DNA from: a virus
DNA length: 42,358 bases
Strand: one strand, 5' to 3'
Virus record (IMG/VR): IMGVR_UViG_3300046736_000221
Location: 1 to 42,358 of that record
Part shown: positions 1-42,358 of the stretch, in pieces
How the letters are laid out: the number at the start of each line of letters is the position of its first letter
How positions within the stretch are numbered: position 1 is the first letter of the stretch
Notes under the pieces: model-generated
Databases searched by the model: none
The model's input: only the letters and a program-made list of their open reading frames with translations
What the model was told of the DNA's origin: nothing
Made by a program: the position numbers and the translations under genes

Positions 1-120
1 GGGCTGGAGTTGGCCGCCACGGAAGCGGACAAGGTTGGCGTCGTACCAATGGTTGGGCGTGGCCTCGGGCGTCGCGTTCCGGTACACGCCGGGGGGCGGT
101 GCCTGAGCTACTCTTGGCAT
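1..120 (-). CDS. Duplicate 5' end of the gp10-like tail gene (contig overlap)
   Basis: The start codon at 120 and the next 39 codons are the same bases as the start of the complete gene at 40806-42353. The reading frame runs off the left edge of the window only because the circle was cut here. It is not a separate gene. The start overlaps the last 13 bases of the spike gene (stop at 108-110), which shows the two are adjacent in the real genome. Confidence 0.9.
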   Translation of the reverse strand, partial: MPRVAQAPPPGVYRNATPEATPNHWYDANLVRFRGGQLQP

Positions 121-125
121 GGCCC
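1..125. repeat. Left copy of the 125-bp contig-end repeat
   Basis: Bases 1-125 are identical to 42234-42358. The repeat covers the first 40 codons of the gp10-like tail gene and the end of the beta-helix spike gene. A physical terminal repeat of a T7-like phage is usually in noncoding DNA and longer, so this is most likely the overlap left by an assembler when a circular or circularly permuted genome closes. Confidence 0.95.
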
Positions 126-1136
126 GGCCTTAATCAGCCACGGGCCATCGATAGCGCGCGGGATGTGCCCGTGTCCGTTGCCCCCGCCGTAGCCCTTGTG
201 ACCATGGACGGGCGGCGGGACCGGTGGCGGTGGGATGGTGCCGAAGACCAGCGAGGACGTGTCCAGGGTGGGTCTGGCGGCGAGGTCGGTGTTGCCGCTG
301 GCGGTGACGTCGCCGAGGTTGGCGAGGTTCCAGAGTTGGTTGTCGGTGAACGGGACTGGTGACGCGGCGAGGACGCCGTATCCGCCGGGATTGTCGTTGA
401 TGATGAGGTTGCCCGTGATGAACGCCATGCCGGGGTGGGTGATGCCTTCCTCACCCCAGGCGAATATGGCGGGGTTTTGCGTGAATGGCCCCTGCTCGAT
501 CTGGTTGCCGGTGATCGTGGCGGCGCCACCGTTGGGTAGGTCGATGGAGTAGCTGGCTGAGCCGTTGTTATCGAAAATCCGGTTGTCGGTGATCGTGTTG
601 TTGGCGGCGCGGGATTTGATTTCGTGTCCGACGATGGCGTCGTGGATGTAGCTGTTGGTGAGGGTGAACGAGGCGATGTCGCCGACGTAGATGTCGTGGG
701 TTGATCCGCTGCCGTCGCCATTGAAAGCGAACTCGGAGTGGTTGATGGTGATGGTGCCGTTCGGGTCTGGCGCGCCGAGGAGACCATCCTGATTGCCGTG
801 GATGTAGCAATCGACGAGGGTCAGGTCGCCGCCCTGGTAGCGGATCGCGGCGCCGTTGTTGTCGGGAACCGTCACGCCCGAGATGTCGAAGCCGGTGATC
901 GACACTGTTCCGCTCTCGGTGATCATGGCTTTGCCGTCGGGCGGCTGGGCACCGTTGGCGCTGTTCATGACCACCATTCCGCCGACCGCCGTGAGGGTCA
1001 GATCGTGGGTAATGTTCAGCCAGTCGTTGGTGTAGGTGCCGGCCTGGACGGCGATGGTATCGCCCGCGCCGGAGGCGTCAACGGCGGCGTCGATGGTGGC
1101 GTATCGCTGTCCGGGTCCGACTGAGAGCGTGGCCAT
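108..1136 (-). CDS. Right-handed beta-helix tail spike (pectate-lyase-like fold)
   Basis: 342 aa. The N-terminal 35 residues (GPGQRYATIDAAVDAS, then AGDTIAVQAGTY) are the usual opening of parallel beta-helix proteins. They are followed by repeated short turns rich in N, G, T and I such as ITGNQIEQG, ITDNRIFDN and FITGNLIIND through about residue 290. A Pro/Gly/His-rich tail follows (PPPPVPPPVHGHKGYGGGNGHGH). Beta-helix spikes of short-tailed phages bind and often cleave or deacetylate surface polysaccharide; no catalytic residues can be assigned here. It is the last of the adhesin cluster and lies just before the gp10-like tail factor, a position that fits a receptor-binding spike. The start lies 3 bp after the stop of the collar-domain gene. 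Confidence 0.75.
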   Translation of the reverse strand: MATLSVGPGQRYATIDAAVDASGAGDTIAVQAGTYTNDWLNITHDLTLTAVGGMVVMNSANGAQPPDGKAMITESGTVSITGFDISGVTVPDNNGAAIRYQGGDLTLVDCYIHGNQDGLLGAPDPNGTITINHSEFAFNGDGSGSTHDIYVGDIASFTLTNSYIHDAIVGHEIKSRAANNTITDNRIFDNNGSASYSIDLPNGGAATITGNQIEQGPFTQNPAIFAWGEEGITHPGMAFITGNLIINDNPGGYGVLAASPVPFTDNQLWNLANLGDVTASGNTDLAARPTLDTSSLVFGTIPPPPVPPPVHGHKGYGGGNGHGHIPRAIDGPWLIKAGPCQE

Positions 1137-1138
1137 GA

Positions 1139-2080
1139 TCAGTGCGGCCCCCTGTTCGGCGCCGACAGCATCCGCGACCTCGGCGTCTCGAACAGCGCCC
1201 GCAGCGCCGTGATCTCCTCGCGCAGGTTCTCGATCTCCCGATGCATGTCGGGCGAGGCCGGCGCGGACGCGATGTCGGAGGCGGTCACGATGGCGGCTTC
1301 GGAGCCGGCATAGATGATTTTGGTGACCGTGATCTGTGGGCCGAGCACGCTGATGGGATTGCCGCCGCCGCCCAGGAATACGTTATGCGCGTGGGCGGCG
1401 CTGTCGTAGACCGTGATGGAATGGGTATGGAACCCGGCCGGCTGCATGGTGTGCGTGTGCGCGCCCGCCGGATCGGTCGCTGAATAAACCGACCCTTGCG
1501 TGGTGTTCCAAATGGGAAAAATAGCGGTGATATCCGGCGTCGAATACGGCACGGCGATGCCGTGTTGATGGTTCCCAACGGCATCGACGACGTGCGTGTG
1601 CGAGCCTTCGCCGCTCATACCGGCGACATGCGTGTGCGCGCCCTGCGCGTCGGTGGTCAGCATGTAGTTGGGTAAATGCGCCTGCATGATCGTCTGGCCG
1701 ACGAAACCCTGCTTGCTGGTGAAGCCCCAGTTCCACGACAGGCCCGCCTGATCGGTGAAAGCACCGGGGCCGACGGTCGAGCGGCCGTTGAGATTGGGCA
1801 GCGCGAATGTCGTACTGCCGTCGCCCGCGCCCCAGTACACGCCCACGACGGCGAACAGTTTCGCGTAAGTTACACGAGAAACCAGTCTGCCGTCCGCGAT
1901 CAGCCAGCCGGACGGTGCCGTGGGACCGGCGAAATCCGCGATGATGCCGATCTGGCAGAACTGGCTGACGAACTGGTCGATGATCGTCGCGTTATCGTTC
2001 CATTTCGCGCCCCATGTATCGCGCGAGGCGCCCACTTCCGGCTGGATCAGCGCGAGTTGGGGCGTGTAGGCGTCGGGCAT
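1139..2080 (-). CDS. Phage tail collar domain fibre protein
   Basis: 313 aa. Residues about 42-105 match the tail collar domain: FAGPTAPSGWLIADGR, then YAKLFAVVG, then the GDGSTTFALPNLNGR signature. The centre carries repeated HxH elements (AHTHVAGM, SHTHVV, NHQHG, AHTHTM, FHTHSITV, AHAHN), typical of trimeric fibre tips that bind metal ions along the axis. The last 45 residues (MHREIENLREEITALRALF) form a short coiled coil. The N-terminus (LALIQPEVGASRDTWGAKWNDNATIIDQ) resembles that of the collagen-like fibre at 5292-6032, a likely shared attachment segment. The ATG immediately follows the stop codon of no upstream overlap gene but lies 1 bp before the next gene's stop at 2081-2083 (TGAATG), suggesting translational coupling. 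Confidence 0.85.
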   Translation of the reverse strand: MPDAYTPQLALIQPEVGASRDTWGAKWNDNATIIDQFVSQFCQIGIIADFAGPTAPSGWLIADGRLVSRVTYAKLFAVVGVYWGAGDGSTTFALPNLNGRSTVGPGAFTDQAGLSWNWGFTSKQGFVGQTIMQAHLPNYMLTTDAQGAHTHVAGMSGEGSHTHVVDAVGNHQHGIAVPYSTPDITAIFPIWNTTQGSVYSATDPAGAHTHTMQPAGFHTHSITVYDSAAHAHNVFLGGGGNPISVLGPQITVTKIIYAGSEAAIVTASDIASAPASPDMHREIENLREEITALRALFETPRSRMLSAPNRGPH

Positions 2081-2395
2081 TCACTTCACCCCGGTCGGCG
2101 GATTGTTGGCGGTGTTCGTCACGCCTGTCGGCGCGTCTGAGCTGTCGTCGGTCGTCGCCACGTACCACGTCGCGCCAGTCGGCAGTTTCACATGCCATCC
2201 GCCGATGCCGCTCGTGCGATTGTAGCCCATTTTGAGCACCCAGTCGCGGTAGGTGCCGTAAGAGGTGCCGGTGTGCGGCCGGTTGGTCTGTGGCGCGTAG
2301 GGGGCCTGGAAGCCCCAGACGATGGCGCCGTCGGCGGCGCGCCACTGAGGGTTACCCGTGGGGGTTTGGGTCATTGAGCCGGCCGTGCTGGGCAT
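2081..2395 (-). CDS. Small tail-fibre-associated protein, unknown
   Basis: 104 aa, no family recognised. It is rich in T, G, P and W (TNRPHTGTSYGTYRDWVLKMGYN, then GGWHVKLPTGATWYVAT) with no signal or membrane segment. The start at 2395 is preferred because it follows a clear AAGGAG ribosome site about 7 bases upstream; a longer frame starting at 2449 would overlap the previous gene and lacks such a site. Lying between two fibre genes, it is probably a virion component or a fibre chaperone, but that is inference from position only. Confidence 0.65.
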   Translation of the reverse strand: MPSTAGSMTQTPTGNPQWRAADGAIVWGFQAPYAPQTNRPHTGTSYGTYRDWVLKMGYNRTSGIGGWHVKLPTGATWYVATTDDSSDAPTGVTNTANNPPTGVK

Positions 2396-2406
2396 GGTGT
2401 TTCTCC

Positions 2407-2997
2407 TTATCTGACGCGCCGCGCGCGGAGCGATCCATAAGCCGTGCAAGGGGCGGTGGTGAAAGTCGAGAACCCGATCAGGTATACCGTCGCCGGGGCC
2501 GCCAGTGAGACACGCACCGTCCCGGTGGGTCCGACGAACGATGTCATCGATGTGTTACTGATTTGTATCAGGCCCAGCGGCGCGAAGGATCCCGCCGCCG
2601 CCGGATTGATCGACAGCGCGACATAACCCGCTGTCATCGTGGCCGCGCAGTTGATCACGCCGCCGCCGTCCACGTCCCAGTCGCCGGCCGTGAGGGCGAG
2701 TGACGTGATGGTCGTGAATGTCCCGGTCGTAAGCGTGACGGGGCTACCGCTGGCGAGCGCGGCGGTGAGGTATTCACCGATCTGGCCCGCCGCCGCGCTG
2801 TCGTTGGTCGTTGTGCCGCCGACGGCGACCACGTCGCCACGCGTGAGCGCGACCGCGCCCACGCGCGTGTTGAACGACGCTACGCCAGCGCCCACGCCGG
2901 TCGCGCCGTTCACCCATTTCGTGGTGTCCCAGGACCACGTCACGCCGGCGCTGGTGTAGGTCTGGCCCCCGGAGGGGCTGTCGGGGAAGTCCAGCAT
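2407..2997 (-). CDS. Putative tail fibre or virion surface protein
   Basis: 196 aa. The N-terminus (MLDFPDSPSGGQTYTSAGVTWSWDTTKWVNG) is a common start of phage tail and fibre proteins, a small module of the type that precedes collagen-like or fibre domains. The rest is rich in T, A, G and V, with a C-terminal beta-rich half (SVSLAAPATVYLIGFSTF-like), plausibly a TNF-like or jelly-roll receptor-binding head. The start follows a GGAGG site 8 bases upstream. Part of the late adhesin cluster. Confidence 0.7.
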   Translation of the reverse strand: MLDFPDSPSGGQTYTSAGVTWSWDTTKWVNGATGVGAGVASFNTRVGAVALTRGDVVAVGGTTTNDSAAAGQIGEYLTAALASGSPVTLTTGTFTTITSLALTAGDWDVDGGGVINCAATMTAGYVALSINPAAAGSFAPLGLIQISNTSMTSFVGPTGTVRVSLAAPATVYLIGFSTFTTAPCTAYGSLRARRVR

Positions 2998-3012
2998 GTC
3001 AGCGTCCTCCCA

Positions 3013-3816
3013 TCACGCCAGCACCATCACGCGAACGGCTTGCGACGAGACAGGCAGATCCACCGAAGCCCATTGCTCGATGAGCATGGTCGTCAGGACG
3101 ACCTGGCCGGTAGTGGACTGCACCGACGCCCATTGCTCGACAACAGCCTGCGTGAGTTGGGCGCGCGGATCGGTCGAGAGCCACTGTTCGGCGGCGATCT
3201 GCGTGGCGAGCGTGTTGGTCGGGATCGACGCGCCAGCGGTGAAGCCGGACGTGAACCCGGCGGGCACGGCGCCGACAAACGCGCTGTCGCCGAAGTTGGC
3301 GGTCGTCTGATCGCCATTCGCGGTGAATACCGCCGCCGGGAACGCAGGGATACCACGACCCAGATTAGTGACGACGCCGCCCGTTCCGGTAACCGGGCTG
3401 TAAGCGGCGTTGTTGTTCCAGTTGCCCGCCGCGCCAAGGCGAAACCAGATGAGACGGGCATCCACGTCAAAAGCGATGCCAACCACCGTGCCGTTGGCGA
3501 TGGTCCCGAACGCGGCGGCGGCGGTGTTCGTGCCGTCAAGATAGATAAGCCCAGTGCGGATCAGCCCGCACGACCCCGTGAAGCCCGACGTGAAGAAACC
3601 GGCACTCAACGAAGCGGAAGGCGACATGATCCCGATGCCTGTGTTGGCAGCGGTGATGATATTGCAGGTGACTTCCCAGTAGAATTTGCCGGTTATCTGT
3701 TTATCGGCGGCACGCACGCCAAAAGTGCCCGCCGCGCCGCTGGTCGCGATCAGGTTGGAACCGGTGAGCGTGACCGACGCCGATTTGTCGCTCCCGTTCC
3801 ATACGGTATTAGCCAT
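3013..3816 (-). CDS. SPRY-like domain virion protein with C-terminal EQWAS repeats
   Basis: 267 aa. Residues about 40-175 look like a B30.2/SPRY fold: GKFYWEVTC near the start, GIGI, SCGL, then GTIANGTVVGIAFDVDARLIWFRLG. SPRY domains bind protein or glycan partners and occur in phage fibre proteins. From about residue 207 there are three units with the core EQW(A/L)S, spaced 17 and 20 residues apart (PRAQLTQAVVEQWAS, then VVLTTMLIEQWAS); such VTQ-xxx-E repeats are a frequent C-terminal motif in phage structural proteins of unknown role. The ATG overlaps the stop of the upstream gene (TGATG). Confidence 0.7.
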   Translation of the reverse strand: MANTVWNGSDKSASVTLTGSNLIATSGAAGTFGVRAADKQITGKFYWEVTCNIITAANTGIGIMSPSASLSAGFFTSGFTGSCGLIRTGLIYLDGTNTAAAAFGTIANGTVVGIAFDVDARLIWFRLGAAGNWNNNAAYSPVTGTGGVVTNLGRGIPAFPAAVFTANGDQTTANFGDSAFVGAVPAGFTSGFTAGASIPTNTLATQIAAEQWLSTDPRAQLTQAVVEQWASVQSTTGQVVLTTMLIEQWASVDLPVSSQAVRVMVLA

Positions 3817-5288
3817 CAGCTCGTGACCTTCGGGCCGATTTGCACGTTATTTACCGCCGCCGCCGTCCATGCCGCTGATGTGTTCGGATCGTTGAGTTCG
3901 GTGCGCCACAACCATCCCCACGACGAACTCAGCAACGTGGCCGTGCTCGCCACCGTCACGGCGCCGCTCTTCAGTTGCACCGCCGCGCCGCGCGTGCCCG
4001 CGTCACTCTTCTGCAAGAACCCGCGCGTCGTGACGGCGACGACGCTGATCGGTGTCACGGCTATCGGCGCGATGGTGTAGAAGTCGGCGTCGTTGACGGT
4101 GCTGTCGTAGACGTAGGACGTGGTGCCGTCCTGGAGGGTTTCGCTGACTGTTGCGAAGTTGGGAAGCGTGATCGTCAGCGAACAGACGATAGCATTCCCG
4201 AGCGCGGTGGTTGGTGATGCGGCAGGAAAACTCGCATAAGTGGTAGTGCTGGTGTATCCCGTGTTGTTGCCGCCGACATTGTAAGTGCCAGACGTTGTGT
4301 CGCTGTCGAAGCCGATCAGATACACCGCCCCTTTGGTGACGGCGACAGGCGTCCCGAACGTCAGAGTGTTGGAACCGGTCACTGGGTTTGCGAGGACATT
4401 AGCCGATCCAAGCACCGTCGTTGGCACGCCGCCGGAAGAAGCAAAGATAGAGCACTTCATGTTGCCGGTGTAACCGGCGCTCAGAGAAACCGTCGCGGTG
4501 CTGATTGTGCCATCGTAAGCAGCGGTGAACGGAGTATATCTGCCGACACCATTGGTGACGGCGTTCGTCGTGCCCGTTGTGAATGGCGTCTGTGTGTTGC
4601 TCGTCGGCGTCCGCGCGAACTGCACCGCCGCGTCGCTCGCGGGCATTCTGGTATAGCAACGGATATCGCCAACCCACGGCACGCTCGACGCGTCGGAGCG
4701 CCAGAGGAGGTCGTCCAGTTGCTGACCACTGGGCGAAGCGGTGCTGTGCCCGACCGATAGCCGGTTCGCGTAGTTGTTGGCGGTCCCCGCGCGCGTGTTC
4801 AGATTTGTCGCCGATGTGAAGTCGTTGCTGGTGTTACCGTTCTTCCTGACGTTCATGTAACCGCCAGTAGATGAAATAAAAACCTCGATCTCAAACGCGA
4901 ACCACGTACTTTGAGCGGACACAGCCCCGGCGTATGTCGCCTGTAGCGTTCCCGCGTTCCCCGAATAAAGCAGCATGGCTCCATCGGAACGAAACAGAAC
5001 GGAACACTGAGCGCTGGCCCCATCAGAAAGTAAGAAGTTGGTCCACAGGCTTGTCCCGGTAAGCGTGGCGGTTTGGCGGAACGCGACAACGATATGGTGC
5101 AACGCGTCGTTGGCACCGCTGCTTTTCACAAGCCACGTTCCGGTGGTGGGAGGTTGCTGGATCGCCTGACCACCAGCGAACCGCCCCGCCACCAGTGTCA
5201 GGCTCGACGCGGTGCCGCTGTCCCAATACCCCGCGACCGCATCAGCCGGGGCGGCGTAGCAATCGAAACCATCTCCGAACGAAAACAT
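3816..5288 (-). CDS. Lectin-like (concanavalin-fold) tail fibre protein
   Basis: 490 aa. Residues 1-215 open with FGDGFDCYAAPADAVAGYWDSG and continue with a LamG or concanavalin-like pattern (HHIVVAFRQTA, then FAFEIEVFISSTGGYMNVRKNGN). Such N-terminal domains are common in phage fibre proteins. The region 240-380 (YTPFTAAYDGTISTATVSLSAGYTGNMKCSIFASS) resembles a second beta-sandwich of the carbohydrate-binding kind. The C-terminus (TVNDADFYTIAPIAVTPISVVAVTTRGFLQKSDAGTR) matches the same widespread phage fibre segment in style. Probably a receptor-binding protein; the ligand is unknown. It follows the collagen-like fibre gene by 3 bp. Confidence 0.75.
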   Translation of the reverse strand: MFSFGDGFDCYAAPADAVAGYWDSGTASSLTLVAGRFAGGQAIQQPPTTGTWLVKSSGANDALHHIVVAFRQTATLTGTSLWTNFLLSDGASAQCSVLFRSDGAMLLYSGNAGTLQATYAGAVSAQSTWFAFEIEVFISSTGGYMNVRKNGNTSNDFTSATNLNTRAGTANNYANRLSVGHSTASPSGQQLDDLLWRSDASSVPWVGDIRCYTRMPASDAAVQFARTPTSNTQTPFTTGTTNAVTNGVGRYTPFTAAYDGTISTATVSLSAGYTGNMKCSIFASSGGVPTTVLGSANVLANPVTGSNTLTFGTPVAVTKGAVYLIGFDSDTTSGTYNVGGNNTGYTSTTTYASFPAASPTTALGNAIVCSLTITLPNFATVSETLQDGTTSYVYDSTVNDADFYTIAPIAVTPISVVAVTTRGFLQKSDAGTRGAAVQLKSGAVTVASTATLLSSSWGWLWRTELNDPNTSAAWTAAAVNNVQIGPKVTS

Positions 5289-5291
5289 GCG

Positions 5292-6032
5292 CTATGTCCT
5301 CGCGCAGAGAATGGTGATGGAACAGTCGCTCAGAGTGGCGTCCTGTGTCGGCGCCACGCACTGCAACACGTCGCCCACCGCCAGAGAACCACCCGCGCCC
5401 GCGAGCGTGGCCGACGTGTGGCTCGCGGACGTGACGGTGACAGTGCCGATCGACGTGATCGTGGTCCCTCCGGTGATCTTGTTGACGACGAAGACGGCGT
5501 TACTCGTGGCCTGGATCGAGTTGTAAACAACGGTTCCGGCGAGGCCGGCGGGGATCGTCATGGCCATGGCGATTGGCGCGTTGGCGATGGCGCCCGTCGC
5601 GGGCTTTCCGCTGAACGCGAAGGTGATCGGCACCTGCTGCACGGCGGGCGGCAACATCGCGTAAGTAATCGCCGGGAGCGGTGTCGTATTGGCCACGACC
5701 CACTGCGTGCTGCTGCCGTCGTCATAGCGGACATACAACTGTCCGCCGGTGCTGTCCCACCACAGCGCGCCGGGATCCGCGACGGGAGGCGTGGCGGCGA
5801 CGAGAGCGCCGCCGGCTCCATCGACCCCGGCCGGGCCAGGGGGGCCGGGAGGGCCAGGGACCGTGCTGTCGGCGCCGGGCGGTCCTGGTGGCCCGACGGT
5901 GCCTTCAAGCGCCGTGATGACCGTGTCGAGGGCGTCCGCGTTATCGTTCCAATGGCTGCCCCACATATCATCGTCGGCGCCCGTGACCGGCTTCTTGAGG
6001 CCCAGGTTCGGCGTGGTGCTGTAGCCGCTCAT
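5292..6032 (-). CDS. Tail fibre with collagen-like GPP repeats
   Basis: 246 aa from the ATG at 6032, chosen because it overlaps the upstream stop (ATGA). The N-terminus ([33 protein letters not shown]) is the widespread phage fibre base segment, also seen in similar form in the collar protein at 1139-2080. Residues about 47-73 are a short collagen-like stretch ([10 protein letters not shown], then [10 protein letters not shown]), which would trimerise. [22 protein letters not shown] segment follows, a classic phage fibre motif, and the C-terminal half is beta-rich. Likely an elongated trimeric fibre. Confidence 0.85.
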
Positions 6033-6226
6033 GCCGCCGCCGCCCAGGTTCCAGGCAGGCAGGGGGCGGCCTGTCGCGCCCATTCAACGGGTGGGTAGCG
6101 TTCATACATGCCGACGCCATACGCTCCGACGCCGTAAGGGCGCGGCCTGCGAGGGAGCGCTTTGACGGGGATGCCGGTGGCCGCCCAGACGCCGGTCGCG
6201 CATGCGTCCGATGGTTCCCAGGTCAT
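6029..6226 (-). CDS. Small unknown protein (65 aa)
   Basis: 65 aa, no family recognised. It has a Tyr/Gly/Pro-rich middle ([18 protein letters not shown]) and an alanine-rich end. It overlaps both neighbours by 4 bases (ATGA), which supports it as a translated gene. Position between a membrane/coiled-coil protein and a fibre suggests a minor virion or lysis-related part, but nothing in the sequence settles this. Confidence 0.55.
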
Positions 6227-6525
6227 GGATTGCGCTTCACGGCGTTGATGCGTTCATCGAGGCGACCGATGCTTTCGCGGGTCGCCGCGTCGGTCGCTTC
6301 GAGGCCGCGCCGGATGTCGGCGACGATCTTGCGGTTCTCATCCATCGTCCCGCGCATCACGTCGATCTCGTGGCGCAATACGTCAACGCGCCGCTCCAGA
6401 TGATGCACCGAGGAGAACCAACTGGCGGCCGCGACGACGGCACCGAGAAGCGTTCCGACGACCGCCAGGAGGCCAGCGGCGAGGCCGATGTTGGATCTGA
6501 GCCAGGAGGAGACATCATCGACCAC
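6223..6525 (-). CDS. Membrane protein with one TM helix and a coiled coil (spanin- or holin-like)
   Basis: 100 aa. Residues about 14-38 (IGLAAGLLAVVGTLLGAVVAAASWF) form one transmembrane helix after a short N-terminal segment. The remainder (HHLERRVDVLRHEIDVMRGT, then DENRKIVADIRRGLEATDAATRESIGRLDERI) is a long charged coiled coil. This layout fits an inner-membrane spanin subunit, a class of small phage membrane protein found beside fibres, or a holin accessory. The GTG start (6525) lacks a strong ribosome site. A lipoprotein at 33365-33541 could be a distant partner, but the two are in different operons, so the pairing is speculative. Confidence 0.6.
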   Translation of the reverse strand: MVDDVSSWLRSNIGLAAGLLAVVGTLLGAVVAAASWFSSVHHLERRVDVLRHEIDVMRGTMDENRKIVADIRRGLEATDAATRESIGRLDERINAVKRNP

Positions 6526-6531
6526 ATCCGC

Positions 6532-6933
6532 TCACGTCGGCACCTCGTCGCCGAGCCAGATGCCGAGCACGGCGGCGCTGTCCACCGCGTCCGCATCCCT
6601 CATGCCGTGCTGGGCCGGATCGAACGCGACGGACTGGTCGGAGCGGACGTGACAGTAGTAGAGCGCGGGATCGCCCTTCGCGGGCACCTGCACGACGTTG
6701 CCATTGAGATCGGTGTAGCTGGTCGCCGCGCTACCGGGACGGCCATACCAAACGTCAGGCGGCGGCGTGCCAATCGGTGCGTTGGGATCGGGATACACGA
6801 TGTTGCCTGTTGAATCACGCGGGTCGCCAAGCGCGTTCCGTGCGTCGCCGCCTTCTGCTTCACGTAACGCGCGCAGTCCTTGTACTCCCGCGTCAAGCGA
6901 TGTGACCGGGAATGACATACGGAAATCGGTCAT
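6532..6933 (-). CDS. Unknown virion-region protein (133 aa)
   Basis: 133 aa, soluble, no family recognised. Visible features are a Pro/Gly-rich middle (PNAPIGTPPPDVWYGRPGSA), YTDLNGNVVQVPAKGDP, and a C-terminal VRSDQSVAFDPAQHGMRDADAV segment. The ATG overlaps the stop of the long fibre gene (ATGA). Probably a tail-associated or fibre-assembly protein by position. Confidence 0.6.
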   Translation of the reverse strand: MTDFRMSFPVTSLDAGVQGLRALREAEGGDARNALGDPRDSTGNIVYPDPNAPIGTPPPDVWYGRPGSAATSYTDLNGNVVQVPAKGDPALYYCHVRSDQSVAFDPAQHGMRDADAVDSAAVLGIWLGDEVPT

Positions 6934-9428
6934 GTCGTCACCTGTTGCATCTCGCCATTGGACAGGGCGCGGTTCCAGTAGGTAACGCGGCGGATGGTGC
7001 CGTTGAGTTCCCAGATATTCGTGGCGGCGGCGGATGAACCGATAATCAACCGCGTCGCGTTGAACGGAACCGCGCTACCGGAGCCGTTTTCGACAAGCCC
7101 GCCCGTCGCGACTTTCCATGGACCGCCACCATAGCTGAATGCTGATTTTTGAACCGCTCCATTCGCGACCAGAAGGCCGGGCGCGGCATTGATTTGCGCG
7201 ACGGATGCGAGTTGCGAATAAGTAAAGATAATGGAAGCGGTGTTCTCCACGAATACAGACGCCGCGTTCGCATCCATGCCGTCATCGAGACGAACAATAC
7301 CGCCTTGCCCGACGGGGCGGTTCACACATGAAAACTCCGCCGCGAGCGAACCGGCGGCCGCGTTGAACCACGACACATTCGTCGGCATGACAGCGACATC
7401 AGCCGCGCGTGTCACACTGACACTCGTCGTTGGAATGTAGCTCGTCGGGAACGCGCCTTGTTCCAACTGCGCACCCCAGGCGAAGATCGTCTGTGCCGAT
7501 GTCGCGGTTTGTGAAGCATCACGCAAGTCGCACCCGAGTTGGAAATACCATATCGTCGCGCTCAGAGCCGAGGTCGTCATGCTGAACCGTTGCCATGCCG
7601 TCGTCAGCGTCACCTGGGCACGGTAATACGTCAGACCGTCCGGTGTCGTGTTCAGGTAAAGCCGCTCACCGCCCACGTTTCCGCGCAACCAGATGGAATG
7701 CGTGTATGCCGCCGCCGTTACACCCGCGGCCTGGCCAACAACGCTGTTGCTTCCCGCACCCGAACACGCGGGATAAACGATACGATCGGCGGTCGTTGTC
7801 CCGTCCGGCGCGACGGTTTGGTTGGCGGTGACGACGGGAGAAGACGAAGTGCCGCCGCTCGCCTTCAACCACGCCACGTTGCTGAAGTCTTCGCTGAACT
7901 GCGCTATATTCGTCCGCGCTTCCTCGATCAACAAACCACGCAACACACCGCCCGCGTAATCCCAGCGCGGCGCGTTGGTCGCAGCCGTCTGGATCACACC
8001 GCTCGCATCCGTGTATGTGGCACTGCTCGCGCGGGTGAACGTGATGCGCGGATCGAGCGTGCCGGGCATCATGAAATCGAGTGACAGCGTGGGACCGGCG
8101 AGCGTTGTCGCCGCCTGCATTTCACTATTGGACAACGTGCGCGGCCAGTAGGACATGCGACGCATATGGCCGGATATTCCAGATGCGCCGGGAGACCATG
8201 ACGCGGAACCAACAACCAGCTTATTCGCGCCTGTTTGCGCGGGCGCACCATTCGCACCAGAGATAACAGGACCACCATTCGCGCTGATAGCCATCGTGAC
8301 GGGAGACAATGCACCGCACAGAACACCACGAACGCCCGCTGTCATTGGAGGCACGCCATTGACCACGCTGGCGGTTGATCCAACGACCGTGAAACTATTG
8401 TTTCCCATATATGATGCGTCGCTAAATGTGTTGGCGATGCCGCCTACGACTGTATTGGTGTTCATCGTGTCATAGTCGAATAACATAGAATAGTTGATTG
8501 CGTTATACCCAGGCACGGCACCGGGTATCGGATAATACAAAACATCGGCCGCCCGTGTAACACTCGCACTCGTGGTCGGAATATGACTGCTCATGTATGG
8601 CAGCGCCTCGACCTGCGCGCCCCATGCGTAGATGGTTTGCGCGGGCGTGCTTGTTTGCGTGGCGTCACGGAGGTCGGTTCCTAATCCAATACCATACGCG
8701 GCTGCTGAAAGTGACGGCGTGATAAAGACAAACCGTTGCCATTGCGTGGTCAGTATCGTGGGCGTGCCATACCATCCGGCTATCGTAATATAAACACGCT
8801 CACCACCAGCATTTCCCCGCAAGTAGAAACTAATCGCAGCGACACCTGCCGGAAGGGTTATGTTTTGATAAACAATACTGAATATGCCAGCACCGGACAC
8901 AGCGGGTAGAACAACACGCGCGGCAGTGAGTGTTCCATCGGGGGCGGTTAATTGATTTCCAGTTACAACGGGCAACGATTGGCCTGCCAACAGCCATGCG
9001 GCATTCGCAAGATTAGCACTTTGCAACGCGATATTCGTGCTCGCATCCTCAAGCAACAAACCCTTGAGTTGCAACGTCACCGGATCGTAATCGAAACGCG
9101 GCGTGTTGATCGCGGCTGATCGCAGCACACCCGCGCTGTCGTAATACGTGCCGGTTGACGCGCGCGTGAACACCGCGCCGGTGCCGAGGGAGCCGCCGAG
9201 AAAGTTCTGATCGAAGGTGGCACCACCGCCGGACGAGATGCCGCCACCGAACTGGGACACCATCTGGCGGCTGAAATGCTTGCACCAACCCATCGGGCTG
9301 ACGGGACCAATCACTTTGCCGCAGGAGCGGGGCGGGACGAAGAAGCGGCAGTATCCGCACTTCTCCCTGCCCCCGGCGTCGGTGTAGCGCGCGGCGCTTT
9401 TGGTGGCCCGGTGGACGACGAAGCTCAT
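6930..9428 (-). CDS. Large tail protein: HiPIP-like Cys motif plus two tandem fibre/lectin-like modules
   Basis: 832 aa. Residues 20-52 hold four Cys (24, 27, 36, 49) as CxxC-x8-C-x12-C with PVSPMGWC, strongly like the cluster-binding end of high-potential iron-sulfur proteins. Two homologous halves follow: about 85-455 (FTRASTGTYYDSAGV, LLLEDASTNIALQS) and about 465-832 (FTRASSATYTDASGV, LLIEEARTNIAQFS). Both contain the phage head/tail fibre pattern RASxxTYxDxxGV..RxDYxxxxLxGLLxExxxTN and end in a LamG-like beta-sandwich with a RRxxYWxRxLSxxEMQ close. Probably a receptor-binding fibre or spike. It overlaps the adaptor gene by 4 bases, so it may sit directly on the tail hub. Confidence 0.75.
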   Translation of the reverse strand: MSFVVHRATKSAARYTDAGGREKCGYCRFFVPPRSCGKVIGPVSPMGWCKHFSRQMVSQFGGGISSGGGATFDQNFLGGSLGTGAVFTRASTGTYYDSAGVLRSAAINTPRFDYDPVTLQLKGLLLEDASTNIALQSANLANAAWLLAGQSLPVVTGNQLTAPDGTLTAARVVLPAVSGAGIFSIVYQNITLPAGVAAISFYLRGNAGGERVYITIAGWYGTPTILTTQWQRFVFITPSLSAAAYGIGLGTDLRDATQTSTPAQTIYAWGAQVEALPYMSSHIPTTSASVTRAADVLYYPIPGAVPGYNAINYSMLFDYDTMNTNTVVGGIANTFSDASYMGNNSFTVVGSTASVVNGVPPMTAGVRGVLCGALSPVTMAISANGGPVISGANGAPAQTGANKLVVGSASWSPGASGISGHMRRMSYWPRTLSNSEMQAATTLAGPTLSLDFMMPGTLDPRITFTRASSATYTDASGVIQTAATNAPRWDYAGGVLRGLLIEEARTNIAQFSEDFSNVAWLKASGGTSSSPVVTANQTVAPDGTTTADRIVYPACSGAGSNSVVGQAAGVTAAAYTHSIWLRGNVGGERLYLNTTPDGLTYYRAQVTLTTAWQRFSMTTSALSATIWYFQLGCDLRDASQTATSAQTIFAWGAQLEQGAFPTSYIPTTSVSVTRAADVAVMPTNVSWFNAAAGSLAAEFSCVNRPVGQGGIVRLDDGMDANAASVFVENTASIIFTYSQLASVAQINAAPGLLVANGAVQKSAFSYGGGPWKVATGGLVENGSGSAVPFNATRLIIGSSAAATNIWELNGTIRRVTYWNRALSNGEMQQVTT

Positions 9429-10093
9429 CCGAAGGACACCAGTTCAGCGCGAAGCGGAGCACCGGAGAGATCCGATTGTTGCTTCCACAAATTGGCCCTG
9501 GTCACCACCTGCTGCCACTGGGCATCAGCCTGCGCCGCGCGATCGTCGTCCAGCTCGAACAACGCGCCGTGCTTGATCACGCCCCACAGATAGACCGCGT
9601 AGAGCTGCTCGAGGATCGGGTTGGTGTCGGAGGGGAGGAGGAGAGGCTTCGGCCGCGCGTACCACTCCATCAACACCTGTTGCGGCATCCAGGCGGGGTC
9701 CGGCGGGTCGGGGACGACGGGGTGGGGGAGAAACTCGATACAGTCCCCCGTCAGCCTGTAGGCCGTGCACACCTGCCCAACCGCGCCAACCACGGCGCCT
9801 TCTTGCCACGCACTGGACTGCTGCCCCGTCCAATGTCCGCTCCAGGCGTCCTTGAGGATCAGCATTTCACCGCTGGTGGCGTCACGGATCGACGCCATCG
9901 TGGCGAAGTCAGCCGGCAGGGTGATGTAGGCGGCGTCGATCGCCTGAACGCCCGATGTGATCTGACATCGGGCGCGCAAAGTCTCCGCGATCTCGGTCTC
10001 GACCATCAGGACCCAGCCGGGGATCAGAGAGGTGATGTCTCTCCGATTCAGCCAGTTCTGAACATCATCGACGAGCTGCTGATAAGAGGCCAC
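9425..10093 (-). CDS. Head-tail adaptor protein (P22 gp4-like phage adaptor)
   Basis: 222 aa with a GTG start. The N-terminus (YQQLVDDVQNWLNRRD, then IPGWVLMVETEIAETLRAR) is typical of short-tailed phage adaptors, followed by AAYITLPADFATMASIRD and the C-terminal helix pair (ILEQLYAVYLWGVIKHGALFELDDDRAAQADAQWQQVVTRAN). This family forms the ring between portal and tail nozzle. Its position after capsid genes and before fibres fits. The start lies 3 bp beyond the stop of the upstream gene. Confidence 0.75.
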   Translation of the reverse strand: MASYQQLVDDVQNWLNRRDITSLIPGWVLMVETEIAETLRARCQITSGVQAIDAAYITLPADFATMASIRDATSGEMLILKDAWSGHWTGQQSSAWQEGAVVGAVGQVCTAYRLTGDCIEFLPHPVVPDPPDPAWMPQQVLMEWYARPKPLLLPSDTNPILEQLYAVYLWGVIKHGALFELDDDRAAQADAQWQQVVTRANLWKQQSDLSGAPLRAELVSFG

Positions 10094-10096
10094 CGA

Positions 10097-10729
10097 TCAC
10101 TTCTTGTCGTTCTTCTTGTCGTTCTTCTTATCGTCATCCTTGTCATCGTCGTGGGTGACGGTCGTCCGCGGCGGCATGGTCACGGATGCCTGCTCGCCGC
10201 GCGGCGGCGTGGCCGAGGTGTCCTGCTGTGGCGGGGGGTTCACGCCCCGCTGGGGGACCGGCGGGTCGTTCTCGCCCGGGCGGGCGCGATGCGTTCCCGT
10301 TCCGCGCGCCGCCGGGTCGGAGAAATCGGGATTGCCGGGGGCCTGAACGCCATCTTCGGTGTAGTACGGTTGCGTCAGGCTTTCCTCCGCGATCAGGCCC
10401 ATCCTGATCCGCTCCTCGGCGGCCGCCATCGCCGCCGCCGCGGGATCATCGGCGTCGGGGTAGAGTTTGCCGAGGAGGGAGCGGTCGAATCCGTCGATCA
10501 GCACCGGGCGCAGCGGGCCCAGCGGCCTGATCTCGGTCATTCCGTCCTCGGTGCCGGGCAGCATCCCGATGCCCGCCAGCGGCACCGTGCCGACGCCCGC
10601 CGTGCTGCCGGGCGGCATGATGCTACCCCGGTTCAGGTTGGGGTTGGTGGCGGCGTCGGGGCCGATCCCCGGTGTGCGCCGCATCGGCGCCGGAGGGGGC
10701 GTGGTGGTCGAGGTTCCGCTGGCCATCAT
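10097..10729 (-). CDS. Unknown head-region protein with Lys/Asp-rich tail
   Basis: 210 aa, largely disordered and rich in P, G, T and A. A possible folded core lies at about 60-130 (TEIRPLGPLRPVLIDGFDRSLLGKLYPDADD, AAAEERIRMGLIAEESLTQPYY). The last 20 residues are a highly charged repeat (KDDDKKNDKKNDKK) encoded by 12-bp direct repeats at about 10099-10150. AAGGA precedes the paired ATG codons at 10729/10726. Its position between capsid and adaptor suggests a head completion or decoration role; unproven. Confidence 0.6.
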   Translation of the reverse strand: MMASGTSTTTPPPAPMRRTPGIGPDAATNPNLNRGSIMPPGSTAGVGTVPLAGIGMLPGTEDGMTEIRPLGPLRPVLIDGFDRSLLGKLYPDADDPAAAAMAAAEERIRMGLIAEESLTQPYYTEDGVQAPGNPDFSDPAARGTGTHRARPGENDPPVPQRGVNPPPQQDTSATPPRGEQASVTMPPRTTVTHDDDKDDDKKNDKKNDKK

Positions 10730-10736
10730 GGTTTCC

Positions 10737-11048
10737 TTATAGTTTCGACCTGTCGTCGGTTCGGAAGACGCAGTTGTCCGGGTCGTCCAACCAGGCGTTC
10801 AGCGCCTTCTCGTCGTCGGTAATCCCCAGTTTCCGCAGGCGGTTCCAGACCACGAGCGGGATGCGCGCGACATGGATCGTGTCGCGCCGCACCAGGGGGT
10901 CGAAGTTGGACGCGATCTGTTTCGCGCTCTCCACGATCGCTTTGGTGTCTTGCGAGTGGACGAACAGCAGCGTGCCGTCGTCCTCTCGCTCGACCTCGGT
11001 GTGGCGGAGGGTGACCGGGTCGAAGCTCTCGTAGAGCAGCGCGCCCAT
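10737..11048 (-). CDS. Small protein downstream of the capsid gene, unknown
   Basis: 103 aa, soluble, mixed alpha/beta (LLYESFDPVTLRHTEVEREDDGT, then VVWNRLRKLGITDDEKALNAWLDDPDN). Its start overlaps the capsid stop (TAATG), implying coupled translation and a stoichiometric link to the capsid. Proteins of this length and position are common after DUF5309-type capsids. No function assigned. Confidence 0.65.
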   Translation of the reverse strand: MGALLYESFDPVTLRHTEVEREDDGTLLFVHSQDTKAIVESAKQIASNFDPLVRRDTIHVARIPLVVWNRLRKLGITDDEKALNAWLDDPDNCVFRTDDRSKL

Positions 11049-12031
11049 TACTGGTTGAGATCCGCGATCCAGGCATGGGCCTTGGGCGCGGTCGGACGAA
11101 GACTGCCCTCGAACAGGACGGCGCCCTGTGTGTTGTCGCCGGTCTTGGCGAAATCCAGCTCTATGACATCACGGCCCGGCAGGGGGGCCAGCTCCACGTA
11201 GTCGGTGGAGACCAGCAGGATCTGCTTGGCGGGACAGAAACGATCCGGGGCCAGTTGAATGGCGCCAAAGTTGGTGCGGTAGACATCGACCGCGCCCATG
11301 ATGGTTACTTCTTCCCGGCTCGTGACATTTTGAATATTCTGTGCTACGACGGCGTTTCCCGTGCCGCCTTGACTTAAGGTGGCGAAGTAAGCCTTCACGT
11401 TGCCCGACATGATGCCAAGCGTCGGCTTGCCGCCGGCCTGCCAGCACTGCTGCACGGCGGCGTCGATCATGGCGAGGGTGAGGTCGCGCAGGGTGCCGGC
11501 GGTGCCGACGTTGGACCCGTCGCCGACCGGCATGACGCCCGCGCCGGCGCCCCTGGAGCCGTTCAGGCAGTAGGCCGGCAGCCCCGACATATGCCGTGGA
11601 TCGGTGATGGTGCGGACCAAGGGGCTCGTGCAGGCGAACTCGAGGTCGCGCTTCACTTCCATGCCGCGCAGGATCAACTGGCGATCATATTCGTCCTCAC
11701 CGCCGACCATATCGACCGCGCGCAGCGTGTTGGACACGCCCACCGTGCGTACGATGATCTGCGCGATATTGTTCATGCGAACCGGCTTGGTGACCGCCTG
11801 CATGGAGGCGGTGAAGCCCTCGGGCTGGGCGTTGTCGGCCACGACCCCAAGCTCCTGGACGACCCACTCGGTCAGGATTTGTTTCGCTTCCACGCTGGGA
11901 ATCCCCGAGACCAGGGGCGTCTCATCGGGATCGATCTGAAAGATCACGTCGCGGAGGTCCTCACGTACGCCTACCGCGGCGGGTTCCAGATACGTATTGG
12001 CGGGGGCCGCCCCCATAGCGCCAAGGGCCAT
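11048..12031 (-). CDS. Major capsid protein, DUF5309 type
   Basis: 327 aa from the ATG at 12031, which has a GGAG 9 bases upstream; an in-frame ATG at 12046 would add five residues. The N-terminus (YLEPAAVGVREDLRDVIFQIDPDETPLVSGI) and following segments (EWVVQELGVVADNAQPEG, NIAQIIVRTVGVSNTLRAVD, ELILRGMEVKRDLEFA-like) are the signature of DUF5309 HK97-fold capsids found in short-tailed phages. The C-terminal half (NRFGAIQLAPDRFCPAKQILLV-like, then FAKTGDNTQGAVLFEGSLR) also fits. It follows the scaffold and a winged-helix gene, and has its own 200-bp leader. Confidence 0.85.
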   Translation of the reverse strand: MALGAMGAAPANTYLEPAAVGVREDLRDVIFQIDPDETPLVSGIPSVEAKQILTEWVVQELGVVADNAQPEGFTASMQAVTKPVRMNNIAQIIVRTVGVSNTLRAVDMVGGEDEYDRQLILRGMEVKRDLEFACTSPLVRTITDPRHMSGLPAYCLNGSRGAGAGVMPVGDGSNVGTAGTLRDLTLAMIDAAVQQCWQAGGKPTLGIMSGNVKAYFATLSQGGTGNAVVAQNIQNVTSREEVTIMGAVDVYRTNFGAIQLAPDRFCPAKQILLVSTDYVELAPLPGRDVIELDFAKTGDNTQGAVLFEGSLRPTAPKAHAWIADLNQ

Positions 12032-12234
12032 GTCGCATGTCTCCAACGCTGGCGCGGCGCTCCACGTGGAGCCGCTCGCGCGGTGAAACCGATGACGGGA
12101 AGTTGGTTTCGCGTTGGTCTCGACACGCCTGGCGTGGTGGGTGATCGCTCACTCCACGGGGCGGGAAGGGCCTCGGACGACGGCACGGCCCGCTTTCCGG
12201 TGGGTGCTTTCGCACTCCATCGAGCGACGGCGGA
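12032..12234 (-). promoter_or_regulatory. 203-bp capsid leader with 14-bp palindrome
   Basis: This is one of the few real gaps in the late operon and lies directly upstream of the capsid start. It contains a perfect palindrome GCTCCACGTGGAGC at 12059-12072, about 28 bases from the start codon, and a small GTGC-GAAA-GCAC tetraloop hairpin near 12213-12226 (minus-strand reading). No convincing -35/-10 pair was found. It may hold an mRNA processing or stability hairpin that raises capsid expression. Confidence 0.4.
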
Positions 12235-12696
12235 TTATTGAGACAACACCGCCCCGTTGTCCAGCGGAAGGATGGCGAAACACTTCCTGGTGACCGGGTC
12301 GCGCCGCGCCTCGCCGCGTTCCCTCCAAACGGTCAGCCACCCCGCGACGGCACCGGCCGACATGCCCGTTATCGTCATCAGCTCCGACACGGTCAGGCCG
12401 TCGGGGGACGCCAGCCGCAGGGCCTCGTAGAGGGAGTGCGCGTCACCCGTCACCACCGGGGCTGGCGGGGGTGGCAAGGGCGGCACGCGGGTCCGCGCTT
12501 TCTGACGGGTACCACCCGACGGGTAGGGCGGGCCACGAAAGGACACCGTCACCGGGCTGAACTCGCGTTCCATTTCCAGCAACACGTCACGCCTGCGCGT
12601 GAGCGTGTTGAGATCATCCTGTATCCTCGCCAGTTCCTCGCGCAGCCAGGAATGGACCACGCGCTTCGTATCCGGCTTCAGACCTTTCTTTTTCAT
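12235..12696 (-). CDS. Coiled-coil plus winged-helix protein, unknown
   Basis: 153 aa. Residues 1-45 are basic and helical (KPDTKRVVHSWLREELARIQDDLNTLTRRRDVLLEME), a coiled coil. A Pro-rich linker (VPPLPPPPAPVV) leads to residues 85-145, which look like a winged helix: LYEALRLASPDGLTVSELMTITGMSAGAVAGWLTVWRERGEARRD. Its helix pair LTVSELMTITGMSAGAVAGWL is a good HTH. It overlaps the scaffold stop (ATGA). A DNA-binding-type protein between scaffold and capsid is unusual; it could regulate late genes or act in packaging. Confidence 0.65.
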   Translation of the reverse strand: MKKKGLKPDTKRVVHSWLREELARIQDDLNTLTRRRDVLLEMEREFSPVTVSFRGPPYPSGGTRQKARTRVPPLPPPPAPVVTGDAHSLYEALRLASPDGLTVSELMTITGMSAGAVAGWLTVWRERGEARRDPVTRKCFAILPLDNGAVLSQ

Positions 12697-13847
12697 CCGG
12701 CGCCGCCATTCAACGCCGCCCGGCGCGCCGCCAGCAGCGCGGCCCCGCCCCGGACATCCGGTTTGGCCTGGAACGCCTCGGTCGCCCGCGCGATGCGCTC
12801 CGAGGGCGCCGGAGGCGGCGCCACGCCGCGCGCGGGGAGGGACGAGGGCGGCGGGGCGGAAGTCTTCGCGCCCTCCACCCAGCGGTCGAACATCGCCGCC
12901 TTCATCATGGTCTTGAGGTGGTGGGGCGAGGAGAGGCCGCGCAATTCGTCACGGCTGAAACCACCTTTGCTCGTCGCCCATTCGACGATCTGCTGTTGCG
13001 CCTCCAGACGCTGCTGAGGGTCGGCCCAGAACGGCAGTTCTTTGGCGAGCTGTTCATTGGCGGCGGCGACCGCCTGCTCCATGGCGCGGGCCTGGGCCTG
13101 GCCCTGGAGGGAGTTGAGGCTGAACAGACGCTGTTGCTCGGCGAGGGCGTGTTCATACTGGGCGCGTTCCCGCAAATACTGTTGTTGATCAGTGTCGATG
13201 AGGCGCGGATCGGGCGGTTGGGGCGGATTCTGGACCATCTCCTGAAGCCGCATCAGCTCCGGCTGGATATGCGGCAGAACCTCGGCCAATGCCCGCTGCT
13301 GCGCCTCCAGTTGCTGGCGCTGCTGGGCCAGTCCTTGCCTTTCCGTCGCCAGTTCCTGCGTTTTCACGGTGTAATCAGCCGATTTATCGGCGGCGTACTT
13401 CCGCAACTCCGCCATGGTCCGCAATTTACGGCCCTCGATCTCGATTTCGCCGGGTAGCGGGCCGTCAGCGGAGGATGGAGGGGTCTGGGACGTGGGCTCC
13501 GGTGATGGCGGCGCCTCACCGGGGACGCCAAGGGCTTTTTCCATCGCACTGAGGGTCGATGGCGCGGGTGTCGGCGTGGTTCGGGGTGTTTGAGGTGTCG
13601 GAGGAGGTGATTTCGCCAGTTCCGCCGCCGGTGGACGCCGTTCGGGCGCGGCGGGGGGCGGCGGAGGGGGCGCCTCCGCGCGCCGCTGGCGCGAGAGCAG
13701 ACGCGCCGCCTCGGAGACGGAGATCGGCGGACGGTCGGTCGCGGGTGGCGATACGCCGGAATCGGGAGAGGTGGCTGGAGCGGGCGTCGAGGCGGGCGCG
13801 GGGGAAGAGGTCGGAGTGGAGGTTGGGGTGGAAGTGGATTCAGACAT
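12693..13847 (-). CDS. Putative capsid scaffolding protein
   Basis: 384 aa. A long disordered N-terminus rich in S, T and P (residues 1-130) is followed by GEIEIEGRKLRTMAELRKYAADKSADYTVKTQELA, the common phage scaffold segment. Next come Gln-rich coiled coils (LAQQRQQLEAQQRALAEVL, EHALAEQQRLFSLNSLQGQ) and a basic C-terminus. Scaffold proteins direct capsid assembly and are then removed. Its place two genes before the capsid gene fits well. Confidence 0.8.
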   Translation of the reverse strand: MSESTSTPTSTPTSSPAPASTPAPATSPDSGVSPPATDRPPISVSEAARLLSRQRRAEAPPPPPPAAPERRPPAAELAKSPPPTPQTPRTTPTPAPSTLSAMEKALGVPGEAPPSPEPTSQTPPSSADGPLPGEIEIEGRKLRTMAELRKYAADKSADYTVKTQELATERQGLAQQRQQLEAQQRALAEVLPHIQPELMRLQEMVQNPPQPPDPRLIDTDQQQYLRERAQYEHALAEQQRLFSLNSLQGQAQARAMEQAVAAANEQLAKELPFWADPQQRLEAQQQIVEWATSKGGFSRDELRGLSSPHHLKTMMKAAMFDRWVEGAKTSAPPPSSLPARGVAPPPAPSERIARATEAFQAKPDVRGGAALLAARRAALNGGAG

Positions 13848-13850
13848 GGG

Positions 13851-14501
13851 TTATCGCCCTTGATAGGGTTGCAACCGCTGGAATATCTCGCGGTTTGGAT
13901 TGCTTCCCGAAATCCGATAGCCAGAGAGTGTCCTGGCGTCCGGGTATTGTTCCAGCAACGCGGCGCGTAGTTGCTTTATGGTCGCCGCGCCCAGACTGTT
14001 CGCCCCCTCGGGCGATTGGAGATCCGCGATATGCAACTCGCCCACCCGCGGGTTCCATTCCGTATCGACGGTCCCGAGGTGTTCGCCAGCCGGATTCCTG
14101 ACGTAATACGCGTGGTTGCCGGGGACGGTCAGATCAGCGTCGCCGGACATTGGCCGCAGATTGCGCGGATTGACCCGCTCAAGAATGAGACCTTTGCCCC
14201 CGCTCGACGTGGTCCCCATCGCCACGCCCTCGGCCGTCTGACGCGCCGCTTCCAACAGTCCACCGCGCGTCGGGTGGCCGCCCTCCCAGACCTGACCGCC
14301 TTCCCATAAGCCTTTGTCGATCGCGTCTTGTTGTTGCTTCGCGATGTAATCCGAGACTTGTTGATACACCTGGCCCAACGCGTCTCTCGATGCATCGGCG
14401 CGCGGATCGGGCGCGAGCGGGCCACGCTCGTCGGGCGGGGGCGGGATCAGGAGCGGTTGAAACCGGGACCGGTCTTCATCGGGAAACAGCAAGGAGGCCA
14501 T
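13851..14501 (-). CDS. Tagged virion-cluster protein A with a GNAT-like C-terminal region
   Basis: 216 aa. The N-terminal 55 residues (MASLLFPDED..., then DPRADASRDALGQVYQQVSDYIAKQQ) share a pattern with the next gene's N-terminus (MASLLDPSDPDPRSDALGRMYQTIAD). The C-terminal half is different: VNPRNLRPMSGDAD, HLGTVDTEWNPRVGELHIADLQSP, NSLGAATIKQLRAALLEQYPDARTLSGYRISGSN. The strand-loop-helix order (beta strand LHIADLQS, Gly/Ala turn, helix, PDARTLSGYRI) resembles a GNAT acetyltransferase fold, but the cofactor loop is not canonical, so this is a suggestion only. GGAG lies 8 bases before the start. It lies between portal-proximal and scaffold genes, so it may be packaged and injected. Confidence 0.6.
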   Translation of the reverse strand: MASLLFPDEDRSRFQPLLIPPPPDERGPLAPDPRADASRDALGQVYQQVSDYIAKQQQDAIDKGLWEGGQVWEGGHPTRGGLLEAARQTAEGVAMGTTSSGGKGLILERVNPRNLRPMSGDADLTVPGNHAYYVRNPAGEHLGTVDTEWNPRVGELHIADLQSPEGANSLGAATIKQLRAALLEQYPDARTLSGYRISGSNPNREIFQRLQPYQGR

Positions 14502-14506
14502 GGGTG

Positions 14507-14539
14507 CTACTCCATGTTCCGGGAGCGCCGTCGGGTCAT
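14507..14539 (-). other. 10-codon micro-ORF resembling the end of the 85-aa gene
   Basis: An ATG overlaps the upstream stop (ATGA) and reads MTRRRSRNME then TAG, immediately before the next gene. The end of the 85-aa gene (ARHAQSME, TAG) with its following leader is strikingly similar: CATGGAGTAG, 5-6 bases, then ATGGC(C/G)TCC. It may be a relic of a duplication that copied the end of the 85-aa gene together with the tagged start, or a coupling element that places GGAG for the next gene. Confidence 0.4.
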
Positions 14540-15399
14540 CGCGGCCCTCCCGGATGCAGGGACAAGAGATAGCGCGACGCGATGGCGTTCAGATCTTCCA
14601 GCGCCTGTCGGTTTTCACGGCCGTAAGGGTTGGTCCCCCTGGCCTGGGGGTCGTCTTTACTTCGACCGAACAACCACAACGCGCGAGCACGTTCGAAATC
14701 AGCCGCCGGGCCGCGCCCCTTCTCGGGATCACCCATCGCCGACGCCATGATGTACCGCGTGATATATTCTTCGTCTTTTGGCAGGTTCGCCCAGATTTCC
14801 GGTGACACGACATTGGCCCGGCGCAGCTTCTCCAGGCCGCGATGGATCGACTCATGGACGAGGTTCGAGGGATACGCCGCGTTCGAGTAGATGCCATCGA
14901 TTTTTGGCGAATAAGAGCCGACGACGGCGGCATCGGAACCGCTTTCGGTGTCGAGATTCGTGGTGCGCGGCTGATAACCGAGAGCGGCGATCGGCGAGCG
15001 ATTGACGGCGAGTCGCGCCGCCTCGTAGGCGTCCGTCGTGGTGGGCGTACCCTGGGAAGGCCGTCCGAAGCGAGGGTCGGCCACGACCGCCGGGGACAGG
15101 CCCTCGGCGGGGATGCCAAGCAGATTGGCCACGCGCCCCTCGGTATAAGCCTCGTTACCGGAGCCGTAAGAGGCGTCACTTTGGCGGGCGTTCGCGATGT
15201 CTGTTTGGTCGGGATAACGCGCCAGCGGAGGCGCCGAAATGGTTTCCGTCGCGGGCGGGCCGCCGATACCAAGCAACCCCCCGATACGTGAAAACAAACC
15301 CTGGTTCCGCGCCTCGTTCTGGTCCGCGATGGTCTGATACATCCGACCGAGAGCATCGGATCGTGGATCGGGGTCGGAAGGATCAAGCAGGGACGCCAT
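14536..15399 (-). CDS. Tagged virion-cluster protein B with an HExxH motif
   Basis: 287 aa. The N-terminus (MASLLDPSDPDPRSDALGRMYQTIADQN) matches that of the neighbouring 216-aa protein in pattern. At 182-186 is HESIH inside YPSNLVHESIHRGLEKLRR, a good match to the HExxH zinc-peptidase motif, with acidic residues (KDEEYI, 208-213) about 25 residues later that could be the third ligand. The region before (DGIYSNAAYPSNL) is typical of HExxH domains in effector-type proteins. No signal peptide or membrane segment. Likely a virion-borne or injected metallopeptidase-like protein, but without a matched family this is inference. Confidence 0.6.
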   Translation of the reverse strand: MASLLDPSDPDPRSDALGRMYQTIADQNEARNQGLFSRIGGLLGIGGPPATETISAPPLARYPDQTDIANARQSDASYGSGNEAYTEGRVANLLGIPAEGLSPAVVADPRFGRPSQGTPTTTDAYEAARLAVNRSPIAALGYQPRTTNLDTESGSDAAVVGSYSPKIDGIYSNAAYPSNLVHESIHRGLEKLRRANVVSPEIWANLPKDEEYITRYIMASAMGDPEKGRGPAADFERARALWLFGRSKDDPQARGTNPYGRENRQALEDLNAIASRYLLSLHPGGPR

Positions 15400-15405
15400 G
15401 GGCCG

Positions 15406-15663
15406 CTACTCCATGCTCTGGGCGTGGCGAGCGACCGCCGCGTCCGCCTCGGGGGCCTCGGCGTCGGCCTGGAGTTCTTCCCAGACGCGGCGCAGCGCGA
15501 GGACCAACTGACGGTTCGCCTCGCGCGCGGCGGTGTCGTCGAGGAAGACCGCGTTCCTGGTCGCCTCCTCGGCGATGCGATCAATGAGGGCGTTGAAGTG
15601 CGGATCGGCGAGGAACCGCTTCGCGGCCTCGCACTGGATCAGGCGTTCGGCGGAGAGCGGCAC
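15406..15663 (-). CDS. Small helical protein, unknown (85 aa)
   Basis: 85 aa from a GTG at 15663. Helical and acidic: PLSAERLIQCEAAKRFLADPHFNALIDRIAEEATRNAVFL, then REANRQLVLALRRVWEELQAD. The sequence is full-length and compact with no cysteine pair or membrane segment. Small proteins of this style are often found next to the portal gene in short-tailed phages. The frame extends upstream to 15726 but would then overlap the membrane gene heavily. No strong ribosome site, so translation is probably coupled to the gene before. Confidence 0.6.
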   Translation of the reverse strand: MPLSAERLIQCEAAKRFLADPHFNALIDRIAEEATRNAVFLDDTAAREANRQLVLALRRVWEELQADAEAPEADAAVARHAQSME

Positions 15664-15667
15664 GGTG

Positions 15668-15829
15668 TCAGTAGCCGCGGAACAGAAGGAACAGCACGAC
15701 CACCAGCAGGATCGTCCCGAGACCAATACCAGGACCGTAATAACCGCCGTAATTGGAGTGGGCGTAATACCCGCCGCCGAGGCCGCCGAAGAGAAGCAGC
15801 AGGACGATGACGATCAGGATGAGGCTCAT
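15668..15829 (-). CDS. Small two-helix membrane protein (DUF3309-like)
   Basis: 53 aa with two hydrophobic segments (SLILIVIVLLLLFGGLGGGYY and GIGLGTILLVVVLFLLF) joined by a Gly/Tyr-rich loop (AHSNYGGYYGPG). The pattern LLLLFGGxGGGYY fits the DUF3309 family of tiny bacterial membrane proteins. A GGAGG site lies 9 bases before the ATG, the best in this stretch, so it is well translated. A holin-like role is possible because two short TM helices are common in holins, but the position next to the portal is unusual for one. Confidence 0.65.
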   Translation of the reverse strand: MSLILIVIVLLLLFGGLGGGYYAHSNYGGYYGPGIGLGTILLVVVLFLLFRGY

Positions 15830-15996
15830 GGGTTGTTTCCTCCATTTCGCCTCGTGCCGCACAGAACGCAGACAACACCGCCGCCCAGAAGCGGAATCTC
15901 GTTGTATTCACAAAGATGATTTACGTTCGAGGAGGGCAGCGGCGGAGGGGGCGGTGGTTTGGTCATCCAACCGGTATCCAGGAAAAAACACATCAT
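15826..15996 (-). CDS. Small Cys-containing protein, putative zinc knuckle
   Basis: 56 aa, starting at the ATG at 15996 that overlaps the portal stop. It carries a Pro run (KPPPPPPLP) and then a NHLCEYNEIPLLGG.VVCVLCGTRR segment whose CVLC pair plus the earlier C29 and H27 could bind zinc. It overlaps the downstream membrane gene by 4 bases (ATGA). The frame also runs on far upstream inside the portal gene, but that part is a shadow of the portal reading. Probably real, function unknown. Confidence 0.5.
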   Translation of the reverse strand: MMCFFLDTGWMTKPPPPPPLPSSNVNHLCEYNEIPLLGGGVVCVLCGTRRNGGNNP

Positions 15997-18734
15997 GAGG
16001 GGCCTCCCGGCGGGGGCAGCGGCGGGCCGCCAGGGCCATTGAGCGGAAAGGCCGACGCGCGTTGGGTCAGCTGGCCATAGGCCGTTGGGAGGCGGCCGGT
16101 GGCGAGGGACTGGCGGATGGCGTCGGCGGCCTGGGGATTGATGGGGCCGGCGGGTAGCGTGGGAGGACGTTGTTGGGGAGGAGGCATCATGGGCGGCCTC
16201 GGCGGCCCTGGAGGCATCATCGGCATGCCCTGGGGGCCTGGACGGGGCTGTTGGGGCGGTGGCGCGCCAACCGCCGGAGGTTGAGGGCTGGTGGGCGGCG
16301 GGAGATCGGACAGCAGACCCACCGCCGGGGCGTTGCTTTTCATTGCTTCTTTGAACTCGTCGAGCGAGGGGACGATCATGCCGGACGTAGCACCCGCCAC
16401 CCACGCCTTCACCCAGGCGTCGAGGGCGGCGCGGTCCCGCTCGCGATCGTCCTCCAGGAGGAGGGAAGCGCGTTTGGTTTGCTGATCCGCCCTGGTGTTC
16501 TCGATATCGGCCTGGGTCTTCTTGTTCTGAACGTCGGCCAGGATGAGGTCGGTGTTGGGCGGCGGCGGCGGCGTGGGGGGTGGGGCGAAGTCGGGCGGGA
16601 GGGCTTTGAAGTAGGACGAGATGTCGGCGATGTTCACCGTCTCCAGCATCCTGGCGAGGGTGTTGCGATACTCGGGGAGACCGACAAGGGGGTTGCTCAT
16701 GCCGCCCTGCTGGATGATCTGCTCCTGCTTCTGGGCGATCGCGGAGAGCATCTGGAGACGCTCCTGGGGCATGCCCTTGCCGCCGACATTGACCGAGGTC
16801 TCCCATTGCGTGGCCAGCGCGCGCGGGTCGATCGGGATCCACTTCTGGCGGATGCGGATGACGTTGGGCCGGTCCTGCTGCCGCGCCAGCATCTTCAGGA
16901 GGCCCTTGTAGAGCGGGGCCAGACCAGTCTCGGCCAGCGTGCGGGCCACCATGTCGAGGCGATCCTGGGCGGCCGATGACTGCTGAGAGACGGCGATCGG
17001 GGCGGTGGACTGGAGTTCGTCGACGGTCAGGCCGGAGGAGGCGCGCGTGATGCCGGTGCGTGATTCCCGAATGGTCTCGAGGACCTGCATGACGGGGAGG
17101 GCTTCCTTGCCCATGAAGGGCTTGGTCAGCTCCTGCACGGCGCCTTGCTGCGCCACGCGGATGATGCTGCCGATGGCGGTCTGGCGGGTGTCGGCGAGAT
17201 TGGCCTGGCCCACGACGACGGCCGTCCTCGGAAACATCGACTGACTGAGACTGTCCAGCACGCCGCGCATGACCCTTGATTCAATCCGTTGCAGGTCCAT
17301 CACCATGTCGGCCTGGGACTGGCCGACCACCCTGCCGGGCTCGCGATAAGGGGTGAAACAGGCCGCCGGGATCTCGTCGCAACGCTCCCACGAGACCAGG
17401 GTCTGGGACGCGCCGAGGAGATGGACGTGCAACAGTTCGGAGACGTTATCACCGTCCGCGTCACAGCGGATCCAACCCTCGACGTGGCGCACGATCGACT
17501 GGGACTTATCGTTGGGCGGGCTACCCGCGACATTGTGGCCCTGCGCGCCGGAGCGCGCGATGAGTTCGGCCCGCTGCCTTTGGGTGGCGCCGCGGCCGGA
17601 AGAGAGGTTGGAGAGGATCTTGTCTTCCGGCAGGCCCGCCTCGATCAGATCCGAGACGGTACTGTCCTGGACGATGAAGAACGCGCGGGCGGTCTCGACG
17701 GAGGTGGCGGAAGGATCGATCCAGCAGCACTCGGTGGGGACGTGGGAGACCTGGGGCCACGCCTGGGTGGCGCTCCGGGTGATCGTGGCGCTCCAGTACT
17801 CGGCGGGGGCGCCTTGCTGGAGATACATGCGGCCCTCGGGGGTTTTGGCGAGGGCCTGGGTTTCCGCCGGTGTCATGGGACGGCGGACGATGCGGCTGGC
17901 TTCGATACCGGGCTCGGAGAGCAGCATCTGGAGCTGCGGCAGCAGCAGACCGTGGGCGACCTCGGTCCTGGTGTGCTTCAGGGACCCCCAGTGCCACCTG
18001 ACCCAGCCGGCCTTGCGGGTCAGGGCATCGAGCAGGGCATCGTGCAGGATGGTCCAGCCGGGGTTGGCGGTGAACAACGCCCAGCGCGCGTAATCCGTCG
18101 CCTGTCTCGCGAGGGCGGTCGCCAGCTGGTCGTCCTGGGCGGTGGTGTGATCGGAGGAGAGGGGCTGGAAGGAAACCGGGTCCTCCACGCCGGTGAAGAT
18201 GCGCAGCATGGACGGCAGCGTCTGGCGGATGGTGTCGCGCACGACGGTCAGGGTGATGTTGCTGCGGCCCTCGATCTTCGGGGCGTCGGGCTCACCCGCG
18301 TAGTAATTCGAGGCGGTGACACGCTCGCGCGAGAGATACGCGTCGTAGTTCTGGGCGGCGCGAAAGTAGAACCGCGCGATGGCGTTGATCTCCACGTCGG
18401 TTTTACCGAGACGCTCGAAGACTATTTCCTGGGACCAGGGAGAGGCGGTCGGTTTGAGGGTCGGGCGCAGGCCGGCCGCGTAACGGCGGAGTTGAGGAGG
18501 GAGAGAGCTATCGGCGTCGGGCGGATCGTCGTCATGGGAGGGCGGCAGCAGGAACGCCAGCATCTGCTCGGAGGGGGAGGCGGACAGAGGGGTGGGCCGC
18601 ATCCCCTGGGGGATCAGGCCGGGGATGGGCGGGAGGGGGGTGGGCGTGTTGGGGTCGTTGATCTGTCGGGGGGCGAGGAGGCCGCCCTGGAGCGGGGGAG
18701 ACGGCTGGGGCGGCGGGGCGAGGGTGGTGCTCAT
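15993..18734 (-). CDS. Portal protein, P22 type
   Basis: 913 aa. After a Pro-rich N-terminus, the core carries portal hallmarks: EVIFERLGKTDVEINAIARFYFRAAQNYDAYLS, GRSNITLTVVRDTIRQTLPSMLRIFTG, then MVMDLQRIESRVMRGVLDSLSQSMFPRTAV. Middle helices (MVARTLAETGLAPLYKGLLKML) match the stem. The first about 740 residues equal the usual length of P22-type portals; the last 170 are a Pro/Gln-rich tail (PPPTSPQPPAVGAPPPQQPRPG and on), an extension. Its ATG overlaps the terminase stop by 4 bases (ATGA). It forms the dodecameric DNA channel to which adaptor and tail attach. Confidence 0.9.
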   Translation of the reverse strand: MSTTLAPPPQPSPPLQGGLLAPRQINDPNTPTPLPPIPGLIPQGMRPTPLSASPSEQMLAFLLPPSHDDDPPDADSSLPPQLRRYAAGLRPTLKPTASPWSQEIVFERLGKTDVEINAIARFYFRAAQNYDAYLSRERVTASNYYAGEPDAPKIEGRSNITLTVVRDTIRQTLPSMLRIFTGVEDPVSFQPLSSDHTTAQDDQLATALARQATDYARWALFTANPGWTILHDALLDALTRKAGWVRWHWGSLKHTRTEVAHGLLLPQLQMLLSEPGIEASRIVRRPMTPAETQALAKTPEGRMYLQQGAPAEYWSATITRSATQAWPQVSHVPTECCWIDPSATSVETARAFFIVQDSTVSDLIEAGLPEDKILSNLSSGRGATQRQRAELIARSGAQGHNVAGSPPNDKSQSIVRHVEGWIRCDADGDNVSELLHVHLLGASQTLVSWERCDEIPAACFTPYREPGRVVGQSQADMVMDLQRIESRVMRGVLDSLSQSMFPRTAVVVGQANLADTRQTAIGSIIRVAQQGAVQELTKPFMGKEALPVMQVLETIRESRTGITRASSGLTVDELQSTAPIAVSQQSSAAQDRLDMVARTLAETGLAPLYKGLLKMLARQQDRPNVIRIRQKWIPIDPRALATQWETSVNVGGKGMPQERLQMLSAIAQKQEQIIQQGGMSNPLVGLPEYRNTLARMLETVNIADISSYFKALPPDFAPPPTPPPPPNTDLILADVQNKKTQADIENTRADQQTKRASLLLEDDRERDRAALDAWVKAWVAGATSGMIVPSLDEFKEAMKSNAPAVGLLSDLPPPTSPQPPAVGAPPPQQPRPGPQGMPMMPPGPPRPPMMPPPQQRPPTLPAGPINPQAADAIRQSLATGRLPTAYGQLTQRASAFPLNGPGGPPLPPPGGPS

Positions 18735-20152
18735 ACCAGATCTCCCTGGGTCAGGCTCATGCGCAGTGGGGCTTTGTCGAACAGGCCGGAAGTCTGGCCG
18801 CTCGCGACACCGAGACCCTGCTCGCAGAACGTAAGGTTGAGCGCGTCGGCGTGATCGCAGCTGGGGAGGCCGCGAGAGCGCATCGATTGTTTGCTTTCGA
18901 CCTGAAGCCTGCCGTCGCTGAGGAAGGCATAGCGCGGCATCAAGAGGTCGTCGCGGAGGCGATCGTGGCGTGGCAGGCGCACGTTACGGTTGCCAAGCCA
19001 CTCCTTGCAGCGCACCCATAACTCGTCTCTAAGACGGGCATATCTACCGGTGGTTGAGGCTGTTTCGGAGACATTGACGCCGAGAATCGGCAGATTCTGC
19101 TCGTGCAGACGGTCGACGACGCCGGATCCGATACCGATCACGTCAATACATATGAGAGAGGGGCGGGTGGCTGGAGAGGCGATATCCCATTCGGCTTTGA
19201 TGGCGCCGGCCACTTGCATGGTATCCATGCCATGCCAGGCGCGCGGCATTTCGGTCACGACGCGGCCGCGGCGTTTCACGAGGACGGACGCGTCGGTGCC
19301 GAATCGGGCGATGTCGACACCCCAGATCTCGGCGGCGGTGGGATCGATCTCGATATCGCGCAGCATCGCGCTGTCGACCAGATCGGCGCCAATGAGGGTA
19401 TTATCGTCGGCGAGCGGAAACTCGCCGAGGACACGAACGCGAAAAGCGTTGGAATCCATGCCGTATCGATTGGCGACCTCGTTCACGAAATCCGACGTAA
19501 CGCGTGATGAGGAAGCGGAAGAGACCTTTTGGGTATACCAGCGATCGCGCTCCATCATGTGGGCGCGGTAGAAGAAGCCGGTACTACGTGTCGCGTTGCC
19601 GATCAGCAGCGTTATCGCGCCGTGAGAGGACATGCTGCCGGACGCGGCCTCGAAGACCGATTCCGGAATGCCGCTCGCCTCGTCGGCGATGAGAAGAACA
19701 TGGGCGCTATGGAGCCCCGCCATCGCCTCCGGCGTGTCGGGGCGGGAGGTTCTCGCGGTGACGAAACATTCCTGATCGGCTTTAAGCGTCACGCGATCAG
19801 ACCGAATATCCCACAGGTCGCGCCAGCCGGAGGGAAGAATGCTCAACCATTTAATGAACTCGGGCCACAACGCGTCGAACAACTGGGATGACGATGGCGC
19901 GGTGATGGCGACCTTGAACGGCGCGCGGGTGCAGATGAACCATACGCACAGCCACGCGGCGAAGCACGTCTTGCCCACGCCATGGCCGGAACGAATGGCC
20001 AGACGGGTGTGGCCGCGCGCGACCGCGCGCAGTGCCTCCAATTGCCACGGATCCGGCTCCGCGCCGAGAATGTCCCGCACGAAGGCGATCGGCGCGCGGG
20101 CATGTTTTTCAATCGCCGCGTGGAACGGGTTGGTTTCGAGGGTGGCACTCAC
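18731..20152 (-). CDS. terL: Terminase large subunit
   Basis: 473 aa. Walker A is SGHGVGKT (55-62) and Walker B is HVLLIADEAS (151-160, D157/E158). The nuclease domain has D280 in WGVDIARFGTDAS, D337 in CIDVIGIGSG and D433/D436 in SCDHADAL. The length equals the usual 450-500 aa. It packages DNA into the procapsid through the portal. The start is GTG at 20152, overlapping a possible upstream frame by GTGA; a TATAAT box 25 bases upstream may drive it. Confidence 0.95.
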   Translation of the reverse strand: MSATLETNPFHAAIEKHARAPIAFVRDILGAEPDPWQLEALRAVARGHTRLAIRSGHGVGKTCFAAWLCVWFICTRAPFKVAITAPSSSQLFDALWPEFIKWLSILPSGWRDLWDIRSDRVTLKADQECFVTARTSRPDTPEAMAGLHSAHVLLIADEASGIPESVFEAASGSMSSHGAITLLIGNATRSTGFFYRAHMMERDRWYTQKVSSASSSRVTSDFVNEVANRYGMDSNAFRVRVLGEFPLADDNTLIGADLVDSAMLRDIEIDPTAAEIWGVDIARFGTDASVLVKRRGRVVTEMPRAWHGMDTMQVAGAIKAEWDIASPATRPSLICIDVIGIGSGVVDRLHEQNLPILGVNVSETASTTGRYARLRDELWVRCKEWLGNRNVRLPRHDRLRDDLLMPRYAFLSDGRLQVESKQSMRSRGLPSCDHADALNLTFCEQGLGVASGQTSGLFDKAPLRMSLTQGDLV

Positions 20153-20176
20153 CGTTCACGTTCCGGACATTCAACC

Positions 20177-20182
20177 ATTATA
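20177..20182 (-). promoter_or_regulatory. Candidate terL promoter (-10 box TATAAT)
   Basis: A consensus -10 box on the minus strand, about 25 bases before the terL GTG start, which would leave a leader of about 18 bases. At the -35 distance the sequence is AT-rich but has no TTGACA match (ACACGT at 17 bp). An activator bound to the tandem repeats just upstream could compensate for this. Confidence 0.45.
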
Positions 20183-20289
20183 GTTGTTAATTTATCATAA
20201 CGTGTTTCGAATAAACTGGGAGGAATTTTTGAAGGAGTTGTTAATTTATCGTAACGTGTTTCGAATGAATTGGGAGGAATTTTTGAAGA
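20182..20289. repeat. Two tandem 54-bp imperfect direct repeats
   Basis: Copies at 20182-20235 and 20236-20289 differ at four positions. Each contains GTTAATTTATC(A/G)TAAC, an inverted repeat with arms GTTA/TAAC, then TTCGAA and GGGAGGAATTTTTGAAG. The 54-bp spacing is about five helical turns, so proteins bound to both copies would lie on one DNA face. They adjoin the terL promoter candidate, so activator, operator or packaging sites are all possible. Confidence 0.85.
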
Positions 20290-20324
20290 GGGTGCCAGTG
20301 CCATGCCCCTACGCGCGGGCAGGG

Positions 20325-20371
20325 GGGCGGGCGCCCGCCCGCGCGCCTGGGCACGCATGCGCGCGCATGCG
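20325..20371. repeat. Two GC-rich palindromes, cruciform- and Z-DNA-prone
   Basis: GGGCGGGCGCCCGCCC at 20325-20340 is a 16-bp perfect palindrome. CGCATGCGCGCGCATGCG at 20354-20371 is an 18-bp perfect palindrome within a 22-base strictly alternating purine-pyrimidine run (20351-20372). Such DNA can form cruciforms or Z-DNA. The placement between terminase genes suits a packaging signal. Confidence 0.75.
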
Positions 20372-20425
20372 CCCGGTCGGGCGATCATGCTGTGTGTGAC
20401 TTGACGTTTGGCATCGGCCACCTGT

Positions 20426-20441
20426 TCAAACGGACGTTTGA
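20426..20441. promoter_or_regulatory. Operator-like inverted repeat
   Basis: TCAAACG-GA-CGTTTGA, with 7-bp perfect arms. A further half-site GACGTTTG lies at 20403-20410. The size suits an HTH repressor or terminase-binding site. It lies between the small terminase stop and the terL repeats. Confidence 0.5.
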
Positions 20442-20479
20442 TCACGCATCCCACGATTGAATGATATGTCATTACACTA

Positions 20480-20869
20480 TCATTCCGTTGGAATATCTGT
20501 TGATGTGGACTCAATGGTTTCAATAATCGGTGTTTGCTGATGCTCAATGAGTGAAGCGCTAATGGCCCTCGCCGCGACAAGATGCAGCTCAATCGTGGAG
20601 TTGGAGTTGATGTCCATCTCTTGCTTCGGCCGGCCGAAACCACGATCTAAGAGGGCTATCGCGGCCGCCAGCCGGATCTTTTCATCGCCTGAAGCAAGCA
20701 AACGAACCACGACCTGAACACACTTTGGACCATGCTCGCGAGCGAGCGCCGCGATATCAACATCAGGCTTCGGACGGCCATTCGGATTGCCGGATTGCCC
20801 AGGCTTCCAAGAGGAACGCCGCAATCCACCACGTTTAGACGCGATTCGTCCTTCGTCTGATTGGTGCAT
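20480..20869 (-). CDS. DUF5681-type protein, putative small terminase subunit
   Basis: 129 aa from the ATG at 20869. The N-terminus is basic and has the DUF5681 hallmark KPGQSGNPNGRPK (residues 23-35 from this start). Helices follow: DIAALAREHGPKCVQVVVRLLASGDEKIRLAAAIALLDRGFGRPKQ. DUF5681 proteins are frequently next to terL and are thought to be small terminase-like DNA-binding proteins. The start is uncertain because no ribosome site is visible; in-frame starts at 20896, 20971 (ATG) or 21010 (TTG) are possible, but the family motif normally lies near the N-terminus. Codons are less GC-rich than its neighbours. Confidence 0.7.
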   Translation of the reverse strand: MHQSDEGRIASKRGGLRRSSWKPGQSGNPNGRPKPDVDIAALAREHGPKCVQVVVRLLASGDEKIRLAAAIALLDRGFGRPKQEMDINSNSTIELHLVAARAISASLIEHQQTPIIETIESTSTDIPTE

Positions 20870-20970
20870 GCTAGCAGACAATTGAGACAATCCCATGCCA
20901 TGATACAGGCTTTGACATGTCACGGTTTGCCTGTTCCGGCAACTATCTTCGTCCAACCCCAAAATACCCA

Positions 20971-20999
20971 TTGCACTATGAACGCAAAGGGTCCATATA
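20971..20999 (+). promoter_or_regulatory. Candidate plus-strand promoter for 21051-22123
   Basis: TTGCAC (20971-20976) and CATATA (20994-20999) are separated by 17 bp, close to sigma-70 spacing, with an expected start near 21006 and a 45-base leader. The same region may also drive the small terminase gene in the other direction through TATATG on the minus strand, though no good -35 for that was found. Confidence 0.45.
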
Positions 21000-21011
21000 G
21001 GTCTGGTCAAT

Positions 21012-21039
21012 CAGTCAAACAGCTCAACCAGTCAAACAG
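21012..21039. repeat. Two 11-bp direct repeats CAGTCAAACAG
   Basis: Copies at 21012-21022 and 21029-21039, 17 bp apart, with a shorter related AAACAG after them. They lie in the leader of the plus-strand unit, after the promoter candidate and just before the ribosome site, so they could bind a repressor or an RNA-binding protein. Confidence 0.6.
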
Positions 21040-21050
21040 GACAAACAGCC

Positions 21051-21869
21051 ATGATCGTTTACCAAGGTCCATCGATGCTGACCGGCGAGCCCATCGTGAT
21101 GATAGTCACGGGCTTCAAGGGATCGTCAAACAAGAAGACCGGAGCGGAATTGCTTCAAACCTATATCCTCCGTGACGACATGCACCCTGTTGAAGCGTCA
21201 CGTACCGGCGCCGACAAGGCGATTTGCGGTGATTGCAAACATCAGGGCAAGCATGACGATGAGGGCATGCGGATTGAGAAATCGCGCGAGTGCTACGTCA
21301 ACCTCGGCCAGGGTGTTTCTGTCGTCTATAAATCCCACGCTCGCGATCATTATGAGACATGCACCGAAGCGGACCTCGCTGATACGTTCGAAGACCTGTT
21401 GATCCGCTTCGGCACCTATGGCGATCCGGCCGCCGTTCCCCAACGGATCTGGACGGCCATGGTAAGCAAGAGCGCTGGCCGCACTGGCTACACGCATCAA
21501 TGGCGTGATGCCCGTTTCGCCTGGCTGAAGGCGTACGTCATGGCGTCGGTTGATACACTCGAGGAAGCCGCCGAAGCCCAGGCGATGGGCTGGCGTACGT
21601 TCCGCGTCGCGCCGCCGGTTGGCTGGACCAGGGAAAAGACCGAAGCACTGTGCCCGGCGTCGGAGGAAGCTGGCAAGCTGCTACAGTGTCAGGACTGCCA
21701 GATTTGTTCTGGTCTGGAAGGTAAGGGGACGCGGAATGTCGTGATCCCGAACCATTCCACGAGCGGCCGGGCGGCCAAGAGGCGGGCGAGGATCGTCCAC
21801 CCCACGCCGCGTGCCGGGAAAGCGAAGCCGGCTGGCGTGACATTCAAGCGGAATGGAGTCGCGGCATGA
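21051..21869 (+). CDS. Conserved phage/plasmid protein with Cys clusters, unknown function
   Basis: 272 aa. The sequence has the family marks TYILRDDMHPVEASRTGADKAICGDCKHQG, then ECYVNLGQGVSVVYKSHARDHY and RFGTYGDPAAVPQRIW, and SAGRTGYTHQWRDARF. Two CxxC pairs and more Cys (CGDC; CPAS; CQDCQIC near 220) suggest zinc or iron-sulfur binding. It ends in a basic tail (SGRAAKRRARIVHP). Homologous proteins of this form are common in phages and plasmids of actinobacteria and proteobacteria but have no known role. It overlaps the next gene by ATGA and has its own promoter candidate. Confidence 0.75.
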   Translation: MIVYQGPSMLTGEPIVMIVTGFKGSSNKKTGAELLQTYILRDDMHPVEASRTGADKAICGDCKHQGKHDDEGMRIEKSRECYVNLGQGVSVVYKSHARDHYETCTEADLADTFEDLLIRFGTYGDPAAVPQRIWTAMVSKSAGRTGYTHQWRDARFAWLKAYVMASVDTLEEAAEAQAMGWRTFRVAPPVGWTREKTEALCPASEEAGKLLQCQDCQICSGLEGKGTRNVVIPNHSTSGRAAKRRARIVHPTPRAGKAKPAGVTFKRNGVAA

Positions 21870-22123
21870 GCGACTTCAAACTCTGGATCTTTTGGGATCT
21901 CCCCGTCCGCGCCAACCGCGGGGAGATGAAAGGCCCCCGCGGATGCCTCCGGGTTTCTTCCTGGTCGAACCATTCCACCATGGAAGAGTGCCGCGCCGAA
22001 CTGGCCGCGTATGTCGCGGCTCGCGAGGGGTATGGTTCGTTCGTGAAGGCCGAGGTTTACGACCTGACCGAATGGAGCGCCGACTGTCTGACCGCGCGGC
22101 CGGTTGCCTCTCTTACCGTTTAA
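21866..22123 (+). CDS. Small unknown protein (85 aa)
   Basis: 85 aa, soluble, no family recognised (DFKLWIFWDLPVRANRGEMKGPRGCLRVSSWSNHSTMEECRAELAAYVAAREG). A central Cys (C42) and the W-rich start are visible. Start overlaps the upstream stop (ATGA) and the gene is followed directly by a strong terminator, so the two genes form one transcription unit. Confidence 0.65.
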   Translation: MSDFKLWIFWDLPVRANRGEMKGPRGCLRVSSWSNHSTMEECRAELAAYVAAREGYGSFVKAEVYDLTEWSADCLTARPVASLTV

Positions 22124-22143
22124 CCGGTCGAACGGAACAAACG

Positions 22144-22168
22144 AAAAGGCGCCTTCGGGCGCCTTTTT
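22144..22168. terminator. Bidirectional intrinsic terminator
   Basis: AAAAGGCGCC, TTCG loop, GGCGCCTTTTT: a perfect hairpin with a UUCG tetraloop and A/T runs on both sides. It ends the plus-strand unit (21051-22123) and, read from the other strand, the minus-strand ruvC-like gene that stops at 22168-22170. Confidence 0.9.
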
Positions 22169-22611
22169 CATTTGTCCAGGATATTCCGCCACCCCCACCA
22201 CGCCAACAGCACCGCGTCCGCCTCGTCATGGGTCAACGCCCGCTCCGGGTCATGGAGCAGCTCCCGCGCCAGGGCGATCCCGGCCGCCTTGCCCGCCGCG
22301 CCTCCCCCGAGCCCGTAGGAGCCCCTCCAGACCGAAGGCTGGACATATTCCACCCTCGGATGGGCGAGGACCGCCAACGCGCCTCGGACGCCGCCGTAGG
22401 CCATCCCAAGGTTGAAAGCGGACCGTACGCCCATCTGGGGAGAGGCGTGTTGCGCCTCCACCACCACGAGCGCCGCCGCCGCCGCTGTTCGCGCCAGCCC
22501 CTGGCCTTGATCGATCGCGCCCACACGGCATTGGGTGATGACGCCCGCCCCTACTCGTATCAACGCCGCCGCCCCATTCATGCCGGGATCGATCCCAAAA
22601 ATGAGGGTCAT
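22168..22611 (-). CDS. RuvC-like Holliday junction resolvase
   Basis: 147 aa. The RNase H-fold motifs are D8 in FGIDPGMNGA, E52 in LVVVEAQHA, and D129/D132 in THDEADAVLLAWW. The QPSVWRGSYGLGGGAAGKA loop with K108 is typical. The length is near the usual 160. Resolves recombination or replication junctions so that packaging is not blocked. It is preceded by the candidate origin and follows the primase-helicase in the same direction. Confidence 0.85.
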   Translation of the reverse strand: MTLIFGIDPGMNGAAALIRVGAGVITQCRVGAIDQGQGLARTAAAAALVVVEAQHASPQMGVRSAFNLGMAYGGVRGALAVLAHPRVEYVQPSVWRGSYGLGGGAAGKAAGIALARELLHDPERALTHDEADAVLLAWWGWRNILDK

Positions 22612-22626
22612 AATTTATCTTTTAAC

Positions 22627-22736
22627 AATTCCTGCCACTTCCTGCCATGGTCACCGCAATAGTGTTCACACGTGCGCGCGCGCACATACATGTAAGACGC
22701 CTTTCGTTTATAGGGTGGCAGGAGTTGGCAGGAATT
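22627..22736. repeat. Candidate replication origin: inverted paired iterons around an alternating Pu/Py tract
   Basis: Two copies of TTCCTGCCA (22629-22637 and 22639-22647) are mirrored by two copies of TGGCAGG with AA(T) ends (22716-22722, 22727-22736). The arms are 21 bp with 2 mismatches. Between them 22667-22694 is a strict 28-base alternating pyrimidine-purine run with the palindrome GTGCGCGCGCGCAC at 22672-22685. It lies in a 133-bp gap between the primase-helicase and the resolvase, which is a natural place for an origin. Confidence 0.5.
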
Positions 22737-22744
22737 GCGTAATG

Positions 22745-25168
22745 TCAAAAGTCTCCAGGGGCTTTATTCGTCGTGGCGTCACCGCCCACGACCGTCGCCC
22801 CTTTCACTTCAACCCCACAAACAACGCGGACGTTATCGATTCTCGCGTAGTAAATTCCTTTGATTTTCTCCAACATCCCCCGCAGGCGGCGACTATCGGT
22901 CACCTCTTCCCCATTTTCCCTGCACCAGTCCTGAAAACTCCGCAGAAGTGCCGCCGGCGTGGATTTCAACCCCCAACCGAGGTTGCACCGGTCCTCCACC
23001 CAACGCCCGAAGAAATCCTGCGACTCGAAATAATCATCCGTCGCCGCCGAAACCGAGGCGGGCGCGCCAAGGCCCACCCGTTGCCATTCCAGGCACCCAT
23101 TGATCATCCACCGGAGGATAGCCCCCCATTCCGCTTTCAACTTCTCGGACAGTTCCACATCCGGCACGGCGGGCCGGCGCGTGAATGGCACGATATTGAA
23201 CCGGCGGCGGGTGGAGTTATCCACCCCCCGCAGCGCGGGCTTGTGATTGCCGCTGATGGTCAGCTTGAACCGTGGGACGAACGTGAAGTTATCCTGGCGC
23301 ATGAAACGGGCCGTTATCGGATCTCCGCCGGTCACCGCCTTGATGCGCGCCTCCGCCCATGTTTGTCCTTCCTCCACCTCCGACGCCATGACCATCCGCG
23401 CGCCATCCAGCATGGCCAGGTCCGTTGAATGCTTATCACCGCGTGTCACGGTGAACGTTTCCATGGCGGCGTTCACCGCGTGGTCTCCCAGGATTCCGAA
23501 AATGGTGTTCATGACGACACCTTTTCCGTTCCCGCCGTCACCGTGGATGAATACCAGCGCGTGCTCGCGGGTTATTCCGGTCAGGCAATAGCCAAACCAC
23601 CGTTGGAGAAATCCGATCATCCCGGCATCGCCACCGGTCGCTTCCTCCAGGAACGTCAGCCAAAGGGGGCAATCCTCCCCCATGGCGGGCGCGACGGCCG
23701 TCAGGCGGGTGATGTAATCCTCTGGGCGCGCCTCTCTCGTCTTCCCCGTCCGCAGGTCGATGACGCCCTCCGGCGTGCCAAGCAGCCACGCATCGCTGTC
23801 CCACACCTCATGCGTGACCGCGAACGCTTCTCCCGCCTGGGCCAGCCGCTCCACCCCGGCGGCGAAGGCGGCCTTACCGGCCCGCACCGCGATGTTGGCC
23901 CCTTTCCCCCGCGCCAGCCGCCGCGCTTCCGCGTGCGCCCAGCGGTAGGCCAGCTTCGTCTCTTCCCGCTTCCACCGTGTACCGTCCCACAACGACCATT
24001 TGCCGCGTGTGTGATCGAACCGCAGCCGCTCCGCGTGCGCCGCCGTGAACGCATCCGCCGTGTTCCCCTCGGTGACGACCGACCCTTTTCCGTCACCACC
24101 AGCCGGGGTCCCGCCGGCTACCGACTCCCCCCGCCCTCTCCGTGATGGCCTCACCCATCCAGGCTGGGCCTTCTCGGCCTCGATCATCAGTTTTCCGATT
24201 CCGATATGATCACCGGGATGGCGCTTCCAGTATTCCCAGTGGTCACGGCAGTCGTCGGCGCCTTTCTGGTTATGCCTGCCGCTTTTCGCGGACCACTTCT
24301 CAAAAGCCGCGTATGCCTCCTCGCTTCCACGGCTGGCGTTCACCGTCGCCAACCCCATGGCCATCCAGTCATTCCAGTGCAGATCATCGTTCGGGATGAT
24401 CTCCAGGGCCGCGATCGCGTCCTCGAGGTGCCCCCGCAAGGAGAGCCCATCGTCATCGGCCCGCGTCACCGTCCCCTCGATCGTTTTCCGCTCGTCCGCC
24501 CGCTCCATCAGCCACCCGACGATCTCGTCAATTCCAACCGTGCAATCCCCCTCTCCGTCCCACCCGGTCACCGTGATGAACCGGGCACAGGCGTGGAATA
24601 TCTCCACCGCCGCGTCCGCCCGTACCCTCCCGTCACCCCACCACGCCCGCTCCTCGGCGTTCTCCGGCCCCTCCAGCCCTTTGACCCACTCTCCCACCCG
24701 CAGCACGCCCTGAAACGCCTCCAGGCCCCCTCCAGGGGCCGCCAGGCGCCCGATGATCCGTATCCCCGTCCCCGAGGGCGTCACCTCCCAATAAGCCCCT
24801 GGCGCCGCCGCCAGGATCGCCAGTGCCCAGCCGTCCACCTTCCCCGTCCGGGGGTCCCGACAATGATCGATATCGATGGCCGCGCGCCCGAAATCGTCTT
24901 TCATGCGCCAGCCGACACCAGCGGCGCCTTCGGCCTCCACCGCCGCCACCGCCACGTCGTGGCCGACCACCCCTTCCAGATCGTTGACCCTGACATTTCT
25001 CCCCGTTCCGGGGATGACCGGAACCTTGGTCTTACCCTTCGTCCCGTCCTTCCGCTCGATGACGCGCCAGTACCAGAGGCACCACCGCTCTTCCCTCAGC
25101 ATCGCGGCCAACCCCGGTATGTCCCGCAGGTTCATTCCGCGTGTTCTGTCTTCGTTCTTTGGCATCAT
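22745..25168 (-). CDS. Primase-helicase: AEP-type primase, PriCT-2-like segment and D5-type SF3 helicase
   Basis: 807 aa. The N-terminal primase-like domain has DID at 99-101 (AAIDIDHC) and VTPSGTGIRII (129-138). A PriCT-2-like segment is at about 245-335 (LEDAIAALEIIPNDDLHWNDWMAMGL). The D5-N region starts near 380. The helicase has Walker A GDGGNGKG (543-550), Walker B with MVMASEVEE (592-600), LTISGNHKP (637-644) and arginine-rich NSTRRRF (651-657). It likely primes and unwinds at the adjacent origin candidate. The start is ATG at 25168 with GAGAGG just upstream. Confidence 0.9.
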   Translation of the reverse strand: MMPKNEDRTRGMNLRDIPGLAAMLREERWCLWYWRVIERKDGTKGKTKVPVIPGTGRNVRVNDLEGVVGHDVAVAAVEAEGAAGVGWRMKDDFGRAAIDIDHCRDPRTGKVDGWALAILAAAPGAYWEVTPSGTGIRIIGRLAAPGGGLEAFQGVLRVGEWVKGLEGPENAEERAWWGDGRVRADAAVEIFHACARFITVTGWDGEGDCTVGIDEIVGWLMERADERKTIEGTVTRADDDGLSLRGHLEDAIAALEIIPNDDLHWNDWMAMGLATVNASRGSEEAYAAFEKWSAKSGRHNQKGADDCRDHWEYWKRHPGDHIGIGKLMIEAEKAQPGWVRPSRRGRGESVAGGTPAGGDGKGSVVTEGNTADAFTAAHAERLRFDHTRGKWSLWDGTRWKREETKLAYRWAHAEARRLARGKGANIAVRAGKAAFAAGVERLAQAGEAFAVTHEVWDSDAWLLGTPEGVIDLRTGKTREARPEDYITRLTAVAPAMGEDCPLWLTFLEEATGGDAGMIGFLQRWFGYCLTGITREHALVFIHGDGGNGKGVVMNTIFGILGDHAVNAAMETFTVTRGDKHSTDLAMLDGARMVMASEVEEGQTWAEARIKAVTGGDPITARFMRQDNFTFVPRFKLTISGNHKPALRGVDNSTRRRFNIVPFTRRPAVPDVELSEKLKAEWGAILRWMINGCLEWQRVGLGAPASVSAATDDYFESQDFFGRWVEDRCNLGWGLKSTPAALLRSFQDWCRENGEEVTDSRRLRGMLEKIKGIYYARIDNVRVVCGVEVKGATVVGGDATTNKAPGDF

Positions 25169-25200
25169 TCACCCCTCTCCGCGTGCCACTCTGGACGCGA

Positions 25201-25228
25201 AAAGGGCGACGGTCTCCCGTCGCCCTTT
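25201..25228 (-). terminator. Perfect 12-bp hairpin between HTH gene and primase gene
   Basis: AAAGGGCGACGG / CCGTCGCCCTTT with a 4-base loop. On the minus strand it is followed by TTTTCGCG, so it may act as a partial terminator (attenuator) limiting primase expression from upstream; on the plus strand only a short T run follows. Confidence 0.55.
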
Positions 25229-25264
25229 CTCCCGTTCTTCTCCATCATTTCACCCGCTTTTCTC

Positions 25265-25594
25265 TCAACCCCAATCGGCCCATTCGTCCACCTCCCCCGA
25301 GGGCCGATGCCCCACTTTCACCCGCCGCGGCGGCGGCCCCACCGTCGCGACCGCCCGCGCCATGCCCTCGACCCAGTCCATGATCGCCCCAGGCACGGGA
25401 TAGAGGCCCTCGCGCCACCTGCGGGCGGTGCTGACGCCGACGCCCAACACGTCGGCCAGATCCGCCGACGTCCACCGCAGCGCCGTCAGCGCCGCGTCCA
25501 GGCGCCGGGAACGGTCCGCTTCGACGATCCCCACCACCCGCTCCACCCGCTCCACCCGCTCCACCCGCTCCACCCGCTCCAACTCCTCGCTCAT
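25265..25594 (-). CDS. HTH DNA-binding protein with N-terminal (ERV)5 repeat
   Basis: 109 aa from the ATG at 25594, chosen for its GGAGG site and the 4-base overlap with the gene before. The N-terminus reads MSEEL then five ERV triplets. A helix-turn-helix follows in LDAALTALRWTSADLADVLGVGVSTARRWREG, resembling small Cro-type or YdaS-like regulators. Its C-terminus is unstructured and ends in EVDEWADWG. It lies directly upstream of the primase, separated by a hairpin. May regulate replication or act as a repressor. Confidence 0.7.
   Translation of the reverse strand: MSEELERVERVERVERVERVVGIVEADRSRRLDAALTALRWTSADLADVLGVGVSTARRWREGLYPVPGAIMDWVEGMARAVATVGPPPRRVKVGHRPSGEVDEWADWG
25534..25578. 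repeat. Five perfect 9-bp tandem repeats inside the HTH gene
   Basis: Unit CCACCCGCT (plus strand), encoding ERV on the minus strand. The unit is a multiple of three, so copy-number change would lengthen or shorten the N-terminal helix without a frameshift. Confidence 0.9.
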
Positions 25595-25758
25595 TTCCCA
25601 TCCTCCACCACCACGTCCGAGAGCGCCGCGCGCAGCAGCGCGTCGCGGATCACGCGGACGCTCTCGCGGCGGATGGCGGGGTGATCCCCGTGCCGCTCGA
25701 TCGCCTCCAGCTCCGCCAGCAGCGCGCGAATGTCGCGCGCCGTGAGGCGGCCGCTCAT
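25591..25758 (-). CDS. Small helical protein, unknown (55 aa)
   Basis: 55 aa, helical with Arg/Glu pattern (LTARDIRALLAELEAIERHG, then ESVRVIRDALLRAALS). It overlaps both neighbours by ATGA, which supports it as a gene, and uses the start at 25758 rather than the longer frame to 26172, which overlaps the upstream gene entirely. No function. Confidence 0.6.
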   Translation of the reverse strand: MSGRLTARDIRALLAELEAIERHGDHPAIRRESVRVIRDALLRAALSDVVVEDGK

Positions 25759-26144
25759 GACGCCTCCCCCACGCGGGCGAGGGCATCGGTCAGGACGCGC
25801 TCCGACCCTTCCAGGGCGTCGGCGACACCGGACGCCACGCGGACCTGTCCGATTTCGGCGATACGGACATGAAGCAGCGCGTCTCGGGCGTTCAGCCGTT
25901 CCGCCATCTCTTCCGCCTCGCGGAGCGCCACGCGATACGCGCACCGTTCGGTCTTCCCCATTGAACGCGCGCCCGAATGCCACACGATCCGGACCAGTCC
26001 GCGCGCGTGTTCCGAGATCATCTTCGGCGGCGTGGTCTGGTCCGTCTCCACCACCGCCACGTTCCGGTAGCGCCCGAATTTCGCGGAGGTCTTCGCGCTG
26101 CTGGTCATGACCAAAAAGCGCGGTGTTGTGCTGTTCGTTGTCAT
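25755..26144 (-). CDS. Unknown early protein (129 aa)
   Basis: 129 aa from the ATG at 26144, which has AAGGGA about 9 bases upstream (the frame could also start at 26168). A beta-rich front (TPRFLVMTSSAKTSAKFGRYRNVAVVETD) is followed by helices (CAYRVALREAEEMAERLNARDALLHVRIAEIGQ). Soluble, no family recognised. First of the translationally coupled set with the 55-aa and HTH genes. Confidence 0.6.
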   Translation of the reverse strand: MTTNSTTPRFLVMTSSAKTSAKFGRYRNVAVVETDQTTPPKMISEHARGLVRIVWHSGARSMGKTERCAYRVALREAEEMAERLNARDALLHVRIAEIGQVRVASGVADALEGSERVLTDALARVGEAS

Positions 26145-26190
26145 CTGCTGATATCCCTTGGCTTGCATTCATTCACCGACCCAACTCCGG

Positions 26191-26222
26191 CCGGCGGCGC
26201 GTCTCCCGCGCCGCCGGTTTTT
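26191..26222 (+). terminator. Strong plus-strand-oriented hairpin in a minus-strand operon
   Basis: CCGGCGGCGCG / CGCGCCGCCGG, 11-bp perfect stem with a 5-base loop and TTTTT next. It reads as an intrinsic terminator only on the plus strand, where there is no gene upstream. On the minus strand the T run is absent, so early transcripts may pass, with the hairpin exposed in the 26232-to-26144 gap. Confidence 0.65.
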
Positions 26223-26231
26223 CTTCGTCCT

Positions 26232-26432
26232 TCAGGTGGCGGCTTTCGCCAGGCGCACCGCTTTCTTCCAGTTGGCCGAATGCGGCTTCAGTGTCCGCGT
26301 GAACTCCAGGCCCGTGTCACGTCGTACACAAATCGTAACGGCTATCGGCTCCTCGAACTCATGCGGGTTGACCTCCCACCGGGTCCATTCGGCATCGGGG
26401 GAGACGGCGATCCAGTTATTCACGCTGGTCAT
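26232..26432 (-). CDS. Small early protein, unknown (66 aa)
   Basis: 66 aa, soluble, mixed beta/alpha (NNWIAVSPDAEWTRWEVNPHEFEEPIAVTICVRRDTG). No family recognised. An AAGGG site lies 9 bases before the ATG and a strong promoter is found just upstream, so it may be the first gene of its own transcript. Confidence 0.6.
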   Translation of the reverse strand: MTSVNNWIAVSPDAEWTRWEVNPHEFEEPIAVTICVRRDTGLEFTRTLKPHSANWKKAVRLAKAAT

Positions 26433-26449
26433 CTGTTTAACCCTTCATC

Positions 26450-26496
26450 GTGTTGACCCCCCTTTATATGAACCATCCTCCTCCATGTGTCAACAC
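26450..26496. promoter_or_regulatory. Operator pair flanking the early promoter
   Basis: GTGTTGAC (26450-26457) and GTCAACAC (26489-26496) form an exact 8-bp inverted repeat. One arm overlaps the -35 box and the other lies near the expected start site. A repressor bound at both would close the promoter. The candidate binders are the two phage HTH proteins. Confidence 0.5.
26463..26493 (-). promoter_or_regulatory. Strong minus-strand early promoter
   Basis: TTGACA (26493-26488 on the minus strand) and CATATA (26470-26465), 17 bp apart; a shifted TATAAA at 26468-26463 also fits with 19 bp. This is the best sigma-70 match seen in the genome. It would read the 66-aa gene and downstream replication genes. 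Confidence 0.65.
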
Positions 26497-26718
26497 CTAT
26501 TTGCCATCTTCGCCATCTTTTCTTTTATACGCCTCGAACGCCTCCGCCATCCGCTTCTGGATCATCACCTCTTCTCTGATCACTTCCGCCAGATTATCGA
26601 GGAAATACGGTTCGATCCCGCGCGGTCCCACGGTACTGACCACCGCGTCATAGCGGTTCTCCATCTCCGCCAGATCCTCGTCGTCCGCCCCTGGTGTGTT
26701 CTCCCGCGTGAACCTCAT
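26497..26718 (-). CDS. Small acidic early protein, unknown (73 aa)
   Basis: 73 aa, acidic and helical (GADDEDLAEMENRYDAVVSTVGPRGIEPYFLDNLAEVIREEVMIQKRMAEAFEAYK). The start at 26718 is chosen because it follows GGAG and overlaps the upstream stop (ATGA). No family recognised; possibly a host-takeover or inhibitor protein, as small acidic early proteins often are. Confidence 0.6.
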   Translation of the reverse strand: MRFTRENTPGADDEDLAEMENRYDAVVSTVGPRGIEPYFLDNLAEVIREEVMIQKRMAEAFEAYKRKDGEDGK

Positions 26719-26930
26719 TTTATCTCCTTCATCCATTCATCCCCTCGCCTGTCCATTGATGCCGCCGCCTCGGCGCGGCTGACACTCCTCCCATCCCACA
26801 GAACCACGGGAGGCCAGCCAAGAGCCGCTTCACGCCGCATGTCGGAAGCCAGTTTCCGGCATGCCCGAACCATCGCCTCCGGCGTGAACGGACGGAACTG
26901 GGCCTCCGTCTTACCCCGCTTGCGCGGCAT
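26715..26930 (-). CDS. Small basic early protein, unknown (71 aa)
   Basis: 71 aa from the ATG at 26930, with AAGGAG 7 bases upstream (better than in-frame starts at 26951/26960). Basic start (MPRKRGKTEAQFRPFTPEAMVRACRKLASDMRREAALG), then WDGRSVSRAEAAASMDRR. It is the first gene of the minus early operon, beside the divergent promoter. No function. Confidence 0.6.
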   Translation of the reverse strand: MPRKRGKTEAQFRPFTPEAMVRACRKLASDMRREAALGWPPVVLWDGRSVSRAEAAASMDRRGDEWMKEIK

Positions 26931-26941
26931 CACTTTTCTCC

Positions 26942-26990
26942 TTGTTGCCATGTTCGCCACCTGTTATACCCCCGCTCATGGCTAAAACAA
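26942..26990. promoter_or_regulatory. Facing divergent promoters sharing a palindromic -10 box
   Basis: On the plus strand TTGTTG (26942-26947), 16 bp, TTATAC (26964-26969). On the minus strand TTGTTT (26990-26985), 16 bp, TATAAC (26968-26963). The -10 boxes are the two strands of GTTATAC/GTATAAC (26963-26969). Only one polymerase could occupy the site at a time. The plus transcript would start within about 2 bases of the HTH gene's ATG (leaderless); the minus -35 lies inside that gene. Confidence 0.5.
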
Positions 26991-27193
26991 CAGCGACACA
27001 GACCTATTCCATCGCGGAAGCCGCCAAGGTTTTGGGCGTCCCGCCGAGGACGATCTATGGCCAGGTCGCCAGGGGTGAGCTGCCGGCCATTCGTTTGAGC
27101 GGGCGCCTCCTCATCCTGCGCGCGGTGATCGACGGGATTCTGCTGTCGGGACTGCCCAGGGAGCCGGCCGTCGCGGATGACGAACAATGGTGA
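26978..27193 (+). CDS. Excisionase-type helix-turn-helix protein
   Basis: 71 aa from the ATG at 26978. TYSIAEAAKVLGVPPRTIYGQVARGELPAIRLSGRLLILRAVIDGIL matches the small winged-helix excisionase (MerR-like, HTH_17) type. First gene of the plus-strand replication operon and overlaps the helicase gene. Without an integrase in the genome it is probably a transcription or replication regulator, not an excisionase. The start has no ribosome site, consistent with a leaderless transcript. Confidence 0.75.
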   Translation: MAKTTATQTYSIAEAAKVLGVPPRTIYGQVARGELPAIRLSGRLLILRAVIDGILLSGLPREPAVADDEQW

Positions 27194-28533
27194 GTTCGCT
27201 CGCCCTCTGGGCGCATCAACGCGCGGTCATCCCGGCCCTGGTCAAAGGCCATTACTTGCTGCTCTGGGATATGGGGACCGGCAAGACGGCCGCGCTGATC
27301 CGCGCCGGGGCCGTCGTGGGCGGGCGTCAGCTGTGGGTTACCCACGCCGTGCTGATCCCCCAGACGCTCGCCGACATCGCAGTCTGGCGCCGGGCCGCGC
27401 GTGTTCAGCGGATCGCCTCGGGCAAATCCATTGTCGATCCGAACGCCGATATCGTCATCGTCTCCTATGACCTCATGCGGCGGGTCGAGGTCTGGAAGCA
27501 GCTCTACCGTCTCCAATGGGAATCGATCGTGTGCGATGAGGGCCACGCCCTTGGTCATGGGAGCACGGCGCGGACCCGCGCGTTCTACGGCGCGACGATC
27601 TACTCCAAGGGCGCCCTGTTCACCCGCTCCAGCAGGTGTTGGATCGCCACCGGCACGCCGGTGCTCAATTCACCCGACGAATTGCATCCACATCTGAGCC
27701 GCCTTTTCCCCAACCTTATCCCGGATTTCGTTCATAAACAGAGATTCCTGGAGCGTTTCTGCGTCACCATCCAGAAAACATTTGGCCCGGTGATCGTCGG
27801 CGCGCGAAATGTCGATGAATTACGAGCGGTTTTGAGCAAATGCGCGTCGCGGATCAAACTCTCCGACGTGACCGATCTGCCGCCGCTGACCGTCGATACG
27901 CTGCCCGTCGAGATCTCCGCCTCCGACCGCCGCGCGATAGAACAAACCATGACCGACGAACAGCGCGCCGAGCTGAATGTCGTCCTCACGCAGCTCGAGG
28001 GCGGCGACGAGGCGGCGTGGCAGCGCCTCCAGGCGATGCTGCTCCCGCTCGCCTCCACGCGCCGCGTGCTCGCCCTCATCAAGTCCCGCGCCGCCGTGGA
28101 CCTCATCAAGAGCGAGATCGACGGCGGGGCGGACAGGATCGTCTTGTTTGGCGTCCATGTGACCGCTCTCGCCTCGATCGCCGACGCCTGTAGGGGCATG
28201 GGCGCGCGTCTTCTGATGGGCGAAACTCCGCCCTGGATGCGTACCGGAGCGCTCGCCGCGTTCGAGGCCGGCAACGCCCGCGTCCTCGTCGCTTCCGTTC
28301 GAGTCGCCGGGTTCGGGTTGAATCTGCAAAGCGCCCGCCGCGCCATCTTCCTGGAGACCGACTGGACCGCCGCCTCGATCGACCAGGCGATCGCGCGCCT
28401 GTATCGCGCCGGCCAGACCCGCCCGGTGCGGGTCTCCATCCTGACGGTCGCGGACAGCATCGACGCCAGGGTCGCGGACATCGTCAGGCGCAAGCGGCGC
28501 ATCGTCACACAACTTTTGGAAGAGACAGCATGA
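27187..28533 (+). CDS. SNF2-type DEAD/DEAH-box helicase
   Basis: 448 aa. Motif I DMGTGKT (28-34), motif II CDEGH (116-120, DEGH form), motif III with ATGTPVLNSPDELH (154-167), motif V GFGLNLQSARRAIFLETDW and motif VI QAIARLYRAGQTRPVRV near the C-terminus. Shorter than host SNF2 proteins, and typical of phage replication clusters beside a Cas4-like nuclease. Likely remodels DNA or aids recombination/replication. Confidence 0.9.
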   Translation: MVSSLALWAHQRAVIPALVKGHYLLLWDMGTGKTAALIRAGAVVGGRQLWVTHAVLIPQTLADIAVWRRAARVQRIASGKSIVDPNADIVIVSYDLMRRVEVWKQLYRLQWESIVCDEGHALGHGSTARTRAFYGATIYSKGALFTRSSRCWIATGTPVLNSPDELHPHLSRLFPNLIPDFVHKQRFLERFCVTIQKTFGPVIVGARNVDELRAVLSKCASRIKLSDVTDLPPLTVDTLPVEISASDRRAIEQTMTDEQRAELNVVLTQLEGGDEAAWQRLQAMLLPLASTRRVLALIKSRAAVDLIKSEIDGGADRIVLFGVHVTALASIADACRGMGARLLMGETPPWMRTGALAAFEAGNARVLVASVRVAGFGLNLQSARRAIFLETDWTAASIDQAIARLYRAGQTRPVRVSILTVADSIDARVADIVRRKRRIVTQLLEETA

Positions 28534-29066
28534 GCCTCATCACCATCAACTGCTCGATCGATTTGACGGAAGAGGAACTGCTGTTCGTCCTCCGCCGCCG
28601 GGCGGGACAGATCATCACGGTATCGCCGCCGGAGGAGACGGCGGCGGCCGCGTCGGTTGGACCGATTCTCACGCCGGAGCAGCTCGCCAACATCGCTCGC
28701 GAAGAAGAAGAACTGGCGGCGGCTCACGCGTCGATCGACGTGGTGGAGCCGGTCGTACAGGCTCCCGCGGAACCCCCGCCTTTGCCGCCAAAACCAACGC
28801 GTCGCGCGTCGCGCGTCAACGGCGCGGCGGCGGGCGGCGAGGTTAATTCCACGCCGATCGCCTCGCCGCCGGTCAACCGCCTGGACGAGGCGTCGATGCG
28901 CGCCTTGTTGAGCAAGGTCGGCGCGGTGCATCCGCTCAAGGTCAAGGCCATCACCAACATCCTGGAAAATTGTGGCGGCGCCAGACGCCTCTCGGAGTGC
29001 GATCCCGCGACGTGGCCCGTCATCGCCGAGGAAGCTGAGAAGGTGCTGGCGGAGTACGCGCCGTGA
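28530..29066 (+). CDS. Unknown replication-cluster protein (178 aa)
   Basis: 178 aa. N-terminal short domain (LITINCSIDLTEEELLFVLRRRAGQIITV), a Pro-rich linker (AEPPPLPPKPTRRASRV), and a C-terminal helical part (MRALLSKVGAVHPLKVKAITNILENCGGARRLSECDPATW) with helix-hairpin flavour. Overlaps both neighbours by ATGA-type junctions. Probably binds DNA or partners with the helicase or nuclease; not shown. Confidence 0.6.
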   Translation: MSLITINCSIDLTEEELLFVLRRRAGQIITVSPPEETAAAASVGPILTPEQLANIAREEEELAAAHASIDVVEPVVQAPAEPPPLPPKPTRRASRVNGAAAGGEVNSTPIASPPVNRLDEASMRALLSKVGAVHPLKVKAITNILENCGGARRLSECDPATWPVIAEEAEKVLAEYAP

Positions 29067-30238
29067 ACGAGATTTCGACCCCGCGCGGCCACTCCCCCCT
29101 CGGTATGTCCGTCCTGGAACGCCGCTTCGTTTGTCCCGGCTCGATGGCGGCCGAGGAAGGCCGGCCCAACACCACCAGCGTCTACGCGAAGCGGGGGACG
29201 GACCTGCACGAGGTCGCCGCCGCCTGCCTGCGCGAGAACCTGTCCCCGTTCGACGTGATCCCGGAGGATCCCGAGGGGGCGGAACTGGTCATGGCTTACG
29301 TGATCGAGGTCCAGTCCGCGCATGACCGGCTAGGTGGCGAGATGTTGGTCGAGCACCCGTTCGAGATCGCTTCCCTGTCAGATCTCTACTGGGGGACCGC
29401 CGACACGGTGATCATTTCCCCGCCGGTCCTGTACGTCGCCGACTTCAAGACCGGCCGGGGTCACGCCGTTCCCGTCCGCCGTCCCGACGGGCGGGTCAAT
29501 CTGCAACTGGGTGGCTACGGGTTGGGCGCGCTGCACGGCCTGCCGGCGGGCCTCGCCCACGAGATCACGAAGATCGAGCTGGTCGTCGTCCAGCCCGCCC
29601 TCGGGCCGCCCCAGAGGACCGTGATGACGGTCGCGGAAGTGCAGGATCTCGCCGCCGACCTGATCGAGATCGCCGAGCGGGCGCTGGACCCTCTCGCCCT
29701 CAGGATCGCGGGCGAACACTGCCGCTACTGCCGCGCCGCCGGCGATTGCCCCGCGTTCCGCGCCCGCGCCGTCGCCGCCATCGGACTGGAGTTCGAAGTG
29801 GAAGTTGAAAACGCCGTCACCGTTCTGCCGGACCCGGCGAAGATATCCCGTGAGCGTCTGGGAGGGATTCTGGAAGGCGCCGAGATCATCGATGAATGGC
29901 TCGCCGCTGTCCGCGCGTACGCCAAATCCCTCGCGGACAAGGGCGAGGATATCCCCGGCTGGAAACTGGTCGATAAGCGCGGCAGGCGGGTATGGGCCGA
30001 CGAGCGCGCGGCGATCGCGTTCTTCGAGAAAACACCGGAGGCGTTCGTCGAGAAACTGCATTCGCCCACGCAGCTGGAGAAAGTGCTCAAACAGCTGAAG
30101 CGAAAGAAACCGGCGGAATGGAATACGCTGGTCACGATGTCCGATCCTGGAACCGCGTTGGTTCCGGCGTCCGACCCTCGGGCTCCAGCGGGGCCCCGGG
30201 CCATCGAGTTTGAACAGGTCAGCCAGGAGGAACAATGA
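29063..30238 (+). CDS. DUF2800 Cas4/AddB-like Fe-S nuclease
   Basis: 391 aa. PD-(D/E)xK-type motifs: H49 in TDLHE, D114 in GTADT, D127 and K129 in VADFKTG, and Q148 near QLGGY. A Cys near the N-terminus (C24 in RFVCPGS) and three at CRYC-x5-C (220, 223, 229) fit the iron-sulfur cluster of AddB and Cas4 nucleases. It likely trims DNA ends for recombination with the SSB and helicase. C-terminus Lys/Glu-rich. Confidence 0.85.
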   Translation: MNEISTPRGHSPLGMSVLERRFVCPGSMAAEEGRPNTTSVYAKRGTDLHEVAAACLRENLSPFDVIPEDPEGAELVMAYVIEVQSAHDRLGGEMLVEHPFEIASLSDLYWGTADTVIISPPVLYVADFKTGRGHAVPVRRPDGRVNLQLGGYGLGALHGLPAGLAHEITKIELVVVQPALGPPQRTVMTVAEVQDLAADLIEIAERALDPLALRIAGEHCRYCRAAGDCPAFRARAVAAIGLEFEVEVENAVTVLPDPAKISRERLGGILEGAEIIDEWLAAVRAYAKSLADKGEDIPGWKLVDKRGRRVWADERAAIAFFEKTPEAFVEKLHSPTQLEKVLKQLKRKKPAEWNTLVTMSDPGTALVPASDPRAPAGPRAIEFEQVSQEEQ

Positions 30239-30441
30239 AACCGCATGACAGCATAACCGCCGAACGCGTCATGGAGGCGTGCGAACGCCACGCGACCAGC
30301 CTGGACGATCCTGGCTTCTGCTTCGCGTGCGGCGCCGACGCCGAGGGTGTCGAGCCGGATGCCCGCCGATACGAGTGCGAGGCATGCGGCGCGCGTGAAG
30401 TATACGGCGCCGAGGAATGCCTCATGATGCTACCCATCTGA
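30235..30441 (+). CDS. Small zinc-ribbon protein
   Basis: 68 aa. The pairs CFAC (about 29-32) and CEAC (about 47-50) form a four-Cys zinc ribbon, with an additional early Cys and a C-terminal EECLMM. Overlaps the nuclease gene by ATGA. Similar proteins occur in phage replication clusters, often near polymerase genes. Confidence 0.7.
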   Translation: MKPHDSITAERVMEACERHATSLDDPGFCFACGADAEGVEPDARRYECEACGAREVYGAEECLMMLPI

Positions 30442-30466
30442 ACCGTTAACCAAGGAAAACAGTGAA

Positions 30467-31012
30467 ATGGCACAGAAACCAGTTGTCGCGACGATCCGCC
30501 TCGGCCCCGGCCGCCTGTCGTTTCCCTCCTTGATCGAGCCCAGCTCGTTCAATGGCGGCGACGAGAAATACACCACGACATTGCTGCTGCCGCCCACCTT
30601 CGACATCGCTCCGGTCATGAAGGCGCTCAACGATCTGTGCGCCGAGGTGTGGGGCAAGGACCAGAAGAAGTGGCCGGCCAATGCCCGCCGTCCCGAAAGT
30701 GTCGTCCGCCGCTGCGAGGAGAAGGAGCATCTGGCTGGCTACGGGGCGGGCTGGCTCTTCATCTCCGCCAGCTCCAGGGAAAAGCCTTTGATCGTCGACG
30801 CCATGCTTGAGCCGGTCACCGACCCGCGCGCGGTTTACGCCGGGCGCTGGGCCAACATCTCGGTGCGCCCGTTCGTCTACAACAACATCGGCGTGGGCGT
30901 TTCGCTGGGTCTCGGAAATGTCCAGTTGTTGCGGCATGACGGCGCTTTTGGGCGGACCTCGGCGCGCCAGGATTTCGACATCGTGGCGGAAGAGATGGAA
31001 GACGAGTTCTGA
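30467..31012 (+). CDS. DUF2815 single-stranded DNA-binding protein
   Basis: 181 aa. The opening (ATIRLGPGRLSFPSLIEPSSFNGGDEKYTTTLLLPP) and GRWANISVRPFVYNNIGVGVSLGLGNVQLLRHDGAFG match DUF2815, OB-fold ssDNA-binding proteins of phages. The acidic C-terminus (EEMEDEF) is typical of SSBs that contact replication partners. AAGGA precedes the start; it directly precedes the polymerase. Confidence 0.85.
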   Translation: MAQKPVVATIRLGPGRLSFPSLIEPSSFNGGDEKYTTTLLLPPTFDIAPVMKALNDLCAEVWGKDQKKWPANARRPESVVRRCEEKEHLAGYGAGWLFISASSREKPLIVDAMLEPVTDPRAVYAGRWANISVRPFVYNNIGVGVSLGLGNVQLLRHDGAFGRTSARQDFDIVAEEMEDEF

Positions 31013-31014
31013 TC

Positions 31015-33045
31015 GTGGACCTCGACCAGCTTCTCTTCATTGACCTGGAGACGCGGTCGAGGGTCGATCTGCGGAAGACCGGCGCGTACGTTTACGCGTC
31101 GGACCCTTCCACCTCGGTCACCGTGGCCCGTCTCGCTCTCGGCATGGAGGAGCCATGGGAATGGCGACCGGGAGTACCTCTGCTTCCAAAATACCGCGAT
31201 CACCTGGAAGACCCCACGAAAGAGGTCGTGGCGCATAACGCCCAGTTCGAGCGGCTGCTGATCGAGGGTGTCCTGCACCCACGCCACGGCTGGCCTTTGG
31301 TCGCGATCGACCGGTGGATATGCACGATGGCCCGCGTCCGCGCCCAGGGCCTGCCGGCCTCGCTCGACGGCGCGGGGATGGCCCTCGGCCTGCCGATCAA
31401 GAAAGACGGGGATGGTTGGCGCCTCATGCTCCAGATGTGCAAACCGAGGAAAATGGCGGACGGCTCGCTGGCGTGGTGGGAGGACGCGGATCGCATGACG
31501 CGCCTGTCCGATTATTGCGCCGTCGATGTGAAAGTGGAGCGCCAGGTCTTCCGCTCCACGTCCGCCCTGACCCAGGCGGAACTCGACGTCTGGGATCTGA
31601 CCGAGACGATGAACGACCGGGGTGTTCGGTTCGACCTCGATTTCGTCCACGTCGCGTCGATCGTCGCCGGGGAGACGGTGAAGCTGCTCGATCACGACAT
31701 GGCCCTCCTCACGGTTGGCGCCGTGAAGGCCGCGTCGAATGTCGGCGCGCTCAAGAAATGGCTCATGGGGCGCGGCGTGGATCTGGCCCCGCCGCCCGAT
31801 CTCGCTCGCGAGGGCGAGCTGCTCGAAGACCTGGAAGAGGTCGAGGAGGAAGAGGAGAAAATCCCCGATCTGCGGCGCCGTGATGTTCAGCGCCTGATCG
31901 CCGATCCCCGCGTGGGGCTGTTGGAGAAGAGCGTCCTGAAGAACCGCCTGGAGGCTGGCAAGATCTCGGTCAAAAAACTGGCGGCGATCAGTGACCGCTC
32001 CAACGCCGACGGCCGCGTGCGTGGCCTGCTGGGCTACCACGGCGCATCGACCGGGCGTTACATCAGCCAAGGGTTGCAGATCCAGAATTTCCCGCGCGAT
32101 GTCGTCCACGACTGGGAGAGTCACCGCGAACTGCTCGACCACGGCGCCGCCATGGTGGACGCGATCGCCGGCCCGCCGCTCGATGTCCTCAGTAAGATGT
32201 TACGCGGCGCGATCATCCCCGCCGATGGCCACGAGATCGCGGCGGGTGATTTCGCCTCCGTCGAAGCGGTGGGCGTGGCGTGGCTGGCGGGTCAGGATGA
32301 TCTGCTTGAAGACTTTCACCGGAGATACCGGGTCTACGAAGACATGGCGGCGACGATCTACGGAATCCCCATGGGCGACATCGAACCCGCGCAACGATTT
32401 GTCGGGAAGACCGCCATACTCGGCTGCGGATATGGGATGGGTTGGAGCAAGTTCCGTGAGACCTGCCTGCATCAGGCGGGTATTTTACTGGCACCTGATG
32501 TCGCGAAAGACGCCGTCGCGATTTACCGTGATAAATTCAAACATATTCCAGAGTTGTGGCGCGACATGGACCGGGCGGCGATCGACGCCGTGCGCCATCC
32601 CGGTCAGGTCACCGCCGTGGCGGGCGGGCGGATCCGCTTCAGGCAGGACCGCAAATGGCTGCGGATGCGCCTGCCGTCGGGTCGTTACATCTGGTATTCC
32701 CAGCCCCTGATCGAGCAAGGTCGTTTCGGTAACGATTGCGTGACCTACATGGCGGTCAACAGCCTGAACAAGAAATGGGAGAGGCAGAGCACCTATGGCG
32801 GCCGGTTGACCGAGAACGCGGTGCAGGGCCTCTGCCGCGACCTCCTCGTCCACGCCGCGCTGCGCCTGGAGCAAGAGGGCTACCGCCCGCTCACGCTGAT
32901 CCATGACGAAGTCGTCTGCGAGCCGCCCGTGGGGTTCGGGAGCGTGGACGCCATGTGCGCGATCATGTCCGAGTTACCGCCGTGGGCCGAGGGCTTCGCC
33001 CTGCGGGCGGAAGGCTCGCGCGGGAAGCGGTACGCGAAAGAATGA
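31015..33045 (+). CDS. Family A DNA polymerase with 3'-5' exonuclease
   Basis: 676 aa. Exonuclease: D10/E12 (FIDLET), AHNAQFE (73-79), YCAVDV (167-172). Polymerase: motif A GDFASVE (D412, E417), motif B R461, K465, GYG (472-474), motif C HDE (630-632). A very acidic linker is at about 266-286 (EGELLEDLEEVEEEEEK). The GTG start 2 bp after the SSB stop implies co-translation. It is the replicative enzyme. Confidence 0.95.
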   Translation: MDLDQLLFIDLETRSRVDLRKTGAYVYASDPSTSVTVARLALGMEEPWEWRPGVPLLPKYRDHLEDPTKEVVAHNAQFERLLIEGVLHPRHGWPLVAIDRWICTMARVRAQGLPASLDGAGMALGLPIKKDGDGWRLMLQMCKPRKMADGSLAWWEDADRMTRLSDYCAVDVKVERQVFRSTSALTQAELDVWDLTETMNDRGVRFDLDFVHVASIVAGETVKLLDHDMALLTVGAVKAASNVGALKKWLMGRGVDLAPPPDLAREGELLEDLEEVEEEEEKIPDLRRRDVQRLIADPRVGLLEKSVLKNRLEAGKISVKKLAAISDRSNADGRVRGLLGYHGASTGRYISQGLQIQNFPRDVVHDWESHRELLDHGAAMVDAIAGPPLDVLSKMLRGAIIPADGHEIAAGDFASVEAVGVAWLAGQDDLLEDFHRRYRVYEDMAATIYGIPMGDIEPAQRFVGKTAILGCGYGMGWSKFRETCLHQAGILLAPDVAKDAVAIYRDKFKHIPELWRDMDRAAIDAVRHPGQVTAVAGGRIRFRQDRKWLRMRLPSGRYIWYSQPLIEQGRFGNDCVTYMAVNSLNKKWERQSTYGGRLTENAVQGLCRDLLVHAALRLEQEGYRPLTLIHDEVVCEPPVGFGSVDAMCAIMSELPPWAEGFALRAEGSRGKRYAKE

Positions 33046-33368
33046 CGATATATGACGCCCTTGGCGCCCGCTTCGCCTCCGTTGACGCCGCCAACCCGGA
33101 TACATGGCGCCTGTTCGAACGGTTCACTTTTCATATGATCCGGCGCGGGTTCGCTCATTACAGCGCCGACGCTGTTTTGCATCGGGTCAGATGGGAGACC
33201 GCGACACCGCTGGACGACAACAGCGGGTTCAAGATCAACAATAACTGGTCGGCTTATTACGCACGTAAATTCCACGCGTATCACCCGGAGCATGAAGGCT
33301 TTTTCCGTAATCGGATATCGAAGGCGGACAGACAGAAGATGCTGGTGGAAGGGGAAATGGACTGGTGA
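33042..33368 (+). CDS. Conserved phage protein, unknown (108 aa)
   Basis: 108 aa from the ATG overlapping the polymerase stop (ATGA). FERFTFHMIRRGFAHYSADAVLHRVRWET, then KINNNWSAYYARKFHAYHPEHEGFF. This KINNN..YARKFxxxHPE segment is a familiar phage protein pattern in replication clusters, of unknown function. Soluble, His-rich. Confidence 0.7.
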   Translation: MTIYDALGARFASVDAANPDTWRLFERFTFHMIRRGFAHYSADAVLHRVRWETATPLDDNSGFKINNNWSAYYARKFHAYHPEHEGFFRNRISKADRQKMLVEGEMDW

Positions 33369-33541
33369 CGCGCGTCTTCTGCCTCCTCGCCCCGCTGCTC
33401 CTCGCCGCCTGCGTCGTCAGCCAGAAGAATCTGGATATGCGACTGGGGTGGGAAGAGCAGAACAGGCTCCAGCGTGACATGCTGGAGGTGCAGCGTAAGC
33501 AACTATTGCTGAACGAAATACAGCAAGGACGGCGGCGATGA
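33365..33541 (+). CDS. Small lipoprotein with coiled coil (outer spanin-like?)
   Basis: 58 aa with a GTG start. The signal RVFCLLAPLLLAAC ends in a lipobox LAAC (C16). The rest is a charged helix (MRLGWEEQNRLQRDMLEVQRKQLLLNEIQQG). A lipoprotein this small fits an outer-membrane spanin or exclusion lipoprotein. Overlaps both neighbours by 4 bases. Too short for routine gene finders, but the lipobox and overlaps support it. Confidence 0.65.
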   Translation: MTRVFCLLAPLLLAACVVSQKNLDMRLGWEEQNRLQRDMLEVQRKQLLLNEIQQGRRR

Positions 33542-33723
33542 TGATGGTCCCCGATCTCATTGGCGACCTGCGCCGCCGGATCGCGGAGCTGGAGCGGGAG
33601 GTGGCGGAACTGAAACGGCATGACGAGGAATCGCGGCGAAGCGCCGCCGTGCCTGACGAGATTGGCTCCCGACCGTCCTTCGTTTCGGGAGCCGATGATG
33701 AGGCGGGCGTGAACCCGTCCTGA
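33538..33723 (+). CDS. Small coiled-coil protein (61 aa)
   Basis: 61 aa: VPDLIGDLRRRIAELEREVAELKRHDEESRR is a clear coiled coil, then a flexible end. It directly follows the lipoprotein gene and directly precedes a strong terminator. Could pair with the lipoprotein or be regulatory; unknown. Confidence 0.55.
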   Translation: MMMVPDLIGDLRRRIAELEREVAELKRHDEESRRSAAVPDEIGSRPSFVSGADDEAGVNPS

Positions 33724-33728
33724 GACTT

Positions 33729-33763
33729 CCCTCCGGCGCGTTGCCCGTGCCGGAGGGTTTTTT
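33729..33763 (+). terminator. Intrinsic terminator after the replication operon
   Basis: CCCTCCGGC (33729-33737), 11-base loop, GCCGGAGGG (33749-33757), then TTTTTT (33758-33763). Strong and plus-strand-oriented. It separates the replication genes from three small downstream genes. Confidence 0.9.
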
Positions 33764-33785
33764 AACCAGACAAAAGGATAATCGA

Positions 33786-33968
33786 ATGCAAGCGAAAGAA
33801 ACGACAATCCGTTACGGTATCGTCAGAGCGGGAGGACCCGACAAGGTCGCCCATTACGATATCGTCCGTCATACCCCCGGACGGGTCGACGATATCCTGG
33901 CGCGCGGGGCGACGTATGAAGGCGCCACCGAGATCGTGGCGCTGCTCAACGCGGGGGTGGGATCATGA
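33786..33968 (+). CDS. Small protein after the terminator, unknown (60 aa)
   Basis: 60 aa from the ATG at 33786 with AAGGA upstream; the frame opens earlier but inside the terminator. TTIRYGIVRAGGPDKVAHYDIVRHTPGRVDDILARGATYEGATEIVALLN is a compact beta-alpha fold. No family recognised. First of a three-gene moron-like cassette. Confidence 0.55.
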   Translation: MQAKETTIRYGIVRAGGPDKVAHYDIVRHTPGRVDDILARGATYEGATEIVALLNAGVGS

Positions 33969-34216
33969 GGGCACTCACGGTCGTCACCTGCCTGGTCCTG
34001 ATCGGCGCCGTGATCACCATCGTGTTCATGATGGCGGCCGCCCACGCCCAGGTGGGGCCGAACGGCCCGTGGGCGCCGCGTCCGCTGGTGGCGCCTCGCG
34101 ACGGCGGGAGCCTGCCCGACTGGATGCCCCGGACGTACCCGCCGGGTCATCCGGCGGTCACCATCCCGCTGCCGGTGACGCCGCCGTACCAGCCCTACGT
34201 GGCGCCGCGGCCATGA
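33965..34216 (+). CDS. Secreted Pro-rich protein
   Basis: 83 aa. N-terminal signal (RALTVVTCLVLIGAVITIVFMMAAAHA, cleavage likely after AHA) then a Pro-rich mature part (GPNGPWAPRPLVAP, PRTYPPGHPAVTIPLP). Probably periplasmic or envelope-associated. Proline-rich character recalls outer spanins, though it lacks a lipobox. Overlaps both neighbours (ATGA). Confidence 0.55.
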   Translation: MRALTVVTCLVLIGAVITIVFMMAAAHAQVGPNGPWAPRPLVAPRDGGSLPDWMPRTYPPGHPAVTIPLPVTPPYQPYVAPRP

Positions 34217-34389
34217 TCGAGATCCTGGTCTGCCTCTTCGTCGTCTTCGTGGTGCTACCCCTCGCCGTCACGCTGCTTCGCTTGTTGTTCCTGTTTCTGG
34301 GGCTGGCGGTTCGCGGCCTTGAGCCTCCGCGCCAGCCGTCGGGTCTGCCGCCTCACACCAAAAGCGCGCCCTGGCGCCCTCAACGTTGA
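34213..34389 (+). CDS. Small membrane protein (58 aa), holin-like candidate
   Basis: 58 aa. A long hydrophobic helix or two tight helices (ILVCLFVVFVVLPLAV, TLLRLLFLFLGLAV) then a Pro-rich basic tail (PPRQPSGLPPHTKSAPWRPQR). Could be a holin or antiholin. It ends in a palindrome shared with the convergent gene at 34380-36074. Confidence 0.55.
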   Translation: MIEILVCLFVVFVVLPLAVTLLRLLFLFLGLAVRGLEPPRQPSGLPPHTKSAPWRPQR

Positions 34390-34390
34390 G
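34379..34390. repeat. 12-bp palindrome holding both convergent stop codons
   Basis: CTCAACGTTGAG. The plus-strand stop TGA is 34387-34389 and the minus-strand stop is 34380-34382, so the two genes overlap by a 10-bp perfect palindrome. No terminator-like hairpin is visible between the two convergent operons. Confidence 0.9.
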
Positions 34391-36074
34391 CGTCGAGACC
34401 CAGTAAATTAAACACCGGAACCGCTCTGTCGGGATCGGGCCTTGGGCCGCCCAGTGATGTGTCGATCACCCGTCGGGACACCGTTGGGCTGTCCGCCCAG
34501 GCGCGCAGGGGGCGTCCCACCGCCAGGCCAGGAAGGACACCCGCCGTGAAGGAGAACGGATGCCGTAAGAAGGTGTAAGCCTGCGTTCGCGGCGCCGTGC
34601 CACTGTCCCCGATATGCCCGAAGAACTGCTTTCCGATCCGGCCCAGTTCCGTCAACGGCTCGTTATTGAACGCCACGCCGCTGACCGGGCCGTCGAATTT
34701 CTTCGCCTGATTGGTCGCGGATCGCAGGAGCGCCGAGGGTTGGATATCGCCAACCGTTTGTCCCTCCGCCAGGGGACGAATGGTGTGCATCGCCCGCCAT
34801 TGTTTATCGAGGCGGATCAGATCGGCGGCGGTGCCGGGCGGTGAAGATCTGATGAGTTGCTGCCGCAATGCCTGGTTGATCTGAGCCAGGTAGGGGCTCG
34901 CCGCCTCCGGCGCGGCGGCGGCGATCCGCGCCAGCGCGCCATCACTGGCGGTCAGGGATTTATAGGCGGCACCCGTGATGGGGCCACTACCGAACGCATC
35001 GTGGACCTCTCGGATAGCCTTCCCAACGAACTCCATCGTGCCGGGGTCGGTGTAGCGAGCCGCGTTGGCCCCAACACCCGCCAGGTCATTTACGAGTTGG
35101 GGGCCATGCGGAATGGCCGTCACCTGGCCCAGCGCGGTGTTGTAACCTTTACTGATCTGGTCGCGCATCGCCGTCATCTCAGCTTCGCCAACCGTGTTCG
35201 CGGTGGAGCCGCCTTCCCGCATCATCGCGCCCTGGAACTGCCGCTGCCGCGCCAGCGCGGCGGCGTCCTCGCCCGTCCCCGGCAGGGTTCGCAGGGCGTT
35301 GGTGAACATCTTGACCTGCCGGTTGGGCGTCATGGAATTGATCGGGATCTGGATCCCCCGTTGCCACGCCCTGTCGGCCAGCGCGGCGATCTCCGGCCGG
35401 ATGCCACCGTAGAACCCGCGCAGCGTATCAAGTGCCCCTGTCAGCTTTCCGACGACCGGCCCCACCACGCCACCGACGAGGGCGCCCCTGGCGACCTGTT
35501 CACCGGTTGATTCATCGTAGCCGGAAGCGGTCATCCCCGCCTGCGTGCCGCCCTGGGCCGCGCCTTGCAGCAGCAACCGGACGGCGGCCGGAAGGGCCTG
35601 GGTGGCCGCGCCGATGCCACGTCCGACCATGCCAACCGGTCCCGCCGTCGAAACGATCTGACCACCCACGCGGCCGATCTGGGCGGCGGTGCTGTCGCCG
35701 TATTTCTTATTCCACTCGTCGCGGTCGGCGGCGAGACGGGCGCGCGTGGCGTCCGCGTCCGCCTTCGCGGAGAAGACCGACCCCAGGACGTTCGAGCCTG
35801 TATCAGCTGTATCCAGAGCGCCGCGTATCAGACCGGAAACAAGCGGCATTCCCTGGGACCCCGGTTTGCCGCCCCATTCGTCCTGGTCAGGCGTCGTCGC
35901 CCACGGCACGGGCGCTCCATTCTGGTAAGCCGTCTTCAGCGGACTGGCCTGTCGCTTCTCCGCTTCCACCAGGGGGTCGTAGTCGGACGACGGTGACGAG
36001 GCGGCGACGTTCGACGGTGGGTCGTTCGCCTTGATCGCTTCCGCCAGCGGATCGTAGTCGGGGGCGAGGGCCAT
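34380..36074 (-). CDS. Internal virion / DNA-ejection protein
   Basis: 564 aa. The N-terminus has a repeated DYDPL(A/V)EA element (residues 6-14 and about 31-39). The middle is Gly/Ala-rich with hydrophobic patches (AAQIGRVGGQIVSTAGPVGMVGRGIGAATQ, ARGALVGGVVGPVVGKL) like membrane-active ejection proteins. C-terminus helical then TFLRHPFSFTAGVLPGLAVGRPL. Last of the late operon; with the next three genes it likely forms the ejectosome. Start overlaps the previous stop (TAATG). Confidence 0.7.
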   Translation of the reverse strand: MALAPDYDPLAEAIKANDPPSNVAASSPSSDYDPLVEAEKRQASPLKTAYQNGAPVPWATTPDQDEWGGKPGSQGMPLVSGLIRGALDTADTGSNVLGSVFSAKADADATRARLAADRDEWNKKYGDSTAAQIGRVGGQIVSTAGPVGMVGRGIGAATQALPAAVRLLLQGAAQGGTQAGMTASGYDESTGEQVARGALVGGVVGPVVGKLTGALDTLRGFYGGIRPEIAALADRAWQRGIQIPINSMTPNRQVKMFTNALRTLPGTGEDAAALARQRQFQGAMMREGGSTANTVGEAEMTAMRDQISKGYNTALGQVTAIPHGPQLVNDLAGVGANAARYTDPGTMEFVGKAIREVHDAFGSGPITGAAYKSLTASDGALARIAAAAPEAASPYLAQINQALRQQLIRSSPPGTAADLIRLDKQWRAMHTIRPLAEGQTVGDIQPSALLRSATNQAKKFDGPVSGVAFNNEPLTELGRIGKQFFGHIGDSGTAPRTQAYTFLRHPFSFTAGVLPGLAVGRPLRAWADSPTVSRRVIDTSLGGPRPDPDRAVPVFNLLGLDAQR

Positions 36075-38428
36075 TACTTTTGTGGGGCCTCCGGTATCTG
36101 AATGATATGGCCGCGCCGAACGACCTTACCCTTGTCATCCAGTTCATCCATCGTGCGGAGCAGCGTGTGCGGTGGCGCGTTCGTCCTGAACCATTCCACT
36201 TTTTGTTCCGCCGTCATGTTCTTATACGACTGTGGCACCTGCGGAACGATGTCGCTCATCTGTTTGTCGGCCTCGACCTTCGCTTTCTCCCAGGACAGGC
36301 CCTTCCCCTGGTCCCAGAGCTGATGCACGCGGTCGATGTATTCGCGCTGCCGGGAGTGGATCTGTTCTATGGTGCCGAGGATGGCGGCGCGGGCCTCGGG
36401 ATTGATCGACCCTTTGGGAACGAGCCTCTGCACGGCGGCGAGATCCCTGTCGCTGAGGTTGCCCATCTGCACACCCTTGCGGAGGTCGAGCACCATCTGC
36501 GTCGCCGCCGCCTCATACGCCTGCTGGGCGTTCAGGTGCTTCAGCGTCGCTTCGCTGCCCAGGCCGTTCTGCACCATGAGATCCCGTATGGTCTGACCAT
36601 TCGGCAGGGCGAGGTTTTCGATCGTCGTCGCGGTGCCGGCCCGGTCGGACAAGGCGCGCAGGACATGCACCTGGTCGATCGACTGGCGCGCGGCGTCACG
36701 GGCTTTCGCCATGTCCTTGCGCTCATCGACGATGACCATGCCTTCCTGTTCCGCCGCCTTGGTCTCGCGCGCCGTCCTGGCGGTATGCTCGATCTTCGCG
36801 GCCTCTTGCTGGGACACCAGATTGGACTGCGCGGCGGCCTTGTAGGCATCGACCTCTTTTTCGTAACGCGGGCGGATCGCGTTGTCCTGGGTCTCATGGT
36901 ATTTCGTGACCGCGAGCGCGGCTTTCTGCGCCTTCTCCTGCGCCGCCAGCTCGATCTTCGCCTTCAGCTCCTCGCGCCCGGCCCTGATATCGGCGACGAC
37001 TTTCAGATCGGGATTTGTCTTGGCGCTCTCCACGAGGGCTCTTTGATCGAGCGCTTTGCGTTCAGCGGCGAACGCCGCCTGCTGGCGTGGCGTCAGGTTC
37101 GGGTTGAAGTCTTCCGATGGTGGCGGCGGGACGAACTCCCGCGCGCGATACTCGGCGTAGGTTCCGGGGTGTGTGATGAGACCATCGCCGGCCTTGATGG
37201 GCGGGAGCGACGTGGCGGCCGGCGGTGGCTGCCCCCCGCCCCTCGCGGGTGAGGCGGCCCGGCCTTCCTCGATCGCGGCGACGGTGGCCTCGCTCCCGGC
37301 GGGTGACGGTGGGATGACGGTGCCGGTGGGCGCCCCGACATCGCCGGCTGTTTGGGCGGTGCCGTCCGTCAACAGAGGTGGTTCCGGGGGCGGCAAGGCC
37401 GCCTGCCCCGGCGCGGTCGCCTGCCCCGGCGCGGTCGCCTGCCCCGGCGCGGGCGCCGCTGGAGGAGGCGCCGTCGCCTGTCCCCTCGGCGGTGGGATTT
37501 GGACCTTGGCGGTCGGGTTCTGACCGACGGGAGCGGGCGCCGTCGGTGTCCGTGACGCGGCGAGAGCACCGATCGTCTGTTTATCGTCCAGTTCGCCGAA
37601 CTGGTCCCGCAACAGCTTCCGCGTACGCGGGCCGAACTGGGCCAGTGGGATGACCGACGCGACCTGGGCCTGAACCTCTTTCGGCGCCTTCATTGGGTTG
37701 GAGTATTGAGCGGGATCGACACCGGCCTGTTTCGCGTAGCGCCGCCATGTATCCGGGTTGATCTGGTAGTGGCCCTGGCTGATCTCGTCGGGGTTGCCCC
37801 CTTGCGCCAAAGTCCGTCCCTTACTGTCACTGTCCACCCGGCTGACGATGTTCTGGTCGTTGCTCTCGATGACCGCCAGCGCGGTCATGAACGGCCCGCC
37901 GGTCCCAATACTCCCGCCCGTTCCGATGCTGGTTTTGTCCTCCGGTTTCAGTAGCTCCCGCGCCCGCTCCGCCGCGCGCCGCTGCTCTTGCAGGTTCAGG
38001 TAAGGCAACGCTTCCTTCAGCCGCGCGATCTGATCTTCCTGTTGCTGATGCGCCAGTTGTTGCGCCGCGTACTGACGCGCCGCGCTCACCGCCTGCGTCT
38101 GTCCCAGGCTGCCGCGCGCCGCTTCCAACCCCTGCCCGAGGATGCTGCCGAAAGTGTGTGGCATCGGGGACCAGTCGGAGGCTTGCAGCATCCTGGCGCC
38201 CAGCGCGCCGAGAGCCGCGAGACCGCCTTGTTCACGTTCCGGTGTCGATCCGTATTGCGCGCCGCCACCGATGCCTTCGCCGAGCAGCGAGGCGAACCCG
38301 CGCCCCTCGCGCGAAGATGGCCCGGTGTTGGGATCGGCGGCGGGGCGCGCCGTCTGGCCCGACAGGAGTTGTTTGATGATCTCGGAAAGTTGCTGATCGG
38401 ACGTGGCGGATACGGTTTCGTCGGCCAT
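36074..38428 (-). CDS. Virion lytic transglycosylase-like ejection protein
   Basis: 784 aa from the ATG at 38428 (AGGA upstream); a TTG start at 38458 would overlap the previous gene. Residues about 175-270 hold a lysozyme/SLT-like domain (MTALAVIESNDQNIV, QGHYQINPDTWRRYAKQAG, with Glu in VIES). Pro/Gln-rich linkers (APGQAT repeats, three 18-bp DNA copies at 37401-37454) separate it from long coiled coils (residues about 460-600). Works in cell-wall penetration during DNA ejection. Confidence 0.8.
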   Translation of the reverse strand: MADETVSATSDQQLSEIIKQLLSGQTARPAADPNTGPSSREGRGFASLLGEGIGGGAQYGSTPEREQGGLAALGALGARMLQASDWSPMPHTFGSILGQGLEAARGSLGQTQAVSAARQYAAQQLAHQQQEDQIARLKEALPYLNLQEQRRAAERARELLKPEDKTSIGTGGSIGTGGPFMTALAVIESNDQNIVSRVDSDSKGRTLAQGGNPDEISQGHYQINPDTWRRYAKQAGVDPAQYSNPMKAPKEVQAQVASVIPLAQFGPRTRKLLRDQFGELDDKQTIGALAASRTPTAPAPVGQNPTAKVQIPPPRGQATAPPPAAPAPGQATAPGQATAPGQAALPPPEPPLLTDGTAQTAGDVGAPTGTVIPPSPAGSEATVAAIEEGRAASPARGGGQPPPAATSLPPIKAGDGLITHPGTYAEYRAREFVPPPPSEDFNPNLTPRQQAAFAAERKALDQRALVESAKTNPDLKVVADIRAGREELKAKIELAAQEKAQKAALAVTKYHETQDNAIRPRYEKEVDAYKAAAQSNLVSQQEAAKIEHTARTARETKAAEQEGMVIVDERKDMAKARDAARQSIDQVHVLRALSDRAGTATTIENLALPNGQTIRDLMVQNGLGSEATLKHLNAQQAYEAAATQMVLDLRKGVQMGNLSDRDLAAVQRLVPKGSINPEARAAILGTIEQIHSRQREYIDRVHQLWDQGKGLSWEKAKVEADKQMSDIVPQVPQSYKNMTAEQKVEWFRTNAPPHTLLRTMDELDDKGKVVRRGHIIQIPEAPQK

Positions 38429-38438
38429 GACTGTTTTC

Positions 38439-38855
38439 CTAGAAGCCGAGAAGTCCAATTGTTCTGTTCGGAATGACCGGCTCCGCCTTCGTGCCTGGTG
38501 TCAGCGCGGAGTTGTAGAGCGTGTCTCGTTGCTTGTTCAGCATCTGCGCCAGTTGGTCGATCGACACGCGCCGCATGGGGGAGCCGGGAGCGGCGGACTG
38601 GGGCGAGAGGAACCCGGGGTCTTTGTCGGCGGTGGCCTTGTCGCCGAACGCCTTGCCCGCCGCCTGAAGAGCTTTGACCAGATCACCGCTGGAAGCGCCG
38701 CCGGTATTGGCCTGGTCGGCGGCGATGTCGCCGAAATTGCGGTTCCACCATGTGTTCTCGACAAATTCCGGTTGTGATCCCCACGTCCCGGTAGGGAGAT
38801 AGCCGCCGCCGGTGCCGGTCGGCGTATAGGGATCGATCGTCCACATATCGGCCAT
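38439..38855 (-). CDS. Small virion-cluster protein, unknown
   Basis: 138 aa. An aromatic/Gly-rich front (MWTIDPYTPTGTGGGYLPTGTWGSQPEFVENTWWN), then SGDLVKALQAAGKAFGDKA and IDQLAQMLNKQRDTLY. Overlaps the upstream stop (TGATG). Within the ejection-protein cluster; maybe an assembly partner. Confidence 0.6.
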   Translation of the reverse strand: MADMWTIDPYTPTGTGGGYLPTGTWGSQPEFVENTWWNRNFGDIAADQANTGGASSGDLVKALQAAGKAFGDKATADKDPGFLSPQSAAPGSPMRRVSIDQLAQMLNKQRDTLYNSALTPGTKAEPVIPNRTIGLLGF

Positions 38856-40027
38856 CAGCTAAGCCCTCCAAGCAGACCGATGGCACCGCCGCCGATGGCG
38901 CCGGCGACGTTTCCGATCCCGGGAACGACAGACCCAAGCATGGCGCCGGTGGCCGCGCCGCTCAACGCGCCACCGAGCGCGCTGCCGGCGACGTTCTTGT
39001 TGAGAGTTCGCGTGCTCGAACCCGTTCCGGACGTTGAATATGGAACGCCGCCGAGGGCGCCCAGGAACAGGTCCAGGTTCTGCACGTCCCAGTTCTGGCG
39101 CTGGTAGTCTTCGCCCATCGCCGCGTTGATGTTTTGTTGGACCCAGTTCTGGTCGGCCGCGCCGGCGGCTTGCAGCAGGGAGGCGTCTTTCTGGCCGTAG
39201 CCCTGCCACGCGCCGGCGACGTTGGGCAGCGCACCGGCGGCGGTGAGACCGGAGGCGAGGTTGGTGTTGGTTATCCCCTGCCCCTGCTGGGCCGCGCGGT
39301 CATAGCCCGTGGCGCCGAGGTTCGCGATCAGGCTGGAAGCGTCATAACCCTGTTTCCCGGCCTGGAGACCGATGCTGGTGCCGGAATCGAGTGCCTTGCC
39401 CCAACCCTGTTGCAGCATCTGGCCAATTTGTTGCTGCGTCCCAAGGGCGTTCTGGGCGTCCGAGACACCTTCAACCACGCCTTGGCGAGAACCCCCGAAC
39501 GCGTTGAGGTTGGCGGCGTTCGCTCCGATGGTCTGGCGCGCGATCTGTCTTGCCTGCTCACCCGCCGCCAGCGTCGGGTCGATGACCTGCCGCTGGTAGG
39601 GCGACATCAGAGCGGTGGCGTTGGCGCCCACCTGTTGGGCCGTGGCGGGACCGCCGTTGAGGTATGGGCTCAACAACCCTTGGGCCTGGGCCAACGCGCC
39701 CTGCTGAAAGTTGCCGAATAACTGATTGGTGTTTTGGTTGACCCCGCCGGCCGTGATCGGCGCGGCCTGACCGACCAACCCCCGATAGGCACCCATGGAC
39801 GCGTCGAAGGCCGGGTCGCCCCGGCCCTGAAGGTCGCGGACCTGCTGATAGCTCTGGTAGGTGTCCTGGGTCTGCGGCGCGACATAAGGGCCGCCCTGCC
39901 ATGGGTCATACGCGCGATTGGATAACGTCTCGCCGCGGCTGACCGCGCGTTCTCCGGCGCTCTCCAGCCATTGTGGGATCTGGGTCGAGGTATCCGTGGA
40001 CTGTGTCTGCGGTTGGGATTTGCCCAT
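38855..40027 (-). CDS. Ejection/internal virion protein (P22 gp7-like)
   Basis: 390 aa, Ala/Gly/Gln-rich. Repeated glutamine helices (LAQAQGLLSPYLNGG, ALGTQQQIGQMLQQGWGKAL) and a C-terminal Gly-rich hydrophobic segment (ALGGALSGAATGAMLGSVVPGIGNVAGAIGGGAIGLLGG) that could enter membranes. This composition and the C-terminus are typical of DNA-transfer proteins of short-tailed phages. Confidence 0.75.
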   Translation of the reverse strand: MGKSQPQTQSTDTSTQIPQWLESAGERAVSRGETLSNRAYDPWQGGPYVAPQTQDTYQSYQQVRDLQGRGDPAFDASMGAYRGLVGQAAPITAGGVNQNTNQLFGNFQQGALAQAQGLLSPYLNGGPATAQQVGANATALMSPYQRQVIDPTLAAGEQARQIARQTIGANAANLNAFGGSRQGVVEGVSDAQNALGTQQQIGQMLQQGWGKALDSGTSIGLQAGKQGYDASSLIANLGATGYDRAAQQGQGITNTNLASGLTAAGALPNVAGAWQGYGQKDASLLQAAGAADQNWVQQNINAAMGEDYQRQNWDVQNLDLFLGALGGVPYSTSGTGSSTRTLNKNVAGSALGGALSGAATGAMLGSVVPGIGNVAGAIGGGAIGLLGGLS

Positions 40028-40030
40028 CGG

Positions 40031-40393
40031 TCACACCAGCGATTTGTGGAAGGTATACATGTGCGGCCGCCATCCCAGCGAGGCGGAAACCCGGCCCCAG
40101 CCTTTCCGACCAACCGCCGTCGCCTCGGTGCAGCCGTGCTCTCCGATCGCCCAGGACACGATCTCGTGATCCATCGCCAAACAATCCGCGAGACCGCCGG
40201 AAATAAGCCAGTAGTGAACGGCTTTCAGGCGTGGGTATTCGTGGATCTCGGTGACGATCGCGCCGTCGCCGTTTTCCCAGAACTGGGCTTTACCGGATTT
40301 CACGAGGTCGATCACGTCGGCGAGCGCGTGCGTGCCGCCGCCGTATTCGAGGGCTTTTTGTAGCCGCGCCCGCTTCTCTTCCGGGGACAGCAT
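40031..40393 (-). CDS. Short-tailed-phage internal virion protein, gp13/GNAT-like family
   Basis: 120 aa. LEYGGGTHALADVIDLVKSGKAQFWENGDGAIVTEIHEYPRLKAVHYWLISGGLADCLAMDHEIVSWAIGEHGCTEATAVGRKGWGRVSASLGW. This matches a family common just before ejection proteins in short-tailed phages (T7 gp13-like, GNAT-related fold: motif A VGRKGW). Its start overlaps the prior stop (TGAATG). Likely an assembly chaperone or internal component. Confidence 0.75.
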   Translation of the reverse strand: MLSPEEKRARLQKALEYGGGTHALADVIDLVKSGKAQFWENGDGAIVTEIHEYPRLKAVHYWLISGGLADCLAMDHEIVSWAIGEHGCTEATAVGRKGWGRVSASLGWRPHMYTFHKSLV

Positions 40394-40582
40394 TCAGGTA
40401 ACGATACGATCCAGGAGGAGCGTCCCCATCGGCGTCACTTTGACGCGCCAGACGCCGCCGTCGGTCGCGCGGAAGTTGATCGCGTCGAAGGTCGGAATGG
40501 GATCCGGCGGCGGGGGTGGGGTCACCACCGGAGGTGGGGTGAGGGTGAAGGCTTCCGGTGGGGCGCGTTTTGGAAGTGTCAT
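40394..40582 (-). CDS. Small unknown protein (62 aa)
   Basis: 62 aa from the ATG at 40582 (overlap ATGA). Pro-rich front (TPPPVVTPPPPPDP) and a small beta domain (FRATDGGVWRVKVTPMGTLLLDRIV) that mirrors the C-terminus of the next gene (SPDGSTWRITVSDTGTILTQQV), so the two are related by duplication. Probably a minor tail component. Confidence 0.6.
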   Translation of the reverse strand: MTLPKRAPPEAFTLTPPPVVTPPPPPDPIPTFDAINFRATDGGVWRVKVTPMGTLLLDRIVT

Positions 40583-40809
40583 ATCCTGGGCACCTGCTGG
40601 GTAAGGATCGTTCCGGTATCGCTGACGGTTATGCGCCATGTGCTTCCATCTGGCGAAATCAGGCCGATGAACTGGTAGGCGGGACCAGCGAGGCCGGCAT
40701 TGGCCTTCTTGTTCAGTTCGGTGGCGATCGCCGCCAGCCGTTGGTCGAGATCGCCGGAGGCGGGGACGGTGAACGGCGCGGGGGCGCGGGAGACGGGACG
40801 AACGGTCAT
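40579..40809 (-). CDS. Small tail-associated protein (76 aa)
   Basis: 76 aa. Helix LDQRLAAIATELNKKANAG then a beta segment YQFIGLISPDGSTWRITVSDTGTILTQQV, which is shared in pattern with the 62-aa neighbour. Overlaps the gp10-like gene (40806-40809). This small C-terminal domain (DGxxWRxxVxxxGTxxxxxV) occurs often next to tail factors. Confidence 0.6.
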   Translation of the reverse strand: MTVRPVSRAPAPFTVPASGDLDQRLAAIATELNKKANAGLAGPAYQFIGLISPDGSTWRITVSDTGTILTQQVPRI

Positions 40810-42353
40810 CGGCGGCCGCCGCCTTTCATCTCCAGCCTCGGGCGGCCCACGGCCCAGGGGCCATCAGCGGTCGCCTCCATCCGCATCCGGACGGAGCGGC
40901 CGGAGAAGCGGACATCGATGAGCCCGCCGTGGATGACGGTGTAAAGGCCGGTGTCATATTCGCTGGCGTCATCGCGCGGCTGCTCGCGCGCGAAGAACCT
41001 GTATCCGAGAACATCCGGCGGGCCATCGGCGTCGAAGACCAGTTGTTTCACATGAAACCTTTTATCCCCCTCGCCTGAGACGATATTGCCGCTCTCGGCG
41101 TAGATAAGGCCGTATGGCGCGCGCGGGACGCCGTTGTCGGTCCAGCCGTATTCGTGGAGGTATAGCCCGCCGCCAGACCCCAATGGGCCACCGAGAACCG
41201 GAAAATCCATCGTCCCGCTTGGATCGGCCGCCGTTCTGTCGCGCACGCCGATCGTCCATGGATGCGCCGGATCGGCGAAATTGAATGCCAGATAGCGGTT
41301 GGTTTCCAAAGAACCTTCATCCGGCCAGTCCCACCACAACTCGGTGAAAGCGGGATTGGGCGAACCAAAGACGCGTCCGGCCATGGCGCGGTTGACGAGG
41401 CTGTAGAACCAATCCTGAACGCCGCACGGTAGCGGCTGCACGTTGCCTTGATAGCTCCAAAACGACTGGACGCCAGGCCACGCGATGAACGACCCGATGC
41501 CGACGACGGCGCGAAGCGAAATGGGTCCGCAGCCGGTGGCTATCTGATTTATTCCGTAAGCGTAAGGCGCGCCGACATAGACCATTTTATGCGCGTCGTT
41601 CGCGGTGAAGATGAGAATGCCGTCACTCACCTTGATCGCCGTCATGGCGTAGGACTGCGTCTGCAACATCTTGTCGCCGGCCAGATTGGTCACGTCCGGC
41701 GTCCAGGTGTTTGGGTCTTCCTGATCGGACCACGCGATCCGGCGTGGATCGCCACCCGCGGCGAGGAGGACAACGTGGCGCTGATCCGTCACGATCACGC
41801 CCCGGTTCCCGGTCGGAGCACCGGCCACGATCACGGGCAACACGGTGGGCGTGGTCGGCGACCAGCGGAACAGGTGCCCGTCCTGGGTCGGAACGATCAA
41901 CAGATCCTCGCCGAACGTATCGAGGCTCCAGCGATCGCCCATCGTCGCGGCGATGTCCGAGGGGCCAACGTCCCCGGTGTCGCGCCGCGTGCCGTAAGCG
42001 TCTTCCCCGTAATCGCCTTTCCCGTAGCCGTCGGCCGTGCTGCCCGGTGCGCCGAGGGGGCCAACGCCGGCCGGCGTGATGTCGGTCAGCACCATGGTGT
42101 CGAAGCGATAGGCGAACAGTTTGCTGTCGGTGCCGATCGCGGCCCACCTGACACCCGCGTTGTCGTGCCATGTCAGCATGTCGCGCGGGAGGTCGGGGAA
42201 GACGGCGTTGGTCAGAGCGACATTGCCGCCGATGGGCTGGAGTTGGCCGCCACGGAAGCGGACAAGGTTGGCGTCGTACCAATGGTTGGGCGTGGCCTCG
42301 GGCGTCGCGTTCCGGTACACGCCGGGGGGCGGTGCCTGAGCTACTCTTGGCAT
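40806..42353 (-). CDS. Tail factor, P22 gp10-like (packaged-DNA stabilisation)
   Basis: 515 aa, beta-propeller type. PPPGVYRNATPEATPNHWYDANLVRFRGGQLQPIGG at the start, then repeated blades (DRWSLDTFGEDLLIVPTQDGHLFRW, DQRHVVLLAAGGDPRRIAWSDQEDPNTW, IAWPGVQSFWSYQGNV). This matches the tail hub family that plugs the tail after packaging. Its start codon (42353, duplicated at 120) overlaps the spike gene's end. Confidence 0.8.
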   Translation of the reverse strand: MPRVAQAPPPGVYRNATPEATPNHWYDANLVRFRGGQLQPIGGNVALTNAVFPDLPRDMLTWHDNAGVRWAAIGTDSKLFAYRFDTMVLTDITPAGVGPLGAPGSTADGYGKGDYGEDAYGTRRDTGDVGPSDIAATMGDRWSLDTFGEDLLIVPTQDGHLFRWSPTTPTVLPVIVAGAPTGNRGVIVTDQRHVVLLAAGGDPRRIAWSDQEDPNTWTPDVTNLAGDKMLQTQSYAMTAIKVSDGILIFTANDAHKMVYVGAPYAYGINQIATGCGPISLRAVVGIGSFIAWPGVQSFWSYQGNVQPLPCGVQDWFYSLVNRAMAGRVFGSPNPAFTELWWDWPDEGSLETNRYLAFNFADPAHPWTIGVRDRTAADPSGTMDFPVLGGPLGSGGGLYLHEYGWTDNGVPRAPYGLIYAESGNIVSGEGDKRFHVKQLVFDADGPPDVLGYRFFAREQPRDDASEYDTGLYTVIHGGLIDVRFSGRSVRMRMEATADGPWAVGRPRLEMKGGGRR

Positions 42354-42358
42354 GGCCC
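42234..42358. repeat. Right copy of the 125-bp contig-end repeat
   Basis: Identical to 1-125. Removing one copy gives a 42,233-bp circle in which the minus-strand late operon runs without a break from the beta-helix spike gene into the gp10-like gene. Confidence 0.95.

Follow-up and report, generated by a model that had tools for sequence, protein, structure and literature searches.

The intergenic element described here—two pairs of tandem iterons in inverted orientation around a centred alternating purine/pyrimidine tract—is very probably a replication origin, with its iterons serving as binding sites for the AEP-SF3 primase-helicase encoded beside it, as judged from its sequence and from comparison with relatives and known origins. 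It lies in a complete virus record of 42,358 bp, which was analysed at full length and is referred to below as the window. Across the relatives that we compared, the architecture of the element is conserved and its literal sequence is not. On this reading, a single odd repeat becomes a recognisable origin type in about 150 non-redundant loci, drawn from phages, prophages of Alphaproteobacteria and some Desulfovibrio.

Layout and setting of the element

Features of the element and its surroundings are listed in Table 1. The initial annotation had reported a unit occurring twice and then its complement twice, around a 28-base alternating tract with a 14-bp palindrome, and the coordinates confirm this arrangement; they likewise verify that the element fills the gap between the primase-helicase and resolvase genes (22612–22744, 133 bp). 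Two details were amended: the arms carry two mismatches, as had been stated, and are 22 nt long (not 21 bp), separated by 68 nt; and three of the four iterons are exact, while the fourth is imperfect. The centre of the tract (22680.5) falls within 1 bp of the dyad, as given by the centre of the spacer (22681.5). The AT-rich stretch before the RuvC-like gene contains a GATAAA motif common to the window and its relatives.

Table 1. Positions of the element, its parts and the adjoining genes (positions refer to the window unless a locus is named).
Feature	Position	Strand	Description
Whole element, proposed replication origin	22626–22737	.	112 bases; inverted tandem-iteron pairs flanking a spacer
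Resolvase-side arm	22626–22647	.	Two tandem 10-bp units; TTCCTGCCA on the + strand at 22629–22637 and 22639–22647
Primase-side arm, inverted copy	22716–22737	.	Units TGGCAGGAG (22716–22724; complement of TTCCTGCCA with one mismatch, CTCCTGCCA) and TGGCAGGAA (22726–22734; exact complement of TTCCTGCCA)
Alternating purine/pyrimidine tract, Z-DNA-prone	22667–22694	.	28 nt
14-bp palindrome within alternating tract	22672–22685		GTGCGCGCGCGCAC
Spacer flank, resolvase side	22648–22666	.	GC 0.47
Spacer flank, primase side	22695–22715	.	GC 0.48
AT-rich 14 bp, arm to RuvC-like start codon	22612–22625	.	GC 0.07
AEP-type primase fused to D5/SF3 helicase (PriCT_2, D5_N, DUF5906), proposed initiator	22745–25168	-	807 aa
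C-terminal winged-helix domain, proposed iteron reader	22805–23014	-	Residues about 719–788, AF2 model
RuvC-like Holliday junction resolvase gene	22168–22611	-	Adjoins element; linkage not in all relatives
Second origin-like class behind swapped helicase	L011 7608–7740; L012 7617–7750

A pair of 22-nt arms with at least 20 matches and a gap of 20–140 occurs only here in the 42 kb window and was absent from 12 first-order Markov windows, in which the longest alternating tracts measured 14–21 nt, against 28 nt in the window. The 9-mer TTCCTGCCA, with one mismatch allowed, is not enriched in the window (10 observed, 7.7 expected); the unusual feature is the arrangement of the 9-mers, not their frequency.

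Pfam and PHROG matches identified the gene beside the element as AEP/PriCT_2 plus D5_N/SF3. In an AlphaFold2 model of its product (pLDDT 91), a D5-like SF3 helicase is followed by the winged helix, and a Foldseek search with this model matched the helicase half to ASFV C962R and poxvirus E5/D5. The primase-helicase also matched 7OLA/7OM0 (4e-15), which we take to be the SaPI5 primase-helicase. The best fold matches of the C-terminal domain alone were weak—the RFX DNA-binding domain (E 0.0015) and the C962R tail (E 0.015). From the model and from the co-variation described below, we propose that the C-terminal winged helix reads the iterons.

Three other features were observed in the window. 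A 53-bp sequence occurs as two tandem copies (20182–20288, spacing 54) that are 94% identical; they lie a short way upstream of the terminase gene (18731–20152, - strand) and are a candidate packaging or regulatory site. Beside the same gene lies a very GC-rich near-palindromic stretch (20304–20372) that includes another long alternating tract, of 22 nt (20351–20372), and two tandem 17-nt copies, TCAATCAGTCAAACAGC and TCAACCAGTCAAACAGG, occupy 21007–21040, directly before a + strand gene (21051–21869).

Layout and units in relatives

Scans with the primase-helicase and with the resolvase, neither of which used the repeat, yielded over 200 loci; the 184 non-redundant relatives were gathered mainly via the primase-helicase and never via the repeat. 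For the family as a whole, each locus was scored by its best 18-nt inverted repeat within 400 bp surrounding the primase stop, with a threshold of at least 15 matched positions. This was reached in 154 of the 184 loci (and not in the other 30), against 6/170 and 2/162 control stretches from the same loci. Alternating tracts of at least 12 nt were present in 152/184 loci, against 6/170 and 7/162 controls, and in 132 of the 154 loci with an inverted repeat the spacer contains an alternating (CG/CA)n tract, whose centre falls at 0.51 ± 0.05 of the spacer. The arms repeat with a tandem period of 9 in 68 loci and 10 in 42, other shifts lying near the shuffled level. Convergently oriented units number about 2.3 per side, whereas shuffled units give 0.4. 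Across the family the spacer measures about 55–75 bp; the most AT-rich part of the element is the first 20 bp inside each arm (AT about 0.5, against 0.41 overall), and its centre is GC-rich and alternating. Set against a classic iteron origin, in which an AT-rich unwinding element adjoins the iterons, these flanks are no more than moderately AT-rich.

The hosts of integrated copies are mostly Acetobacteraceae, Methylobacterium, Bradyrhizobium and Sphingomonadales, with some Desulfovibrio. Outside the set of 184, Acidithiobacillus phage AcaML1 has every part of the plan, the CG tract among them; inverted or repeated units without a CG tract were seen in Patt, TM4, Listeria LP-030-2 and the satellite Javan397, and the layout is absent directly after the primase in the actinophages CroZenni, Ashes and Yang.

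The units vary widely in sequence among phages, even where the proteins are 81–88% identical. Four relatives (L003, L004, L005 and L049) have a gap of nearly the same length as the window, with near-identical flanks and core, and arms that are wholly different (GGGCAGGGAAGGGCGGGTCA vs TTCCTGCCAACTCCTGCCA) and still inverted; further different units occur in L002, L006, L007, L009 and L065–L067, and the units of individual loci scatter around the consensus GTGACGGAT. An exact pattern search of viral contigs for the window's own iterons gave no match, which at first appeared to be a refutation and is explained by iteron turnover. The initial annotation took absence of the repeat from close relatives as grounds for refutation. 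As literal sequence it is missing at this level of protein identity; in substance the objection fails, because an equivalent element built from other units occupies precisely that position.

Arms that stay perfect or near-perfect although their letters change would also suit a structure-based origin of the kind proposed for pRN1, in which the arms act by forming a hairpin or cruciform through pairing, instead of being bound as iterons by a protein. Pairing extends past the units in three loci (L003, L004 and L006), the single-strand fold predicted for the element is strong (z −5.1) and pRN1 replication needs stem symmetry. A hairpin has no need, however, of a tandem period of 9–10 within its arms; left and right unit numbers are unequal in 76 of 136 loci; inverted units stand at hairpin-spoiling spacings in L048, L162, L182 and L224; and spacers, here given as 50–80 bp, would make cruciform extrusion costly. 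We regard a hairpin origin as unlikely, and prefer to read the units as binding sites for the primase-helicase.

Window units and those of relatives align in part in both orientations. When the spacer cores of the window's sub-clade are compared with those of L002 and L006–L010, the match is better as the reverse complement in 24/24 comparisons, which are non-independent. Relative to the primase gene, the core has opposite orientations in these two sub-clades, as if flipping between inverted arms.

Association with the primase-helicase gene

Other functions can be envisaged for an inverted repeat in this position. As an operator, it would serve transcription control by the primase-helicase or another regulator, with replication starting elsewhere; inverted operator pairs are common in phages and self-regulation is frequent among initiators. 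The element nevertheless lies behind the initiator gene and not in front of it, has no promoter match and persists while the downstream gene differs between relatives, and we consider this role very improbable.

Also very improbable is a function in the primase-ruvC transcript, as an attenuator, terminator or stabiliser made of RNA, which would fit a position between two co-directed genes and a predicted RNA fold that is stable. Reversal of the core relative to the gene between sub-clades suits a DNA function and not an RNA function; in addition, there is no terminator or promoter match at the element and no Rfam match, the next gene varies, and in 24 of 154 loci the primase coding sequence ends within the arm, overlapping its iterons.

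The RuvC-like gene directly adjoins the element in the window, L003, L004, L049 and AcaML1, and an interrupted palindrome with a Z-prone centre might be a cruciform target or recombination site of this resolvase, for example in concatemer resolution. The linkage to the resolvase gene that would mark a RuvC-type resolvase site was not found, however: in L002, L006, L007 and L009 extra genes separate the element from RuvC, and the element stays beside the primase. A natural swap bears on the same point. In L011 and L012, the first ~350 primase residues are 69–74% identical to those of the window, while the helicase half belongs to another family (phrog_29234, no D5_N) and the element to another class, with 3+3 inverted units TGCGGGTAT, a core AAAAACAC..TTTGGTTTTT (GGTTTTT) and no CG tract. 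The RuvC-like gene stays while the class of element changes with the helicase half. This natural exchange links the element to the helicase half of the enzyme, and a resolvase site becomes hard to believe. Across the sequences compared, it is the primase-helicase gene that the element accompanies, and not that of the resolvase.

Two further candidates were rejected: a mobile element (MITE), as no target-site duplication flanks the arms, and N15-like telomere resolution, as the arm dyad and the palindrome centre lie 3 bp apart and the arms are direct repeats.

With overall identity removed, similarity of iterons and similarity of winged helices gave a partial r of 0.20 (0/500 permutations), while three other regions of the enzyme showed no such correlation (about 0). 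In a strict set of 54 representatives below 65% identity, the effect was modest (r 0.14, 0/400 permutations, z 2.6); it was strongest in the recognition helix and wing and absent in the C-terminal tail, which lies nearest the element, and this absence argues against mere linkage. A stretch of the helicase half (181–240) also reached z 2.0 in the strict set. Among the closest relatives of the window the recognition helix hardly varies although the iterons differ, so specificity would have to sit in the wing. We judge the sequence evidence for co-variation good but not overwhelming.

The consensus GTGACGGAT (136 loci) has GT-N-A-C in common with what we take to be the RFX half-site, and the best fold match of the proposed reading domain is the RFX DNA-binding domain; the resemblance may be coincidence.

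In five of six genomes the GC skew reverses sign close to the element, its cumulative curve having a maximum 0.6–2 kb away; in the sixth the maximum is 11 kb away. The check proposed in the initial annotation thus gives a maximum, whereas a simple bidirectional origin should show a minimum; by the usual rule for leading strands, a GC-skew maximum would mark a terminus. We take the skew as ambiguous because late genes begin near the element. That the origin is bound by the primase-helicase, as first suggested, is what we infer as the best-fitting reading of the comparative evidence.

Proposed mechanism and comparison with known systems

In the mechanism that we propose, the C-terminal winged helix of the primase-helicase would bind both units of each arm and two SF3 hexamers would assemble face to face across the dyad (compare the C962R dodecamer). 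ATP hydrolysis would melt the more AT-rich 20 bp beside each arm, and the primase domain would then lay primers, allowing two forks to depart. The centred tract probably absorbs negative supercoiling by a B-Z transition, or spaces the two hexamers; this step is the weakest, and only the position and composition of the tract point to such a role. The iterons and the winged helix would change together in sequence, giving each phage its own origin address. Our wider proposal—that a precisely centred Z-DNA-forming tract replaces the AT-rich unwinding zone usual in the middle of SF3-initiator origins, as a supercoil-driven switch or as a spacer for head-to-head hexamers, and that a broad family of bacterial phages and prophages rapidly rewrites its iteron code together with the winged helix, leaving each with a private origin—is tentative, and we hold it with less than even confidence.

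On these readings, origins could be called by sequence alone in many unannotated phages, and the family would offer numerous naturally matched initiator domains and DNA sites from which to learn how winged-helix specificity changes. The centred tract makes the long-standing idea of Z-DNA at origins testable, and rapid turnover of origin addresses would bear on phage competition (compare origin-based resistance and origin-directed nucleases). A search of the open-access literature for Z-DNA or alternating tracts at phage origins returned nothing relevant; within that literature, what looks new is a Z-DNA-prone tract at the centre, together with how widely the interchangeable iterons turn over.

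In other respects the element resembles known origins. Phage P4 alpha combines a fused primase, an SF3 helicase and a C-terminal winged-helix origin-binding domain, and its origin has iterons; the window enzyme is like it in domain plan and iterons, with a link in fold through the C962R tail. P4 differs in its Toprim primase, in type I iterons that are arranged otherwise and in having ori and crr separate. ASFV C962R is a double hexamer (dodecamer), and its tail resembles the P4 alpha origin-binding domain (PMC10516667).

Two features of the downstream-origin class of AEP-SF3 (D5-type) initiators, an initiator gene directly upstream and iterons in the gap behind it, are found in the window. 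SaPI origins lie directly behind AEP/SF3 initiator genes (PMC7581432). In SaPI (Rep helicase or SaPI5 primase-helicase) and in the putative SCCmec Cch2 origin, iterons just downstream of the initiator gene are bound by its C-terminal domain, and the SaPI5 enzyme is a sequence relative of the window primase-helicase; these systems, compared with the element by their descriptions, differ in having multiple iterons and no described centred alternating tract. In Streptococcus phage Sfi21 (AF115103), the annotated origin of replication/phage inhibitory sequence likewise comes right after a D5-like primase gene and has 2+2 inverted tandem 8-bp units (TAGTTACTTAGTTACT ... AGTAACTAAGTAACTA) about 71 bp apart, but its spacer is AT-rich without a CG/CA tract, its period is 8 and its primase is only distantly related. 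The RepA/origin pairs of PLE, satellites of Vibrio cholerae, are similar in that the origin varies together with the DNA-binding domain, both being exchanged as one module, and differ in their unrelated initiator fold and semi-palindromic iterons of about 30 bp. The Bartonella run-off replication origin was set aside as lambda-like and not comparable.

The origin of pRN1 from Sulfolobus, too, directly follows its AEP/SF3 initiator gene, and members of its family have, within conserved flanks, a stem-loop that keeps its symmetry but not its sequence, a feature also predicted for Bordetella phage BIP-1; Rep of pRN1 did not bind its own stem-loop specifically in vitro (PMC4234260). A scan after the primase of Bordetella phage BPP-1 found no 2+2 iteron layout. 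The window enzyme shares with pRN1 an initiator made of AEP, SF3 and winged helix and an inverted element of about 100 nt directly behind the gene, and the window's element family likewise has conserved flanks around an unconserved symmetric element of ~100 nt. It differs in its tandem units of period 9–10 and its alternating tract, whereas for pRN1 a stem-loop lacking iterons is reported and there is no alternating tract. The stem-loop origin of pRN1 and the iteron origins of SaPI and P4 could be read as one layout.
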